64,000 bases of DNA from Elusimicrobia bacterium RIFOXYA2_FULL_47_53 (GTDB lineage: Bacteria > Elusimicrobiota > Endomicrobiia > Endomicrobiales > XYA2-FULL-47-53): positions 1-64,000 of the forward strand of contig MGVE01000003.1 of the NCBI GenBank assembly GCA_001800315.1, written 5' to 3'. A model generated the notes under the pieces. The model was not told the DNA's origin. It saw nothing but the letters and a program-made list of their open reading frames with translations, and did not search any database. Made by a program: the position numbers and the translations under genes. How positions within the stretch are numbered: position 1 is the stretch's first letter; each line of letters begins with the position of its first letter. Shown one piece after another: positions 1 to 64,000 of the stretch.

Positions 1-107
1 TTTCTTTCAAAGGTCAATATTAAAAGAAAAAAGTAGCAAAAAAGAAATACTTCAACATCTAAACCAATTTACACACTTTAGTATACACTACCAAAACACC
101 GGAATGT

Positions 108-136
108 TTGAATTGCGGCAATTAAAAAAGTAAAAT
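108..136 (+). promoter_or_regulatory. candidate sigma70-type promoter of pgi
   Basis: TTGAAT at 108-113 and TAAAAT at 131-136 are separated by 17 bp and lie about 45 bp upstream of the pgi start. The preceding bases 1-107 are AT-rich and hold no gene I can recognise. Called from base pattern and spacing only. Confidence 0.5.
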
Positions 137-183
137 AGAACTGCGCCTTTCACGGGCGTAATACGCAAAGGGAGAGCAAAATC

Positions 184-1575
184 ATGTCAGACGCGGTAAA
201 ACTTAACTATGCAAACAGCTTGACGGAGTTTGTCGGTGACCAGGGTATTACCATTGAAGAGCTTAAGGCCCTTCAGCAGAAAATTTCCAAAGCTCATGAG
301 TCCATTCACAGGCAGAAAAAAGAAGGCAAACTCGGTTTTATGGAACTGCCTTATAAAATAGAGGCTGCCAAAAAGATAAAGGCCGCCGCGAAAAAAGCAG
401 CGCCTAAATTTGAAAATTTCGTAGTCATAGGAATAGGCGGTTCTGCGCTCGGCAATATAGCTCTTCAGCAGGCTCTTCGCCACCCTTACTGGAACCTTCT
501 TGAGAAAAAGGGCCGCAAGGGTTTCCTTAAGCTCTTCGTGCCGGATAATGTGGATCCGGATTTCATCTCGGGGCTTACCGATGTCATAGACCCCAAAAAG
601 ACTCTTTTTAATGTTATCTCCAAGTCCGGCAGCACCGCCGAGTGCCTGGCGAACTATTTTATTCTCAAAAAAATACTTCAGAAAAAAGTAGGCAAAAAAT
701 ACAACGAACATATTTTAGTCACGACCGATGCTGCTAAAGGGTATTTAAGAGAAGCCGTCGTAAAGGAAAACCTTGTGAGCTTTGAAGTGCCCTCCAATGT
801 GGGCGGCAGGTTCTCGGTGATGACTCCTGTGGGCCTGCTCTCGGCGGCTTTTACCGGGATAGACATTGAAAAACTGCTTATCGGCGCCCAGCAGATGGAT
901 AACCGCTGCTTTAACGACGATATCATGCAGAACCCCGCGGCGCTTTACGCAGCTATTCAGTATCTTTTCTACTGGAAAAAAAGGCCGCTGTCGGTCATGA
1001 TGCCTTACTCCAACGCGCTTTACGGCGTAGCCGACTGGTACCGCCAGCTCTGGGCCGAAAGCCTCGGCAAGAAAACCGACAGAAACGGCGACGCGGTCTT
1101 CGTCGGGCCGACGCCCATTAAGGCGCTTGGCGCGACAGACCAGCATTCCCAGGTTCAGCTTTACATTGAGGGGCCTCAGGACAAAGTCATAACATTCCTG
1201 TCGGTTGAAAAATTCGGCAAAACAGTAAAAGTGCCCGCTTACGACAAACATTATCTCGGAGGCAGGTCGCTTAACGAACTGCTTAAAGCCGAAGAGAAAG
1301 CGACCAGGCTCGCGCTGACAAAAGAGGGCAGGCCGAACCTTACCATATCGCTTCCCGAAGTCACGCCCGAGGCTATGGGCCAGCTTCTTTACATGCTTGA
1401 ACTTGCCACGGCCTACGCCGGCGAGCTTTTTGATATTAATGCTTTTGACCAGCCGGGTGTAGAGCTCGGAAAACAGCTTACTTACGCTCTTATGGGGCGC
1501 GCGGGTTATGAAGATAAAAAGAGCGAGCTTGAAACCGAACTCGCTAAATCCGAGAAGCAGGACTATACGGCATAA
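184..1575 (+). CDS. pgi: glucose-6-phosphate isomerase
   Basis: Interconverts glucose 6-phosphate and fructose 6-phosphate in glycolysis and gluconeogenesis (cytoplasm). The 463-residue protein has the two SIS sugar-phosphate folds of the family: the N-terminal glycine-rich segment IGIGGSALGN (about residues 83-92), the phosphate-binding SKSGSTAE, and the C-terminal DQHSQVQLYIEGP block that carries the conserved catalytic-site histidine of bacterial PGIs. Length fits the short bacterial form (about 450 residues). The ATG at 184 follows a GGGAGAG ribosome binding site. It stands alone: a palindromic repeat starts nine bases after its stop codon. Confidence 0.95.
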   Translation: MSDAVKLNYANSLTEFVGDQGITIEELKALQQKISKAHESIHRQKKEGKLGFMELPYKIEAAKKIKAAAKKAAPKFENFVVIGIGGSALGNIALQQALRHPYWNLLEKKGRKGFLKLFVPDNVDPDFISGLTDVIDPKKTLFNVISKSGSTAECLANYFILKKILQKKVGKKYNEHILVTTDAAKGYLREAVVKENLVSFEVPSNVGGRFSVMTPVGLLSAAFTGIDIEKLLIGAQQMDNRCFNDDIMQNPAALYAAIQYLFYWKKRPLSVMMPYSNALYGVADWYRQLWAESLGKKTDRNGDAVFVGPTPIKALGATDQHSQVQLYIEGPQDKVITFLSVEKFGKTVKVPAYDKHYLGGRSLNELLKAEEKATRLALTKEGRPNLTISLPEVTPEAMGQLLYMLELATAYAGELFDINAFDQPGVELGKQLTYALMGRAGYEDKKSELETELAKSEKQDYTA

Positions 1576-1583
1576 ATTGACTT

Positions 1584-1741
1584 AAATTGAGTCAGTTGAA
1601 AAAGTGTTTCAGGCCGTCTTTGCGAGGAGTGCAACGACGCGGCAATCTCGTCGTTCCCGACGGAAAAGCGAGATTGCTTCTCTCCCTTCGGGAGATCGCA
1701 ATGACAGGGTCTTATTAAGGGTTTTTCAATTGACTTAAATT
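1584..1741. repeat. TIR palindromic element, copy 1
   Basis: About 158 bp bounded by inverted ends: the left end AATTGAGTCAGTTGAAAAA (from 1585) is matched in reverse complement by TTTTTCAATTGACTTAAATT (1722-1741). The inside holds a second, very common motif of this genome, a palindrome built on GCAATCTCG...CGAGATTGC plus CTCCCTTCGGGAG. No coding capacity. It separates pgi from proB; related copies are at 2713, 29246, 46156 (half) and 48061. Confidence 0.75.
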
Positions 1742-1798
1742 GTAAGCCCGGCCTGTTCTCCGCTATGACGGCAAACGGCTGACTTGGACAACAATGAT

Positions 1799-2617
1799 AT
1801 GAGATTAGTAATTAAAGTAGGCACCAACCTGTTAACCGCGAAAAACGGCTCTTTAGACAGCGCGCGTATGAAAGCGCTTGTTTCGGAGATAGCCGCGGTA
1901 AAAAAAGCCGGCTACAAGGTTGTGCTTGTGACCTCCGGTGCCATAGGCGCCGGCATGGGAAAGCTCGGCTGGAAGTCGCGCCCGGCTTCTCTAAAGGAAA
2001 AACAGGCGCTGGCCGCGATAGGCCAGCCTCTGCTTATGCACGCCTATCATAAACAGTTCTCGGAACTTGGCGTCACGATAGCCCAGGTGCTTCTGACACG
2101 GCAGGATTTTGAAGACCGCCAGAGGTATCTTAACGCGAAAAATACTTTTTCAACCCTGCTGGAACTCGGCGTGGTGCCGATAGTCAATGAGAACGATACC
2201 GTGGCCGTTGAAGAGATAAATATCGGAGACAATGACACCCTCGCCGCGCTCGTGTCGGTCAAGATAGGCGCGCGCACGCTTGTGCTTTTGACGGATGTGG
2301 ACGGGCTCTATAGCGGCCTTCCCGGGAAATCCGAGCTTATCCGTTATGTAAAGAAAGTCACTCCGGCGGTAGAGAAGCTTGCCTCGGGCATTTCGTCAAG
2401 CGGCAAAGGAACCGGCGGAATGAAGACCAAAGTTCTCGCGGCAAAAATAGCGACTTCAGCCGGAGTCAGGATGGTAATCGCCAGCGGTTTTAAGAAGGGA
2501 AATATTATCGCCGCGGCAAAAGGCGGGGATGTCGGCACAACTTTCCTGCCCGGCAGGTCCAGAAGCGCCGGACATAAGAGGGTGTTGGACGGCCTGCGCC
2601 GCAGAGCGTTAAGATAA
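1799..2617 (+). CDS. proB: glutamate 5-kinase, PUA-less form
   Basis: Phosphorylates glutamate to gamma-glutamyl phosphate, the first step of proline synthesis. Amino-acid-kinase fold is clear: N-terminal VIKVGTNLL, VLVTSGAIGAGM, VPIVNENDTVAVEEI, and GTGGMKTKVLAA in the nucleotide-binding part. At about 272 residues it is a whole kinase domain but lacks the roughly 100-residue C-terminal PUA domain of the 367-residue E. coli type; only a short basic tail follows. ATG at 1799 is preferred because it starts the kinase fold; an in-frame TTG lies at 1784, and neither has a good ribosome binding site. proA is not in the window. Confidence 0.88.
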   Translation: MRLVIKVGTNLLTAKNGSLDSARMKALVSEIAAVKKAGYKVVLVTSGAIGAGMGKLGWKSRPASLKEKQALAAIGQPLLMHAYHKQFSELGVTIAQVLLTRQDFEDRQRYLNAKNTFSTLLELGVVPIVNENDTVAVEEINIGDNDTLAALVSVKIGARTLVLLTDVDGLYSGLPGKSELIRYVKKVTPAVEKLASGISSSGKGTGGMKTKVLAAKIATSAGVRMVIASGFKKGNIIAAAKGGDVGTTFLPGRSRSAGHKRVLDGLRRRALR

Positions 2618-2658
2618 ATTAATGCGATATTTTATCCGGGGGAATGCCTTAGAGTATT

Positions 2659-2697
2659 AAACCACTCGGTTCAGAGAACCCTGTGGTTTGTTTTTTG
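2659..2697 (+). terminator. intrinsic terminator after proB
   Basis: AAACCAC (2659-2665) pairs with GTGGTTT (2683-2689) and is followed by GTTTTTTG, a standard stem plus T-run 40 bp beyond the proB stop codon. Confidence 0.75.
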
Positions 2698-2712
2698 TGC
2701 TTTCAGTAAATA

Positions 2713-2955
2713 GATTCAATTGAAAAAGCCTTAAGAATGTCCTGTGATAGCGAACCCGCAGGAAGAGAAGCAATCTCATGGTTTCGGTGATGTCGTTGCG
2801 AGGAACGAAGCAATCTCGCCGTGCCGTCGCCGTCCTTGCGAGCGACTGAAAGGAGCGTGGCAATCCCGTAGTTTACTCCGAGATTGCTTCGGTCGTGAAA
2901 CAGAACCGGCCTCGCAAAGACAGTTCAAGAGAGGTTTTTTAACTGACTCAAAATT
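2713..2955. repeat. TIR palindromic element, copy 2
   Basis: About 243 bp. Left end GATTCAATTGAAAAAGCC, right end GGTTTTTTAACTGACTCAAA in inverted orientation. The inside contains two runs of the GCAATCTC-type repeat (for example CGAGGAACGAAGCAATCTCG). An open frame crosses it into the next gene, but codons inside are repeat-derived and the real start lies beyond its right end. Confidence 0.72.
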
Positions 2956-2971
2956 TAAGGGGGTAAATGTT

Positions 2972-3943
2972 ATGCGGAAGTTTTTTAGCGCGGTATCAGC
3001 TCTTTGTCTGTTTTTTTGTTTTGTTTCCGGCGTGGGGGCCGACGAGGGCCGGAATTATCAGGATCCCATCCTTTTCCCGAGGATGTCCGGCTTGACCGTG
3101 TTTAATTATGATGTAAAAGATTACGACGGCTATACTTTCCCTATGGGCGGTCTGATAAAGGGCGAGCCCGGCGAGGTTAAACAACTTGAAGGCAGGGTGA
3201 CAAGAATAATTTATAAAGCGCCGGTAACAAAATCAACTATGGAGCTTTACAAATATTACGAGGGCCTGCTGAAGCAAAATGGGTTTAATGTTATATACTC
3301 AGGCCGCAATAGAGAAATTGAGAGATGGAATAGTTATTTCTATCCAAATGTATACGAGTTTAACAGCAGCAGAGACGATCAGCGTTATATCTGCGCAAAG
3401 TCGTCAAAAAGCGAAACCTACGCTGCCGTCTATGTTACGCTTGGCTGGCATAGTTACGCTTATGTCGGCGTTGATGTCATAGAGGTTGGCGGTGCGCCGG
3501 CAAGCAAGGCTGCTGCCCAAGTCCAGAGCGCTCAGGCCGCTACCCCGCCGGCGCTGGCCCCTGTTCCGGCAACAGATACTTCAATTGAAACAGCTCTTAA
3601 AAACACCGGCAAGGCCGTTATCACCAGCCTGCAGTTTGAGGAGGGCACAAATGCTATCCGCGCGGGTTCAGAGTCAGTTCTGCGCCAGATAGCCGGGATA
3701 ATAAAGAGCAATCCGGGCCAGAATTACGCTTTGAATTATTATACTGACAGCAGCGGAAGCGCTCAATACTGCCTTAAACTCTCCGAACAGCGCGCCGACG
3801 CGGTTTTGCGCCAGGTGGTTCTGGTTTACGGCGCCGACAGAAACAGGGTAAAAGCAAAGGGTATGGGTTTTGTAGCTCCCGAAACCAATACCGCCTCGGA
3901 AAGCGCCTACGGCAACCGTCTTGAATTTGTCGTGGTGAAATAG
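2972..3943 (+). CDS. DUF4892-like protein with C-terminal OmpA domain
   Basis: Predicted exported protein of 323 residues. A signal peptide (MRKFFSAVSALCLFFCF..., cleavage near VGA-DE) is followed by a region resembling DUF4892 (residues about 25-180, with the YYEGLLKQNGF...GRNREIERW pattern), an Ala/Pro linker, and a C-terminal OmpA-like peptidoglycan-binding domain (about 205-323; note SEQRADAVLRQ and GNRLEFVVVK). The start is set by AAGGGGG at 2958 and the signal peptide; longer in-frame starts fall inside the palindromic repeat. Likely tethers to peptidoglycan; the DUF4892 part has no known function. Confidence 0.75.
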   Translation: MRKFFSAVSALCLFFCFVSGVGADEGRNYQDPILFPRMSGLTVFNYDVKDYDGYTFPMGGLIKGEPGEVKQLEGRVTRIIYKAPVTKSTMELYKYYEGLLKQNGFNVIYSGRNREIERWNSYFYPNVYEFNSSRDDQRYICAKSSKSETYAAVYVTLGWHSYAYVGVDVIEVGGAPASKAAAQVQSAQAATPPALAPVPATDTSIETALKNTGKAVITSLQFEEGTNAIRAGSESVLRQIAGIIKSNPGQNYALNYYTDSSGSAQYCLKLSEQRADAVLRQVVLVYGADRNRVKAKGMGFVAPETNTASESAYGNRLEFVVVK

Positions 3944-3949
3944 ATTTAA

Positions 3950-4297
3950 ATGAACGATTTTCCGCAATTTATGAAGAACCCAGTTAATGCTATTGCCGCC
4001 TCTTCACAGAGCAATGGTGTTGAGGGTTTTGTTTTTGACGGAGCCGACGGCAGCCAGATGGCTTTCTGGAGCTGTAAAACCGGCGGCGCCTCAAAAGAGC
4101 ATACGCACGATTTTGACGAATACATGCTTGTTGTGGAAGGCTGCTACACGATTATTATTCACGGGAAAAATATTAAAGTTTCCGCGGGCGGGGAGTATTT
4201 TATTCCGGCCGGAGTTCCACACGCGGGTGAATTTATTTCAGGCACAAGAACAATACACGCCTTCGGCGGTAGAAGGGCCGAGCGCGCGAAGCGGTGA
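3950..4297 (+). CDS. small cupin-domain protein
   Basis: A single cupin beta-barrel of 115 residues. Motif 1 is visible as EHTHDFDEYMLVVEG (His-x-His...Glu, metal ligands) and motif 2 as PAGVPHAGEF with the last His ligand. Such single-domain cupins can be small-molecule sensors, isomerases or dioxygenases, and nothing here tells which. It begins six bases after the DUF4892/OmpA gene and is probably cotranscribed with it and with the membrane protein that follows. Confidence 0.78.
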   Translation: MNDFPQFMKNPVNAIAASSQSNGVEGFVFDGADGSQMAFWSCKTGGASKEHTHDFDEYMLVVEGCYTIIIHGKNIKVSAGGEYFIPAGVPHAGEFISGTRTIHAFGGRRAERAKR

Positions 4298-4326
4298 TTT
4301 CTGTCGCCGCGTCTGAGAGGTGAAAA

Positions 4327-5010
4327 ATGAGCAGGCCGGACAGGTTTGGCGAAATAGTTGAAGGTTATGATATTCCGGTGTTAAACGAGCGCGAGATCAG
4401 GGCCGCCGCCGGCATATTTTTTGTTTTTTTGCTGATCGCGGTAATGGTTATAGTTTTTAAGCAGAATTTTTTAATGTTAAAGTATATGATTTCGCTGTTT
4501 CTTTTTGATTTCGCTATCAGGGTTTTTGTCAGGCCGAAATACGCGCCTTCTATGATAATAGGCCGTTTTATCGTAGGCAACCAGACCCCGGAATATGTCG
4601 GAGCGGCGCAGAAAAAATTCGCGTGGGTTTTCGGCCTGCTGCTGGCCGTGATAATGTTCGGGCTTATGGTTGTAGCCAATACATTCAGTTTCGTTACCGG
4701 CCTTATCTGCATGACCTGCCTGATTTTTCTTTCTTTTGAATCAATGTTCGGAATATGCCTCGGCTGCCTGTTTTATAAATGGTTTTACAGGGAAAAAGCG
4801 CGCTACTGCCCCGGAGAGGTCTGCGATGTAAAGGCAAAGCAGGATATCCAGAAAATATCTCTTTTGCAGGTAATCGCGCTTATAGGTTTTGTGGTATTAA
4901 TGCTTGCCGCAGCCTTTAAGTTTGGCGGTAAATTGTCTCCCAGCCCGCGCCCTATCTGGGGCAGCCAGAGCCTGCCTTCCCATGGCGGCGCACCCGCCGA
5001 CAGGCCGTGA
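4327..5010 (+). CDS. DUF4395 family membrane protein
   Basis: 227 residues with about four hydrophobic segments (near residues 28-50, 57-68, 100-140, 180-195). The polar N-terminus ending in RPKYAPSM and the C-terminal FGICLGCLFYKWFY with two conserved cysteines are characteristic of DUF4395 (PF14340), family function unknown. The last 27 residues (Pro/Ser-rich) are encoded by GC-rich, repeat-like DNA, so the natural C-terminus may originally have been near residue 200. Good AGAGGTGA site before the ATG. Confidence 0.72.
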   Translation: MSRPDRFGEIVEGYDIPVLNEREIRAAAGIFFVFLLIAVMVIVFKQNFLMLKYMISLFLFDFAIRVFVRPKYAPSMIIGRFIVGNQTPEYVGAAQKKFAWVFGLLLAVIMFGLMVVANTFSFVTGLICMTCLIFLSFESMFGICLGCLFYKWFYREKARYCPGEVCDVKAKQDIQKISLLQVIALIGFVVLMLAAAFKFGGKLSPSPRPIWGSQSLPSHGGAPADRP

Positions 5011-5020
5011 GGTTGGTATC

Positions 5021-5059
5021 AAACCCGGAACGGTGAGCGAAACGAACTTTTCCGGGTTT
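5021..5059 (+). terminator. hairpin after DUF4395 gene
   Basis: AAACCCGGA (5021-5029) pairs perfectly with TCCGGGTTT (5051-5059). There is no long T-run after it, so termination is possible but not certain. The motif CGGAACGGTGAG recurs shortly after at about 5072. Confidence 0.4.
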
Positions 5060-5183
5060 GAGGGTGGCCCGGGAACGGTGAGACGCCCGATGTGTGTATA
5101 GAACTTCGTTTTGATGTCAATATATACATATCTGCAGTTACTTTTTGTGAATTTAGTCAGGCACAAAATAAAAAGGGGGCACA

Positions 5184-5753
5184 ATGAAAAAATGCTTGTT
5201 GGTTTTGGGAATGCTGGCATTGGCAGTTAGTGTAAACGCAAAGGAAATTGTTCTTAGGGCAGGACTGAATGTCAGCGGCGACGAAAAGTACTCAGCTAAC
5301 AGTTTCTCTGTAAGCGGTAAAACCGATACAGGTTTTGCTTTTGGGATGGAGGTGCTTGAGAAAACAGGCGAAAATACAAAGATTGGCGCCGGGGTTGAGT
5401 TTTTGTTTGACAGAATTGAAAAAGAGATTGCTGGTGTAAATGTGGCTTCTTACGAGTCAAAATTTGGTTTTATTCCCGTTTACGGAACGCTTAATTATTT
5501 TTTTCCGAAATCTGACATATTTGCCCGCGCAAACCTTGGATATAACCTGTCATTTTCGGGAAATTCAATGTTTAAGGGTAATTCGTCGTTAAGCGGCGGG
5601 TTGTACTGGGCGATAGGGTTTGGCACAAAATTAGCTAATACGGTTAGGCTTGAATTAGTATACGGTACATACAACGGCGTAATGAAAACTCCCTCGGTTT
5701 CAGTTGATTTCGCCTATACACCGATCTCGGTGCTCTTATCCTTCTCGTTGTAG
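5184..5753 (+). CDS. predicted outer-membrane beta-barrel protein
   Basis: 189 residues: a signal peptide (MKKCLLVLGMLALAVSVNA) followed by alternating-residue beta strands, with glycines and aromatic residues at strand ends and a C-terminal strand ISVLLSFSL of the OmpA/OmpW small-barrel kind. No specific family recognised. AAGGGGG site eight bases before the ATG. Codon usage is more AT-rich than the ribosomal genes that follow. Confidence 0.7.
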   Translation: MKKCLLVLGMLALAVSVNAKEIVLRAGLNVSGDEKYSANSFSVSGKTDTGFAFGMEVLEKTGENTKIGAGVEFLFDRIEKEIAGVNVASYESKFGFIPVYGTLNYFFPKSDIFARANLGYNLSFSGNSMFKGNSSLSGGLYWAIGFGTKLANTVRLELVYGTYNGVMKTPSVSVDFAYTPISVLLSFSL

Positions 5754-5832
5754 AAAGAGCTTGCAGAAAATATAGTTTTTTTGCGGTGTTGCGGTCTGCA
5801 TACCTGCTCTCGCGGGCACGATACTAAGGCAG

Positions 5833-5885
5833 TCGTTGCGAGCGACCCGACGCGTTGTTTCGGATGGGAGCGAAGCAATCTCGGT
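5833..5885. repeat. REP-like fragment
   Basis: A GTCGTTGCGAGCGACC...GGAGCGAAGCAATCTCGG fragment of the dispersed GCAATCTC repeat seen throughout the window, here without the long inverted ends. It lies in the 350-bp gap before rpsF, which otherwise holds only the rpsF promoter and leader. Confidence 0.6.
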
Positions 5886-5986
5886 GTGTCTTTACCAGCG
5901 GGCCAATAAACTATTGGACGCCTTTGCCTTTTATAACCCGCGGACCCCGGCTTATTGATTTAACCCCGGATGGTTTAAACTTTTCC

Positions 5987-6015
5987 TTGCCAAATAAGAG
6001 TTTTTTTGCTAATAT
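5987..6015 (+). promoter_or_regulatory. promoter of the rpsF-radA operon
   Basis: TTGCCA (5987-5992), 17-bp spacer, TAATAT (6010-6015). Transcription would begin near 6022, leaving an 80-nt leader before rpsF. Confidence 0.65.
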
Positions 6016-6056
6016 TTGCCATATTCTTTGCTCTGCTGAAGCCTATGCAGGGCTAA

Positions 6057-6096
6057 ATCCCGGCCGCTAAGCGGCGGGGAAAATCCAGAAAGGAGG
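6057..6096 (+). promoter_or_regulatory. rpsF leader hairpin
   Basis: In the mRNA leader just before AGGAGGTG, CCCGGCCGC and GCGGCGGGG flank a UAA loop and pair over nine positions with one G-G mismatch. S6:S18 complexes autoregulate many rpsF operons through a leader structure. Whether this stem is such a binding site is my inference from position only. Confidence 0.4.
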
Positions 6097-6104
6097 TGTT
6101 TGTA

Positions 6105-6494
6105 ATGTCAAACTACGAAAGCACATTTATTTGCTCGCCTGAATTGCCAACCGAGAAGTTAGATGAACTCATCGAAAAAGCAAAGAAAATCGTGTCAAAC
6201 AACGGCGGAAATGTGGTTATCGCCCAGCAGCTCGGAAAAAAGAGGCTGGCCTATCCCATTAAGAAGTTTCGCGAGGGAAACTATGTCTATATGGAACTCA
6301 CCGGTTCCGGAGATATGGTTTCGGCTCTTGAGACTTTCTACCATGTCAATGACCCGATAATCCGCTTCCTGAATGTCAAAGTGGAAAAAAAGAAGGCTGT
6401 AGTAAAGCCTACGATAGCCGAGCCGACAGCGCCGGCTCCTGTGGAGGTAAAGTCAAATGAATCAGATAAGCCTCAGACTCCCGGAGCAGAATAG
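6105..6494 (+). CDS. rpsF: 30S ribosomal protein bS6
   Basis: Binds the central domain of 16S rRNA together with bS18. 129 residues with the ferredoxin-like S6 core (NYESTFICSPEL, GKKRLAYPIKKFREGNYVY, FYHVNDPIIRFLNVKV) and an Ala/Pro/Glu-rich C-terminal tail. ATG at 6105 follows AGGAGGTG. Its 3' end overlaps ssb by 38 bp. Confidence 0.95.
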   Translation: MSNYESTFICSPELPTEKLDELIEKAKKIVSNNGGNVVIAQQLGKKRLAYPIKKFREGNYVYMELTGSGDMVSALETFYHVNDPIIRFLNVKVEKKKAVVKPTIAEPTAPAPVEVKSNESDKPQTPGAE

Positions 6495-6897
6495 CGTAAC
6501 GCTTGTCGGACGCCTTACCCGCGACCCCGAAGTGAGATTCACGGGGAAAGGGCAGGCTATGTGCCGTTTTGATATCGCCGTCAACAGGCGCTATAAAGAC
6601 GCGGCCGGCAGCTGGCAGGACGATGTTTCCTTTCTTCCCGTAGTGGTTTGGGGAGAGGCAGCCCAGAGATGCGGCGACAGGCTTAAAAAGGGCCTGCCGG
6701 TGCATGTTGAAGGCCGTCTCCAGTCCCGCGCCTGGGAAACTAAGGAAGGCCAGAAAAGGACTTCTATTGAAGTCGTTGCCAGAAGAGTGCAGTTTCTCTC
6801 TAAGGTTACCGACGATTCCGCGGCTTCCGAAGCTTCCGAAGCCCCGGCCGCGGCAGCCTCAGATGCCGCCGGTTCCGACGAAGAGATACCGTTCTAA
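6457..6897 (+). CDS. ssb: single-stranded DNA-binding protein
   Basis: Protects ssDNA and recruits replication and repair proteins. OB fold at residues about 10-115 (VTLVGRLTRDPEVRFTGKG, FDIAVNR, VEGRLQSRAWE), then an Ala/Ser-rich linker and the acidic tip DEEIPF, which is the partner-binding hook of bacterial SSBs. 146 residues. The start lies inside rpsF, with GGAGG at about 6441, giving an unusually long 38-bp overlap and likely translational coupling to rpsF. Confidence 0.96.
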   Translation: MNQISLRLPEQNSVTLVGRLTRDPEVRFTGKGQAMCRFDIAVNRRYKDAAGSWQDDVSFLPVVVWGEAAQRCGDRLKKGLPVHVEGRLQSRAWETKEGQKRTSIEVVARRVQFLSKVTDDSAASEASEAPAAAASDAAGSDEEIPF

Positions 6898-6968
6898 ATA
6901 ATTAAAGACAGCGTCAATAATAGTTTGCCCGCCCAATCGGCGGGCTGCCCAAAAGGCAGGAGGATATA

Positions 6969-7247
6969 ATGCAAGAAAGAAAACCATCACACAGCGCTTC
7001 CGCTAATAAAGGACCGATGCGCATGCGCCGCCGCGGCGGGCCGCCGAAAAGAAAAGTCTGCCGTTTCTGCGCCGACAAGATAGAGATAGACTACAAGAAC
7101 CTGAGCCTTTTGCGCAACTTCATCACCGAGAGGGGAAAAATCCTTTCCGGCAGAGTGACTGGTACCTGCGCAAAACATCAGCGCGGCGTGAATTCCGCGG
7201 TCAAACGCGCCAGAATGCTTGCGTTTTTGCCGTTCACTGCTGTATAA
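6969..7247 (+). CDS. rpsR: 30S ribosomal protein bS18, zinc-binding type
   Basis: Partner of bS6 on the 30S platform. 92 residues with the core [20 protein letters not shown] and the conserved GTCAKHQR. Cys31, Cys34, Cys67 and His70 form a possible zinc site, the C+ paralog type. Strong AGGAGG site. A GC-rich hairpin (GCCCGCC...GGCGGGC) lies between ssb and this gene. Confidence 0.95.
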
Positions 7248-7270
7248 GTTAACGACGGAGGTTTATTTAA

Positions 7271-7729
7271 ATGAAAGTGATACTTCGTGCCGATATAACA
7301 AGCCTCGGGCAGCTTGGCGACATCAAAGAGGTCGCCGAAGGCTACGCGAGGAACTACCTTATCCCCAGAAGCCTTGTGCTTGAGGCCACCCCGGGCAATA
7401 TGAAGCTTTGGGAGAGGGAAAAAGAAAAGTATGAGAAACACAAAGAAGAGAAAAAGAAGGCCGCTCGCGAGCTCGCCGAAAAATTAGAAAAAATATCCCT
7501 TACCGTGCCCGTCAAGGTCGGAGAGGGGGGCAAAGTTTTCGGTTCGGTCACAAACGCTCACATAGCCAGAGGCCTTGAAGAGAACGGTTTCAAGGTTGAG
7601 AAACACGATATTCTGCTCAGCGAACCCATTAAAGAAATAGGCGCTTTCACCGTTGAAATAAGGCTTCACCCTGAAGTAAACGGCGCGCTCAAAATATGGG
7701 TTGTTGAAGAAAAAAGCGACAAAGAATAA
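7271..7729 (+). CDS. rplI: 50S ribosomal protein bL9
   Basis: 152 residues, full length: N-terminal rRNA-binding domain (GQLGDIKEVAEGYARNYLI, the L9 signature), the long charged connecting helix (REKEKYEKHKEEKKKAARE) and the C-terminal domain (VGEGGKVFGSVTNAHIA, IKEIGAFTVEIRLHPEV). Normal place between rpsR and dnaB. Confidence 0.96.
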   Translation: MKVILRADITSLGQLGDIKEVAEGYARNYLIPRSLVLEATPGNMKLWEREKEKYEKHKEEKKKAARELAEKLEKISLTVPVKVGEGGKVFGSVTNAHIARGLEENGFKVEKHDILLSEPIKEIGAFTVEIRLHPEVNGALKIWVVEEKSDKE

Positions 7730-7751
7730 GCCTGCTTCTTAAGGAATATTG

Positions 7752-9125
7752 ATGGCTGACTTAATAGACCGCATACCGCCGCAGTCTCTGGACGCCGAGA
7801 TGGCAGTTCTCGGTTCCATGCTTATTGAAAAAGAAGCGATAATCAAAGCGGTGGATATAGTTTCCGACGAAGATTTCTATAAGGAATCTCACCGGCAGAT
7901 TTTTATTGTCATGCGCGACCTCTACCTGGAAAACCAGGCTGTGGACGCCATTACGGTGACCGATGCCCTTAAGAAAAACAAGCTTTTCGCTGACCTGGGC
8001 GGCGGCTCTTATATCACATCGCTGATTAACTCGGTCTCCACGGCCGCGAATATTGAGTATTACGCGGCCATTGTGCGGGACAAGTCAATCCTGCGCCAGA
8101 TGATAAATACCGGCACTCAGATAGTGGCTTCTTCTTTTAACGAGAAAATGCCCGCCAACGAAATTCTGGACAAGGCCGGCGAAGCGCTTTTTGATATTAC
8201 CCAGAAAGGCGCGAAACGCGGTTTCGTGGATGTTTCAAAGCTTGTACACCCCACCCTGGATTACCTGGAAAAACTCAACAGAGACAAAAAAGATGTTCCG
8301 GGCTTAAGAACCGGCTTTACCATGCTTGACAGCATGACGGCGGGGCTTCAGCCGGCGGAACTTATCATTATTGCGGCAAGGCCTTCCATGGGAAAAACGG
8401 CTTTCGCGCTGAACATCGCCGAGAATGTCGCCCTTCGGGAGAAAAAAGCCGTTGCCATGTTCTCTCTTGAAATGTCCAAGGAAGCCCTTATGCTGCGCCT
8501 GCTCTGTTCCGCGGCTCAGGTGAACTCGCATGAGGTAAGAAAAGGCATTATCGCCACTAAAGACTGGTCTAAGCTTACCACCGTAGCGCAGAAATTTTCC
8601 GAGGCCCAGATATTTATTGACGACAGCCCGGGAATAAGCGTGCTGGAACTGCGCGCCAGGGCCCGGCGCCTGGCCAACGAACTTAAAATTCAGGGCAAAG
8701 AGCTTGCCATGATTCTCATAGACTATATCCAGATGATGCGCGGCTCCGCGGGAAGGCCAGAGTCGCGCCAGCAGGAAATGGCCGACATATCCAGGTCCCT
8801 CAAGGGCCTGGCCAGGGATTTGAACTGCCCCGTGGTAGCGCTTTCCCAGCTTTCAAGAAAACCCGAAGAAAAGGGCAGGGAAGGAAAGCCCCAGCTTTCA
8901 GACTTGAGAGAATCGGGGGCCATTGAGCAGGACGCCGATGTCGTAGGTTTTATATACCGCGAAGGGTACTATAAGAGAGACGATCCGGATCTGGAAAGAA
9001 AAGCCACTCTGATTTTAGCCAAACAGCGCAACGGGCCTACGGGCGAGATCAATCTCACATTCCGCCGCGAATGCACGCGTTTTGAAAACGCCACGGCAAT
9101 GGAAGCGACCCCGGTCCACCAATAA
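7752..9125 (+). CDS. dnaB: replicative DNA helicase
   Basis: Ring helicase that unwinds DNA at the fork. 457 residues: N-terminal DnaB domain (RIPPQSLDAEMAVLGSMLI), linker, and C-terminal RecA-type motor with Walker A ARPSMGKTAFAL, Walker B ILIDYIQMM, and the Gln/Arg motifs SQLSRKPEEK and DLRESGAIEQDAD. Start chosen at ATG 7752, six bases after AAGGA; a TTG immediately before it is possible. No intein. Confidence 0.95.
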   Translation: MADLIDRIPPQSLDAEMAVLGSMLIEKEAIIKAVDIVSDEDFYKESHRQIFIVMRDLYLENQAVDAITVTDALKKNKLFADLGGGSYITSLINSVSTAANIEYYAAIVRDKSILRQMINTGTQIVASSFNEKMPANEILDKAGEALFDITQKGAKRGFVDVSKLVHPTLDYLEKLNRDKKDVPGLRTGFTMLDSMTAGLQPAELIIIAARPSMGKTAFALNIAENVALREKKAVAMFSLEMSKEALMLRLLCSAAQVNSHEVRKGIIATKDWSKLTTVAQKFSEAQIFIDDSPGISVLELRARARRLANELKIQGKELAMILIDYIQMMRGSAGRPESRQQEMADISRSLKGLARDLNCPVVALSQLSRKPEEKGREGKPQLSDLRESGAIEQDADVVGFIYREGYYKRDDPDLERKATLILAKQRNGPTGEINLTFRRECTRFENATAMEATPVHQ

Positions 9126-9130
9126 GGGCA

Positions 9131-10330
9131 ATGAAAAATAAAAAGCAGCTGTTATTCCGCCGCAGCGAAATCGTCTGTCAGGGGAGCGCAGAGCCCTGGA
9201 GAGGGCACTCCGACGGCGGAAGCTTTTACCGGCCTACCTGGGCCGAGATAAATTTACAGAACCTTAAACAAAATATAAAAAGCATCTCCGGGCTGGTCAA
9301 GCCCCGCGCTAAAATACTCGCTGTCGTCAAAGCCAACGCTTACGGGCACATGGCCCTTCCCTGCGCGAAGGCGGCTTTAGCCGCCGGAGCCTCAGCCCTC
9401 GGCGTCTCCTCCATAGAAGAAGGCATAACTCTAAGGCGCGGCGGCATAAAAGCGCCCATACTTATCCTTGGAAGCATATTCCCGTTCGTTAACCTTTCGC
9501 TTGCCGTAAAAAATAACCTGACTCCCACAATTTCAAGCCTGCAGGGTTTAGCCGAGCTTGCCCGCATCGGCGCGCGGCTTGGAAAGCGCCTGCCCTTTCA
9601 CCTGAAAGTGGATACCGGCATGGGCAGGGTCGGGCTGACGCCGTCCTCCGCGATTTCCGCCATAGAAAAAGCCGCCGCCAGAAAAGAAGTTTCCCTTGAA
9701 GGCATATACACCCATTTTTCATCTTCCTTAGACCGGGAATTTACCGACCTCCAGCTTGAAAAATTCCTTGCCGTTACGAATTTCGCGAAAAAACTTAAAC
9801 TCAAATTTACGGCGCACGCGGCCAACTCGGGCGCGCTTCTTACGAATAAAAAAACCCATCTGGATATGGTGCGCCCCGGTCTTGCCGTCTACGGCCTGCT
9901 CCCTTTTGAAACGGAAAAACAGAAGATAAACCTTTCTCCCGTGCTTTCGTGGAAAACGCGGGTGGTTTTCATGAAAAGAGTGCCCGCCAAGACTCCCATA
10001 AGCTACGACCGCACTTTCGTCACCGGGCGCTCGTCGCTTATCGCCACGCTTCCCGTGGGCTACGCCGACGGCTACTTAAGGAGCCTTTCAAATAAGGCGG
10101 AGGCGCTCATTAACGGCAGGAGATGCCCGGTAGTGGGGCGCGTAACCATGGATATGATAATGGTTGATGTCACGAAAGCCGGCGGGGTTTCCATAGGAGC
10201 CGAGGCAGTTTTACTCGGCGCGCAGGGCTCCGATAATATTTCGGTGGAAGAAATGGCGCGCTGGGCCAATACAATAAATTACGAGATAGCCTGCGGCATA
10301 AGCGCCAGGGTCCCGAGGGTAATAGTTTAA
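9131..10330 (+). CDS. alr: alanine racemase
   Basis: PLP enzyme producing D-alanine for peptidoglycan. Fold-III barrel with the PLP lysine in AVVKANAYGH (Lys67) and the catalytic tyrosine in ISYDRTF (Tyr292), plus MVRPGLAVYG. The protein carries about 35 extra residues before the usual start (PTWAEINLQNLKQN); these look unstructured and the true start may be later, though no better ribosome site is seen. Two bases separate it from mlaE. Confidence 0.92.
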   Translation: MKNKKQLLFRRSEIVCQGSAEPWRGHSDGGSFYRPTWAEINLQNLKQNIKSISGLVKPRAKILAVVKANAYGHMALPCAKAALAAGASALGVSSIEEGITLRRGGIKAPILILGSIFPFVNLSLAVKNNLTPTISSLQGLAELARIGARLGKRLPFHLKVDTGMGRVGLTPSSAISAIEKAAARKEVSLEGIYTHFSSSLDREFTDLQLEKFLAVTNFAKKLKLKFTAHAANSGALLTNKKTHLDMVRPGLAVYGLLPFETEKQKINLSPVLSWKTRVVFMKRVPAKTPISYDRTFVTGRSSLIATLPVGYADGYLRSLSNKAEALINGRRCPVVGRVTMDMIMVDVTKAGGVSIGAEAVLLGAQGSDNISVEEMARWANTINYEIACGISARVPRVIV

Positions 10331-10331
10331 A

Positions 10332-11129
10332 ATGAAAAGAATAAAGAAAGTCCCGCACTTTATAGGCAACGGGCTTTTAAATACCGCCGAGGGGATCGGC
10401 AAGGCCGGATACCTGCTTTTTCAGACGGTATACTGGATCGGGCGGGGTTTTGTTGACTGGAAAAATACCGTCGCGCAGATGGTTGAGGTCGGCTGGATGT
10501 CTTTCCCTGTCATCGCGCTTACTTCATTTTTTACCGGAATGGTTCTCGCGCTCCAGTCGGGCCAATCTTTTAAAAATGTTTTCAACGAGCCGGTATTTAT
10601 AGGCACCGTCGTGGGCTTTTCTCTTGTTAAAGAGCTCGGGCCCGTGCTGACCTCAATAGTTATTTCCGGAAGAGTCGGAGCTTCCATAGCCGCCGAGCTC
10701 GGTACGATGAAAGTTACCGAACAGCTTGACGCGCTTTATACCCTTGGCACGAATCCGGTAAGGTACCTGGCGGTTCCGCGCTTTATTGCCTGCGTGACTA
10801 TGGTGCCCATGCTTTCAATTATGTCAAACATAATCGGCATCTTCGGAGGCCTGCTGGTAAGCGTTTACAAGTGGGGCATTCCTTCCACAATCTATTGGGA
10901 TGACATATTTAATTTTATGGATGTGGGGGATTTCTTTCACGGGGTAATCAAGTCTTTTATTTTCGCGGCTTTTATAGTTATAACATCCATTCATAAGGGT
11001 TTTGAGTGCGAGGGAGGAGCCGAAGGCGTGGGCAAAGCGACTACGAGCGCCGTCATGATTTCCATGGTCATGATCCTTGTCTCGGATTATTTCCTTACAT
11101 ATCTGCTGGTGCTTCTGAGGATAGGATGA
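10332..11129 (+). CDS. mlaE: MlaE-type ABC transporter permease
   Basis: Inner-membrane permease of the MCE-linked phospholipid transport system. 265 residues with about five or six membrane segments and the MlaE (permease) motif around SLVKELGPVLTSIVISGRV and GASIAAELGTMKVTEQLDAL. Stop overlaps the mlaF start (ATGA). Followed by its ATPase and MCE partner; mlaB and mlaC are not here. Confidence 0.92.
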   Translation: MKRIKKVPHFIGNGLLNTAEGIGKAGYLLFQTVYWIGRGFVDWKNTVAQMVEVGWMSFPVIALTSFFTGMVLALQSGQSFKNVFNEPVFIGTVVGFSLVKELGPVLTSIVISGRVGASIAAELGTMKVTEQLDALYTLGTNPVRYLAVPRFIACVTMVPMLSIMSNIIGIFGGLLVSVYKWGIPSTIYWDDIFNFMDVGDFFHGVIKSFIFAAFIVITSIHKGFECEGGAEGVGKATTSAVMISMVMILVSDYFLTYLLVLLRIG

Positions 11130-11887
11130 TAAAGGTTTCCGGGGTACATAAAAAGTTTAAATCAAAGCAGGTTTTGCGCGGCGTGGATCTGGAAATCCGC
11201 GATGCCGAAACCCTGACAATTATTGGCGGATCGGGCTGCGGCAAGAGCGTATTGTTAAAAAACATTATCGGCCTGCTAAAACCCGAAGAGGGAGAGATCT
11301 TCGTTGACGGCAAGGAGACGACCCGGCTTGACGAGAGCGACCTCCTTGAGGTCCAGAAAAAATTCGGCTATCTTTTTCAGGGCGCGGCCCTTTTTGATTC
11401 ACTGACCGTCGGCGAAAATGTGGCTTTTGGGCTTAACAACATGAAAACCATTCCTCCCAACGAGATTGGCAAAAGAGTCCTGGAATGCCTCGCGATGGTG
11501 GGGCTTAAAGGCGTGGAAAATTTAAAGCCGGCTGAACTATCCGGAGGCATGAAAAAAAGAGTCGGGCTTGCCAGAGCGATAGCCCATAAACCGGAATACA
11601 TAATGTACGACGAGCCGACGACCGGCTTAGACCCGATAATGGCCGATGTCATCAACGATTTGATAATCCATCTCCAGAAACAGCTTGGAGTCACTTCCAT
11701 CGTCGTGACTCACGATATGAAATCGGCTTACAAGGTTTCCAACAGGATAGCGATGCTCTACGAAGGCAAAATAATCGGCGCCGGTTCGCCGGATGAAATA
11801 AAAAATTCAAAAGACGCGGTCGTGCACCAGTTTGTGGAGGGCTTAAGCCAGGGCCCGATAACTTTAAACCTGGACAAAAATTTTTAA
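11126..11887 (+). CDS. mlaF: MlaF-type ABC transporter ATPase
   Basis: ATPase energising the lipid transporter. 253 residues: Walker A GGSGCGKS, signature LSGGMKKRVGLARAI, Walker B YIMYDEPTTGLDP, H-loop VVTHDM. ATG at 11126 overlaps the mlaE stop codon; longer in-frame upstream codons run inside mlaE and are not used. Confidence 0.93.
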   Translation: MIKVSGVHKKFKSKQVLRGVDLEIRDAETLTIIGGSGCGKSVLLKNIIGLLKPEEGEIFVDGKETTRLDESDLLEVQKKFGYLFQGAALFDSLTVGENVAFGLNNMKTIPPNEIGKRVLECLAMVGLKGVENLKPAELSGGMKKRVGLARAIAHKPEYIMYDEPTTGLDPIMADVINDLIIHLQKQLGVTSIVVTHDMKSAYKVSNRIAMLYEGKIIGAGSPDEIKNSKDAVVHQFVEGLSQGPITLNLDKNF

Positions 11888-11908
11888 TCTATTCGGAAAG
11901 GAAAAATT

Positions 11909-13237
11909 ATGACTCGAGAAACCAAACTTGGACTCTTTCTGCTGGTCGGAGTATTTTGCCTGGCTCTTTCAATATTTTTACTGGGCGATTTTTCCTTTCA
12001 GAACAGGTATTTTATAAATGTGTTGTTTAATGATGTCACCGGCCTGCCCGATAAAGGGAAGGTAAGGATAGCCGGTGTGGAGGTGGGCGGCGTAAGCGGT
12101 GTGGAATTAGAGGACGGCAAGGCCAAGGTAAGGGTATGGCTTAAGCGGAATATCGTTATTCATGGCGACGCCGAGGCCAGAATCGCCTCAACCGGCATAA
12201 TCGGTTCAAAGTATCTTGAGCTCACCATGGGCAGCGCGGCCGCGCCGGTTGTGGAAGACGGCGGAGTTGTGATTGGAACCGATCCGATGTCTTTGGAGAA
12301 TATGCTCAGCACCGCCATGGAGAAACTCGGCAGCGTGGTTGACGCCTTTACCGGTGAAGACAGCAAGAATATGGGCAAAAATCTATCGGCTACGATGGAT
12401 AATTTAAAAAAGATAACCGATACCCTGCGCCTGGCTCTCTACGAGCAGGATAAAAAGATTTCCGAGATTATAGACAATTTCCATTCCTTCTCGGAAGATA
12501 TGGCGGGTATCACGGCGGAGAACAAGGAAAACCTTGCGGAAACCATAAAAAACATAAGAGATATCAGCGAAAAGCTTGATAAATTCGTCCAGAAGATTGA
12601 TAAGGGCGACGGCACCATCGGCAAGCTCGTAAGCGATGAGGAGATGGGCAACCAGCTTAAGGAAACCGTGACGGATATCAGGGAGACCTCAAAAGAAGCC
12701 CGCCGGGTTCTAAAGAGGCTTAACTACATAGAAACAAAGTGGGATTACACGCTTCGCTATGACGGGAAATATAAATTTTACCGCTACGATGTCGGCCTGC
12801 AGGTTTCTCCCACGCCCGGCAAATTTTACTATCTCGGCGCCTCAAATGTCGGCGATAAGCCAGACAATGTCTATGATCCGGAGGAACAGACTACCTTTAA
12901 CTTCCTGCTCGGAAAAACCTTCGGAGCGGCCACTGTTTACGGCGGAGCGATCCGCTCCAAAGGCGGTGTCGGCGTGAAGGTTAAACCTCTCTGGAAATGG
13001 GACCCTTGGAGAAGGCTTGAAGTTAAAGCCGAGGCTTATCATTTCTCTCGCAACACGCCGGTTTCCAAGCCGAAAGTTAACATAGGCGGCCAGGTGGAGG
13101 TCACGAAATGGGCTTCCTTCGGAGCCCAGGTGGAGGATGTTTACAGCGAATCAAGCGTCAATACCTATATGAACCTTCAGTTTAAAGACGACGATATCGC
13201 CTATGTGCTCGGCATAGTAGGGCTTGCTAAACCATGA
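11909..13237 (+). CDS. MCE-domain (MlaD-like) lipid-transport protein with C-terminal barrel-like region
   Basis: 442 residues. One N-terminal membrane anchor (residues about 7-27), an MCE domain (about 38-115; GLPDKGKVRIAGVEVGGV), a long helical region (about 130-265) and a C-terminal 170-residue stretch of alternating beta strands rich in Tyr, Gly and Lys (GLQVSPTPGKFYYLGA onward). MlaD itself is about 180 residues, so the C-terminal part is an addition that could sit in or at the outer membrane. Directly follows mlaE-mlaF and overlaps radA by 4 bp. Confidence 0.85.
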   Translation: MTRETKLGLFLLVGVFCLALSIFLLGDFSFQNRYFINVLFNDVTGLPDKGKVRIAGVEVGGVSGVELEDGKAKVRVWLKRNIVIHGDAEARIASTGIIGSKYLELTMGSAAAPVVEDGGVVIGTDPMSLENMLSTAMEKLGSVVDAFTGEDSKNMGKNLSATMDNLKKITDTLRLALYEQDKKISEIIDNFHSFSEDMAGITAENKENLAETIKNIRDISEKLDKFVQKIDKGDGTIGKLVSDEEMGNQLKETVTDIRETSKEARRVLKRLNYIETKWDYTLRYDGKYKFYRYDVGLQVSPTPGKFYYLGASNVGDKPDNVYDPEEQTTFNFLLGKTFGAATVYGGAIRSKGGVGVKVKPLWKWDPWRRLEVKAEAYHFSRNTPVSKPKVNIGGQVEVTKWASFGAQVEDVYSESSVNTYMNLQFKDDDIAYVLGIVGLAKP

Positions 13238-14616
13238 AGCCAGCAAAAATTAAAACAATATTCCGCTGTCAGCAGTGTGGTTATTCCTCGGCCAAGTGGC
13301 TGGGCCGCTGTCCCGACTGCGGCCAGTGGAACAGTTTCGCGGAAGAAAAAGAAGCAGCGAAAGCAGGCAGCGGAACAGCCCGCCAGCTCACGGGTTTTTC
13401 GTCTGAAGTCGTGCCGCTTGATAAGGTCTCAGTAGAAGAGTTTAACAGGTTTAATACCGGTATAAACGAATTTGACAGGATGCTCGGCGGCGGAGTAGTG
13501 CCGGGTTCGCTTATCCTGCTCGGCGGGCCTCCGGGAATAGGCAAATCAACGCTGATGCTGCAGGTCTCGGCAGCTTTCTCTAATAAGAAAGGCGCCGAAA
13601 GGGTCGTGCTTTATGTGTCGGGAGAAGAATCGCTCTCCCAGGTTAAAGCCCGTGCCGACAGATTATCTATAAAGTCAGACAAACTTTTCCTTGTATCCGA
13701 AACCAACCTTGAAAACATACTTGCCCACATAGAAACAATAAAACCAAATGTGGTTATTATTGATTCCATTCAGACAACCTACCGCGCGGACCTTGCCGGC
13801 GCGCCGGGTTCGGTGGGCCAGGTGCGTGAATGCGCCGCCGAATTCTTAAGAGCCGCGAAATCAAAAAATATTACCATGTTTTTGCTCGGCCATGTAACCA
13901 AAGAAGGCGATATCGCCGGCCCGAGGATATTAGAACATATCGTTGATACTGTGCTGTATTTTGAAGAGGAAAGACAGCAGGTTTACAGGGTCTTAAGGGC
14001 TTACAAGAACCGCTTCGGCCCGACGAGCGAAATAGGCGTTTTTGAAATGGGCGCCTCCGGCTTGATGGAAGTCCCGAACCCGTCGCTTTTGTTCCTGGGC
14101 GAGCGCTCAATGAATTCAGCCGGCAGTGTGGTAGTAGCGACCATAGAAGGCACAAGGCCTCTGCTCCTGGAAGTTCAGTCGCTCGTCACTCGCACAAATT
14201 TCGGATTCCCGAGAAGAATGGTAACCGGCTACGACACAAATAAAGTAGTTCTACTGATAGCAGTCCTTGAAAAAAGAATCGGCCTCAACTTGGAAGCGCA
14301 GGATATATTCGTAAATGTCGTGGGCGGCGTAAAAATAAAAGAGACGGGTGTTGACTTAGGTATTGCCTGCGCCATTGCCTCCGGTTTTGGCAATTTCGTC
14401 TGCCCGCCCAAAATGATAATATTAGGCGAAGTAGGCTTGACCGGCGAAGTCCGCTCCATAGCCCAAATCTCCGAGCGCCTGATGGAAGCCGAAAAGTTGG
14501 GTTTTGAAAAAGCCATTGTCCCCAAAAGCAACCTGAAAGGCATAAAACACAAAGGCAAACTGGAGATATTGGGAGTTGAAAGCGTAGCCCAAGCGATTAC
14601 AATAATTAAAGGATAG
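13234..14616 (+). CDS. radA: DNA repair protein RadA
   Basis: RecA-like branch-migration helicase of recombinational repair. 460 residues: N-terminal C4 zinc finger (CQQCGYSSAKWLGRCPDC), Walker A GGPPGIGKST, the diagnostic KNRFG motif (AYKNRFGPTSEIG) and the C-terminal Lon-protease-like domain. ATGA overlap with the MCE gene. A second, diverged copy of its last 65 codons occurs 200 bp downstream. Confidence 0.96.
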   Translation: MKPAKIKTIFRCQQCGYSSAKWLGRCPDCGQWNSFAEEKEAAKAGSGTARQLTGFSSEVVPLDKVSVEEFNRFNTGINEFDRMLGGGVVPGSLILLGGPPGIGKSTLMLQVSAAFSNKKGAERVVLYVSGEESLSQVKARADRLSIKSDKLFLVSETNLENILAHIETIKPNVVIIDSIQTTYRADLAGAPGSVGQVRECAAEFLRAAKSKNITMFLLGHVTKEGDIAGPRILEHIVDTVLYFEEERQQVYRVLRAYKNRFGPTSEIGVFEMGASGLMEVPNPSLLFLGERSMNSAGSVVVATIEGTRPLLLEVQSLVTRTNFGFPRRMVTGYDTNKVVLLIAVLEKRIGLNLEAQDIFVNVVGGVKIKETGVDLGIACAIASGFGNFVCPPKMIILGEVGLTGEVRSIAQISERLMEAEKLGFEKAIVPKSNLKGIKHKGKLEILGVESVAQAITIIKG

Positions 14617-14780
14617 TGGTAAGCGGTAAGGGGTAGGCGGTAAGTGACAAACCGACAAACGATGCAATTGAAATCCTGTCATCCCCGAGTGCCTCTGTCG
14701 GGGATCACAGTAAAGGTTTGAAGATATTTAATTAATCACTTTGACATCAATGTGGGATATAAGCTGTAAAAAACTTGTTA
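14617..14780. other. radA 3' flank with palindrome
   Basis: No gene. Contains a GGTAAGCGGTAAG-type short direct repeat at 14620-14645 and a perfect 8-bp stem ATCCCCGA/TCGGGGAT (14681-14705). Confidence 0.5.
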
Positions 14781-14808
14781 AGAATAAAGAGAACCGTCCC
14801 CATTAGTT
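14781..14808 (+). repeat. 28-bp repeat, copy A (GAGAACCGTCCCC)
   Basis: Identical over 28 bp to 16637-16664; its core AAAGAGAACCGTCCCC recurs inverted at 16967-16982. Marks the left edge of the accessory island. The sequence type resembles ends left by Y1/REP-associated transposase elements (recalled, not searched). Confidence 0.8.
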
Positions 14809-14810
14809 AT

Positions 14811-15014
14811 ATTGTGCTTGGCGAAGTCGGCTTGGCGGGCGAGGTGCGTTCCATAGCCCAGGCGCAGGAGAGGCTTCTTGAGGCCGAAAAGCTCGGCTTT
14901 GAAAAAGCCATAGTGCCATCGAGCAACTTAAAATCGCTTAAATATAAAGGCAAACTTGAAATAACCGGAGTAGACAGCGTCGCGCACGCGATTGAAATTA
15001 TGAAAAATCAGTGA
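14811..15014 (+). pseudogene. radA C-terminal fragment
   Basis: Translates to about 66 residues (LGEVGLAGEVRSIAQAQERL... to a natural stop) that match the end of the complete RadA at 13234-14616 at about 50 of 65 positions. It begins immediately after repeat copy A, without the rest of radA and without a start of its own. The differences are spread over many codons including silent sites, so it is not a recent duplication of the local gene; a piece of a related radA brought in by transfer fits better. Confidence 0.85.
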
Positions 15015-15031
15015 TAAGGTTTGGTTAAGCA

Positions 15032-16609
15032 ATGTATTTAAAGAGTTTTCGAACGATCATGATAAATATTATAAAAAATTTTGTTGTGTTATTGAAACTA
15101 TTCTCACGGCTAATAAAAAAAATTATCAAATATTTGGCAAAATTAAATAAATTTCTTGGGATTTGCTTGAAATTCCTTGCATATTGTTTGCTATGCACAG
15201 TTTTGGTTTTGTTTGTTTTCTTTTGCTATGACGAATTAAATAATCAAGTTGAAATTAAAATTCAACCGTTTGTAAAAGAATTTGAGCAGAGTGAGAAAGG
15301 ATATTCAAGTGAAATGTTGCGTACGGCGCTATTGAATAACTTAAGAGTAATTGGGGAAATTAAAAATGTTGGTAGGATTGATAGTTCATCTATGGCGGTG
15401 AGTATAATTGCAGATCCTAGAAAACAAACCGTAATATCTACTTTGAGCGAGAGTGTGCCGTTTAAAATTAAAACAGAATATATGAGTATCCCAGTTGATG
15501 AATTATTTGCTTATATAAAGAAATCATCCATTATGGGGTGGCTGCACAGGCATAAAATAGTAAGGAAGAAATATTACTCCGTAAAAGGGTATATTGATTG
15601 GTCCAGTAAAGAAAACGGCTGGATTTTTGAGGGAAATATTGAAGAGTCTGGTAGAGGGAGTCAAACCTTTATTAAGGTTCCGTGGATGAAAAAGGAAAAA
15701 GCGATTTTGGAGATTTCAGAAAATATTATTAGGGTGGTTGATCTTGAGGCATATTGTAATTATTTGGGCGACATTAATAATGGGTGGGCTGGGAATACAA
15801 AATTATTAAAAGAATTGAATAATTTTATATTAATTCATCCTAATAATGCTTTGGCATATTATTATCTCGGATTATGTAATTTGTATGATCGGAAGTATAA
15901 TGAAAGTATTTTGAATTTTGAGAAAGCAATACGATATGATAGTAAGCTATTGGATGCATATGTGGTTTTAGGTCAAGTATACTTTGCCCGAGGTGATATT
16001 GATAAGGCCGAAAAAAGTTTAAGGGGGGCATTGAAAATTAATCGACATAATGCTCCCGCGCTTACGGTGCTTGGTAGAATCTATAATAGAGTTGGTAAAT
16101 TTTCGAAGGCCGAAAAATATCTTCTTCGAGCCGCAAGGGTTAATGAAGGTTTGGTGGAAGGTCATGGCAATTTTGGGGATGAATTTGCGGTGCCATATTA
16201 TCTTTTAGGAATAGTGCGCAGCAATCAAAAGCAGATAGATAAGTCAATTGAAAGTTTTAAAAAAGCAATAAAGTATGATCCTAAGTTTTCTGATGCGTAT
16301 AGGGAATTAGGGGCCATCTATTATATCCATATTAAGGATACTGATACTGCGATAAGTTATTTGGTTGATGCAATTTCGTCGAATAAGAAAAACATTCGGG
16401 CATATAATGACCTTTCTGTTCTATATTTGGGTGTTGGTGATTTGAAGAAAGCGCGGTTTTATGTAAATCAAGTATTACAGCTTGATCCGAAAGATTTAAG
16501 GGCCCATAACATTTTAGCAGAAGTTAATTCGCAGGAAAATGATCGGAACTCAAAAAAGTATAGCGAAAATATATCAACCGCTACAACAATATGGGACGGA
16601 GTTAGATGA
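15032..16609 (+). CDS. membrane-anchored TPR protein, AT-rich
   Basis: 525 residues. A basic N-terminus rich in Ile/Lys, one membrane segment (about residues 41-65), a unique middle region (about 70-265) and a C-terminal array of roughly six TPRs (from NNALAYYYLGLCNLYDRKYN to VLQLDPKDLRAHNILAEVN). The middle part has no fold I recognise. Base composition is far more AT-rich than neighbours and codons such as ATA, TTA and AGG are common, which together with flanking 28-bp repeats points to acquisition. A role in protein-protein interaction at the inner membrane is an inference. Confidence 0.8.
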   Translation: MYLKSFRTIMINIIKNFVVLLKLFSRLIKKIIKYLAKLNKFLGICLKFLAYCLLCTVLVLFVFFCYDELNNQVEIKIQPFVKEFEQSEKGYSSEMLRTALLNNLRVIGEIKNVGRIDSSSMAVSIIADPRKQTVISTLSESVPFKIKTEYMSIPVDELFAYIKKSSIMGWLHRHKIVRKKYYSVKGYIDWSSKENGWIFEGNIEESGRGSQTFIKVPWMKKEKAILEISENIIRVVDLEAYCNYLGDINNGWAGNTKLLKELNNFILIHPNNALAYYYLGLCNLYDRKYNESILNFEKAIRYDSKLLDAYVVLGQVYFARGDIDKAEKSLRGALKINRHNAPALTVLGRIYNRVGKFSKAEKYLLRAARVNEGLVEGHGNFGDEFAVPYYLLGIVRSNQKQIDKSIESFKKAIKYDPKFSDAYRELGAIYYIHIKDTDTAISYLVDAISSNKKNIRAYNDLSVLYLGVGDLKKARFYVNQVLQLDPKDLRAHNILAEVNSQENDRNSKKYSENISTATTIWDGVR

Positions 16610-16636
16610 TAAGGTATTGAAATGGATTAGGTAAAA

Positions 16637-16664
16637 AGAATAAAGAGAACCGTCCCCATTAGTT
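16637..16664 (+). repeat. 28-bp repeat, copy B
   Basis: Exact direct copy of 14781-14808. Together with the inverted copy at 16967-16982 it brackets a 300-bp segment holding a truncated gene. Confidence 0.8.
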
Positions 16665-16701
16665 CTGAGTATGAGTTAGTTAGTGAAGCCTGAAACGGGA
16701 C

Positions 16702-16965
16702 ATGAAAAATTTACAGAGATTATATTTGTCAGTTTTGTGTTTAGTCATATTGTTCTCACGCAATGTAGATGGAACAATTATAGTTGCTCTTGGGCTAAGG
16801 GATGGCATCGTTGTTGCGGCTGATAGTAGAGTAACTTATTCTGTCACAGGTGGCACATTAACTTACTTTTACGATACTGCTGAAAAACTTATCTTAATTG
16901 ATGATTGTGTTGTCGCTCTCTGTGGTTTAATTAGCGTAGAACATGATGATTTGGTAAAAATTTAA
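16702..16965 (+). pseudogene. truncated exported proteasome-like Ntn hydrolase
   Basis: 87 residues. After a signal-like hydrophobic stretch (LYLSVLCLVILF) the sequence DG-TIIVALGLRDGIVVAADSR matches the start of proteasome beta subunits: Thr25 would be the nucleophile after a Gly-Thr cleavage, Asp41 falls at proteasome position 17, and Lys62 in AEKL corresponds to the active-site lysine. Normal domains need about 200 residues; this one stops where the inverted repeat begins, the stop codon TAA lying directly against the repeat. Probably a remnant; it could still be expressed. Confidence 0.7.
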
Positions 16966-16966
16966 C

Positions 16967-16982
16967 GGGGACGGTTCTCTTT
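16967..16982 (-). repeat. inverted copy of the 28-bp repeat core
   Basis: GGGGACGGTTCTCTTT is the reverse complement of the AAAGAGAACCGTCCCC core of copies A and B and forms the right edge of the island. Confidence 0.8.
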
Positions 16983-17066
16983 AACTAATCGCTGTAGTAA
17001 ATATATTAAATTTGCCTGCCAATGAAGTGTTGGCGGGTCCGCCCTGAGGGCGGAAGGGATAAATAC

Positions 17067-18230
17067 ATGTTAAGGTATCTTACGGCAGGTGAAACACACG
17101 GAAAACAATTAACGGTTATTATTGAAGGGATGCCCGCCGGGCTGAAAATTTCCGCGGAAGACATCAATTCGGACCTTGCCCGCAGACAGCACGGTTTCGG
17201 CCGCGGCGAAAGAATGGCAAAAATTGAAAATGACAAAGTTGAAATAGTTTCCGGTGTGCGCCTCGGCGAAACCATGGGCTCGCCTATTACGCTGGTGATA
17301 AAAAATATGGACTGGCAGAACTGGGGCACGCTTATGGGCGCGGAGTTTCATAAGCTTGACGATAAATATGTTCAGACCCGTCCGAGGCCCGGCCATGCCG
17401 ATCTTTCCGGTGTGCTTAAATACAACAGGCGCGACATCCGCGACATCCTTGAACGCGCCTCGGCCAGGGAAACCGCTGCCAGGGTCGCGGCCGGAGCGGT
17501 TGCCAAAAAACTTAATTCCGAGTTCGGTATAACCGTTGTTTCTTTTGTCCGGGAAATCGGAGGCATCAAGGCCGATATCGGCAAGATGTCCGCAAAAGAA
17601 CTTTACGCTGCGGCTGAAAAATCTTTTGTCCGCACGCCAGACAAGGAAGCGGAACAAATAATGATAGAGGCTATTATCCTTGCTAAGGAAAGCGGCGACA
17701 CGCTCGGCGGAGTATTTAGCGTCGTCGCGGAAGGTGTTCCAGCGGGGCTTGGAAGCCACGCGCAATGGGACAGAAAGCTGGACGCCAAAATCGCCATGGC
17801 TCTGATGTCAATTCAGGCTATAAAGGGCGTGGAGTTCGGCTTGGGGTTTGGTTTCAGCGCGAAACCCGGTTCGGGCTCGCATGACGAAATATTCCATACC
17901 AAGGCAGCCGGGTTCTTCAGAAGAACAAACAACGCGGGCGGCATAGAAGGCGGGATGTCTAACGGCGAAAATATTTTTGTTAACTGCGTCATGAAGCCGA
18001 TACCGTCGCTTAAAAAGCCACTGCGCTCGGTGGACATTCATTCAAAGAAAGCCGAGCTTGCCGAAGCTGTCAGAAGCGATGTCTGCGCCGTGCCTGCCGC
18101 CGGAGTCGTGGGCGAGGCGGCTCTGTCATTTGAACTGGCCTGCGCGCTCCAGGAAAAGTTCGGCGGGGATTCTTTAAACGAAATGAAGGTGAATTTTAAG
18201 AATTATATCGGACAGATAAAGAGATATTAA
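17067..18230 (+). CDS. aroC: chorismate synthase
   Basis: Last shikimate-pathway step, EPSP to chorismate with reduced FMN. 387 residues with family signatures GETHGKQLTVIIEGMPAG, RRQHGFGRGERM, RPGHADLSGVLKY and RASARETAARVAAGAVAK. ATG at 17067 chosen from the conserved N-terminus (MLRYLTAGETHG) and GGAAGGGA just upstream; two small hairpins (17019-17034 and 17038-17054) precede it. Three bases before aroK. Confidence 0.96.
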   Translation: MLRYLTAGETHGKQLTVIIEGMPAGLKISAEDINSDLARRQHGFGRGERMAKIENDKVEIVSGVRLGETMGSPITLVIKNMDWQNWGTLMGAEFHKLDDKYVQTRPRPGHADLSGVLKYNRRDIRDILERASARETAARVAAGAVAKKLNSEFGITVVSFVREIGGIKADIGKMSAKELYAAAEKSFVRTPDKEAEQIMIEAIILAKESGDTLGGVFSVVAEGVPAGLGSHAQWDRKLDAKIAMALMSIQAIKGVEFGLGFGFSAKPGSGSHDEIFHTKAAGFFRRTNNAGGIEGGMSNGENIFVNCVMKPIPSLKKPLRSVDIHSKKAELAEAVRSDVCAVPAAGVVGEAALSFELACALQEKFGGDSLNEMKVNFKNYIGQIKRY

Positions 18231-18233
18231 GAA

Positions 18234-18737
18234 ATGAATATTGTTTTAACCGGTTTCATGGGAAGCGGCAAAACGGCCGTCGGCAGGATTTTAGCCGACA
18301 GGCTCGGCTGGCCTTTTGTGGATACCGATGAAATAGTTGAGAAAAATGAAGGAATAAAAATTTCCGAAATATTTTCGTCTCTCGGCGAGCCGTATTTCCG
18401 GGATGCCGAGGCAAGGGCAGTCGCTCAGGCCGCCGGTATGGATAAAACCGTTATTTCCTGCGGCGGAGGCGCGGTTTTAAGGGCGGCAAATATTGATGCC
18501 CTGGAAAAAACCGGCAGGGTAGTGTGTCTTATGGCAAGCCCGGAAACTATTTACGCGCGCACCAGGCATAACGACGACAGGCCGCTATTGCGCGTTGAGG
18601 ATCCGGTAAAAAAAATAAGAGAACTGCTGGAGTCGCGGCGGGAGCATTACAAAAGGTGCGCCTTTCTGATAAATACGGACGATATTTCGGCTGAAGAGGT
18701 CGCTGACAGGATTTTAGATAAATTAGGAATGAAATAG
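18234..18737 (+). CDS. aroK: shikimate kinase
   Basis: ATP-dependent phosphorylation of shikimate. 167 residues: Walker A GFMGSGKTAVGR, shikimate-binding VDTDEIVE, CGGGAV, and the lid ARTRHNDDRPLLR. In the same operon as aroC. Confidence 0.95.
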   Translation: MNIVLTGFMGSGKTAVGRILADRLGWPFVDTDEIVEKNEGIKISEIFSSLGEPYFRDAEARAVAQAAGMDKTVISCGGGAVLRAANIDALEKTGRVVCLMASPETIYARTRHNDDRPLLRVEDPVKKIRELLESRREHYKRCAFLINTDDISAEEVADRILDKLGMK

Positions 18738-18747
18738 GCAGGTTTGT

Positions 18748-19218
18748 CTATTTTGACATTACTTTAAAGACTTCTTCCAGATCAACATCCGTGGCCACGC
18801 AGCCGTCTTTGGTCAGCGGAACAAACTGAACCGCCATTTTTCTCTTTTCGCTCAACTCCATGCCCTGAACACCCTCAAAAAAACAGGCTACTCCAAGCAC
18901 CGCCCTGGGTTTTATTTCCGAAGAAAGTTTCTCCACGGCTTTTCCGCCCTTTAATATATAGACCGCTTTATAGCCCAGTTCCTCCGCCTTTTTTGAAATA
19001 TCTCCGGCTTTGCAGGCTCCGCATTTCATGCAGAGGTAATAGCTCCCCATTTCTTTTGCCTTGCACTTCTCTATGTTTCTCATGCAGTGAGGCAGGAAAA
19101 TAACTCTCTCGGAAAACCCGGCCGCGGAGAAGCTTTTGGCGTATTTTTTGTTTTTTTTCTCAACTATTATTTTGTTGAGGTTCTCGGAAGTTTTTACGGG
19201 GAATATACAGAGTTTCAT
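18748..19218 (-). CDS. DUF116 family protein
   Basis: 156 residues on the opposite strand, convergent with aroK. Cysteine-rich core LPHCMRN...KC...YLCMKCGACKAGDI followed by a Rossmann-like part ending in VLGVACFFEG; these are the DUF116 (PF01976) hallmarks. The cysteines suggest a metal or Fe-S site. Function of the family is not established. No clear ribosome binding site upstream. Confidence 0.85.
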   Translation of the reverse strand: MKLCIFPVKTSENLNKIIVEKKNKKYAKSFSAAGFSERVIFLPHCMRNIEKCKAKEMGSYYLCMKCGACKAGDISKKAEELGYKAVYILKGGKAVEKLSSEIKPRAVLGVACFFEGVQGMELSEKRKMAVQFVPLTKDGCVATDVDLEEVFKVMSK

Positions 19219-19369
19219 TAGCCATATTTAGCATAAATTTCGCATAAAATCAATTTTGCCGCGCGGCCTGGCGGCTGTAAAATATTTCAAAGGGGCGTAT
19301 TTATTTGTGGCATTTATTCTTGACTCATATCTCTTTTCGCATATTACAAAGCACCCCAATCCTCCCATA

Positions 19370-19880
19370 TAATAGCGCCGTCATTCCGGAGTTGTTCTGT
19401 CCCACGGCGAAAAATCACCCGTCTTTGGACGGGTGAAGAATGCTTCGCATTCGCCTGGGAGGCCGGCTGATTTTATCCAAAGCATTGGGCCGCCACTCCG
19501 GAATCCAGAAGTAAACCTAAAGTCTGGATCCCAGACTACTACCTCTGGGATGACGACATGGAAAAAGTCTGTCATCCCTGCGAACAGACTATGTCGTAAC
19601 TGTCATTAACGAGGGCTTTGAACTGTTGTCATGCTGAACGCAGTGAAGCATCTCGACGGTAAAAATAACTTTGAGATCCTTCGCTAACGCTCAGGATGAC
19701 ATTGTCACACAGTCTGTCCGCTGGTATGACGGCACAAAAGCGCCACTCGCCGTCATTCCAGAAATGTTCTGTCTGGAATCCACAAAGGCCGTCGTTGCGA
19801 TCTCCCGCAGGGAGAGAAGAATCTCGTCGTTGGATGAAAAGCGAGGCCCTTCACTTCGTTCAGTGTGACTTTACCTGTCT
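19370..19880. repeat. mosaic of dispersed repeat fragments
   Basis: The 760-bp gap between the DUF116 gene and aroB has no gene. It strings together several short repeat types: CATTCCGGAGTTGTTCTG, a CCAGACTACTACCTCTGGGA palindrome, GTCATGCTGAACGCAGTGAA with its GCTCAGGATGACA partner, and the GCGATCTCCCGCAGGGAG/GAATCTCG motif. Short open frames here are made of repeat sequence. Confidence 0.7.
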
Positions 19881-19940
19881 GGTGAAATCTTAACCTTTAG
19901 GCCCTGGGCGCTATCTGAGGGTTAGGGAAGTAAAAATCGT

Positions 19941-19969
19941 TTGATTTTAAACGATTTTTTAGCTATAAT
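19941..19969 (+). promoter_or_regulatory. promoter of the aroB-thrB operon
   Basis: TTGATT (19941-19946), 17-bp spacer, TATAAT (19964-19969). Predicted transcription start near 19976, only about six bases before the aroB ATG. The -35/spacer region overlaps an AAAAATCGTTT/AAACGATTTTT inverted repeat (19932-19959) that could be an operator or the terminator of upstream transcription. Confidence 0.65.
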
Positions 19970-19981
19970 AAATTCAATTTT

Positions 19982-21058
19982 ATGAATAGAATAATTGTAA
20001 ATCTTGCTGAAAGAAGCTATCCGATTTATGTCGGCGCCAGGCTTGAGAACCTGGGGCGCGAACTCTCAAGAACGGGCCTCACGGGCCGTGTTTTTGTCGT
20101 TACAAACCCGAAAATAAAGAAACTGTATTACCAGAGGCTTTTACGCGGGCTTAAGGCCCGCGGCCTGGAAGCCGTCTGCGCGGTTATCCCCGACGGAGAA
20201 AAATATAAAACGCTTAAAACCGTTGAGAAATTATACGCTATGGCTCTTAAGGCTGGGCTGGACAGGAAATCCGTTGTTGTCGCTCTCGGCGGCGGAGTGG
20301 TTGGCGATATCGCGGGGTTTTTCGCCGCGACTTACTTAAGGGGCCTTGCTTTTGTTCAGGTTCCAACAACACTGCTTGCGATGGTGGACTCGTCCGTGGG
20401 CGGGAAAACAGGGGTTGACCTCAAAGAGGGCAAAAACCTTGTCGGCGCTTTTTATCAGCCTAAACTTGTCTGGATAGACGAAACGGTTTTAGGCACTCTT
20501 CCCCCAAGGCATATAAGAAACGGCCTTTCGGAAGTTATCAAATACGGAGTTATAAAAGACGCCGGATTTTTTAGTTACCTTGAGAAATCCGTAGAAAGAG
20601 GCCTTAAAGCCGCTGATTATGTCAAAATAATATCGGTTTCCTGCAGGATAAAGGCCTCCGTAGTTAAAGAAGACGAATACGAGACCAGGGGAAAAAGAGA
20701 AATACTTAATTTCGGGCATACCTTCGGTCATGCCGTTGAAACTTTAAGCGGATACAGCGGCTATCTGCACGGGGAAGCGGTCGCCATAGGCATGGCTGTC
20801 GCCTCGGATATCGCGGTAAAGCTTAAAATAATCAGCTGTCCTACAGCGATGAGAATTAAAAACCTTTTAAAGCTCGCCGGCCTTCCGCTGGGTCTGGATA
20901 GGCCCAGGCCTTTTAAGCAAATATTGGAAGTCATGCTGAGGGACAAGAAAACTCTCGGCGGTAAACTGCGGTTCGTCCTTCCCCGCGGCATCGGCAAAGC
21001 CGGAGTATATTCCGGCATAGATCCGCGGGTAATAAAAGAAGTTTCGGAGGCTTTATAA
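19982..21058 (+). CDS. aroB: 3-dehydroquinate synthase
   Basis: NAD- and metal-dependent cyclisation of DAHP. 358 residues with [55 protein letters not shown], and the metal ligand block [11 protein letters not shown]. No Shine-Dalgarno sequence precedes the ATG; the upstream bases are AATTCAATTTT, and the promoter sits directly before it, so a leaderless message is likely. Overlaps aroQ (ATGA-type). Confidence 0.96.
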
Positions 21059-21492
21059 TGAAAATACTTGTAATCCACGGCCCAAACCTGAATCTCCTCG
21101 GCGAAAGAGAGCCGGCCGTTTACGGCAAAACCACGCTGGGCGACATTAATTCCGGCATGGAGGCTCTCGCGAAAGAGCTGAAGGTGAGCCTGGAATTCTT
21201 CCAGTCCAACCACGAGGGAGAAATCGTTGAGAAAATAGGTTCGGCCCGCAAAACTTTTGACGCCATAATAATGAACCCGGCCGCCTATACCCATACTTCC
21301 GTGGCGATAAGGGATGCTGTCGCGGCCTGCGGCCTTGATACCATAGAAGTTCACCTTTCAAATATTTACGGCAGGGAAGAGTTCAGGCACAAGTCGCTGA
21401 TCGCGCCCGTCTGCAAAGGCCAGATCTCGGGTTTTGGCGCGGAAAGCTATATGCTTGCCCTGAGGGCCTGTCTGACTCTTGGTAAAAAGTAG
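21058..21492 (+). CDS. aroQ: 3-dehydroquinate dehydratase, type II
   Basis: Dehydrates 3-dehydroquinate. 144 residues, typical dodecameric type II enzyme: [18 protein letters not shown] (with catalytic Tyr), [42 protein letters not shown]. Start overlaps the aroB stop. Confidence 0.96.
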
Positions 21493-21499
21493 TCTTAAT

Positions 21500-22525
21500 A
21501 TGCGTTTAGACAGGCTTAAAATAGTTCAGAGTATGTTAAAATCCGGCTGCTATCTGGTAAACAGCGCGCCGGATTTGTTTTATATTACCGGTGTAAATTT
21601 AGACGGCTACTGGCTCTGCGTTACAAAGAGCGGTTACGAGATTTTCGCGCCTCCTCTGGCGGCCGAGCACCTTCAGAGGGTTTTGCCGGGCGCCAGGATA
21701 AACAACTGCGAAGAGCTTTTCTTGACTTTCTCGGCCTATCTTAAGAAAAACGGCTTTAAGAAAGTATTTGTTAATCCTTCCCGCGTGAGTCTGGCTCTGG
21801 CAAGGAAACTCCGGAAGTCTGCCGGAGCGGAGCTTTTGGACTGCGATTTCGCTGGTCAGGCGAGGCTGGTAAAGGACAACTCGGAGCTGGAAAACATTAA
21901 AAAGGCCTGCAAAATAACGCTCAACGCCTTTAAATACGCCAGGCAGTTGGCGAAACCGGGTATAACCGAAACTGAAATAAGCTTCAAAATAGAGGAATAT
22001 TTCGCAAAAAACCTCGCCCGTGCCGCTTTTCTGCCTATAGTGGCCTTTGGCCCTAACACGGCCAATCCGCATCACCTTAGCTCAGAGAGAAAATTAGCCG
22101 GGAATGACATTGTTTTGATAGATATAGGCTGCTCGGTTAACGGCTATTGTTCCGACTTGACAAGAACATTTTTTTTGGGTAAAATTAACGCTCAAAAGAA
22201 GCAGGTGTACAATCTGGTAAAAAATGCCTATTCGCGCGCGGTGAAAAGCGTCAAGCCGGGCGCGTCGGCGTCTCAGGTAGATAAAACTGCCAGGCGGGTA
22301 ATTTCCCGTAAGGGATACGGCCGGCAGTTTATTCATTCTACGGGGCACGGTGTCGGCCTGGAGATTCACGAAGCTCCGCGCCTTTCAAAAAGCGATAAAA
22401 CCGTGCTTCGTCCGAACATGGTTGTCACGGTTGAGCCCGGCGTGTATTTAAGCGGCGAGTTCGGCGTAAGGATAGAGGACAGCGTGCTTGTCACAAAGAA
22501 CGGCAGAAAAGTACTGACGCAATAA
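21500..22525 (+). CDS. M24 family Xaa-Pro aminopeptidase/dipeptidase
   Basis: 341-residue metallopeptidase with a creatinase-like N-terminal domain and a pita-bread C-terminal domain. Metal ligands are visible in [17 protein letters not shown] (two Asp), [12 protein letters not shown] (His), VTVEPGVYL (Glu) and [10 protein letters not shown] (Glu). The choice between PepP- and PepQ-like activity cannot be made by eye. ATG at 21500 chosen; a TTG 21 bases upstream would overlap aroQ. Its place before efp is common in many bacteria. Confidence 0.9.
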
Positions 22526-22546
22526 AACACAGAGAGGAATACACGG

Positions 22547-23110
22547 ATGATTTCTACAGCGGATTTCAAGAACGGCCTGAATATTATGGTTGACGGAGAA
22601 CCCTATACCATCGTATGGTTTCAGCACCACAAGCCGGGCAAGGGCGGCGCGGTTATGCGCACGAAAATGAAGCACCTGCGCACGGGAAGCACAATTGAGC
22701 GCTCATTTAAGTCCGGAGAAAAGTTCGGAGATGTGAGCCTGGAAAGGCACAAAAAACAGTATCTTTACAAGGACGGCGAGGGCTATCACTTCATGGATAT
22801 GGTAAACTACGAGCAGGTGAAGTTTGACGGCGAAAAGCTCGGCGATTCCGTGAAATACCTGACCGAGAACCTTGAGGTGGAAGCGATTTACCTTGAAGGC
22901 GAATTCGTAGGGATTGAAATACCGATTTCGGTGGAGCTCACCGTTAAAGAAACCGTGCCCGGCATAAAGGGAGATTCCGTTTCCAATATGATGAAGCCGG
23001 CCACGCTTGAGACGGGCGCGGAAATATCGGTGCCGCTTTTCATCAAGGAAGGGGACAAAATAAGGGTGGACACAAGGTCGGGAGAATATATAGAAAGAGT
23101 CAGCGCCTGA
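22547..23110 (+). CDS. efp: translation elongation factor P
   Basis: Relieves ribosome stalling at polyproline. 187 residues, three beta-barrel domains; the tip loop [14 protein letters not shown] carries Lys32, which is the modified residue in many bacteria, so a lysyl-type modification is possible, but no epmA/epmB is seen here. C-terminal [11 protein letters not shown] is canonical. GAGAGGA site. Confidence 0.95.
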
Positions 23111-23145
23111 GCAGGGCAGTAAAAAATATCTTTTAGAGGTAAAAC

Positions 23146-23577
23146 ATGCAATCAAAAGAATTTGAAAAACTCATCTCGTCACTCAGGGAAACAGACATTA
23201 CCGAACTCAAGCTTGAGGCTTCAGGGTCTAAGCTTTCATTTAAAAGAAGCAATGTCGCGGTTATAGCTCCGGCTCCCGCGGCGGTTTCGGCAAAAGCGGA
23301 AGCGGCCGCGCCCAAAGAAGAAAAGAAGCTCGTGGCCGTCAAGTCGCCTATGGTCGGAACCTTCTTTCATTCCGATTCTTCCGACAGGCCCCCGTTTGTC
23401 ATGGAAGGAAACCATGTGGTTCCGGGAAGAAAAGTAGGGATAATTGAGACGATGAAAATAATGAAGGATGTTTCCTCCAATGTTAAGGGCAGGATAGTGC
23501 AGGTTCTGGTTAAAAACGGCCAGCCCGTTGAATACGGGCAGGAACTGTTTCTTGTGGATACCGAAGACGCGAAATAA
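23146..23577 (+). CDS. accB: biotin carboxyl carrier protein of acetyl-CoA carboxylase
   Basis: 143 residues: N-terminal helix, Ala/Pro linker, and the biotinyl domain with ETMKIMKD, Lys104 being the biotin attachment site (usual motif AMKM; here TMKI). KSPMVGTFF is the conserved start of the domain. Followed 30 bp later by accC. Confidence 0.95.
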   Translation: MQSKEFEKLISSLRETDITELKLEASGSKLSFKRSNVAVIAPAPAAVSAKAEAAAPKEEKKLVAVKSPMVGTFFHSDSSDRPPFVMEGNHVVPGRKVGIIETMKIMKDVSSNVKGRIVQVLVKNGQPVEYGQELFLVDTEDAK

Positions 23578-23607
23578 ATATATCTGAATACCGGGAGAAA
23601 AACAGCG

Positions 23608-24960
23608 ATGTTTAAAAAAATCTTAGTTGCTAACCGAGGGGAAATAGCCTGCAGGGTTATAAAGGCCTGCAAGGAGCTTGGAGTTAAGGTTGTCGCGATC
23701 CATTCCGAAATTGATAAAGACTGCGCGCATGTAAGGCTTGCCGACGAATCCATCTGTGTGGGCCCGGGGCCGGCCTCGGAAAGTTATCTGAATATCCCCA
23801 GCATCATATCCGCTGCCGAGATTTCCGGCGCGGACGCCATTCATCCCGGCTACGGCTTTCTGGCGGAAAACACTTATTTCGCCGAGGTCTGCGAATCCTG
23901 CGGCATAAAGTTTATCGGCCCGAGCAAAGAAGCCATTGACAAAATGGGCGACAAGATAGCGGCCAGAGAGCTTATGATGAAGGCCGGGGTTCCGGTGGTT
24001 CCCGGCTCCGACGGCCCGGTTTCCATTGACGACCCGAATATTTTCAAGCTGGCGAAAAAAATAGGTTACCCTCTCATAGTCAAGGCGTCAGCGGGCGGCG
24101 GCGGCAAGGGAATGCGCGTCGTGGCGACCGAAGAGGCGCTTGAAAACGCGATAGCCATGGCCCAGACGGAAGCGAAAGCGGCTTTCGGAGACGAATCGGT
24201 TTACATAGAAAAATATATTGAAGAGCCCCGCCATATTGAGTTCCAGATACTGGGCGATTCAAAGGGAAAGGTTGTTTATCTTCCCGAGAGAGATTGTTCA
24301 ATTCAGCGCCGCCACCAGAAGCTCGTTGAGGAAAGCCCCTCGCCGTTTATTTCGGCTCATTTAAGAAGAAAAATGGGGCGCGCCGCCAGGCATGCCGCCG
24401 AGGCCGTTAAGTATGTGACCGTCGGCACGGTTGAGTTCCTTGTGGACAAGAGCGGCCACTATTATTTCATGGAAATGAACACGAGAATTCAGGTGGAGCA
24501 TCCGGTCACCGAAGTGATCACCGGCATAGACCTTGTGAAAGAGCAGATAAGGCTTGCCGCCGGCGAAAGGCTGACCTTTGATTCCGGCGATGTGAAAATA
24601 TTAGGCCACGCCATAGAGTGCAGGATAAACGCCGAAGATCCGGACAGGGATTTCATTCCCTCGCCCGGCAAGGTTACTCAGTTCATTCCTCCCGGCGGGC
24701 CCGGCATCAGGGTTGAGACCCATGTCTACCCGGGGTATACCATTCCGTCGTTCTACGACAGCCTGATCGGCAAAATAATCGCCATGGGTTCAAACAGGGC
24801 GGAAGCTATCGCCAGAATGCTTCGGGCCTTGGATGAGATGGTGATTGAAGGAATTAAAACGACCGCTCCGCTTCACAAAAAAATAATGCAGCACGATTAT
24901 TACCATAAGGGCGATGTCTATACCGACTTCCTGCCCAAACATATTTTCAGGGGCCGCTGA
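23608..24960 (+). CDS. accC: biotin carboxylase subunit of acetyl-CoA carboxylase
   Basis: Carboxylates the biotin on AccB using ATP and bicarbonate for fatty-acid synthesis. 450 residues, full length: KILVANRGEIACRVIKA, HPGYGFLAEN, ATP-grasp loop KASAGGGGKGMRV, RDCSIQRRHQKLVEE, FMEMNTRIQVEHPVTE. accA and accD are elsewhere. Confidence 0.97.
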   Translation: MFKKILVANRGEIACRVIKACKELGVKVVAIHSEIDKDCAHVRLADESICVGPGPASESYLNIPSIISAAEISGADAIHPGYGFLAENTYFAEVCESCGIKFIGPSKEAIDKMGDKIAARELMMKAGVPVVPGSDGPVSIDDPNIFKLAKKIGYPLIVKASAGGGGKGMRVVATEEALENAIAMAQTEAKAAFGDESVYIEKYIEEPRHIEFQILGDSKGKVVYLPERDCSIQRRHQKLVEESPSPFISAHLRRKMGRAARHAAEAVKYVTVGTVEFLVDKSGHYYFMEMNTRIQVEHPVTEVITGIDLVKEQIRLAAGERLTFDSGDVKILGHAIECRINAEDPDRDFIPSPGKVTQFIPPGGPGIRVETHVYPGYTIPSFYDSLIGKIIAMGSNRAEAIARMLRALDEMVIEGIKTTAPLHKKIMQHDYYHKGDVYTDFLPKHIFRGR

Positions 24961-24963
24961 TTA

Positions 24964-25536
24964 ATGAAAGCGAAAATTGAAAAGCTCATTACCCAGAGCA
25001 TAGAAACAAAAAAATTGCTTTTGTCCGGCGAATCTGTTGACGCAATCGGCCGGATAGCTGACGCCCTTGTGGAAGCGTACCGCGCCAGGAAAAAAGTCGT
25101 GATTTTCGGCAACGGCGGCTCGGCTTCCGATGCCCAGCATTTCGCGGCCGAGCTGGTCTGCCGCTTTGAGAAGGACAGAAGGCCGCTTCCGGCGCTGGCG
25201 CTCAGCGAAAACAGCGCCCTGATGACGGCCATAGCCAACGACTACGATTTTAAAGAGCTTTTCTCAAGGCAGGTTGAGGCGTTTGTGGAGCCAGGTGATG
25301 TCGCTATCGGAATAACGACAAGCGGCAGGTCGCCCAATGTGCTCGCGGCGCTTGAAGCGGCCGGCGCCAAAAGGGCAGTAACGGTGGCCTTTACGGGACT
25401 GAAGGGCTCGGCGCTTAAAACGAAAACGGATATTTCATTTATTGCTCCGTCGGAAACCACGGCGAGGGTTCAGGAATGCCATATTCTTGCCATTCACATA
25501 ATCTGCTCTATCGTGGAGGAGAAGCTTTTTGCTTAA
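24964..25536 (+). CDS. gmhA: sedoheptulose-7-phosphate isomerase
   Basis: First step of ADP-heptose synthesis for LPS core. 190 residues, single SIS domain: IFGNGGSASDAQHFAAELV, ALSENSALMTAIANDY, GITTSGRSPNVL, VQECHILAIHII. Its stop overlaps the next heptose gene, supporting the assignment over other SIS proteins. Confidence 0.93.
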   Translation: MKAKIEKLITQSIETKKLLLSGESVDAIGRIADALVEAYRARKKVVIFGNGGSASDAQHFAAELVCRFEKDRRPLPALALSENSALMTAIANDYDFKELFSRQVEAFVEPGDVAIGITTSGRSPNVLAALEAAGAKRAVTVAFTGLKGSALKTKTDISFIAPSETTARVQECHILAIHIICSIVEEKLFA

Positions 25537-26017
25537 TAAAAGGCCGCCTAAAATTCAGTCAAGGGCTTCCCTGCGTGGGATACTCGCTTCTTTAAAAAAG
25601 AAGAATAAAAAAATAGTTTTTACCAACGGCTGTTTTGATCTTTTGCATCTGGGCCATGTTGAGCTGTTTCGCTACTCAAAGTTGCTGGGAGATATTCTGG
25701 TCGTCGCGATAAACTCCGACTCTTCGTTGAAAAAACTCAAGGGCCCCAAAAGGCCGCTGGTCGGACAGGCTGACAGGCTTGAGCTCATCTCCGAGCTTGA
25801 AAGCGTTGATTTCGTTACTGTCTTCTCCGAAGACACACCGTTTGAAATTTTGAGCGAACTGCGCCCTAATATACTGGTTAAGGGCGGAGATTATAAAATA
25901 AGCGAGATAGTCGGCAGGCATTTGGTTGACAAAGTGGCGAGGTTCCCGGTCGTTAAAGGGCGCTCCACTACCGAGCTGATTAAAAAGATAGTCCAGAGAT
26001 ATGGCAGTAAAAAATAA
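25529..26017 (+). CDS. rfaE2: D-glycero-beta-D-manno-heptose 1-phosphate adenylyltransferase
   Basis: Cytidylyltransferase-like nucleotidyltransferase equivalent to the C-terminal half of HldE. 162 residues: FTNGCFDLLHLGHVELFRYS (HxGH motif) and VKGGDYKISEIVG. It uses a TTG start at 25529, seven bases after GGAGGA, overlapping gmhA by 8 bp. The kinase half (HldA) and GmhB are not in the window. Overlaps the following thiD2 gene by 17 bp. Confidence 0.9.
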   Translation: MLNKRPPKIQSRASLRGILASLKKKNKKIVFTNGCFDLLHLGHVELFRYSKLLGDILVVAINSDSSLKKLKGPKRPLVGQADRLELISELESVDFVTVFSEDTPFEILSELRPNILVKGGDYKISEIVGRHLVDKVARFPVVKGRSTTELIKKIVQRYGSKK

Positions 26018-26405
26018 ACGCTTTTTAAGAATTTTTGATGTTAATTTGAACCGCTGCCGCGAAGGACTGCGGGTTATAGAAGACTCGGCGCGCTTTATTT
26101 TTGACAAGCCTTCAATATACAAAAAAACAAGAGCCTTAAGGCACGCCCTTGACCTCGCGACCAGAGAAATCTATCCGGAGCTTGTTTCCGGAAGAGATTC
26201 GCAGAAAGACGCGGGCCGGGTAATAAAAGAGGGCGGGCGGGAAAGCGTTGCCTCGGTACTCAGCGCGAATTTCAGAAGAGTCCAGGAGTCATTAAGGGTT
26301 CTGGAAGAATACTCCAGGCTTATTTCGCCGGGCATGGGCAGGGCCGTAAAGAAGGCGAGATTCTCGGCTTATTCGCTGGAAAAAAAGTTTCTTGAGGAAA
26401 TATAA
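26001..26405 (+). CDS. thiD2: ThiD2-like HMP-phosphate kinase domain protein
   Basis: 134 residues matching the domain found at the N-terminus of some thiamine-phosphate synthases (ThiD2, PF17792): DVNLNRCREGLRVIEDSARF, RALRHALD, SGRDSQKDAGR, ANFRRVQESLRVLEEYSRL. ThiD2 has been reported as a monofunctional hydroxymethylpyrimidine-phosphate kinase replacing ThiD. Here it is a separate gene placed just before thiE, which strongly supports the role. A classical thiD is not present in the window. Confidence 0.82.
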   Translation: MAVKNKRFLRIFDVNLNRCREGLRVIEDSARFIFDKPSIYKKTRALRHALDLATREIYPELVSGRDSQKDAGRVIKEGGRESVASVLSANFRRVQESLRVLEEYSRLISPGMGRAVKKARFSAYSLEKKFLEEI

Positions 26406-26406
26406 T

Positions 26407-27027
26407 TTGGCTAAGTTAAAAATATACTGCAGGACCATCAGGCGAGCGGATTTAAGTTATTTTGACCAGGTGCAGTCGGCCTGCGCCGGCGGCGTGGATA
26501 TGCTTGAATTTTTTGACGCCGGCCTTTCCGCGCGCGAGACGCTTCAAACAGGGCAGAAGCTCAAAGAGATATGCGCCCAGCATAACATCCCCTTTATAAT
26601 AGGCGCGAGGCCCGATATCGCGCTCGCGCTTGACGCCGACGGCATAAGCCTGGGGCAGGACGACATACCCTTAAGCTGGGCCAGGCAGATACTCGGCGGC
26701 AGAAAACTTGTAGTGTCGTATGTGGATTCCCTGGGCCAGGCTCTCTCGGCCGCCAAAGAAGGCGCTTCGTATGTAATGGTGGGGCCGCTTTTTTCGGCTC
26801 AGGGCAAATCAGGCGAACCCAGGGGCGCGGATATAATACGCCTCATAAAGGAACGCGTTAAACTGCCGGTTTTCGCTTACGGCGGAGTTAACGCCTCAAA
26901 TATTTCGGAAGTAATAAAAGCCGGCGCGGACGGCGTTTCGGTTTCAAAAGCGCTTTGCGGCTCGGACAGAGTTGAATCTTCCGCCAGGGAACTGCGCGAT
27001 ATAATAAATTCGCTTCAAAAGGCATAA
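26407..27027 (+). CDS. thiE: thiamine-phosphate synthase
   Basis: Couples HMP pyrophosphate and thiazole phosphate. About 206 residues, TIM barrel with [36 protein letters not shown] and [23 protein letters not shown] start at 26407 with AGGAA about eight bases before it; an in-frame TTG at 26392 inside thiD2 is less likely. The N-terminus departs from typical ThiE but the phosphate-binding end is normal. Confidence 0.88.
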
Positions 27028-27028
27028 G

Positions 27029-28291
27029 ATGACAATTGTTGACAGCGCCAAAAAGAAAATAATAACACCGGAGATGGAACTGATCGCCTCTAAAGAAAAG
27101 GTGCCGGTGGATTTCATACTGACGGGCCTCGCGGACGGCACGATAGTTATACCTAAAAACGCGACCCGTTCCCTTAAAAAACTCGCGGCTGTGGGCGCCG
27201 GGCTTTGCACGAAAGTCAATGCCAATATAGGCACTTCTCCTGACCACATTTCCGTGGAGGAGGAAAGGGAAAAGCTCAAAAGCGCCGTTGACGCCGGCGC
27301 CGACGCGGTTATGGACCTTTCAACCGGCGGCGACATAAGAGGCATTAGAAAAATGATTTTGGCGGATTCGCCTATACCCGTGGGAACCGTGCCCATTTAT
27401 CAGACCGCCTGCGAAACCGTCATGGGCGGCAAGGAAATGACGGCTATGGCCCCGGAACACCTTTTCGCGACCATTGAAGAACAGGCGCAGGAAGGCGTGG
27501 ATTTTATGACGGTTCACTGCGGCATAAACCGCGAGACCGTGGGCGTTCTCAACAGGCACAAAAGGCTTGTGGGTGTGGTAAGCCGCGGCGGTTCTTTTTT
27601 AGTCAGATGGATAACCGCGACGGGACGAGAGAACCCGCTTTTTGAAAATTACGACAAACTTCTTGAGATAGCGAAAAAATATGATGTCACCTTGAGCCTC
27701 GGCGACGGGTTAAGGCCGGGTTGTCTTGCCGACGCCTCCGACGCGGCCCAGATAGCCGAGCTCTCCATACTCGGAGAGCTGGTGCTGCGCGCGAGACAGG
27801 CGGGCGTGCAGGTTATGATAGAGGGGCCCGGCCATGTGCCGCTTAACCAGATTGAGGCAAATGTGCTGCTTGCCAAGCGCCTCGCGCATAACGCGCCGAT
27901 TTATCTCCTGGGCCCTCTTGTGACCGATATAGCTGCCGGTTACGACCATATAACGGGTGCCATAGGCGGAGCTATAGCCGCTTCCGCGGGAGCCGATTTT
28001 CTCTGTTATGTTACCCCCGCAGAGCACCTGAGCCTGCCTTCGGTTGACGATGTTTACCAGGGGGTTATAGCAAGCCGCATAGCCGGCCATGCCGCCGATA
28101 TAGTTAAAAATGTTCCGGGCGCGAGGGAAAGAGACAACGAATTTTCAAAGTTCAGGAAGAAGCTGGACTGGGACGCCCAGGCCGGTCTGGCCTTAGACCC
28201 CGTCAGGTTTAAGGCGGTGCGCAGCGGCATAAAAACCAATGAAGACGGAGTCTGTACCATGTGCGGCCAGTTTTGCGCCATGAAGGATTAA
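27029..28291 (+). CDS. thiC: phosphomethylpyrimidine synthase
   Basis: Radical-SAM enzyme that turns AIR into HMP phosphate. 420 residues, the short form of the family. Conserved blocks [49 protein letters not shown], and [20 protein letters not shown]. The C-terminal [4Fe-4S] ligands are Cys409, Cys412 and Cys416 (C-x2-C-x3-C). No TPP riboswitch is visible before the thi genes, which are packed inside a larger operon. Confidence 0.96.
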
Positions 28292-28293
28292 CT

Positions 28294-29235
28294 TTGAATA
28301 TTAGGCTGCTTAAAAAAATAAAAGTTATGGTTCCGGCGACAAGCGCCAATCTGGGCCCGGGTTTTGATGTCCTTGGCGTTTCGCTTAAGCTGTATAACGA
28401 AGTCGCCGTGGAATTATATTCAGCGGCGGTGGAAAACAATATTGAAATTTCCGGCGAGGGCGCCGCCACTCTTCCGAGAAACGAAAATAATGTCGTCTGG
28501 CGGTCCATGAAGGAAGTCTTCGCTTCAAGCGGCCCTTCTTTCAGGAATAAATTTACTTTTAAAAATTTTAAGATAAGGCTGATTAACAGGATACCGCTTG
28601 CTTCCGGCATGGGTTCAAGCGCCGCGGCAAGGCTCTGCGGAATACTCGCGGCCAACGAACTGACGGGCGCGAAACTTGACTGCGACGGACTGCTTTCCAT
28701 CGGCGTTAAACTTGAGGGCCATCCGGATAATATCGTGCCGGCTCTGCTCGGCGGGCTCTGCGTTTCGGCTATGGACGGCAAAAGAGCGAGGTTTGTAAAA
28801 CTGCCTGTTCCCGCGATGAAAGCGGTGGTCTGCAACCCGGATTTTGAGCTGGCTACCGAAAAGACAAGAAAGGTGCTGCCGCGTAAAGTTTCTCTTGAAA
28901 CGGCTATATTTAATTCGTCCCGGCTCGCCCTGCTGCTCTCGGCTTTTCAGCTAAGGCAGTACGGTTTGATTTCCTGCGCCATGCAGGACGCTCTGCATCA
29001 GCCTTTCAGAAAACATCTGATACCCGGCATGATGAGTGTTATTGACAGCGCTCTTTCGGCGGGAGCTTACGGAGCGGCGCTTTCCGGAGCGGGGCCTTCT
29101 ATAATAGCGCTTGTGCCGAAAACAAAGGCCGGCGCGATAGGCCTTGCCATGAAGAATAAGTGGAAAAAATATAAAGTATCAAGCAAGTTCTTCGCGCTGG
29201 ATTTTGAATCGCGCGGGGCGCTGGTTAAGCGTTGA
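28294..29235 (+). CDS. thrB: homoserine kinase
   Basis: GHMP-family kinase giving O-phosphohomoserine for threonine. 313 residues: VPATSANLGPGFDVLG, the ATP loop IPLASGMGSSAAA, EGHPDNIVPALLGG, and the C-terminal AYGAALSGAGPSI. TTG at 28294 follows AAGGA by six bases; longer upstream frames overlap thiC. Last gene of the aroB operon. Confidence 0.92.
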   Translation: MNIRLLKKIKVMVPATSANLGPGFDVLGVSLKLYNEVAVELYSAAVENNIEISGEGAATLPRNENNVVWRSMKEVFASSGPSFRNKFTFKNFKIRLINRIPLASGMGSSAAARLCGILAANELTGAKLDCDGLLSIGVKLEGHPDNIVPALLGGLCVSAMDGKRARFVKLPVPAMKAVVCNPDFELATEKTRKVLPRKVSLETAIFNSSRLALLLSAFQLRQYGLISCAMQDALHQPFRKHLIPGMMSVIDSALSAGAYGAALSGAGPSIIALVPKTKAGAIGLAMKNKWKKYKVSSKFFALDFESRGALVKR

Positions 29236-29245
29236 AAATAAAATA

Positions 29246-29442
29246 GAGTCAATTGAAAAAGCCTAAAAAATGTCCTGTCATTGCGATCTCCCGCAGGGAG
29301 AGAAGCAATCCCGTAGTTTCGTTGATGTCATTACGAGGCTGGTTTTGGTGTATGGCCGAAGCAATCATGATGTTAAGACGAGATTGCCGCGTCGTTTCAC
29401 TCCTCGCAAAGACAGATCAAGAGAGGTTTTTCAACTGGCTCC
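29246..29442. repeat. TIR palindromic element, copy 3
   Basis: Left end GAGTCAATTGAAAAAGCCT, right end AGGTTTTTCAACTGGCTCC, 197 bp overall, with the GCGATCTCCCGCAGGGAG/GAAGCAATC repeat and its inverted partner inside. Its right end lies 21 bases before the lysC start codon; the ribosome site is in that spacer. Confidence 0.75.
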
Positions 29443-29463
29443 AATAATGAGAGGGAAAAGAAA

Positions 29464-30696
29464 ATGGCTTTAGTTGTAATGAAGTTTGGCGGCTCTTCGG
29501 TCGCCGACGCGGAGAAAATAAAACGCGTGGCCGGAAGAGTGATATCAAAGCAGAAAGAAGGCAATAAAGTCGTGGTGGTCGTTTCCGCGCCCGGCGATAT
29601 GACCGATGACCTTATCACTATGGCCGAGGGCGTCACCGACGCTCCCCAGGACAGGGAAATGGATATGCTCCTAGCTACCGGCGAACAGGTTTCAATCGCG
29701 CTTCTTGCCATGGCGATAAGCCACATGGGCAAAAAGGCCATTTCTCTGACCGGCCCTCAGGCGGGCATTCACGCCGACAGCACTCACACCAAAGCGCGTA
29801 TAACTAAGATAGTCCCCACGAAAGTAAAAAATGAGCTTAAAAGGGGAAATATCGTTATCGTCGCCGGGTTCCAGGGACTTAACCCCATAGCCGATATTAC
29901 AACGCTGGGCCGCGGAGGTTCCGACCTTACCGCGGTGGCGCTCGCGGCGGCGCTTAAAGCCGATACCTGCGAAATCTACACCGATGTGGAAGGTGTTTAT
30001 ACGACCGATCCGAGGGTCGTAAGCGACGCGAGAAAAATTGAAATGATTTCCTACGATGAAATGCTTGAGATGGCCGGTTCGGGAGCTCAGGTGATGCAGG
30101 CCAGAAGCATAGAGGTCGGGAAGAAATACTCGGTGGATATTCATGTCCGTTCAACTTTCTCTCCCAAAGAGGGAACTATAATAACAAGCGAAGAAAAAAT
30201 ACACGCCAGGAGGCCGAAGATGGAAGATGTGGTCGTTTCAGCCGTGACTTTTGACAGAAATCAGGCAAAACTTTCTATTATTGATGTGGCGGACAAGCCC
30301 GGCACCGCGGCGAGGCTTTTCAAGGAACTGGCCAAGGTCGGAATTAATGTGGACATGATTATTCAGTCCGCGCCCCAGGACAAGGCCAACGATATTTCTA
30401 TAACCATAAACAAAGCGGACCTGAAAAAAGCTCTGCACGCCTTAAACAAGGTTAAACACGAGCTCAAGGCCTCGGATATAATCTACGACGACAATGTGGC
30501 GAAGGTTTCCGTGGTGGGCGTGGGGATGCGCAGCCATCCGGGCGTGGCCGCCAGGATGTTCGGCGTGCTTTCGGACGAGAGCATCAACATAGACATGATT
30601 TCAACCAGCGAGATAATAATTTCCTGCACGATAAAAAACTCGGAAGTTAATAAAGCGGTGGCGGCTTTGCATAAAGAATTCGGGCTTAACAAATAA
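29464..30696 (+). CDS. lysC: aspartate kinase
   Basis: First step of the aspartate family. 410 residues: KFGGSSVAD, VVVVSAPGDMTD, GRGGSDLTAVALAAAL, YTDVEGVYTTDPR, then two ACT domains (about 265-410), as expected for feedback-regulated monofunctional enzymes. Starts the branched-chain/threonine supply operon; preceded by a palindromic element. Confidence 0.96.
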   Translation: MALVVMKFGGSSVADAEKIKRVAGRVISKQKEGNKVVVVVSAPGDMTDDLITMAEGVTDAPQDREMDMLLATGEQVSIALLAMAISHMGKKAISLTGPQAGIHADSTHTKARITKIVPTKVKNELKRGNIVIVAGFQGLNPIADITTLGRGGSDLTAVALAAALKADTCEIYTDVEGVYTTDPRVVSDARKIEMISYDEMLEMAGSGAQVMQARSIEVGKKYSVDIHVRSTFSPKEGTIITSEEKIHARRPKMEDVVVSAVTFDRNQAKLSIIDVADKPGTAARLFKELAKVGINVDMIIQSAPQDKANDISITINKADLKKALHALNKVKHELKASDIIYDDNVAKVSVVGVGMRSHPGVAARMFGVLSDESINIDMISTSEIIISCTIKNSEVNKAVAALHKEFGLNK

Positions 30697-30713
30697 ACTC
30701 ATAAGAGAGTAAT

Positions 30714-32300
30714 ATGAAAAAAGTTAAATTGTTTGACACGACACTCAGGGACGGCTCGCAGGGCGCCGGCATTTCTTTTTCCGTTGACGATATGGTAAAG
30801 ATAGCCCGCGCGCTTGACGACCTCGGCATGCATTATGTGGAGGGCGGATGGCCCGGCTCAAACCCGAAGCACGAGCTTTTTTTCAAGGAAGCCGCGAAAA
30901 TAAAATTCAAGAACGCTAAAATCGTGGCCTTCGGTTCCACCAGGCGCAAAGATATCAGGGCCTCGGAAGACCCTAACTTAAAGGCGCTTGTCGCCTCTAA
31001 AGTCAAGGTGGCCTGCATTTTCGGTAAGAGCTGGGATCTGCATGTGGAGCACGCGCTGAGAACCTCGCTGGACGAAAACCTGAGAATGATCAAAGACAGC
31101 GTCGCCTTTTTAAAATCAAAGGGCATGGAAGTTATTTACGACGCTGAGCATTTCTTTGACGGATATAAGGCGAACCGGGATTACGCTATCGCGACGGTTA
31201 AAGCCGCGCGCGAAGCCGGAGCCGACAATATAACCTTCTGCGAGACAAACGGCGGGATGCTGCCGGGCGATGTCCGCGAAATAGTGGGCGCCGCGGGAAG
31301 AGAGCTTGAGGGTATTGAGTTGGGTATTCACGCTCATAACGATTCCGACTGCGCCGTCGCGAATTCAATAGTGGCCGTCGTGGAAGGTTGTTCTCTGGTG
31401 CAGGGAACAATAAACGGACTTGGCGAACGCTGCGGAAACGCGAACTTGTGTTCAATAGCTCCTGCGCTTTCGCTTAAGCTCGGTTATGAATGCCTGCCCG
31501 CAAAGAAGCTGGTTGAACTCACCGAGGTATCAAGATATGTTGATGAGATAGCCAACATAGTGGCCAACGAGAGGCAGCCTTATGTGGGAAGAAACGCCTT
31601 CGCCCACAAAGCCGGCGTGCATGTTTCGGCCCTGGCGCGCCACGCTTCCACCTACGAGCATTTAAATCCAGCCCTGGTCGGCAATGAAAGAAGAATTCTT
31701 ATCAGCGAGCTTTCCGGCAGAAGCAATATTTCTTTTAAGTTTAAAGAGCTTTCCCTGGACCTTGAAAAGGATCCCAAGGCGGCCAATAAGATAATAAATG
31801 TCATAAAAGAATACGAACACAAGGGCTATCAGTTTGAAGATGCCGACGGCTCGTTTACTCTGCTCACGAGCAAGGCTCTTGGAATGTATAAACCTTTTTT
31901 TGAGCTCAAGTCTTTCAGGGTCAGCGTTGAGAAAAACGCCAAGGGAGACATGGTTTCAGAGGCTACCATAAAACTTACCGTCAACGGCAAAGAAGAGCAC
32001 ACGGTCGCGGAGGGTGACGGCCCGGTCAACGCGCTGGACAATTCTTTAAGAAAGGCGCTTGAGAAGTTCTATCCCGAAATAAGGGAAATTTCTCTCAGTG
32101 ACTTTAAGGTCAGAGTTATAAATGCCGGCGCAGGAACTGCCGCCAAGGTGCGGGCTTTAATAGAATCAAAAGACAAAAATTCCATCTGGGGAACGATAGG
32201 CGTTTCGGAAAATATTATTGACGCATCGTGGAAGGCGCTCGTGGACGCGTTTGAATACAAACTGCTTGTCAATGAGATCGGAAAAAGAAAGAAAAATTAA
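30714..32300 (+). CDS. cimA: citramalate synthase
   Basis: Condenses pyruvate and acetyl-CoA to (R)-citramalate, a threonine-independent start of isoleucine synthesis. 528 residues: LFDTTLRDGSQGAGISFS, EGGWPGSNPK, GIHAHNDSDCAVANSI, GTINGLGERCGNANL, plus the C-terminal LeuA allosteric domain. The GGWPGSNPK signature and length favour CimA over LeuA. The neighbours ilvD, ilvB, ilvN and ilvC complete the route. Confidence 0.92.
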   Translation: MKKVKLFDTTLRDGSQGAGISFSVDDMVKIARALDDLGMHYVEGGWPGSNPKHELFFKEAAKIKFKNAKIVAFGSTRRKDIRASEDPNLKALVASKVKVACIFGKSWDLHVEHALRTSLDENLRMIKDSVAFLKSKGMEVIYDAEHFFDGYKANRDYAIATVKAAREAGADNITFCETNGGMLPGDVREIVGAAGRELEGIELGIHAHNDSDCAVANSIVAVVEGCSLVQGTINGLGERCGNANLCSIAPALSLKLGYECLPAKKLVELTEVSRYVDEIANIVANERQPYVGRNAFAHKAGVHVSALARHASTYEHLNPALVGNERRILISELSGRSNISFKFKELSLDLEKDPKAANKIINVIKEYEHKGYQFEDADGSFTLLTSKALGMYKPFFELKSFRVSVEKNAKGDMVSEATIKLTVNGKEEHTVAEGDGPVNALDNSLRKALEKFYPEIREISLSDFKVRVINAGAGTAAKVRALIESKDKNSIWGTIGVSENIIDASWKALVDAFEYKLLVNEIGKRKKN

Positions 32301-32351
32301 CGGCAGCGCGCCGCGTACCGCGGCGTCAGCCAAAAAAAGGCAGGAGGAAAA

Positions 32352-34001
32352 ATGCGCAGCAATGAGATCAAGAAGGGCGCGGTAAGAGCTCCGAATCGTT
32401 GTCTTGTTTATGCAACAGGTGTCAGTTCTCATGATATGGGCAAACCTTTCATAGGTATCGCCTCCTCGTTTACCGATCTTGTGCCCGGACACATAGGCAT
32501 GCGCGATCTTGAGAGATTCGCCGAGCGCGGTATAGCCGCCGGCGGCGGAGTCCCGTTTATTTTTGGGCTTCCGGCCATCTGCGACGGAATATCCATGGGC
32601 CACTCCGGAATGCATTTTTCGCTTCCTTCAAGAGAACTCATAGCCGATTCAATTGAATGCGTCACCAGGGCTCATTGCCTTGACGGCCTTATTCTTCTTA
32701 CCAACTGCGATAAAATCACCCCGGGCATGCTTATGGCCGCGGCCAGGCTCAATATTCCGGCGATAGTAGTCACAGCCGGGCCCATGATGACCGGCACTTA
32801 TAAAAATAAAAGGCGTTCGCTGGTCAGGGACAGCTTTGAAGCTGTCGGCCAGTTTGAGGCCGGCAAAATGGACGAAGAAGAGCTGACGGCGCTGGAGATG
32901 TCGGCCTGCCCCGGAGCCGGTTCCTGCCAGGGGCTTTACACAGCCAACACAATGGCCTGTCTGACCGAAGCCATGGGAATGTCGCTGCCGGGCTGCGGAA
33001 CGGCGCTCGCGGTTTCAGCGAAAAAACGCCGCATCGCCTACGAGTCCGGAATAAGAGTCGTTGAACTCGTAAAACAGAATATTGTTTCAAGAAGGATAAT
33101 GACCCCGAACGCTTTCAGAAACGCGATAGTGGCGGATATGGCGCTCGGCGGTTCCACGAATACCATTCTTCATCTGCCGGCGATAGCCAATGAAGCCGGA
33201 ATAAAGCTTCCGCTTGAGTTGTTTGACGAGATATCCAAAATCGTGCCTCATATCGCGTCGCTTGAGCCCGCCGGAGACCACTATATGGAAGATCTGGATC
33301 GCGCGGGCGGAGTGCCTGCCGTGCTTTCGGTACTTCAGAAAAAACTGCAGTCCTCCATGACTGTCAGCGGAAGAAATATTCTTGAGATCGCCAAAGAGAG
33401 TGAAGTGCTTGATAAAGAAGTAATACATTCATCCAAGCCCTATCATGCTGAAGGCGGCATAGCGATATTGAAGGGAAATATCGCGCCGCTCGGCTGCGTG
33501 GTCAAACAGGCCGCGGTAAAAGACAAAATGAAAGTTTTCTCGGGCCCGGCGCGGGTATTTGATTCCGAAGAGGCCGCGATGGAAGCGATTTTAAAGAAGA
33601 AGATAAAGAAGGGCGAAGTCATAGTGATAAGATACGAAGGCCCCAGAGGCGGTCCGGGTATGAGAGAGATGCTTTCTCCTACCAGCGCCCTTCAGGGAAT
33701 GGGCCTTTCGGATTCGGTGGCCCTGCTTACCGACGGTAGATTCTCGGGCGGAACGCGCGGGCCCTGCATTGGCCACATTTCCCCGGAAGCGGCCGAAGGC
33801 GGGCCGATAGCCGCGCTTAAAGACGGCGATATTATCATGATTGACATCCCGAAACGCCAGCTGAATGTGCGCCTCACCGAGACGGATATCAATGTCAGGC
33901 TCGCGAAGTGGAGCGCCCCTGCCAATAAGTTCAAATTCGGTTACCTGAGCCGCTATCCGAGGATGGTGGGTTCGGCCAGCACGGGCGCGGTTTTAAAATA
34001 A
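32352..34001 (+). CDS. ilvD: dihydroxy-acid dehydratase
   Basis: Fe-S dehydratase making 2-keto acids of valine and isoleucine. 549 residues, with cysteine ligand contexts [12 protein letters not shown] and [16 protein letters not shown], plus [19 protein letters not shown]. Strong AGGAGG site. Confidence 0.96.
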
Positions 34002-34020
34002 GCCGGAGGAAATATTAAAT

Positions 34021-35748
34021 ATGATTAAAACAGGTTCTGAAATATTTGTTGAATGCCTTCTCAGGGAAAATGTTGATATTCTTTACGGCATTCCCGGGGG
34101 ACAGCTGATTCCGATTTTTGACAAAATATACGGTTCTCAGCTTAAGCTCATACTTACCCGCCACGAGCAGGGCGCGGCGCACATGGCCGACGGTTATGCC
34201 CGTTCAACGGGAAAAACGGGCGTCTGTATCGCCACTTCCGGCCCCGGCGCCACAAACCTTGTCACCGGACTGGCAAACGCCTATCTGGACTCTATCCCCA
34301 TGGTCGCTTTCACGGGGCAGGTTCCCACGACCCTTATTGGCAACGATGCTTTCCAGGAAGCAGACATTACGGGTATCACCAGGCCGGTTACGAAACATAA
34401 CTATCTGGTTAAAGATGTAAAAGACCTCGCCACCGTCATAAGAGAGGCGTTCTACATTGCTTCAACCGGCAGGCCGGGCCCGGTTCTTGTTGACATCCCC
34501 GCCGATGTTCAGAGGGCCTCAACGGAATTTATATGGCCGGAGAAAGTCAGTATCCGTTCCTACAGGCCAAACTACGAAGGGCACCCGGGGCAGATTAAAA
34601 AAGCCGCCGAACTCATAAATTCAAGCAAAAGGCCGGTGCTTTATGTCGGAGGAGGAGTTATTACTTCCGAGTCGTCCGCGGAAGTAATCGCGCTCGCCAA
34701 AAAAGCCGAGATACCGGTTACTACCACGCTTCTTGCCATAGGCGCCTTTCCGCCGGATTCGGAGCTTTGTCTCGGAATGCCGGGCATGCACGGAACCTAT
34801 TTTGCCAACCACGCCATACAGAATTCCGACCTTCTTATAGCGGTCGGCTCGCGGTTTGACGACCGCGTCACCGGTAAGGTTTCGGCTTTCGCGCCTCACG
34901 CCAGGATAATTCACATTGACATTGACCCGACCTCAATCTCCAAGAATGTGGTGGTTGATGTCCCGGTCGTGGGAGACGCTAAAAGCATTCTTCTGGAGCT
35001 GAATAAGGAAATAAAAAAATCTTCGCACGGCGAATGGATAAGCCAGATAAATAAATGGAAGAAGGCGCACCCTATAACATATCAGAAAGACGCGAAACTG
35101 CGCCCTCAGTATGTTATTGAAGCTATTGACGAGCTGACAAAGGGCGAGGCCATAGTCGTAACCGAGGTCGGCCAGCACCAGATGTGGGCCGCGCAGTTCT
35201 ATAAAGCGAAAAAACCGAGGACCTTTTTAAGTTCAGGCGGGCTTGGCACCATGGGCTTCGGCCTGCCTGCCGCGATAGGCGCCAAGATGGCCAATCCGGA
35301 CAAGATCGTCGTTGATATTTCGGGCGACGGCTCATTTCAGATGAATGTGCAGGAGCTCGCGACCGCTGTCTTAAATAAGGTTAATATAAAAGTCGCCATA
35401 CTCAACAACCAGTACCTGGGCATGGTCAGGCAGTGGCAGGAGATGTTTTACGGCAAGCGCTATTCCGCCACCTGCCTTCACAGGGTGCCTTCGTGCCCGG
35501 AGAAATGCTCTAAGCCCGGCACGAAGTTATGCCCGGCTTACACGCCGGACTTCGTTAAACTTGCCGAGGCCTACGGAGCGGTCGGCATAAGAATATCTAC
35601 TAAAAAAGATGTGGTTCCGGCGCTCAAAAAAGCGCTTGCCGTCAACAAGCCGGTCATACTTGAGTTTATGGTTGAACAGGAAGAAAATGTTCTTCCCATG
35701 GTTCCGGCAGGCGCGGCTCTTGACGAAATTATAACTAACCTGGCTTAA
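34021..35748 (+). CDS. ilvB: acetolactate synthase large subunit
   Basis: ThDP enzyme forming acetolactate/acetohydroxybutyrate. 575 residues: YGIPGGQLIPIFD, RHEQGAAHMADGYAR (catalytic Glu), TSGPGATNL, GDGSFQMNVQELATA with NNQYLGMVRQWQEM. Near the end there is an insertion of about 25 residues with four cysteines (485, 492, 496, 504) between FYGKRYS and YTPDFVKLAEAYG that is absent from the E. coli enzymes. Confidence 0.95.
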   Translation: MIKTGSEIFVECLLRENVDILYGIPGGQLIPIFDKIYGSQLKLILTRHEQGAAHMADGYARSTGKTGVCIATSGPGATNLVTGLANAYLDSIPMVAFTGQVPTTLIGNDAFQEADITGITRPVTKHNYLVKDVKDLATVIREAFYIASTGRPGPVLVDIPADVQRASTEFIWPEKVSIRSYRPNYEGHPGQIKKAAELINSSKRPVLYVGGGVITSESSAEVIALAKKAEIPVTTTLLAIGAFPPDSELCLGMPGMHGTYFANHAIQNSDLLIAVGSRFDDRVTGKVSAFAPHARIIHIDIDPTSISKNVVVDVPVVGDAKSILLELNKEIKKSSHGEWISQINKWKKAHPITYQKDAKLRPQYVIEAIDELTKGEAIVVTEVGQHQMWAAQFYKAKKPRTFLSSGGLGTMGFGLPAAIGAKMANPDKIVVDISGDGSFQMNVQELATAVLNKVNIKVAILNNQYLGMVRQWQEMFYGKRYSATCLHRVPSCPEKCSKPGTKLCPAYTPDFVKLAEAYGAVGIRISTKKDVVPALKKALAVNKPVILEFMVEQEENVLPMVPAGAALDEIITNLA

Positions 35749-35791
35749 CAAAATAATCGTCCGCCGCATATTTTCGGCGGGGAGGTAATTA

Positions 35792-36271
35792 ATGAGGCAC
35801 ACAATTTCGGCGCTTGTTGAAAATAAGTTTGGAGTTCTTGCCAGAATATCCACGCTTTTCGCGGCGAGAGGTTTTAATATTGATTCTCTTTCGGTGGGCG
35901 AGACGGAAGACCCGGATGTTTCCCGCATGACGATAGTCGTGCGCGGCGACGACAGGATACTTGAGCAGGTGGAAAAACAGCTCAACAAGCTTGTGGATGT
36001 TATAAAGGTAATAGACTTTAAGGGAACGGCTCATCTTGAGCGCGACCTCGTGCTTGTGAAAGTCAAGGCCGATAAAACAACTCGTTCCGAGATACTTCAG
36101 ATAGTTGATATCTTCAGGGCCAAAATAGTGGATGTGGCCGCGGATTCGCTGATTGTGGAAATTACCGGCGATGTAAATAAAATAGAGGCTATTCTTCTTC
36201 TGCTTAAGCCTTTTGGAATAAAAGAAATGTGCCGCACGGGCATCATAGCCCTGGCGCGCGGTTTGAAATAA
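35792..36271 (+). CDS. ilvN: acetolactate synthase small (regulatory) subunit
   Basis: 159 residues: N-terminal ACT domain ([31 protein letters not shown]) that binds valine, and the C-terminal ALS_ss domain. Pairs with the large subunit immediately upstream. GGGGAGG site. Confidence 0.95.
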
Positions 36272-36324
36272 AAAGAGTTTCCGTCCGGCTAACCCGGATG
36301 AAACAACAAACGGAGGTAAATACA

Positions 36325-37323
36325 ATGGCTGCGAAGATGTATTACGACAAAGACGCGGATTTGAAAGTGCTTAAGGGTAAAAAGATCGCCGTGATAGGTT
36401 ACGGAAGCCAGGGCCATGCCCAGGCTCAGAACCTCAGGGATTCAGGTCTGACCGTAGCGGTCGCCGAGAAAGAAGGTTCGGACAATTATAAGAAAGCCGT
36501 CGCCGACGGATTTAAGCCTACCACCGCCGCCGAGGCAGTAAAAGGCGCGGACTTCATACAGATGCTTGCTCCGGACGAACTCCAGAAAATGATCTGGGAA
36601 AAAGAAATTAAGCCGAACATAAAAAAAGGCGCTACGCTCTCGTTTTCTCACGGATTTAACATCCGTTTCAGCCAGATAGAGCCTCAGAAAGATATAAATG
36701 TCGTCATGATCGCCCCCAAGGGCCCCGGACACCTTGTAAGAAGGCAGTACACGGAAGGCAAGGGAGTTCCCAACCTTATAGCCGTTGAGCAGGACGCGAC
36801 GGGAACAGCGAAAAAGATAGCTCTTGCCTATTCCAAAGGCATAGGCGGAACAAGAGCGGGCGTAATTGAAACGACTTTCTCGGAAGAGACCGAAACCGAT
36901 CTTTTCGGCGAGCAGGTTGTGCTTTGCGGCGGCCTTGTGGAGCTGGTTAACGCCGGTTTTGAAACTCTTGTGGAAGCCGGTTACCAGCCCGAGATAGCGT
37001 ATTTTGAATGTCTTCATGAGCTCAAGCTCATAATTGACATGATTTACGAAGACGGTATATCCTGGATGAACTATTCCATTTCCGATACCGCCGAATACGG
37101 CGAGTATTCAGTCGGGAAGAGAATAATCAACGGCGAGACCAGAAAAGAGATGAAGAAAGTTCTCTCGGAGATCAAGTCCGGCGAGTTCGCCAGGGAATGG
37201 CTGCTTGAGAATCAGCTCGGCAGGCCGGTTTTCAAACAGGCGAGAAAGGACTGTTCCAACCTTCAGATTGAGCAGGTCGGAAAGAAACTTCGCTCAATGA
37301 TGTCCTGGCTCAAAAAGAAATAA
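36325..37323 (+). CDS. ilvC: ketol-acid reductoisomerase
   Basis: Isomerises and reduces acetolactate. 332 residues, class [53 protein letters not shown], with metal-binding Glu/Asp in [17 protein letters not shown] at 36325 follows CGGAGG; an in-frame ATG at 36298 would add nine residues. Confidence 0.96.
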
Positions 37324-37342
37324 ACGGGGAAATATAAAATAA

Positions 37343-38290
37343 ATGAAAACTGGCGATAAACTCAAAACCGCGGCCTTGTCGGCCGCGGGGTTGGTTGTTC
37401 TCTATTTTCTGTTTAACTGGGTGATGTCGGCTGCTATTCACTCAAGGAAGCAGGTTATGGTGCCCGACCTTTTGGGAAAATCTCTCAACGAATCCATAAG
37501 CCTGCTGTCATCGGCCAATCTGGGGCTTAAGAAAGAAGGAGAGGAATACGACCAGTCGCTTCCGGCGGGAACGGTTATAAGGCAGAACCCGCTTGCCGGC
37601 ATGCCGGTGCTTGAAGGCAAAATAGTGCGGGTTGTTTTAAGCCAGGGCGGAGAGATGACCTTCGTCCCCGATCTTTTTGACCAGCCTGTGCGCTCGGCCG
37701 AGATAGCTATTCGTTCAAGCGGGCTCAGCCTCGGCGAAGAATCTTCGCGTTTTTCCGTCGTCGCGGCAAAGGGCAATGTTGTTTCCCAGGATCCGGCGGC
37801 GGGAACCATTGCCGAAAAGGATTCTATTGTCAATCTGGTCATATCGGCCGGCCCGCCCGCGAAAGACATTATACTTGTTCCCAAGTTTGTCGGGAAAGAT
37901 ATTATTCAGGCCGGCAAATGGGCAGAGAAGAATTCCGTTGAGGCCGCTGTCACCGAAGATCCTTTAAGCGCGCTGGCGCCCGGGATAGTTATAAGCCAGA
38001 GCCCCGAGGCGGACAGCGACATTTCGGTTTCAAGGAAATTGACGCTGGTGGTTTCCGGGCATGGAGGCAGCGCGCCTGTAGTCGGGAATAAATTTCATTA
38101 CGAAGTTCCTCAGGGCGGCGACAACAGGCAGGTTAAGTTCACGCTTATTGACGAGACCGGAGAAAGGGAAATCTTCAACGGTATCAGGCCCCCGGGCAGC
38201 AAGCTTGAGGTGCCCTATAAACCCACGGGCCGCTCCAAGGTGAGGATTTATATTAACGGCATACTTGTGGAAGAAAAGGAAGTTCAATAG
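37343..38290 (+). CDS. PASTA-domain membrane protein
   Basis: 315 residues: short cytoplasmic end, one membrane helix (about 9-30), three PASTA domains (about 38-105, 106-175, 180-250; each starting with the VPDLLGKS-type motif) and a C-terminal basic/beta region. PASTA domains bind peptidoglycan fragments and usually sit on Ser/Thr kinases or PBPs; here there is no kinase or transpeptidase domain. Directly abuts rpe. Confidence 0.88.
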   Translation: MKTGDKLKTAALSAAGLVVLYFLFNWVMSAAIHSRKQVMVPDLLGKSLNESISLLSSANLGLKKEGEEYDQSLPAGTVIRQNPLAGMPVLEGKIVRVVLSQGGEMTFVPDLFDQPVRSAEIAIRSSGLSLGEESSRFSVVAAKGNVVSQDPAAGTIAEKDSIVNLVISAGPPAKDIILVPKFVGKDIIQAGKWAEKNSVEAAVTEDPLSALAPGIVISQSPEADSDISVSRKLTLVVSGHGGSAPVVGNKFHYEVPQGGDNRQVKFTLIDETGEREIFNGIRPPGSKLEVPYKPTGRSKVRIYINGILVEEKEVQ

Positions 38291-38986
38291 ATGAATGCCA
38301 GGTCCGGCCGCAATAGTTCAAAAAAAGTTGTCATAGCCCCTTCTATTTTGTCGGCTGATTTTTCCAGGCTTGGCCAGCAGATAGGGCTCGTTGAGAAAGC
38401 CGGAGCTCAGTGGCTTCATATTGATGTTATGGACGGCCATTTTGTTCCCAATATAACCATAGGTCCGGTTGTCGTAAAAAAAATAAGGCCCTTTTCAAAG
38501 CTTTTTTTTGACACGCACCTTATGATTGACAGGCCTGACAGGTACTGGAAGGATTTTGTTGCCGCCGGTTCCGATCTGATAACATTCCACGCCGAATCAA
38601 TGGTAAAAATTAAGAGCCTTATCAAAAACATCAAGACAAGCGGCGTGAAATGCGGTATTTCCATTAAACCCAAAACCCCCGTGTCGGCCATTATGCCCTA
38701 CATAGGAATGATTGACCTTGTCCTGGTTATGACGGTTGAGCCGGGTTTCGGAGGCCAGGCCTTCATGCCTGAAATGGTTTCAAAAATCAATCAATTACGC
38801 GGAATAATAGACAGGAAGAACCCGTCCTGCTGGCTGCAGGTGGACGGCGGCATTAATAATCAGACGGGTAAAATTGTGGTTGATGCCGGAGCGAATGCCG
38901 TAGTGGCCGGACAGTCGGTATTCGGCCAAAAGGACCCGGCCGCGGCAGTAAAGTCGCTTTTTAGGGCGGTTGACAGCAGGCCATAA
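38291..38986 (+). CDS. rpe: ribulose-phosphate 3-epimerase
   Basis: Pentose-phosphate pathway. 231 residues, TIM barrel: APSILSADFSRLGQQI, HIDVMDGHFVPNITIGP, DTHLMI, MTVEPGFGGQAF, QVDGGINNQT. The start is immediately after the PASTA stop codon. Its last codons contain the promoter of the next operon. Confidence 0.95.
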   Translation: MNARSGRNSSKKVVIAPSILSADFSRLGQQIGLVEKAGAQWLHIDVMDGHFVPNITIGPVVVKKIRPFSKLFFDTHLMIDRPDRYWKDFVAAGSDLITFHAESMVKIKSLIKNIKTSGVKCGISIKPKTPVSAIMPYIGMIDLVLVMTVEPGFGGQAFMPEMVSKINQLRGIIDRKNPSCWLQVDGGINNQTGKIVVDAGANAVVAGQSVFGQKDPAAAVKSLFRAVDSRP

Positions 38987-38998
38987 TATAAGTATAAT
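38970..38998 (+). promoter_or_regulatory. consensus promoter of rpsP-trmD-rplS cluster
   Basis: TTGACA (38970-38975), 17-bp spacer, TATAAT (38993-38998): an exact sigma70 consensus, with its -35 within the last codons of rpe. Start of transcription expected near 39005, 44 bp before rpsP. Confidence 0.8.
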
Positions 38999-39048
38999 TA
39001 GTACTCTTTTAGATAACGGTTAATTACCGCACGGAGGTGAAATAAGTA

Positions 39049-39294
39049 ATGACAGTCAGATTAAGATTACAGAGACTCGGAAAACCCAACAGGCCCTACT
39101 ACCGCATAGTCGCGATAGACAGGCGCAAGCAGAGAGACGGAAAGCCTCTTGAAATACTCGGCCATTACGATCCTATCGTCGGCAAAACAAGCGTGGTAGT
39201 AAAAACTGACAGGGTTGAATACTGGGTCAAGCAGGGAGCCGAACTTTCAAGGACGGTTTCTTCACTTTTAAAAACTAACAAAGCCGCAGTATAA
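39049..39294 (+). CDS. rpsP: 30S ribosomal protein bS16
   Basis: 81 residues with the standard RLRLQRLGKPNRPYYRIVAI and GHYDPIVGKTSV. CGGAGGTG site. First gene of the ribosome-maturation cluster. Confidence 0.96.
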   Translation: MTVRLRLQRLGKPNRPYYRIVAIDRRKQRDGKPLEILGHYDPIVGKTSVVVKTDRVEYWVKQGAELSRTVSSLLKTNKAAV

Positions 39295-39309
39295 CCTTGG
39301 GGTGAATCA

Positions 39310-39540
39310 ATGAAGGAACTTGTGCTATATATCGCCAAAGCCCTGGTTGACAATCCTGACAAAGTTGAAGTAAACGAGGTTTCAGGAGAGAAGTCCGGGG
39401 TTGTTGAAGTCAGGGTTTCAGACAGCGACCGCGGAAAAGTCATCGGCAAAGAAGGCAGGATTATAAAAGCAATCCGTGTCCTGGTTAATGCCGCCTCCGC
39501 AAAAAGCGGCAAACGCGCCACGGTTGAAATAGTGGAATAG
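39310..39540 (+). CDS. khpA: KH-domain RNA-binding protein KhpA
   Basis: 76 residues, a single KH domain with the GKEGRIIKAIR (GxxG) loop. Always found between rpsP and rimM; KhpA acts with KhpB in RNA binding in Gram-positives, and the function in this lineage is not known. Confidence 0.92.
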   Translation: MKELVLYIAKALVDNPDKVEVNEVSGEKSGVVEVRVSDSDRGKVIGKEGRIIKAIRVLVNAASAKSGKRATVEIVE

Positions 39541-39551
39541 GCGGTTTTATA

Positions 39552-39806
39552 TTGAAAGAAAGTTCATGGAAAGTTTCTGAGCTGTCGGGTTGCGGAGTGT
39601 TTGACAAAGAGGGCAACCGTCTGGGTTATCTGGCGGACGCTCTACCGACGAGAAGCAACGATGTATGGGTTGTAAAATCAGAAACGAGAAAAGGCTGGGA
39701 AATGCTTGTGCCGGCCACCAAAGCGGTGGTTTTGGAAGTTGATGCCGCGGGCAGGAAGATAGTAATTGACCCGCCCCCGGGGTTAAAAGAGCTCTATGAG
39801 GGTTGA
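39552..39806 (+). CDS. rimM: RimM PRC-barrel domain, N-terminal domain missing
   Basis: 84 residues corresponding only to the C-terminal PRC-barrel half of 16S rRNA processing protein RimM (GCGVFDKEGNRLGYLADAL, NDVWVVKS, LVPATKAVVLEVD). The N-terminal RimM barrel (about 85 residues) is absent, and there is no room for it between khpA and this gene. TTG start. Identity rests on position before trmD as well as sequence; it overlaps trmD by 11 bp. Confidence 0.82.
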   Translation: MKESSWKVSELSGCGVFDKEGNRLGYLADALPTRSNDVWVVKSETRKGWEMLVPATKAVVLEVDAAGRKIVIDPPPGLKELYEG

Positions 39807-40530
39807 CATACTTACTATTTTCCCCGGTATGTTTCAGGGGCCCCTCACGGAAAGCCTTATAAACAAAGCCAGAGAAAAAAAACTTTTAGATATAAGAATT
39901 ACCGATATCCGTTCTTTCTCAAAAGATAAACACCGCTCGGTGGACGACAGGCCTTTCGGCGGCGGCCCGGGAATGCTGATGAAGCCCGATACGGTTTTTG
40001 ACGCGCTCTCCAGCGCGGCCGGGAAGCTAAAAAAGAATCCGCCGCGGTGGCCCTCCGTGAAAAAGCCTTTGGTGATATTTATGTCGCCTCAGGGAAGCGT
40101 GCTTGACCACGCTCTTGTGGAAAAGCTCTCGGAGTACAGGCATCTGGTGCTCCTCTGCGGGCATTACGAGGGTGTGGATGAAAGGGCCCTTAAGTATGTT
40201 AACCAGGAAATTTCTATCGGTGATTATGTCCTGACCGGCGGTGAACTGCCGGCAATGGTTTTGATAGACGCGGTTTCAAGGTTTGTGCCCGGTGTGGTAA
40301 AGGACCCGGCTTCCGTTCGCGGTGACTCGTTTTTCAACGGACTGCTGGATTACCCTCACTATACCAGGCCGGCAAAATTTAAATCAATGAGTGTTCCCTC
40401 CGAGCTTTTATCGGGCGACCACAAGCTTGTGGAGCGGTGGCGCCGGGATCAGTCAATAAATAATACGAAGGCAAAAAGGCCGGACCTGTTCAAAAAATAT
40501 ATTAAGAAGCATAAAAACAAAGGAGTATAG
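39796..40530 (+). CDS. trmD: tRNA (guanine-N1)-methyltransferase
   Basis: SPOUT methyltransferase making m1G37. 244 residues: [57 protein letters not shown]. The trefoil-knot motifs are intact. Confidence 0.95.
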
Positions 40531-40534
40531 GAAA

Positions 40535-40873
40535 ATGTCAATTATCAGAGATGTAGAAGCGGCGCAGAAGAAAAAGGAAGTCCCGGCGTTCCGTTCGGGC
40601 GACCAGGTTAAGGTTTATTTCAAGGTTATTGAAGGCGACAACGAAAGAATACAGCCCTTTGAGGGCATTGTGATCCGCCATCGCGGAGCCGGCCTTGGCG
40701 AAACATTTACGGTGCGCAAGATTTCCTACGGCATCGGCATAGAAAGAATATTCCCGATAAACTCGCCCAGAATAGAGAAAATAGAGATAATGCGTAAAGG
40801 CGTAGTCCGTCGTTCAAGGCTGTACTATCTGCGTAATCTTTCAGGAAAAGCCGCCCGCATCGCGGAAGCGTAG
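40535..40873 (+). CDS. rplS: 50S ribosomal protein bL19
   Basis: 112 residues: [59 protein letters not shown]. Normal order after trmD. Confidence 0.96.
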
Positions 40874-40925
40874 ATAACGCTTTAATCTGACTTGACACAA
40901 CTTACATCTTTATTTAAGGATAAGG

Positions 40926-41561
40926 ATGAAACTTTTTGATTTTGACGATCGGTACCGCTTGAAAGGCTTTCAGTCCGTCGCCGGCGTTGATGAAGCCGGC
41001 AGGGGGCCGTGGGCGGGCCCGGTTGTCGCCGCGGCAGTAATACTTCCGGCTGAGGCCCGCATTGAGGGCCTCAACGATTCCAAGAAACTCACCGAATTCT
41101 CCCGAGAAAAAATATTTAATCTGATTAACGAGCGCGCCCTGGCCGTCGGCGTTGCCGTGGTGGGCCAGGAGGTTATTGATTCAGTCAATATCCTGCAGGC
41201 CACCTATACCGCCATGCGCCAGGCTCTTGATAAGCTGGCCCTTGTCCCGGATCTTGTGCTTGTGGACGGCTGGCCCCTGCCCGGCATTCGGTTTAAGCAG
41301 GAAAATATTATAGGCGGCGACGCAAAAAGCGCTTCCATAGCCGCCGCCTCGGTTATAGCAAAGGTCACCAGGGACGGGATAATGAGGGATATCTCCCTTA
41401 AGTACCCTCAGTATGATTTCGCGCGGCATAAAGGTTATGGAACAAAGCGGCACAAAGAGGCGCTTGAAAAATACGGCCCGTGTCCCGTCCACAGAAAGAG
41501 TTTTTCGCCGGTCAGGGAGCTTGTTTCCCGCGGCGCGGAGGGGGAGGCCGTTCTTTTCTGA
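40926..41561 (+). CDS. rnhB: ribonuclease HII
   Basis: Removes RNA from RNA-DNA hybrids and misincorporated ribonucleotides. 211 residues: VAGVDEAGRGPWAGPVV (first Asp-Glu), LNDSKKLT, VDG, GGDAKSASIAAASVIAKV, RHKGYGTKRH. Two bases before yraN. Confidence 0.94.
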   Translation: MKLFDFDDRYRLKGFQSVAGVDEAGRGPWAGPVVAAAVILPAEARIEGLNDSKKLTEFSREKIFNLINERALAVGVAVVGQEVIDSVNILQATYTAMRQALDKLALVPDLVLVDGWPLPGIRFKQENIIGGDAKSASIAAASVIAKVTRDGIMRDISLKYPQYDFARHKGYGTKRHKEALEKYGPCPVHRKSFSPVRELVSRGAEGEAVLF

Positions 41562-41563
41562 TT

Positions 41564-41935
41564 ATGCCGGATACCAGGGGGGTGGGCGGATTAGGAGAGA
41601 AAATAGCTTCGGACTTTTTAAAGAAGTCCGGCTACAGGGTTATTGAAAAAAATTTCCGCTCAAGATACGGCGAGATAGACATAATAGCGTTAGACGGGCA
41701 GGATATAGTTTTTGTAGAGGTAAAACTCAGGAACAACCTTAGTTTCGGCAGCGGCCGGGAGGCTGTCTCCCCGGCAAAACAGCTCAGGATAATCAAGTCG
41801 GCCGTTGATTACATCAAAAAGAAATCACTTGAGGGCAGAAATGTCAGGTTTGATGTAATTGAAGTTTGCGGCCGGCGCGATACAGTTGAACACATCAAGT
41901 CGGCCTTCGGGTCTTCGCGACTATATACCTTATAA
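41564..41935 (+). CDS. yraN: UPF0102 (YraN) endonuclease-like protein
   Basis: 123 residues with the restriction-endonuclease-like core GEKIASDFLKKSGYRVIEKNF, YGEIDIIALDGQDIVFVEVK (E...D...ExK). ATG at 41564, one base after the rnhB stop region. Biochemical role of YraN is unclear. Confidence 0.9.
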   Translation: MPDTRGVGGLGEKIASDFLKKSGYRVIEKNFRSRYGEIDIIALDGQDIVFVEVKLRNNLSFGSGREAVSPAKQLRIIKSAVDYIKKKSLEGRNVRFDVIEVCGRRDTVEHIKSAFGSSRLYTL

Positions 41936-43341
41936 TGATTAAAAATATGTTTTCTCCAATTAAGAAGGGCATCAGCCTCATGCGCCAGGACCGTTATGGC
42001 GAGGCTGTGGAATATTTTCTCCGGATGCTTAAGGCCGGTAAAAATTTAGACGAAGCTCATTTTAACCTGGGCAGGTGTTTTTTTAAGATAGGGCTTTTTA
42101 AAGAGTGCAAAGAACATCTTCTTGAGACGCTTAAATTCAGGCTTTCCGATGACCGTATCCGCGATATTCTGGAAATAACAAACTGGAGGCAGCTTGTCTC
42201 AAACAAGTATTTTAATTCTTCTCCTTCCTTTTCCCATGACGGCAGCAAGATAGTTTATGTTTCCTCCAGGAGAGATACCAATAATGACGGCAAGATAGAC
42301 AGCCTTGACTGCGGCGGGGTGTATGTCTGCGATTTAAGCTCCGGAGAGGAAAGATATATAGTGTCTGACGATTATTATAACTCTCATCCGGTGTTTTCAC
42401 CCGATGGGAACAGCATAGCGTACCTTTCAAGCAGGCTTATAACGGCTTCCGCCAATATACCCGAGAGGATGTCAAACCCCGGTTTATATCTGATTAATGT
42501 TGAAACCGGCGAAGAATCCCTTCTTTTAGACAATTCCTATAGGATAAAAAATGTATCCTTTTCCAGTGACGGCGAGAAACTTATTTTTTCTTCCTGGCGG
42601 CCGGGCGACAATTTTTCCGGCATTTACTCGCTGGAACTAAAAACAAGAAAGTTTGAAGCTCTGGTCAGCGGCATGTTTGACAGCACATTCCCCGTGCTTT
42701 CGCCGTCGGGCACGAGGGTGATGTTTTCTTCGTGGAGAAACGACACCAACGCCGACGGTGTGATAGATATTAAGGATAATTCCGCCATTTACATCAAGAA
42801 TCTGCTGATCGGTTTTGAAACTCTGATAGCCCCGGACACTTTTAACAATTCTTTTCCGGCCTTTTCGCGGGACGAGTCTAAAGTCATGTATCTTTCCGTC
42901 AGAAGGGATACGAACAGCGACAATAAAATTGATTCAACGGACAACGCCGGAATCTATGTATATGACATGGAGAAACAGCACGAGAGTTGTGTTGTTGACG
43001 ACGCTTCGTTCAATAAGTTCGCGGGTTTTACACCCGACGGCAAGTCAATAGTTTTTATCAGCAGCTGGAGAATAAACCGGCCTCTGGGTATTCATGACGA
43101 GTTTTTTGAAAACAAAGGTATATATGTAATAAATGTGGACGGCAAGAAAATAAGGCAGATTGTTTCCGATAAGTACTACGGCAGCCGTTCCACCGTGGTT
43201 TCTCCGAAAGGCGACAGCGTGGTGTATGTGTCGTGGCGCAGGAATACTTCAAGGGGAATATACCAGGCCTATCTGCGCAAACTGCCTTCCGTTGCCGAGC
43301 TTAAAGCCTGGATAGAAAAAAATATTATACCCGCTTCTTAA
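41935..43341 (+). CDS. TPR plus TolB-like beta-propeller protein
   Basis: 468 residues: two N-terminal TPRs (about 1-65), then six or so PD40/TolB-type blades (FSHDGSKIVYVSSRRDT, FSPDGNSIAYLSSR, FTPDGKSIVFIS). Three blades contain an EF-hand-like loop DTNNDGKID, DTNADGVID, DTNSDNKID (about residues 113, 270, 325). There is no signal peptide. Function not known; probably a scaffold. Starts on the last base of yraN. Confidence 0.82.
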   Translation: MIKNMFSPIKKGISLMRQDRYGEAVEYFLRMLKAGKNLDEAHFNLGRCFFKIGLFKECKEHLLETLKFRLSDDRIRDILEITNWRQLVSNKYFNSSPSFSHDGSKIVYVSSRRDTNNDGKIDSLDCGGVYVCDLSSGEERYIVSDDYYNSHPVFSPDGNSIAYLSSRLITASANIPERMSNPGLYLINVETGEESLLLDNSYRIKNVSFSSDGEKLIFSSWRPGDNFSGIYSLELKTRKFEALVSGMFDSTFPVLSPSGTRVMFSSWRNDTNADGVIDIKDNSAIYIKNLLIGFETLIAPDTFNNSFPAFSRDESKVMYLSVRRDTNSDNKIDSTDNAGIYVYDMEKQHESCVVDDASFNKFAGFTPDGKSIVFISSWRINRPLGIHDEFFENKGIYVINVDGKKIRQIVSDKYYGSRSTVVSPKGDSVVYVSWRRNTSRGIYQAYLRKLPSVAELKAWIEKNIIPAS

Positions 43342-43357
43342 GCGCTGTCGCGGGGTT

Positions 43358-43386
43358 TTGATTTTAGCCAAACAATTTGGTAGAAT
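43358..43386 (+). promoter_or_regulatory. promoter of the CsgG-like gene
   Basis: TTGATT (43358-43363), 17-bp spacer, TAGAAT (43381-43386), 33 bp before the start codon. The gene has its own terminator, so it is probably a single-gene unit. Confidence 0.6.
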
Positions 43387-43418
43387 TTCCGTGAAACGAT
43401 TAAAACAGGAGCCCTAAA

Positions 43419-44480
43419 ATGAAGAGATTAAAGATGCCGCTGGCCGTGTTATTCGCTTTGCTGTGCGTGTCGGGTGTTTCGTTTTCCGCTGAAAACGCCT
43501 CTGAGAAGGAAAAGACAGAAGCCGTCAAACAGGAGGCGGCTAAGATTAATCTGGCTGTCTCTGATTTTGAAGGCAGAAATGTTGAGGCGGCGGACGCGGC
43601 CTCGGTCAGCGATCTGATGAGAACCGGTTTTGTTAATACGGGTAAATTTATAGTAGTTAACCGCGGCAACATGCAGCAGATCCTGCAGGAGCAGTCGCTC
43701 CAGGCTTCCGGCATAACTTCCGAAGAGTACGCCGCGAAAATTGGTAAGCTTTTAAATGTGCAGAAGGTGGTCGTCGGTACGGTCAGCAAACTTGGGCAGA
43801 ACTATTACATCAACGCGAGCATGGTTGATGTTGAAACCAGTAAAATAGACACTTCAAAGAAAATTAAAGCCGAATCTCTTGAAAACCTTGCCGAGAAAAC
43901 CGAAACTCTTGCCGAGATATTGGCCGGTATAAGAAAGGGCGAGCTTCCCGAAGAAGACGCGAAGGCCGCCGCGGACAAGAAAACCGCCGAAAAGCAAAAG
44001 GCAAAGATAGATCTGGATCTGGGCGGCCAGGTGGGCATCTATTATCCTTCCGACTCAAATCTGGCGCAGTATCACAATGTCAACCTGCTTTACGGGTTTC
44101 AGGGCAGGCTTTGGGTATACAGGATAGGGTTACAGTATGAGTCTGAAACCTACGCCAATACCTACAACGGCAAAGTGGGAACTTTAAACAGCCTGAGCCA
44201 GGAGTTGACGCTGACGCCTCAATGGACTTCGCTTTTAATCAGGGGTAAGTATGTGCCCTACGGCTTTATCGGCTACGGAGTAGGCAGTATGGGAGTTAAA
44301 ACCGTTACGAAGATGAGCGGCTCGGGTAATATTACGAGCGATAAAAGCGTTTCCGGATACCAGGTGCTGGTTGGCGCGGGCGGAAAACACGCGAACATAA
44401 TGTTGAAGTACAGCTCTTTTGACAAGCTCGCGAATGTTGATTACGGCGGCATTTCGGTGACGCTTGGATTCTATTTCTGA
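43419..44480 (+). CDS. CsgG-like domain fused to a C-terminal outer-membrane barrel
   Basis: 353 residues: signal peptide (MKRLKMPLAVLFALLCV), a CsgG/PEGA-type domain (about 42-165; LAVSDFEGRNVEAADA, FIVVNRGNMQQILQEQ, VVVGTVSKLGQNYYINASM), a charged Lys/Ala/Glu linker and a beta-strand-rich C-terminal region with an aromatic last strand (SVTLGFYF). It lacks the lipobox of true CsgG, so it is likely an outer-membrane-anchored sensor or assembly factor, but this is inference. AGGAGC site and an own promoter and terminator. Confidence 0.75.
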   Translation: MKRLKMPLAVLFALLCVSGVSFSAENASEKEKTEAVKQEAAKINLAVSDFEGRNVEAADAASVSDLMRTGFVNTGKFIVVNRGNMQQILQEQSLQASGITSEEYAAKIGKLLNVQKVVVGTVSKLGQNYYINASMVDVETSKIDTSKKIKAESLENLAEKTETLAEILAGIRKGELPEEDAKAAADKKTAEKQKAKIDLDLGGQVGIYYPSDSNLAQYHNVNLLYGFQGRLWVYRIGLQYESETYANTYNGKVGTLNSLSQELTLTPQWTSLLIRGKYVPYGFIGYGVGSMGVKTVTKMSGSGNITSDKSVSGYQVLVGAGGKHANIMLKYSSFDKLANVDYGGISVTLGFYF

Positions 44481-44514
44481 TAACTGACACAGATTAACCG
44501 GGGGGTATAAATAT

Positions 44515-44550
44515 TAAAAAAGCAGGCCTTTACCGGACTCTGCTTTTTTA
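44515..44550 (+). terminator. intrinsic terminator
   Basis: AAAAAAGCAG pairs with CTGCTTTTTT (stem 10 bp, loop about 14) followed by ATTTT; closes the CsgG-like transcription unit before comM. Confidence 0.8.
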
Positions 44551-44576
44551 TTTTGTCCGGTAATAGGGGAGGGTAG

Positions 44577-46109
44577 ATGCTGGCAAAGGTGATATCGGCG
44601 GCGGTTAACGGAATAGACGCTTATGTGGTAACGGTGGAGATTGATATTTCTCCGGGGTTGCCGACATTTTCAATAGTCGGCTTGCCGGACGCGGCGGTCA
44701 AAGAATCAAAGGATAAGGTTGTTTCGGCCATCAGGAACTCCGGCTTTGATTTTCCGGCCAGGCGTGTTACCGTAAATCTTGCTCCGGGCGACATAAAAAA
44801 AGAAGGGGTTGCTTTTGATCTTCCCATTGCGCTCGGCATATTGACGGCCACCGAACAGCTGAATAAAGAGGCAGTAGACCGCATTTGTTTTGTGGGTGAG
44901 CTTTCACTGGACGGTATTATCCGTCCCGTCAAAGGAGTTTTGCCCATCTCTATCGGCATAAGAAACAGCGGATTTAAATATTTCGTGGTTCCAAAGCAGA
45001 ACGCCAGAGAAGCCTCCGCCGCGCGGGGCGCTGAGATAATACCGTGCGAAAACCTGCGCGGAGTAGTGGATTTTCTCCAGGGCTCGGTTGCCGTAAAACC
45101 GGAGGATTTTTTTGAAGGCATTGAGGAGGAAGTCTGCCTCGGCTCGCTTCAGGAAATAGATTTTGCCGATATCAAGGGTCAGTTTTTCGCCAAAAGGGCG
45201 CTGGAAGTGGCGGCCTGCGGCGAGCACAATGTGATAATGATTGGGCCGCCCGGTTCAGGCAAAACTATGCTTGCCAAGCGGATCGGGAGTATTTTACCTC
45301 CCATGAGCGTGGATGAATCGCTTGAAACCACAAAAATTCACTCCGTCGCGGGATTTCTTCAGAAAGGCGGCGAGCTTGTCACCCAGAGGGTATTCCGCTC
45401 TCCACACCATACGGTTTCCGACGCCGCCCTTATCGGCGGAGGAACCTACCCAAAGCCCGGCGAGGTAAGCCTCGCGCATAACGGCGTGTTGTTTTTAGAC
45501 GAACTGCCCGAGTTTCACAGGGATGTGCTTGAAGTGCTGCGCCAGCCTCTTGAGGACCACTGCGTCACAATAGCAAGAGCCAAACACACGCTGATCTTTC
45601 CTGCCTCTTTCATGCTTGTCGCCGCCATGAATCCCTGCCCCTGCGGCAGTTACGGACATCCCGAAAAGGAGTGCCTCTGTACGCCCTATCAGATAAAAAA
45701 ATACCGCTCAAAAATATCGGGCCCGCTTATGGACAGGATAGACATTCATCTTGAGGTGCCGGCCCTTAAAATTTCGGAGCTATCGGCCGATGAATGCATA
45801 GCCGAAACCTCGGCGACCGTAAGGAAAAGAGTGCAGTCGGCCAGAGGCCGCCAGAGAGAAAGGTTTGCCGGCACGGGCATACGCTCCAATTCCAGGATGA
45901 ACTCAAGGCAGGTTCGGAAGTTTTGCGCGATAAATAAGGAAAGCAAGGAGCTTATCGCCGGCGCGGTAAAAAAACTCGGCCTGTCCGCCAGAGCCTACGA
46001 CAAGATATTGAAAGTCAGCCGCACCATAGCCGATCTTGAGAACTCGGAAAACATTGAAACCGAGCATGTCGCCGAAGCGGTGAACTATCGCTCCATGGAC
46101 CGTTTTTAA
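44577..46109 (+). CDS. comM: YifB/ComM family Mg-chelatase-like ATPase
   Basis: 510 residues: N-terminal Lon-protease-like domain, AAA+ core with Walker A GPPGSGKTMLAKR, LFLDELPEF, and the C-terminal Mg_chelatase_C domain. In transformable bacteria ComM is a branch-migration helicase acting after DprA/RecA; dprA lies 4 kb downstream. Good AGGGGAGGG site. Confidence 0.93.
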   Translation: MLAKVISAAVNGIDAYVVTVEIDISPGLPTFSIVGLPDAAVKESKDKVVSAIRNSGFDFPARRVTVNLAPGDIKKEGVAFDLPIALGILTATEQLNKEAVDRICFVGELSLDGIIRPVKGVLPISIGIRNSGFKYFVVPKQNAREASAARGAEIIPCENLRGVVDFLQGSVAVKPEDFFEGIEEEVCLGSLQEIDFADIKGQFFAKRALEVAACGEHNVIMIGPPGSGKTMLAKRIGSILPPMSVDESLETTKIHSVAGFLQKGGELVTQRVFRSPHHTVSDAALIGGGTYPKPGEVSLAHNGVLFLDELPEFHRDVLEVLRQPLEDHCVTIARAKHTLIFPASFMLVAAMNPCPCGSYGHPEKECLCTPYQIKKYRSKISGPLMDRIDIHLEVPALKISELSADECIAETSATVRKRVQSARGRQRERFAGTGIRSNSRMNSRQVRKFCAINKESKELIAGAVKKLGLSARAYDKILKVSRTIADLENSENIETEHVAEAVNYRSMDRF

Positions 46110-46155
46110 ACTTGACGCGCGGAAATATTTTCTGTATGCTCATTTAGGGCTGTTC

Positions 46156-46178
46156 AAATTGAGTCAGTTGAAAAAGCC
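46156..46178 (+). repeat. TIR palindromic element, left half only (copy 4)
   Basis: AAATTGAGTCAGTTGAAAAA and then the GCGATCTCCCGCAGGGAG motif follow, as in copy 3, but no matching right end is found down to the next gene. The 890-bp gap to 46996 is otherwise repeat sequence and a small frame. Confidence 0.6.
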
Positions 46179-46240
46179 ATAAAAATGACCTGTCATTGCG
46201 ATCTCCCGCAGGGAGAGAAGCAATCTCGCTTTCCCGTCGG

Positions 46241-46524
46241 AAACGACGCGTCAGCCCGCCAGAGGTTCAGTGGCGGGGCAGTCCGCCGAAGGTTCAGTGG
46301 CGGGAAGCAATCCCAGTTTTAACTACGAGATTGCCGCGCTTCGCTCGCAACTACGACAAAGGAGCCGTCTTTGCGAGGAGTGAAACGACGCGTCAGCCCG
46401 CCAGAGGTTCAGTGGCGGGGCAGTCCGCCGAAGGTTCAGTGGCGGGAAGCAATTCCGGTTTTAACTACGAGATTGCCGCGCTTCGCTCGCAACGACGACA
46501 AAGGAGCCGTCTTTGCGAGGAGTG
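46241..46524 (+). repeat. 142-bp tandem repeat, two units plus start of a third
   Basis: Units 46241-46382 and 46383-46524 differ at only a few bases; a truncated third unit follows. Each holds two hairpins, CCCGCC...GGCGGG and CCGCC...GGCGG, both with the loop AGGTTCAGT. The open frames across it (both strands) are repeat-derived. Confidence 0.8.
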
Positions 46525-46728
46525 AAACGACGAAGCAATCTCGCCGTTGTTGTTTCGCCGTCGTTCTGAGCGCAGTGAAGCCTCTCGCTTTGTCGTCATC
46601 CCAGAGGTAGTAGTCTGGGATCCACTTCTTTGAGTCATTAACAAAATGCCATTGTTGTGGATGCCGGACAGCACATTCCCGGCATGACAAACTGGTTTTA
46701 AATCGCATAGTGCGGTTTTTGTCTAACC

Positions 46729-46959
46729 GTGCTGTCCAATCCGGAGAACTTCTTTTATCTGGAAGACGAAGCGTCCCAGGAACTGAGCAAGGAAGAAAGG
46801 GTAAAAGGATATAAAGTAAAGGTATGTTATCAGCCGTTGAACCGCACTGAAAAGAAAACAAAGCGCGACATGGTGGCCCAAATTCTTTTCGGTGCTATGA
46901 AAAGGATGAAGGGGAATGTTGAAAGACTTACTGCGGAAGTATTAGGACGAGAAATATAA
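46729..46959 (+). CDS. small hypothetical protein, possible remnant
   Basis: A 76-residue frame with GTG start, charged and helical, with KVKVCYQPLNRTEKKTKRD in the middle. It has no clear ribosome binding site and lies between repeats and an AT-rich accessory gene. I do not recognise it; it may be the end of a lost mobile-element gene. Confidence 0.35.
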   Translation: MLSNPENFFYLEDEASQELSKEERVKGYKVKVCYQPLNRTEKKTKRDMVAQILFGAMKRMKGNVERLTAEVLGREI

Positions 46960-46996
46960 AAAATGTATACTGAATACAGACTAAAGGTATTTACTA

Positions 46997-47695
46997 ATGG
47001 ATACCATTTCTAATCAAATTAATAAACTATTTTCCGCAGAGCTTCAATTTCGCTTAGCCTCTGCTGTTAGATTGGCAGTAACGGAGGAAGAACAACCGCT
47101 TGATTTACCTAAACAGTGGACTTACGGAAGACACACGGTTAAATATAACGAAGTTGCAATTAGAAAAGATCAAGCGGGTTTTGCTGCTCTGTGTTTACAG
47201 CGGTCGGCAACCTACTTGATGGCCGTAGCAATCAAAGATGCAATTAAAGCCATAATAACAGACCCCAAGAATCATAAAGATTTAAATATCAGGAATTCAT
47301 ACCAGATAGCTAGACTAATTCGCAATGCTTTTGCGCATAGCCCTTTTCATCCTATCTGGTCAATCGATGAAGATTGTCGTGACAAGATTTTTGAGGTAAA
47401 AGACATTATTATTTTGAACACAAAGGGACTTGATAGAACTTCTTTTGATTGGAGACATTATGGCGGACCATTGGCAATTCTCAAACTATGCCAGTTTGTG
47501 AGATTTAAAATATTGGAAGACAAAAATAGAAGACCGGAAGAAAGGGCAATGCCAGAACCAAAAAATAATTATATACAGTTTGGGGATTTAATTCTTAAAA
47601 AAATTGATACCATTCCTAAAGGTGCAAAGCGCATAAAAGTAAAAAAGTCTTCTGATGGAAGCATTGATTTGGGAAGGGGATACTTTATTAGGTAA
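46997..47695 (+). CDS. hypothetical protein with HEPN-type RNxxxH motif
   Basis: 232 residues, mostly helical, AT-rich compared with the surroundings. The segment QIARLIRNAFAHSPF carries R109-N-x-x-x-H114, the R-x4-H signature of HEPN RNases used in toxin and defence systems. No second domain is apparent; a basic C-terminal end (KKIDTIPKGAKRIKVKKSS). A minus-strand XRE-type fragment lies just after it. Assignment to HEPN is from a short motif only. Confidence 0.6.
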   Translation: MDTISNQINKLFSAELQFRLASAVRLAVTEEEQPLDLPKQWTYGRHTVKYNEVAIRKDQAGFAALCLQRSATYLMAVAIKDAIKAIITDPKNHKDLNIRNSYQIARLIRNAFAHSPFHPIWSIDEDCRDKIFEVKDIIILNTKGLDRTSFDWRHYGGPLAILKLCQFVRFKILEDKNRRPEERAMPEPKNNYIQFGDLILKKIDTIPKGAKRIKVKKSSDGSIDLGRGYFIR

Positions 47696-47721
47696 AGATC
47701 ATAAGAAATAGCGATAATGTC

Positions 47722-47892
47722 CTAATGCGAGTTTTTTAAATCAATGGAATTGAAAACCCCGTTCAATTTATTTAACAGTATTTTTGAAGGCTTATGTTCG
47801 CCCCGTTCCAACTTAGCAACGGTTGTTTCATCAACCAGAAGCAGTTCATCCAGTTTCTCCTGGCTAAGGCACGGAAAGCTTGTGGTGGAATA
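47722..47892 (-). pseudogene. XRE-family helix-turn-helix fragment
   Basis: Reading the minus strand, about 56 codons end in a natural stop at 47722. The C-terminal part SQEKLDELLLVDETTVAKLE followed by RGEHKPSK is a typical XRE/HTH_3 recognition region. Upstream the frame closes with a stop (TGA, complement 47893-47895) and there is no start codon, so the N-terminus is lost. It is convergent with the HEPN-motif gene. The plus-strand open frame over the same bases (47744-47986) has no such likeness. Confidence 0.65.
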
Positions 47893-48012
47893 TCAGTTTT
47901 TCTCTGAAATCGCTAAAATCCGTGCAATAAGGCCGTTTTTAGCCTCATTTTTAGACGAGGTTGACAAAGAGGGAATAATAAATTAGAATTATTGCGTATC
48001 GTCGGCCGTTTC

Positions 48013-48050
48013 GCTGTCCGTCTCAGAGGATAATTAGCGGACAGCTTGTT
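48013..48050 (+). terminator. hairpin upstream of TIR element copy 5
   Basis: GCTGTCCG (48013-48020) pairs with CGGACAGC (48038-48045), followed by TTGTTTTC. Possible intrinsic terminator. Confidence 0.45.
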
Positions 48051-48060
48051 TTCGCAAGTC

Positions 48061-48235
48061 AATTTGAGTCAATTGAAAAAGCCTGTTTCAGGAGCGAAAT
48101 TTTGGGTTTTGTGCCGAGGCGAGGCGGCTGAAGCGAGCATATGCTCAACGGAGTATCTGTAAGCTGAGGCCAACGAAGCCGCAGGCCAAAGGCCAAAATT
48201 GCAGCCCGAAAGAGGTTTTTCAACTGACTCAATTT
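48061..48235. repeat. TIR palindromic element, copy 5
   Basis: About 175 bp with nearly perfect inverted ends, left AATTTGAGTCAATTGAAAAA, right TTTTTCAACTGACTCAATTT. Pairing continues inward (GAAATTTTGG against CCAAAATTGC, GCGGCT against AGCCGC) to a GAGCATATGCTC centre, so the whole element can fold into one long hairpin. Its interior is unrelated to that of the other copies. Right end is 21 bases before the next start codon. Confidence 0.8.
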
Positions 48236-48256
48236 AGTTAAATTCCAGGAGGAAAA

Positions 48257-49135
48257 ATGCGCAAGGTTTTTATCGCTTCCCTGTTGGTTGTTACGGTTCA
48301 AATTTTGTGTTTCGCCGCAGAATCAACTAATTATACCGTGGCCAGCGGAGACACTCTCTGGTCCATCTCGGAAAAATTATACAATAATCCCTTTGAATGG
48401 CCGAAAATATGGCAGGCCAACAAGAGCTTAATAAGCAACCCCGATCTCATCCTTGTAAACCAAAACATTGTTATTCCCGATAAATCAGCGCCGATGCCTC
48501 AGGTTCAGGATATCGCTCCTGCGGCTGTAGTTCCGGCTTCGGAAGAAAAAACAGAGCAGCCGGCAGAGGTGAAAGCCGAGGAAGCGCCTTCAGCTGACGG
48601 CGTTTCTGTTACGGAAACTGAGGCTGCTCCGGCGCGGGAAGAACAGCCCGCCGAAGAAGCCGCGGCCGAAGAGTCCTCCTCTGAAGTTGAGGAAGAAGCC
48701 GGTACCCAGGATATGGTAGAGGAAGAATCGCCGAAAATGGAAAGTAAGTTCATAGGGTCTAAGGCGGTAACTCAGAAAAACCTTGAAGCTGAAAGTTTCG
48801 TGGCTCCGGTGGACTGGGACGCGGACGGGCATGTTACCGGTGAAAAGGAAAAGAAACTTTTGATTTCAACCGGAGACACGGTTTATCTTAATCTCGGGAG
48901 CGATAAAGTCACCGCGGGAACAAAATGCATGGTTTACCGCAGGCTCGGCCGCGTGAGAGACCAGAGAAACGGAGATGTTCTTGGTGTTGAGATCAGGCGC
49001 ATAGCTAAAATAGAAGTGACTGACAATATCGGGGAAACCGCCTGTACGGCCAAGATCGTGACGATGTACGATACCGTTGAGATCGGAGATATAGTTAAAA
49101 TAATGTCGTCCGGCGCGCAGGAAAAATCCAGATAA
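48257..49135 (+). CDS. LysM-domain secreted protein
   Basis: 292 residues: signal peptide (MRKVFIASLLVVTVQILCFA), one LysM domain (about 26-75; YTVASGDTLWSISEKLY, WPKIWQANKSLI), a low-complexity Ala/Glu/Pro linker (about 80-160) and a C-terminal beta-rich region (about 180-285). LysM binds peptidoglycan; the C-terminal domain is not recognised. AGGAGG site. First of three envelope genes. Confidence 0.88.
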   Translation: MRKVFIASLLVVTVQILCFAAESTNYTVASGDTLWSISEKLYNNPFEWPKIWQANKSLISNPDLILVNQNIVIPDKSAPMPQVQDIAPAAVVPASEEKTEQPAEVKAEEAPSADGVSVTETEAAPAREEQPAEEAAAEESSSEVEEEAGTQDMVEEESPKMESKFIGSKAVTQKNLEAESFVAPVDWDADGHVTGEKEKKLLISTGDTVYLNLGSDKVTAGTKCMVYRRLGRVRDQRNGDVLGVEIRRIAKIEVTDNIGETACTAKIVTMYDTVEIGDIVKIMSSGAQEKSR

Positions 49136-49140
49136 CGGCG

Positions 49141-49527
49141 ATGAAAGGTATTTTCGCCTTCATTTTCGCTGTTATAATCCTGTTTTTTTCAGCGGTCTGG
49201 TTCGCAAAGAGCGGGCATTTGCAGGCGTTTCTGGACAGCCATCCCAATACCGTCGTAAATCCACAACTTGAATATTACTGGGCCGTAGGGCTTGAACTCT
49301 CCGGAAGAGAGGATTCCGCGGTGCGCAGGTATGCCCGCGTTTTAGAAAAATATCCCGATTCCGAATACGCTCCGCTCGCGTGGTTCGCCAGTATTGATTA
49401 TTTTGATTCCATGGGCAACAGGCCCATGGTGACCGAAGAAGGCCAGAAGTTTTTGGACAAATATCCGGATCACCCGAAATCCGAGCTTATAAGAAAAAAA
49501 TTGGAATATATTAAGGGGACCCTGTAG
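49141..49527 (+). CDS. membrane-anchored TPR-like small protein
   Basis: 128 residues: an N-terminal hydrophobic anchor (residues about 3-24, no lipobox Cys) and two TPR-like helical hairpins with the YPDSEYAPLAWF and YPDHPKSELI motifs typical of YbgF/BamD-type periplasmic TPR proteins. Sits five bases after the LysM gene. Confidence 0.75.
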   Translation: MKGIFAFIFAVIILFFSAVWFAKSGHLQAFLDSHPNTVVNPQLEYYWAVGLELSGREDSAVRRYARVLEKYPDSEYAPLAWFASIDYFDSMGNRPMVTEEGQKFLDKYPDHPKSELIRKKLEYIKGTL

Positions 49528-49528
49528 T

Positions 49529-50311
49529 TTGAGAAATGTATTTTTAATTACCGCCGCGCTGGTCTTAATTGTTTCCGGGGCCGCTCATTCTTCCTACTGC
49601 CTGAGCCTCGGGTTTTTTTCGTCTTCCGAAGCGCAGGATTTGCACCGTCAGCTTGTTTCAAGGGGCTATCCGGCGTACATGCTCTATGGCGATGCCTGCG
49701 AGATAAGACTGGGCAATTATGAGACACTGGAGCAGGCGAGCCTGGCGGCGGAGAAGCTGAAGAGCGAGGAAAAGGTCGTTGGGCGCGTTATTGAGGAAGA
49801 AGAATTTGATCAGTCCCAGTTTGCCTGGCAGGAAGAGGCAGACGGCGCCGGGAAAGAGGTTTTTGCTGAAACGGCCGGAGAATATTCCGATCCGCGGGCC
49901 CAGAAAATCGTTTCGCTCGGGCTTAATCTTTTCGGCCATCCGTACAAGTACGGAGGCACCAGGATCGGCAAGGGCATAGACTGCTCGTTTTTCGTGCAGA
50001 CAATATTCAGGGAACTGGGCATCGCTTTGCCACGGACTTCCGGAGAGCAGTTTAAGGCCGGAAGGCAGGTTGAAAAAACCGATCTGAAAGTCGGCGACCT
50101 GCTTTTTTTTAAGAAAACTTACTATTCCAGAAAAAATAAATCTAAGGGCGTGACAAGAATAAATCATGTCGGTATTTATATAGGAAACGGAGAGTTCATC
50201 CACGCCACAAAAAATGTGATGAGCGTAACTATTTCAAAGCTCAGCGAGCCGTATTTCGTAAAAAGATACGCGGGTTCAAGAAGGGTGCTGAGCGATCTGG
50301 CGAAGGAATAG
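49529..50311 (+). CDS. SPOR and NlpC/P60 cell-wall peptidase
   Basis: 260 residues: signal peptide, SPOR-like domain (about 24-90; SLGFFSSSEAQDLHRQL), and NlpC/P60 endopeptidase (about 125-255) with catalytic Cys152 in GIDCSFF, His213 in INHVGIYIG and His225. Expected to cleave peptide stems of peptidoglycan, with the SPOR part steering it to septal, denuded glycan. TTG start with AAGGGGA about nine bases before. Confidence 0.88.
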   Translation: MRNVFLITAALVLIVSGAAHSSYCLSLGFFSSSEAQDLHRQLVSRGYPAYMLYGDACEIRLGNYETLEQASLAAEKLKSEEKVVGRVIEEEEFDQSQFAWQEEADGAGKEVFAETAGEYSDPRAQKIVSLGLNLFGHPYKYGGTRIGKGIDCSFFVQTIFRELGIALPRTSGEQFKAGRQVEKTDLKVGDLLFFKKTYYSRKNKSKGVTRINHVGIYIGNGEFIHATKNVMSVTISKLSEPYFVKRYAGSRRVLSDLAKE

Positions 50312-50400
50312 TTTTGCCGGCTGACAAAGTACCGCTTTGGATCAGTTTTGTTCCTGCCTGAACAGCCGCGGCACAAAAGAGCAATAACCGGGGGGATATC

Positions 50401-51489
50401 GTGCTCAGCGAAGAAAGCTTCAAAGTTCTTTGTTTAAATCTTGTCGGCGATATCGGGCCGAAGCGTTTTGAAGGCCTTGTAAGCCGTTTTGGTTCGGTTG
50501 GCGAAATATTTAAAGCCGGTTCCGGCGAGATTGGCGCCGTGTGCGGAATTACTCCGCGGGCGGCTTCAGAAATTTTGGATCCCGGGCTTTCGCGGCTTGC
50601 CGAGAAAGAAGCCCTGCTTGCCGAAAAAATGGGTGTTGACATAATTACCTGCCTGGATGCCCGCTTCCCGGCGGGATTGTCTGAAATTCCGGGTAGGCCC
50701 CTGCTTGTTTATGTAAAAGGCGGGCTGGAATGCCTTCAAAAGCCCTGTCTGGCCATTGTCGGCAGCAGGCGGCCCACAACCTACGGTCTTGATGTGGCCG
50801 ATAATTTTTCGTCGGATTTCGCTTCCAGCGGAGTGACCGTTGTTTCAGGGCTGGCGCGGGGCATTGATTCCCAGGCGCACAAAAGCGCGCTCAAGGCCGG
50901 CGGAGCCACCGTCGCGGTGCTCGGAAACGGATTAAATTTTCATTATCCTCCGGAAAACAGAAAGCTTGAAGCGGAAATTCAGCAGGATGGCGCGCTCATA
51001 AGCGAGTTCCCGCTTAACGCCCGGCCGGATAAAACCAATTTTCCGCGGCGAAACAGGATAATATCGGCGCTTTCGGCCGCGACAGTGGTCGTGGAAGCGG
51101 ATATTAAGAGCGGAGCGCTTATCACCGCGAGGTTCGCCGCCGAGCAGGGCAAGGATGTTTTCGCCGTGCCGGGAAATATTTTTTCAAAGTATTCAAAAGG
51201 CACGCATTATTTGATAAAATCCGGTGCCGCTCTCGTGGAGAGCGCCGGCGAGGTTCTGGAAGCTCTAAATATTGAAGCGGCGGAAAGTTCAAAAGCAGTT
51301 GAGAGCATGGACGAAAGCGATAAGGCGGTAGCCGATCTTGTTTCCGCGTCTCCGGCCGCCGTGTCCATAGATTTTATGTCAGGGAAACTCAAGCTTCCCT
51401 ATTCTAAAATATTTAAAAGCCTTGTCTTCCTGGAGCTGAAGGGTTTTATACGCTCCCTGCCGGGAAAGTTGTACACAAAAAAGAATTAA
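50401..51489 (+). CDS. dprA: DNA processing protein DprA
   Basis: Loads RecA on incoming ssDNA in transformation. 362 residues: a SAM-like N-terminal region, the Rossmann core VSGLARGIDSQAHKSAL and AVLGNGLNFHYPPENRKL, FPRRNRIISALS, and a C-terminal winged-helix-like tail. GTG start after GGGGGG. Close neighbour of topA and xer, as in many genomes. Confidence 0.93.
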   Translation: MLSEESFKVLCLNLVGDIGPKRFEGLVSRFGSVGEIFKAGSGEIGAVCGITPRAASEILDPGLSRLAEKEALLAEKMGVDIITCLDARFPAGLSEIPGRPLLVYVKGGLECLQKPCLAIVGSRRPTTYGLDVADNFSSDFASSGVTVVSGLARGIDSQAHKSALKAGGATVAVLGNGLNFHYPPENRKLEAEIQQDGALISEFPLNARPDKTNFPRRNRIISALSAATVVVEADIKSGALITARFAAEQGKDVFAVPGNIFSKYSKGTHYLIKSGAALVESAGEVLEALNIEAAESSKAVESMDESDKAVADLVSASPAAVSIDFMSGKLKLPYSKIFKSLVFLELKGFIRSLPGKLYTKKN

Positions 51490-51499
51490 AGGAAAGTAA

Positions 51500-53518
51500 A
51501 TGGCAAAATATCTTGTTATCGTTGAGTCTCCGACAAAAGAAAAAACTATATCCAGGTTTCTGGGGCCGGAATACACCGTTAAGAGCTCTTACGGGCACAT
51601 CCGCGACCTGCCGAAAAGTAAGATCGGAGTTGATCCGGAGAATAATTTTGAGCCTGAGTATGTGATAATGCCCAAGGCAAAGAAAATTATTCCAGAGCTT
51701 AAAAAACTCACCGCGGGATCCAAATATGTGTATCTCGCCACTGACTATGACCGCGAGGGAGAAGCCATTGCCTGGCACCTCAAGGAAGCCCTCAAGCTCC
51801 CGGCTTCAAAGGTAAAAAGAATAACCTTTCACGAAATAACCGCGGAAGCCATAAAAGAGGCCGTTGAAAACCCCAGAGATATTGACCCTCACCTTGTTGA
51901 CGCCCAGCAGGCCAGAAGAGTCCTTGACAGGCTGGTCGGCTACAAACTCTCTCCTTTGCTTTGGAAAAAAATAAAATACGGGCTTTCGGCCGGCCGCGTT
52001 CAGTCCGTCGCCGTAAGGCTGATCTGCGACAGGGAAAAAGAGATAGACGCTTTTAACCCTGTTGAATATTGGAGCGTTAAGGCAGAGCTAAAAAAATCTC
52101 CCGATGAGCCTTTCCTGGCCTCGCTTATCGCCAAAGACGGCAAAAAAATTGACAAACTGGATATCAGAGACAGCGCCGCGGCCGAGAAAACCGTGGCCGA
52201 ACTTTCCGGCGCCAAATACCGGGTCGCGTCGGTTGAGTCAAAGGAAAGGCAGCGCGCTCCGTTTGCTCCCTACACAACATCCACGCTTCAGCAGGATGCC
52301 TCAAGAAGGCTGCATTTTTCCGCCGCGAAAACCATGATGATTGCCCAGAAGCTTTACGAGGGTATTGAGCTGGGCGACAAGGGCAACGCCGGTTTGATTA
52401 CCTACATGAGAACCGACTCGCTGAACATTTCCGAGCAGGCAAGAAAAGAGGCTAAAAAGCTTATTGTTTCCAAATACGGCGCGGATTATTATCCCGAGAA
52501 ACCAAGGATATATAAAACAAAATCAAAAGGCGCCCAGGAGGCCCACGAGGCTATCCGACCGGCGTCCTGCAGGCTGGTGCCGCAGGAAATCAAACAGTAC
52601 CTTTCGCCCGACGAGTTCAAGCTCTATGATCTCATTTGGAGCCGTTTTATGGCAAGCCAGATGGTAAATGCTGTTTACGATACCCTCAGCGTGGATATTG
52701 CCGCGAATAACTATACCTTCCGCGCCACGGGCAGGACGCTGAAATTCTCGGGGTTCCTGGAAGTGTACTCCGTTGCCGATTCCGAAGACGAACAGGAAGA
52801 CGGAGAGGGCAGGCTGCCAAAGATGTCCGTCGGAGATATTCTTGATTTTATAAAGCTTCACTCCGAGCAGCATTTTACCGAGCCGCCGCCGCGCTTCAAT
52901 GAAGCAAGCCTTATTAAAGCGCTTGAAGAGCACGGCATAGGCCGCCCCTCCACCTACGCTCCCACCATTCACACAATTATAGACCGCGGCTATGTGAGGC
53001 TTGAAACAAGGAAATTCTTTCCCACGGATATGGGCAAACTTGTCAACGATGTTTTGCAGAAAAACTTTTCGCAGATCGTTGATGTTGAGTTCACCGCCAG
53101 GGTTGAGGGAGAGCTTGATAAAGTCGCCGAAGGCGAGTCCGTGTGGACGGATGTGGTTTCCAGGTTTTATACGCCATTTAATAAAGATCTCGCGGATGCC
53201 GAAAAGAACCTGGCCAGGCAAAAAGTTGAGCCTCAAAAGTCCGACGAGGTTTGCCCCAAATGCGGCAAGCCGATGGTTATCAGAGAAAGCCGCAGGGGAA
53301 GGTTCCTGGCCTGCACGGGTTTCCCTGAATGCAGGACCACCTTTTCCATAGACAGAAATAATCAGAAAATCATAAAACCCGCCCCGGAACAGACGGGCCT
53401 GGTCTGCGAGAAATGCGGAAAGCCTATGCTCAAAAGGTTCGGAAAGCGCGGAGCTTTCCTTGCCTGCTCAGGTTTTCCGAAGTGCCGGAACACGAAAAAA
53501 CTTCCGGAGAATGAATGA
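51500..53518 (+). CDS. topA: DNA topoisomerase I
   Basis: Type IA enzyme relaxing negative supercoils. 672 residues: Toprim VIVESPTKEKTI and TDYDREGEAIAW, SAGRVQSVAVR, catalytic Tyr in GLITYMRTDS, EHGIGRPSTYAPTI, then two C-terminal C4 zinc ribbons (CPKCGKPM...CTGFPEC and CEKCGKPM...CSGFPKC). The stop codon overlaps the recombinase start. Confidence 0.96.
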   Translation: MAKYLVIVESPTKEKTISRFLGPEYTVKSSYGHIRDLPKSKIGVDPENNFEPEYVIMPKAKKIIPELKKLTAGSKYVYLATDYDREGEAIAWHLKEALKLPASKVKRITFHEITAEAIKEAVENPRDIDPHLVDAQQARRVLDRLVGYKLSPLLWKKIKYGLSAGRVQSVAVRLICDREKEIDAFNPVEYWSVKAELKKSPDEPFLASLIAKDGKKIDKLDIRDSAAAEKTVAELSGAKYRVASVESKERQRAPFAPYTTSTLQQDASRRLHFSAAKTMMIAQKLYEGIELGDKGNAGLITYMRTDSLNISEQARKEAKKLIVSKYGADYYPEKPRIYKTKSKGAQEAHEAIRPASCRLVPQEIKQYLSPDEFKLYDLIWSRFMASQMVNAVYDTLSVDIAANNYTFRATGRTLKFSGFLEVYSVADSEDEQEDGEGRLPKMSVGDILDFIKLHSEQHFTEPPPRFNEASLIKALEEHGIGRPSTYAPTIHTIIDRGYVRLETRKFFPTDMGKLVNDVLQKNFSQIVDVEFTARVEGELDKVAEGESVWTDVVSRFYTPFNKDLADAEKNLARQKVEPQKSDEVCPKCGKPMVIRESRRGRFLACTGFPECRTTFSIDRNNQKIIKPAPEQTGLVCEKCGKPMLKRFGKRGAFLACSGFPKCRNTKKLPENE

Positions 53519-54462
53519 CAATAGGCGGGAGGCCCATGCGGCAGGAAAACGGCGCCCCGGTTGATAAAATATCGCTGATTGACAATAACGCGAGAAACTT
53601 TCTTCAGCATCTTCGCGCGGAGAGAGGCTTTTCCCAGCATACCTGGAAAGCATACAAAACTGACCTTGCCGAGTTCTACGAATTTTTAAGAAAGCATTAC
53701 CCGGAAAAAAAGCCGGAGAAGTGCGACCGCCTTATTTTCAGAGATTACTTTTCTTTCCTTTCAAAGCGCGGCCTTTCCAGGGCCTCCGTAATTCGCAAGG
53801 TCGCGGCGCTCCGTTCGTTCTTTAAATTTCTTTCCCGCGAGGGTCTGGTAGAAAAAAATCCGTTTTTGTATATTGCGACGCCCAAACGCGAGAAGAGGAT
53901 ACCGGTTTTTCTGTCGGAGCAGGAGGTAAGGGAACTTTTTGAGGTGAAGGGTTTAAGCGTCAGGGACCGCGCCATGCTTGAGATGCTTTATTCCGCGGGC
54001 ATAAGAATAGAAGAACTGGTAAACCTGAACTCTTCGGATATTGATATACTCGGCGGCATGATACGGGTTTTCGGCAAGGGCAGCAAAGAGAGAATAGTCC
54101 CGGTCGGAGACAAAAGCCTCAAGGCGCTTCACGATTATATGGCTGAGCGCGGGGAAATTCTGAAGAATAAGCCGTCAGCTCTTTCCGGCGCGCTTTTCCT
54201 CAACAGAGACGGCGCGAGGATTTCCGTGCGCGGGGCGAGAAAAACCCTTCATAAATGGTTTTTGCTGGCCGGAATAAATAAAAAGGTCAGCCCGCACACG
54301 CTCAGACATTCATTTGCCACGCATCTGCTGGACAGGGGCTGCGATTTAAGAAGCGTTCAGGAAATGCTCGGCCACAAAAGCCTTTCCACTACGCAGGTGT
54401 ATACTCATGTAACCCCCGAAAGCTTGAAAAGAGTTTACGAAAAGGCTCATCCGAGAGCATAA
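53515..54462 (+). CDS. xerC: tyrosine recombinase XerC/XerD family
   Basis: 315 residues. N-terminal SAM-like core-binding domain (NFLQHLRAERGFSQHTWKAY) and catalytic domain with Arg (SAGIRIEELVNL), Lys (FGKGSKERIVPV), HTLRHSFATHLLDRG, LGHKSLSTTQVYTHV. Position after topA is that of the chromosomal dimer-resolution XerC, so I do not read it as a mobile-element integrase; XerC and XerD cannot be told apart by eye. Alternative start MRQEN at 53536. Confidence 0.9.
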   Translation: MTIGGRPMRQENGAPVDKISLIDNNARNFLQHLRAERGFSQHTWKAYKTDLAEFYEFLRKHYPEKKPEKCDRLIFRDYFSFLSKRGLSRASVIRKVAALRSFFKFLSREGLVEKNPFLYIATPKREKRIPVFLSEQEVRELFEVKGLSVRDRAMLEMLYSAGIRIEELVNLNSSDIDILGGMIRVFGKGSKERIVPVGDKSLKALHDYMAERGEILKNKPSALSGALFLNRDGARISVRGARKTLHKWFLLAGINKKVSPHTLRHSFATHLLDRGCDLRSVQEMLGHKSLSTTQVYTHVTPESLKRVYEKAHPRA

Positions 54463-54481
54463 TAATGCGAGAGGAATAAAA

Positions 54482-55384
54482 ATGCAGGAAAAAGTAAGGC
54501 TTTTAATGGAGGAAACAGGGTGCGAGCAGGGAGAGGCCGAACTGGCGCTTGAACTTGCCGGAGAGGACCTTGAGAAGGCTATCCATACCATAGAGAGCCT
54601 TTTGCGTCATATTTTCGCCCTGAAAGCCAAATTTTATCTCCCGGAAAAAAACTTTTACGGCCTGCTTATGGCTGTAATTAATACAAAAACCAAAAGCATA
54701 CTCCGTCTTAGCACTGTAATTTCATATAATCCCGCGCTTTACGAGAATTCTCCGGAAATGGACTGGTACACGCTGGAGAAGCTTATTTTTTCCTACCGGT
54801 TAGACGGCGGCAGTATACCCGATTTTACCCAGGACATAGAGAACAGAATTCAGCAGAGTCTCGCGCCCCTTAAAGAACTCCTGGCAAAGGCCGACAAGGA
54901 AGCTTTCGGCAGTTTTGTTACCGGGTTTTTTGCTCCCGAAAAAGTGGTGGCCGTGATTGAGACGGAAGAGCTTAACCTGGCTCAGTTCAGGCGCCTGCCT
55001 GACGGTCAGGAAACCCCGTCGGTAAAGGCAAACGCCGTTGGAAGCGATCCGGGAGCGGTTGTTTTGCAGGTGGGCCTTATTGAGGACAAAAACGGGCGCC
55101 CGGCCGGCAGGCTTACGGAGCAGGATGTAGTCCTTACCACGATTACAGACTCCCGCGACATCGCCCATTACCTCGCGCACCTTATCGGACATAAGAAAGA
55201 TGACAAAAGCACACCTCTGCCGGCGGTAATAAAAAAAGTTACCGCCCATAAGGGCGAGTCCGAGATACTTGTGTTTTATGCTCCGGGAATATCGGGTATA
55301 ACGAGGGTGGAAAACGATTTCAAGGTGAAGGTCGGCGAAGAAAACAATCAGCCCTGGTGGAAAAAAATTATTAACTGGAACTAA
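54482..55384 (+). CDS. conserved hypothetical protein with N-terminal UBA-like domain
   Basis: 300 residues. Residues 1-42 (LLMEETGCEQGEAELALELA, GEDLEKAI) closely follow the UBA domain at the start of EF-Ts and NAC-alpha. The remaining 250 residues are mixed alpha/beta, without a family I recognise, no signal peptide or membrane helix. Ends in WWKKIINWN and overlaps the convergent mazG by 14 bp. May bind ribosomes or nascent chains by analogy; that is inference. Confidence 0.7.
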   Translation: MQEKVRLLMEETGCEQGEAELALELAGEDLEKAIHTIESLLRHIFALKAKFYLPEKNFYGLLMAVINTKTKSILRLSTVISYNPALYENSPEMDWYTLEKLIFSYRLDGGSIPDFTQDIENRIQQSLAPLKELLAKADKEAFGSFVTGFFAPEKVVAVIETEELNLAQFRRLPDGQETPSVKANAVGSDPGAVVLQVGLIEDKNGRPAGRLTEQDVVLTTITDSRDIAHYLAHLIGHKKDDKSTPLPAVIKKVTAHKGESEILVFYAPGISGITRVENDFKVKVGEENNQPWWKKIINWN

Positions 55385-55787
55385 CTTTTTTCTGCTTCTC
55401 CAGTTTCTTTATCTCTTCCCACTGTTTTATAACTTCCTTGTGGTTTTTAAGCTTCTTGCCTCCGAAAACATGCGGATGGCGTCTTTTCAGCTTTTTATTC
55501 AGTCCGTTTACTACGCCTGCCAGGTCAAATAAGCCCGCCTCTTCGGCCAGCTGGCTGTGAAATACCACCTGCAACAGTATGTCGCCGAGCTCTTCTTCAA
55601 GGTTTTTCCAGTCTTTCTTTCTGACCGCGAGCCTTACTTCCTCCGCTTCGGAAAAAAGGTAGGGCACCAGCGATTTATGCGTCTGCCGCCTGTCCCAGGG
55701 ACAGCCCTGGGGGCCCCTCAATTTTGCCATGATTTCAGCAAGCTTTTTGAAATATCCGGAAGCTTTATTGTATTTTGACTTTTTCAT
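55371..55787 (-). CDS. mazG: MazG-family nucleoside triphosphate pyrophosphohydrolase
   Basis: 138 residues on the minus strand, single MazG domain: LRGPQGCPWDRRQTHKSL, FSEAEEVRLAVRKKD, EEELGDILLQVVFHSQ (the metal-binding ExxE/D residues). Half the size of E. coli MazG. Removes non-canonical NTPs or acts in ppGpp control. No ribosome site obvious upstream. Confidence 0.9.
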   Translation of the reverse strand: MKKSKYNKASGYFKKLAEIMAKLRGPQGCPWDRRQTHKSLVPYLFSEAEEVRLAVRKKDWKNLEEELGDILLQVVFHSQLAEEAGLFDLAGVVNGLNKKLKRRHPHVFGGKKLKNHKEVIKQWEEIKKLEKQKKVSSS

Positions 55788-55888
55788 TGGTAAATGATAT
55801 ATTATTTACGATAAAAAAACAAATTTTGTATTTGCCGGTTCCGCGGGCTAAGCGGCGCGCCGTTGATGTGTAATATACGGGAGGAATA

Positions 55889-56254
55889 ATGAGGGTCCTT
55901 GCTATTGACGATGACCAGGAAGTTTTGGATTACCTTAAAGTTTTTTTCACAAAACTCGGGCATGAGATTATTATCGCCAATAATCACAAGGAAGGTTTAA
56001 AGCAGCTGGTTTTAAATCCTCCCGACCTAATCCTTCTTGATATTATGCTCCCTGAAAAAGACGGCCTTGCTCTGCTCAAAGAAATTAAAGAACTTGATAA
56101 GGATGTCGCCGTGGCGATGATTACGGCCTACAAGGACGCGGAAAGGGTTATTGAAGCTTTCAGGCTTGGCGCGATTGACTGTCTTTTAAAACCGTTTAAT
56201 GTTGACTATATAGTTAATACGGTTCTTCCAAGAATAAGTGTCCGTTCAAAATAA
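55889..56254 (+). CDS. single-domain response regulator
   Basis: 121 residues, receiver domain only: acidic cluster Asp7-Asp9, phosphorylation site Asp51 in LILLDIMLP, Thr79, Lys101 in LLKPFN. No output domain and no histidine kinase beside it; CheY/Spo0F-like. GGGAGG site seven bases upstream. Confidence 0.93.
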   Translation: MRVLAIDDDQEVLDYLKVFFTKLGHEIIIANNHKEGLKQLVLNPPDLILLDIMLPEKDGLALLKEIKELDKDVAVAMITAYKDAERVIEAFRLGAIDCLLKPFNVDYIVNTVLPRISVRSK

Positions 56255-56334
56255 CCGGATTGTCAGACGGGCAAACAGCATTATTTTCTTGCCCATGAGT
56301 TTGATTTAAATTGACAGATTTTTCTATATTCATG

Positions 56335-56418
56335 CCGAGGTGGTGGAACTGGCAGACACGCTAGCTTCAGGAGCTAGTGGGCGCAGGCTCATAGGGGTTC
56401 AACTCCCCTCCTCGGCAG
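56335..56418 (+). tRNA. tRNA-Leu (CAG)
   Basis: 84 nt. Acceptor GCCGAGG/CCTCGGC, D-arm, anticodon stem CTAGC/GCTAG around loop TTCAGGA (anticodon CAG), a class II long variable arm and T-arm GGGTTCAACTCCC. No encoded CCA. A palindromic element begins on its last base. Confidence 0.93.
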
Positions 56419-56574
56419 TTTTCCAAATCAACCCTCTTTTCTACTCGTATAGCATATTTGGGTTACACCTTCGTCATGTTCAGCTCACATAGCGTTGCTA
56501 TGCATCGCTTCACATTCCTCGGCTCACTCCAAATATGCGTTACTCGTTACGAAATCGGATTGATTTGGAAAACT
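56418..56574. repeat. long imperfect palindrome at the tRNA-Leu 3' end
   Basis: Ends AGTTTTCCAAATCAACCC and GGATTGATTTGGAAAACT are inverted repeats (17 of 18 positions). Further pairing inside (GCATATTTGG with CCAAATATGC) and a centre of CATAGCGTTGCTATG. No coding content; fills the space before smpB. Confidence 0.7.
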
Positions 56575-56616
56575 GTCGGATGTCTGCTGTGAGATAATCA
56601 ATAACTGAGCAACAAT

Positions 56617-57087
56617 ATGGAAATAAAGACGGCGGCAACAAACAGGAAGGCGTACCACAACTACGAGATTCTGGAAAAATTTGAGGCGGGGCTGGTGCTG
56701 TCGGGGTATGAAGTGAAATCGCTCAGGGAGAGCCAGGCAAACCTTACGGATGGCTTGGTTCTTTTCAGAAACGGCCAGGCTTACCTTGAGAATATTCATA
56801 TCTCGCCCTACAAACAGCAGTCTACCCATGTTCTGGACTACAGCCCTACAAGGCCCCGCAAGCTTCTTATGCACAGAAGCGAGATAAACAGGTTTGACAG
56901 CAGGGTTAAGGAAAAAGGCCTTGCCATGGTGCCTTTGGAACTATATTTTAACGGCAAGGGGCTGGCGAAAGTCCTTCTCGGCCTCGGGCGCGGGAAAAGA
57001 ACGGCGGATAAAAGGGAAAGCATAAAAAAACGCGAAACCGAACGCGAAATAAGAAAAGAGTTCGCGGCAAGGCAAAAGGGCCGTTAA
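56617..57087 (+). CDS. smpB: SsrA-binding protein SmpB
   Basis: Partner of tmRNA in trans-translation. 156 residues: NRKAYHNYEILEKFEAGLVL, GYEVKSLRESQANLTDG, and the basic tail DKRESIKKRETEREIRKE that mimics an anticodon arm. No ssrA gene found nearby. Confidence 0.95.
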   Translation: MEIKTAATNRKAYHNYEILEKFEAGLVLSGYEVKSLRESQANLTDGLVLFRNGQAYLENIHISPYKQQSTHVLDYSPTRPRKLLMHRSEINRFDSRVKEKGLAMVPLELYFNGKGLAKVLLGLGRGKRTADKRESIKKRETEREIRKEFAARQKGR

Positions 57088-57104
57088 GCGGCAGGAGATA
57101 ATAT

Positions 57105-57422
57105 ATGAAAACAAAAATCATTTTGTTAATCGGCGCGTCGTTCTTCCTTGCGTTTGCCGCCTGCAAAAAGCAGGAAATGGCAATGGATGAATCAAAACTT
57201 GAGGCCTCGGCTCCATCGGTTGCCCCTTCGGGCCCTGTTGAAACCTATATTCCTCCCCAGAGCCAGTATGGAACCGTTACCCAGTGTCCGGTAACTAAAG
57301 ATAAAGTGGTGGTCAATAAGGAAACCGCCGCGGTGCGGTATGCCGGAGAGGCATATTATTTCTGCTGTCCGAGCTGTATAGACGCGTTTAAATCCAATCC
57401 GGAAAAATATAAAAATCAGTGA
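57105..57422 (+). CDS. YHS-domain lipoprotein
   Basis: 105 residues: lipoprotein signal (IGASFFLAFAAC, modified Cys19) followed by a Pro-rich linker and a YHS/TRASH-like metal-binding motif (CPVTKDKVVV..., YFCCPSCIDAFKSNPEKY). Such domains bind Cu or other metals. Overlaps the next gene's start. Confidence 0.85.
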   Translation: MKTKIILLIGASFFLAFAACKKQEMAMDESKLEASAPSVAPSGPVETYIPPQSQYGTVTQCPVTKDKVVVNKETAAVRYAGEAYYFCCPSCIDAFKSNPEKYKNQ

Positions 57423-58978
57423 TGCCTTTTTTGCATAAACACGAAACAAAAAATATAGTCCTGCTTACGCTGCTTGTTTTAAGCTCAATCCTCCCGTTTG
57501 TAAATAAACCCTTTAATGTTGATGACCCTTTTTATTTAATGATGGCGGAGCAGATTAAAACCGATCCGTACCATCCTTACAGTTTTTCAATTAACTGGAG
57601 CGGCGAAAGCCGTGATGTGTGGGAAAAAGTGGAGGCTACCTTTCCGCCGCTCATTCCTTTTTTTATTGCCGCGGCCGGCGGCGTTTTTGGCGAGAGCGAA
57701 GCGGTTTTGCACCTGCTTTTTTTGATTTTCCCGGTTGCCGCCGTAATTGCTTTTTATTTTCTGGCAAAAAAATTCACAGAGCATCCGTTTTACGCCGCGG
57801 CTGTTTTTGCCGCGGCTCCGGCATTTCTTGTGTCGTCCACGGCTATAATGCTTGATATTCCGCTACTGGCGTTTATGCTTTCCGCGCTAACGCTTTTTAT
57901 TTACGGCTCGGATTCAGACAACAGGGTTTTGCTCGTCCTAAGCGGACTTTTGGGCGGCTGCGCCGTCATGACTAAATATGTGGGCCTGCTGATAGTGCCG
58001 CTCATGTGCCTTTATATATATAAAAATGGCAGGATTAAGCATCTTAAATTCGCGGCGATACCTTTAATAATCTTCGGGCTTTGGTGCTATAATAACTATG
58101 TCAACTACAAAGGCGTGCATTTTGTAAGGTCGTTTTTGCATGTCGGGAAGAAGTTTTCAACACACAAGCTTATCGCGAGCCTGGCCTTCTTTTCGGCCAG
58201 CCTCGGATTCCCGTTTTTCTCGGTGTTGTTTCTGGATAAAAAACCCAAGCTCTACGGATTGGCGCTTCTCTCGGTTCTAACGATATTATTCGCTTTGCTG
58301 CTGGGGTTCGGCTGGCTGCCGCTGGCCATGGCGTTATGCATTACCGCCTCGCTAATTTTTATCTATGCCGCATTCAGAAACGGAATTAATAGCGGAGCTT
58401 TTATAATTATCTGGTTTCTGCTGTCGCTCGCGGCTATTTTCAGCCTGGAACCGTGGTCCGCGGCAAGATATATGCTGGTGATACTGCCTCCCGCTGTTAT
58501 CATCTTTGCATCGCGTATAAAAAGATTTTCTGTTATGTTTTACGCGGTTCCCGCGCTCCTGATAATATTGTCGGGTGCCCTGAATATCGCGGACTATGTA
58601 TGGGCTTCATCGTACAGAGACATTCCGCGCAGGCTCATGGAGGCGGGATATTCAAAAGGATATTTTGCGGGGCATTTCGGATTTCAATACTATATGGAGA
58701 AAGCGGGATTTAAGGCGCTTGAAAACGACAGCGTGCTTGAGAAAGGCGATTATGTAGTGATCGCCAAGACCGCCGATCCGCAGAAGCCTTCGGAAAATAT
58801 TCTTGAGAGGCTTGAGCTTAAGGAAGTAATAAAAAGCGAAAGCGGTTTTCCTCTGCGGGTTATGAATTTCGGCGCCAGGGCCGGGTTTTACTCAAGTTTC
58901 TGGGGGATTCTGCCCTATTCGTTTTCAAATTCTCCGGTTGAGGAGTTTGCCGTTTACAGCGTAAAAAACGCGGAATAA
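57422..58978 (+). CDS. GT39/ArnT-type membrane glycosyltransferase
   Basis: 518 residues with about ten to twelve membrane helices. The acidic pair NVDDPFY in the first periplasmic loop is the catalytic motif of the PMT/ArnT (GT-C) fold. It would transfer a sugar from polyprenyl phosphate to lipid A, a glycan or protein; substrate unknown. ATG at 57422 overlaps the YHS lipoprotein stop codon. Confidence 0.85.
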   Translation: MPFLHKHETKNIVLLTLLVLSSILPFVNKPFNVDDPFYLMMAEQIKTDPYHPYSFSINWSGESRDVWEKVEATFPPLIPFFIAAAGGVFGESEAVLHLLFLIFPVAAVIAFYFLAKKFTEHPFYAAAVFAAAPAFLVSSTAIMLDIPLLAFMLSALTLFIYGSDSDNRVLLVLSGLLGGCAVMTKYVGLLIVPLMCLYIYKNGRIKHLKFAAIPLIIFGLWCYNNYVNYKGVHFVRSFLHVGKKFSTHKLIASLAFFSASLGFPFFSVLFLDKKPKLYGLALLSVLTILFALLLGFGWLPLAMALCITASLIFIYAAFRNGINSGAFIIIWFLLSLAAIFSLEPWSAARYMLVILPPAVIIFASRIKRFSVMFYAVPALLIILSGALNIADYVWASSYRDIPRRLMEAGYSKGYFAGHFGFQYYMEKAGFKALENDSVLEKGDYVVIAKTADPQKPSENILERLELKEVIKSESGFPLRVMNFGARAGFYSSFWGILPYSFSNSPVEEFAVYSVKNAE

Positions 58979-58988
58979 ATACAGAAAA

Positions 58989-61900
58989 ATGAAAAAAATA
59001 ATATTATTATCTTTTGCCGTCGTCGCTTTGAGTTTTAATTCAGTCGTGGGCATAACCTCGCCTGATTTTGCGTCCATGCCGGATGACGATATTTTGAACA
59101 CTATTGAGAGGGCCGCTTTTGACTATTTTTGGAACGGCATAAACAATGATATTTACGGCGATAGTTCAACGGTAAAGAATAAGTGGAATAATTATGTTAT
59201 TGATTATCCTCAAAGTTACAGCCCGACCGATACGGGATTTGCTCTTGTGGCGGCCTGTATCGGACATAAAAGAGGCTGGATATCCGAGGCCGAGGCTATT
59301 GATAGAATCAATGTCATTCTCACCAAATATCAGCAGGCTCCGGAAAGCGCCGCGGCCTCCCATAACGAACTGGTTCATCATAATGGTTTTTTCTACCGCA
59401 CAACGACTTCTACCGGCACCAGGTACGATACCTCCACCGAGCTCGCAACGATAGACACCACCTTTTTAGCCGCGGGGGTGCTTTTTGCCGGCAAATACTG
59501 CGTGGACAATAATCTGACTAATGGTACGACAATATGGAATAATGCTGATTACATATACAATAGAATAAACTGGAATTGGATGAGGCGCGACAGCACTAAT
59601 GATTTCATAAACTGGAGCTGGACGCCGGAGAGCGGTTTTGATTTGACATCAAATATCGGCGGATTCAGCGAGGGAGTGCTGTCTTATGTGCTTGCGATGG
59701 GTTCTACGAATTACTCGCTCAACAACTTGAGCGGGACGCTGCCTTTGGGCTGGAAAAACCTCGGCAGGGCGACAACTTCATATCAAAATATTACTTATGT
59801 GCCCGACGGATGGGGCGCTCTGTTCTGTCACCAGTATCCGGATTTATTTGTGGATTTTACAGGCAAGCGCGACGGCTACCAATGCTATGCCGCTGATACT
59901 TATAAAGCCACAATTTCTCACCATAGATACGCTTATAATAACTCTTCAAGATACGCGACCTACGGAAAGAACAGCTGGGGGCTGGGCGAAGCCTATAATC
60001 CTTCTGCCATAAATGGTGGATACTACCATTTCGGTATTAACGCAGGCCGGATTGAGGACGGCACGGTGGCTTTGAGCAACTTGATTTGTGCCATAAATCA
60101 GCAGCCCAGGCAGGTAATTGATTCCATTAAATATCTGATAGGAAAATACCCAAATACCACAGGCAACACTAATCATTTCTGGGGGCTTTACGGTTTCCCG
60201 GATTCGTATAATATTGACACGACAGGATCTTTTAATGAGCCTGACTTGTGGCGCGGAGACGATGTCGTAGGCGTTCACCAGGGCGCCATATTGGTTGCCA
60301 TTGAAAACTATAGGTCCGGACTTGTGAAAAATACTTTTTCAAATATTTCTTATATTCAAAAGGCATTGATAACCGGTGCGGCTAATCTCGGTTTTACCGC
60401 GGACACCACGGCGCCCGGTAAAATTACGGTTTCCAAAATAGCAAATTTATCCGCCGATAAATCCAAAGTTGGGAGAATTGCTCTTAACTGGGCCGCGCCC
60501 GGCGATAACGACTATACGCTTAATCTTTCAAGCGGAATGTTTGAGGTCCGTTTTGCCACCATTGCAAGCGATACCTGGGACAGCGCTCCGCCGAATTATC
60601 TGTATTACAATACTGTTTTTGACACGCAGGCCGTTGCGGGTAGCGCCCAGAGCTGGGTAGTCACCGGCCTTGCGGACGCTCCGTACTATTATTTCTGGGT
60701 AAGGGCCACAGACGACAGTTTTAACTGGAGCGCGGTTTCCGATAAACTGACTGTGTCAATGTCTAACGCTCTGGCGGCCTCGCCGTCGTCGGGCTACAAC
60801 ACCTATTCTCCGGGAACCGTCACGCTGACGGGTTTTGAGTTTGGAGCCGGAACGACGGTAAAACTCGTAAAGTCCGGAGAGAGCGACATAGCCGCATCCT
60901 CCGTGAGTATAACCGACGGCAATACCCTGACCTGCGTCTTTGATACGGCTGGCAAGGCATCCGGTAACTGGGATATTGTAGTCACAACGGGAGGAGCCAA
61001 CTCCTCTTTTACTTATTCCGCGGGTTTTACGGTAAAAACAATGGCAATGACTTCCGCAGCGCCGGCCTCGGCAGTTTCCAACAGCGGCGTTGTTACGGTT
61101 GAGCTGACCGGCGAGGGTTTCGTCGCTGGTTCAACCGTCAAACTTGTAAAGGCAGGGCAGGCTGAGGTCACGGCCGCGAATGTCACTGTGACAAGCTCAA
61201 ACAAAATAAGCTTTTCGGTTGACACCTCCGGAATGGCCGCGGGCGCCTGGGATATAGTGGTGAGCACTACCATAGGAACAAGCGCCGTAACCATGACCTT
61301 CGCCTCGGCATTTGAGATATCCGGTTATCCCACATCTTCAAAGAACCTTGTTGAAAAGGCGAAAAATGTCACCGTCGTGCTAAAAGCCGAAAAAGGCGAT
61401 ATTACAATTGATGTTCCCGCGGGAAGTTTCTCGCAGGATGTGTATCTTACGGTTATTGTTTCTACGGTGCCGGTCTCGTTAAGAGATACCTTTGTGCTGA
61501 CGGAGCTGGGTATAGAACTCCTGCTGGACAAGAATATTCAGCCGGAAAAAGAAATTATCATTACTGTTAAATACCGCGATGCCGACGCCAGGGGTTTTGA
61601 CGAATCCCAATTCGTTATAGCGCGCTACGACGAAGGCCGTCTTTGCTGGCTTCCGCTGGTTTCAACGGCATATCCGTCAGAAAACAAGGTTGAGGGAAAA
61701 ACAAACCATTTCTCGCGGTTCGCGATCCTTCAGTTTGTTCCCGCGTCGGATGTGTCCGGCGTGAAAGTATTTCCAAATCCTTTCAACCCTCTGCTGGAGG
61801 CCCAGGGCCTTACATTCACGGATTTACCTTCGCAAGCGGATATTAAAATATACAATGTCGCGGGCGAGCTTGTGCGCGAGATAGATTACCTGACGGGAAA

Positions 61901-62021
61901 CGGCCGGGCGCGGTGGGACGGCAAAAACTATTCGGGTAAAGCGGCCGCCAGCGGCGTATATGTCGCGGTTGTTACCTGCACAGGCGGCAGTAAAAAAGTG
62001 TCTATAGCGGTTATAAAATGA
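58989..62021 (+). CDS. secreted GH144-like glycosidase with C-terminal sorting domain
   Basis: 1010 residues. Signal peptide (MKKIILLSFAVVALSFNSVVG); a glycoamylase-like catalytic region (about 30-460, PF10091; STELATIDTTFLAAG, DVVGVHQGAILVAIENYRSG), the family of GH144 endo-beta-1,2-glucanases; a fibronectin-III-like domain (about 475-600); two IPT-like repeats (about 600-780); a ZU5-like region (about 795-870); and a C-terminal FlgD/T9SS-like domain beginning VFPNPFNP. The last resembles type IX sorting tails, but no T9SS genes are here. The substrate is not proven. Confidence 0.8.
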   Translation: MKKIILLSFAVVALSFNSVVGITSPDFASMPDDDILNTIERAAFDYFWNGINNDIYGDSSTVKNKWNNYVIDYPQSYSPTDTGFALVAACIGHKRGWISEAEAIDRINVILTKYQQAPESAAASHNELVHHNGFFYRTTTSTGTRYDTSTELATIDTTFLAAGVLFAGKYCVDNNLTNGTTIWNNADYIYNRINWNWMRRDSTNDFINWSWTPESGFDLTSNIGGFSEGVLSYVLAMGSTNYSLNNLSGTLPLGWKNLGRATTSYQNITYVPDGWGALFCHQYPDLFVDFTGKRDGYQCYAADTYKATISHHRYAYNNSSRYATYGKNSWGLGEAYNPSAINGGYYHFGINAGRIEDGTVALSNLICAINQQPRQVIDSIKYLIGKYPNTTGNTNHFWGLYGFPDSYNIDTTGSFNEPDLWRGDDVVGVHQGAILVAIENYRSGLVKNTFSNISYIQKALITGAANLGFTADTTAPGKITVSKIANLSADKSKVGRIALNWAAPGDNDYTLNLSSGMFEVRFATIASDTWDSAPPNYLYYNTVFDTQAVAGSAQSWVVTGLADAPYYYFWVRATDDSFNWSAVSDKLTVSMSNALAASPSSGYNTYSPGTVTLTGFEFGAGTTVKLVKSGESDIAASSVSITDGNTLTCVFDTAGKASGNWDIVVTTGGANSSFTYSAGFTVKTMAMTSAAPASAVSNSGVVTVELTGEGFVAGSTVKLVKAGQAEVTAANVTVTSSNKISFSVDTSGMAAGAWDIVVSTTIGTSAVTMTFASAFEISGYPTSSKNLVEKAKNVTVVLKAEKGDITIDVPAGSFSQDVYLTVIVSTVPVSLRDTFVLTELGIELLLDKNIQPEKEIIITVKYRDADARGFDESQFVIARYDEGRLCWLPLVSTAYPSENKVEGKTNHFSRFAILQFVPASDVSGVKVFPNPFNPLLEAQGLTFTDLPSQADIKIYNVAGELVREIDYLTGNGRARWDGKNYSGKAAASGVYVAVVTCTGGSKKVSIAVIK

Positions 62022-62149
62022 AAAAAGCAAAGGGTAAAAAAACGCGCCGCGCCAAGCCTTCAAAAACAATCAAGGAGATTAAAAGGGTCAGGTGCGAGAA
62101 CTGCTGCGGTTGCGGCGGGTGCCGCGGCCTGCTGCTAAAAAAGTATTAG
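62018..62149 (+). CDS. 43-residue Cys-rich miniprotein
   Basis: Starts at an ATG whose last bases overlap the stop of the glycosidase gene (ATGA), so translation is probably coupled. Very basic N-terminal half (MKKAKGKKTRRAKPSKTIKE), then CENCCGCGGC, five cysteines in ten residues, ending in LLLKKY. The pattern could bind zinc or an iron-sulfur cluster. Unknown family; short enough to be missed by gene finders. Confidence 0.55.
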   Translation: MKKAKGKKTRRAKPSKTIKEIKRVRCENCCGCGGCRGLLLKKY

Positions 62150-62175
62150 ATAATTATTTAAACGGAGGTAGCGCT

Positions 62176-62382
62176 ATGCCAGCAAGAAACGGACAGAACC
62201 CGATAAGGGCGGTCAGAAACTTTGAGCACGGAGTCAGTAAGGGAAGCGATACTATGAGCGTTCACGGCAAGACGGTAAATCATATTTGCCCGGCCTGTAA
62301 AACCGAGGTTCCGCCGAAGCCGGGATTCCGTCTTTCTTCTATTAAGTGTCCGAAATGCGGAGCATCAATGGGCGGCAAGTAG
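62176..62382 (+). CDS. small zinc-ribbon protein
   Basis: 68 residues after CGGAGG. Two Cys pairs, CPAC (about residue 38) and CPKC (about 58), form a zinc ribbon; N-terminal part rich in Asn/Arg (MPARNGQNPIRAVRNFEHG). Lies 26 bp after the Cys-rich miniprotein. Function not known. Confidence 0.7.
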   Translation: MPARNGQNPIRAVRNFEHGVSKGSDTMSVHGKTVNHICPACKTEVPPKPGFRLSSIKCPKCGASMGGK

Positions 62383-62534
62383 GGTTTCAGTTGTTGACGG
62401 CTGCGACGGGAGAACGGTCTTGTAATAAATCCAAGATTGTTGCACTTTTAGGCCTCGCAATTAAAGCGCACAGAGGCTGGGTCTTACTGTTTTGTTTGTA
62501 ATATTATAATAAAATCCGTATAATATTGTTTTAT

Positions 62535-62558
62535 GGATAGGTGGCCGAGTGGGCGAAT
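62535..62558 (+). repeat. partial tRNA-Ser 5' copy 1
   Basis: GGATAGGTGGCCGAGTGGGC resembles the acceptor and D-arm of the intact tRNA-Ser at 62839. The rest of the tRNA is replaced by a GTTGC...GCAAC hairpin and unrelated sequence. Confidence 0.6.
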
Positions 62559-62658
62559 GTTGCGACAAACCGGAGCAACGCGTCATGAGCGGACACCAGA
62601 GCGGAGCGAGGATGTCCGGGCAAGCACATCCTGGCCAGCCGTAATGAACGAAGTGAAT

Positions 62659-62682
62659 GGAGAGGTGGCCGAGTGGGCTGCA
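62659..62682 (+). repeat. partial tRNA-Ser 5' copy 2
   Basis: GGAGAGGTGGCCGAGTGGGC equals the first 17 bases of the intact tRNA-Ser; the D-loop is shortened and a CTGCAG...CTGCAG hairpin takes the place of the anticodon arm. No T-arm. Confidence 0.65.
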
Positions 62683-62838
62683 GTCCGAGGAATAACGAGG
62701 ACGAGCCTGCAGCGGGTGCGAGAGAACAAGGTTAGTGATAAAACAAGCTGGTGAGCACCCGGGGTGAAGGCGCAATGGCGCCGCCAAAAGCAGTCAATCT
62801 AACGCAATTTAAGAAATATATTAGCTACGAAAACAATT

Positions 62839-62925
62839 GGAGAGGTGGCCGAGTGGTTGAAGGCGCCGGTCTCGAAAACCGGTATACCAGCAATGGTATC
62901 GCGAGTTCAAATCTCGCCCTCTCCG
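62839..62925 (+). tRNA. tRNA-Ser (CGA)
   Basis: 87 nt. Acceptor GGAGAGG/CCTCTCC, D-arm GCC/GGC, anticodon stem CCGGT/ACCGG with loop CTCGAAA (anticodon CGA), long variable arm TACCAGCAATGGTA, T-arm GCGAGTTCAAATCTCGC. No encoded CCA; a T-run follows. Confidence 0.93.
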
Positions 62926-63082
62926 TTTTTTATGTTGCATTAACAGGTAAAATTTAGTACTACATAGGCTGTTCCTTGGTTTTAGCTTGTAAACACTGCG
63001 AAATTCATTAATGGACAGAAATTCTTTTGTTTTGTTCAAGTGACGCGTGTGTTTTGTCAAATACTTCAAAAGGAGGTGTGAA

Positions 63083-63283
63083 ATGGGGCAGTTATACGAG
63101 ATAGCGCTAAAAGTTAACAAGGCTATAGAAGACAGTAAGCTTGATAAGTTTCAGACAAGAGGCAAGATATCTTTAAAAACAGGGTTTATGCTTGGTTTGA
63201 TAAATGCGAATACTCCTGATGATAATGATAAAATTGAAAAGGTTAAGGCGGCTGTCAAAGAAATATTAGGCATTTCCTTGTGA
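63083..63283 (+). CDS. 66-residue hypothetical protein
   Basis: AAAGGAGG site directly before the ATG. Helical, charged, no signal peptide or membrane part (MGQLYEIALKVNKAIEDSKL start, KAAVKEILGISL end). It lies 13 bp before a dCache sensor gene and is probably cotranscribed with it. Not recognised. Confidence 0.6.
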   Translation: MGQLYEIALKVNKAIEDSKLDKFQTRGKISLKTGFMLGLINANTPDDNDKIEKVKAAVKEILGISL

Positions 63284-63296
63284 TCGGAGGATTATT

Positions 63297-64000
63297 GTGA
63301 AAATTAAATCGCTCAAAGCCAAGTTGATAATAGTTGTAATAGCCTGTCTTTCGGCAGCAACTGCCATAAATGCGTGGCTGTTAATCAACGCGTTCCAGCA
63401 GAATATTAATACTGTTTCGCGTGAAGCCCTTCGCAGCGCCAAAGACACATATGTTAATCTGGAAGAAGACAGCACCAGAGTCCTGTCGTCGACGCTCGTC
63501 GCGCTTTTAGACAATGACGGTATCAAGGCGCGATACATGGAAAAAGATCGCAACAAGCTTTATCAGCTGGCAGCCCCCACATTTTCCGTTCTAAAAAGCA
63601 AATTTAATATTACTCATTGGTACTTTATTAATCCCGAGAACGGTTCGGAAGATGTAGCGCAGAAATGTTTCCTGCGAGTCCATAAACCCGAGCAATATGG
63701 GGATGTTATTAAGCGTTTTACTTATCTGAATGCGGTTAAGGACAAGACATTTTCCGTCGGTAAGGAACTTGGGTTGACAGCGTTTGCCTTGCGCGTGGTT
63801 CATCCTTATTATAAAAATAATAAACTTATAGGCTATATGGAATTAGGGCAGGAAATTGATAATTTTATATCTATAATGAAGAAACAAACAGGGGATGATT
63901 ACGCGCTCCTTATTGAAAAGAAATATTTAAATGAGGCAAGCTGGGCATCTGTTCGTACAAGTCATGGCCTTCCTAACAACTGGAACGCAATGAAAGAAAT
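63297..64000 (+). CDS. dCache sensor protein, 5' part
   Basis: GTG start (63297) after CGGAGG; the frame is open to the window end, so the gene is partial. One membrane helix (about residues 8-31), then an extracytoplasmic double-Cache type domain (dCache_3-like): HWYFINPENG, FLRVHKPEQYGDVIKRFT, KELGLTAFALRVVHPYY, GYMELGQEID. The missing C-terminus would decide between chemoreceptor, histidine kinase and cyclase. Confidence 0.8.
   Translation, partial: MKIKSLKAKLIIVVIACLSAATAINAWLLINAFQQNINTVSREALRSAKDTYVNLEEDSTRVLSSTLVALLDNDGIKARYMEKDRNKLYQLAAPTFSVLKSKFNITHWYFINPENGSEDVAQKCFLRVHKPEQYGDVIKRFTYLNAVKDKTFSVGKELGLTAFALRVVHPYYKNNKLIGYMELGQEIDNFISIMKKQTGDDYALLIEKKYLNEASWASVRTSHGLPNNWNAMKE

Follow-up and report, generated by a model that had tools for sequence, protein, structure and literature searches.

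Three copies of a short repeat lie between the housekeeping genes radA and aroC of Elusimicrobia bacterium RIFOXYA2_FULL_47_53, and we consider it probable that they are solitary terminal inverted repeats (TIRs) of the TIRYT type that were spread in trans and now stand in, or at the edges of, a foreign mosaic of about 2.4 kb. The window examined here is the whole stretch of 64,000 nucleotides that was analysed (contig MGVE01000003.1, positions 1-64,000; GCA_001800315.1), and the genome from which it derives (G000) comprises 2.41 Mb in 20 contigs. The region bearing the three copies (Table 1) is a patchwork of foreign DNA. The feature is real and ordinary in kind, since the dispersed terminal repeats belong to a mobile repeat family that has already been described. 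What merits attention is that a repeat pair has been identified as TIRYT-type ends in an uncultured lineage that branches deeply, and that these ends stand beside foreign genes that are truncated.

Table 1. Genes and repeat copies in and around the radA-aroC junction (window coordinates)
Feature	Position	Strand	Basis or remark
Resident radA, intact, 460 aa	13234..14616	+	ORF; domains; groups with G001 in the RadA tree (84/83)
Repeat copy A	14780..14808	-	Minus-strand reading AACTAAT, GGGGACGGTTCTCTTT, ATTCTT; TIR-like core
Second radA 3′ end, 5′-truncated, ~64 homologous codons	14814..15014	+	Domains; dS/dN against resident radA
TPR protein ORF, 525 aa, AT-rich	15032..16609	+	ORF; domains
Repeat copy B	16636..16664	-	Same as A across 29 bp
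Proteasome/HslV-like Ntn-hydrolase gene, first 87 codons, stopping where copy C starts	16702..16965	+	ORF; domains
Repeat copy C, reversed relative to A and B	16967..16982	+	TTAAC, GGGGACGGTTCTCTTT, AACTAAT
aroC	17067..18230	+	Neighbours radA in G001-G004 and G007, which are relatives

Copies A and B form a direct repeat (AAGAATAAAGAGAACCGTCCCCATTAGTT) that is exact, as originally predicted, and at 29 bp is one base longer than the 28 bp then given. No further copy was found in the window at three or fewer mismatches, and none was expected from shuffles of the window. The inverted copy of the 16-bp core begins exactly where it had been predicted; copies B and C are 301 nt apart, and the inverted repeat has 21-nt arms that are 95% complementary. 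In an alignment of 11 repeat copies, GGGGACGGTTCT.TTTA is invariant and is mostly preceded by TAAT. The bases AAT stand immediately 5′ of the core in most of the copies listed, including all nine of a distant phylum-mate (G340), under a search pattern that made no such demand. No stem-loop was found in the repeats, whose single-strand folding was no better than that of shuffled sequences. Searches of viral contigs found no copy of the repeat, and searching the literature for its letters returned unrelated papers only. Copy A and the radA fragment share a reading frame (...KRTVPISYIVLGE...), which stays open over 83 codons (window 14774-15014). The spacer 3′ of resident radA also holds a lone hairpin, TCATCCCCGA...TCGGGGAT (window 14679-14705), that possibly represents another dispersed repeat family.

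The core occurs at seven places in the genome, four of which lie outside the window. Two of the four are the ends of one element and two are solitary copies near the 3′ ends of genes. The element ends are on contig C20, where core copies at 44838-44853 and 45532-45547 stand 694 bp apart as a perfect inverted pair and enclose an intact gene for a 220-aa Y1_Tnp protein. The TIRs of this element (C20:44838-45547) are GGGGACGGTTCTATTT and AAATAGAACCGTCCCC, matching at 16 of 16 positions. Because the core is inverted around a Y1 gene here, GGGGAC...GTCCCC mark where this small element has its outer tips, and its single-strand end reads GGGGACGGTTCTNTTT. Its protein scores 68 bits against Y1_Tnp (cut-off 23) and contains HVH and YIELNPVRA, corresponding to the HUH motif and the conserved tyrosine region. 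The best NCBIfam match, at 67.4 bits, is to the REP-associated tyrosine transposases, below the REP_Tyr_transpos cut-off of 80, and no C-terminal HTH was found in this protein, which is the one that shares the repeat of the window. One solitary copy lies on C8, 8 nt past the stop codon that ends an unrelated TPR gene. The other, on C14, is at the 3′ end of a gene for a nucleotidyltransferase, and a second, degenerate copy lies about 50 bp from it.

There are three Y1 transposase genes in this genome, on C11 (L016), C14 (L210) and C20 (L209), each with its own GGGG-headed TIRs. Those on C11 (GGGGACGCTCTTAACTAATTAACT) match at 24 of 24 positions, and those on C14 (TGGGGTCAGGTCTTTA) span 36 nt at 83% identity. 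The C11 protein has a C-terminal Bac_DnaA_C domain (36.2 bits; cut-off 31.5), and the C14 protein has a weak C-terminal match to HTH_23 (20.5 bits, under the cut-off of 24.6). Directly beside or between the repeat copies on C14 (L210 3385-4432) are the nucleotidyltransferase gene and a small partner ORF, an arrangement resembling a toxin-antitoxin pair; a nucleotidyltransferase gene and a small ORF are arranged in the same way at repeat copies in the distant genome G340 (L195 580-1359, contig C47).

No transposase had been expected at the locus itself, and indeed no trace of a Y1 transposase was found in the 64-kb window. The accompanying proposal of mobilization in trans has gained substance, in that an intact Y1 transposase of the cognate type, with the same terminal repeat, is present on C20, and we regard trans mobilization of the repeats themselves as plausible. 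The core nonetheless carries CTTT in the window versus ATTT in the C20 element and GTTT on C8, such that the cognate transposase of the window copies may be another, absent one. A TIRYT-type element would consist of a small Y1/HUH tyrosine transposase with GGGG-headed TIRs, akin to RAYT/REP systems, and the most likely route is that an enzyme of this kind would have acted in trans on DNA in single-stranded form and spread copies next to TAAT-like sites.

The site at which these copies are found is open to foreign DNA. In five relatives (G001-G004 and G007), aroC directly follows radA, with a gap of 26-138 bp in the first four and the genes close together in G007, which indicates that about 2.4 kb was inserted here, at a tolerant site. 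A further relative, G005, has a different foreign gene of 364 aa at this junction (C40; L070 4841-6365), without these repeats. By comparison of gene orders, therefore, the radA-aroC junction is an insertion-tolerant site shared by G005, and it is through this junction that the foreign mosaic would have entered. By eye, the G005 product resembles a DUF1016/PDDEXK nuclease. Relatives with these genes at the junction but no repeats would have spoken against the original prediction; the relatives compared lack both.

Domain and ORF analyses agree with the predicted content of the two blocks, namely a radA tail plus an AT-rich TPR gene, and a truncated proteasome-like gene. The GC content is 0.335 for the TPR gene and 0.362 for the Ntn fragment versus 0.483 for the radA fragment (window, 0.488), and given this contrast the insert is probably mosaic, with two origins or more. 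For the first 254 aa of the TPR protein, no homologue was found in 341 genomes of the phylum, nor among plasmids or viral contigs. We considered a phage or plasmid source for this gene, for which searches gave no match, and a role as a known defence gene, for which there were just weak TPR matches. The 87-aa ORF aligns with positions 4-53 only of the 189 in the Pfam proteasome model, at 20.5 bits (cut-off 22.4), and is HslV-like in PHROGs. A GT at residues 24-25 aligns, weakly, with the mature N-terminus of proteasome beta subunits, and the ORF thus looks like the catalytic front part of an Ntn hydrolase, severed where copy C starts. A second AT-rich patch lies elsewhere in the window (47001-48000; GC 0.37), with a 232-aa ORF amid other genes.

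Relative to the intact C20 element, the tips of copies A and B point right and that of C points left; A and B are a like-oriented pair, and a left-end...right-end order is absent from the plus strand. The radA and Ntn fragments each adjoin a repeat copy on its tip side. This looks as if an element had landed in each gene and the remainder had been lost, the alternative being recombination between scattered copies. Both gene fragments may accordingly have been cut at the repeat copies, whether by insertion, deletion or recombination.

The radA fragment shares 72-85% DNA identity with resident radA, and with dS at 1.63 and dN at 0.21 it diverged under selection inside a working radA; these values rule out a recent duplicate of the resident gene. 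Among 84 genomes of the order, no donor above 76% protein identity was found, the resident gene (77%) excepted. In the RadA tree, the resident protein groups with that of the same-family genome G001 (84/83), whereas the fragment falls among the non-f6 RadA proteins of the order. Some of the nearest RadA matches, taken alone, would suggest Omnitrophota as the lineage. The strongest rival to trans-spread TIRs as an account of this part of the locus is that the fragment arose by recombination at radA, for example through Campbell-type integration or allele replacement by related DNA, with the repeats arriving later or providing short homology. The fragment stands directly behind resident radA, as a scar would, and its composition is like that of the resident gene (GC 0.483, GC3 0.554). 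Its placement with the non-f6 proteins fits such an event, although the tree of the tail does not resolve (84/69), and the tail of resident radA has a pN of 0.237 against G001, above every other radA segment compared with that genome. However, this route leaves it to chance that the truncation lies beside a repeat copy, and we hold it to be a serious possibility but the less probable one.

Other members of the phylum offer a broader view of how solitary TIRs are distributed. The exact core is rare, being present in five of 341 phylum genomes. G340 has nine exact copies and about 19 under a relaxed pattern, mostly after gene ends, and its genus-mate G339 has four under that pattern. Many of the G340 copies are in the sense direction and a few bases from a stop codon, as would be expected if the target were TAAT-like and overlapped TAA stops. 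On contig C46 of the same genome (L193 1-1521), an ORF with a predicted signal peptide begins MKNRTVPIIL..., of which RTVPII is the translated end repeat, so that this gene seems to take its beginning from the repeat. No empty site for a lone TIR could be read from the single orthologous spacer examined (that of G339 against a G340 repeat), which had diverged too far.

The copies in G340 bear most directly on a second rival, in which A and B would be the boundaries of a cassette. In single-stranded DNA, a Y1 transposase would nick immediately after TAAT, before each of two like-oriented repeats, and free a unit comprising one repeat and its cargo, here the radA 3′ end and the TPR gene; insertion of this unit beside another copy would place one gene between direct repeats of 29 bp. 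In keeping with this route, A and B are identical past the core on both flanks. Copies in G340 also form a same-orientation series with about one gene between them (689, 1068, 1205, 1050 and 350 bp), and six neighbouring pairs lie less than 2 kb apart versus 0.3 expected (0 of 20,000 simulations gave six). Finally, an 18-bp unit without cargo, GGGGACGGTTCTAATAAT, is present in tandem on C47. Insertion after stop codons within operons, however, suffices to produce a same-orientation series. Moreover, a zinc-ribbon gene that lies 3′ of gyrB beside a repeat in G340 has a similar counterpart 3′ of gyrB in G336, where there is no exact repeat copy. Genes and repeats thus need not move jointly, and this comparison, made at one locus only, suggests that TIRs and adjoining genes move independently. 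Given that gyrA apparently lies directly 3′ of gyrB in G339, this place is no more than a variable site.

G339 (C36; L202) and G340 (C68; L201) share, at 100% identity, a 3.7-kb locus that bears three copies in like orientation, while the gyrB loci of the two genomes differ by about 20%. This identity reflects either recent transfer or cross-contamination of bins, and it is uninformative on movement. Overall, we find the A-B cassette improbable, and more improbable still the general version in which TIRYT ends bound small gene cassettes, so that a repeat and the gene following it move as a unit and Y1 transposases shuffle accessory genes or pieces of genes with no need of a composite transposon. 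Should the grouping of like-oriented copies around single genes stem from the transposase and not from insertion behind stop codons, it would be relevant to the poorly understood reshaping of genomes by REP and TIR transposases.

The least credible alternative, which the original prediction had favoured and which we consider very unlikely, is that B and C delimit a MITE-like short inverted-repeat element that captured part of the proteasome-like gene: the copies are inverted with a gene piece enclosed, and a transposase with this end occurs in the genome, but their tips point inward, opposite to those of the C20 element, as between two neighbouring elements and not outward round a captured segment, which places the Ntn fragment outside any element; furthermore, a BLAST search of the insert against the window recovered no second B-C block (only the insert itself, the radA tail and A/B), and the layout recurs at none of the seven core sites in the genome.

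Solitary, probably trans-spread TIRs invite comparison with three known systems. The C20 protein resembles the IS200/IS605 family in its Y1 HUH transposase fold (Pfam Y1_Tnp; NCBIfam IS200 at a low score), but classical members lack terminal inverted repeats (PMC2817692), whereas the repeats here are perfect terminal inverted repeats without stem-loops. RAYT/REP systems, or REPtrons (Nunvar 2010, PMC2817692; Bertels and Rainey 2011, PMC3116915), offer a nearer parallel in that a single-copy Y1 gene lies between two inverted repeats, further copies of which are scattered in the genome, mostly 3′ of genes. The repeats described here nevertheless lack a GTAG or GTGG head and a hairpin, have TAAT or AAT before the core, and are low in copy number, and we have rejected their classification as classical REPs. 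Spread by a Y1 transposase in trans has been proposed for both REP and TIR families (PMC3116915, PMC3733652).

The nearest relatives are the TIRYTs, or TIRtrons, which are TIR-associated tyrosine transposases with dispersed TIR copies and the motif GGGGWSAS, common to some but not all of their TIRs (Di Nocera et al. 2013, PMC3733652). Most TIRYTs fall in subclass 2.1, with a C-terminal Bac_DnaA_C, HTH_23 or HTH_28 domain (Quentin et al. 2018, PMC6006769). Against this background, the C20 protein is short and lacks an HTH, and the window copies differ in adjoining truncated foreign genes. The motif read from C20 and the window (GGGGACGG) is off at position 7, as is that from C11 (GGGGACGC), while that from C14 (GGGGTCAG) fits. 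The likenesses include a Y1_Tnp gene with an HUH motif between GGGG-headed TIRs, as on C20, TIRs that are also dispersed singly or in groups (the window, C8, C14 and the exact copies in G340), and the C-terminal domains of the C11 and, weakly, the C14 proteins. Although imperfect in one motif position and in the missing HTH, the C20 element is, on these sequence features, a close fit to the TIRYT group.
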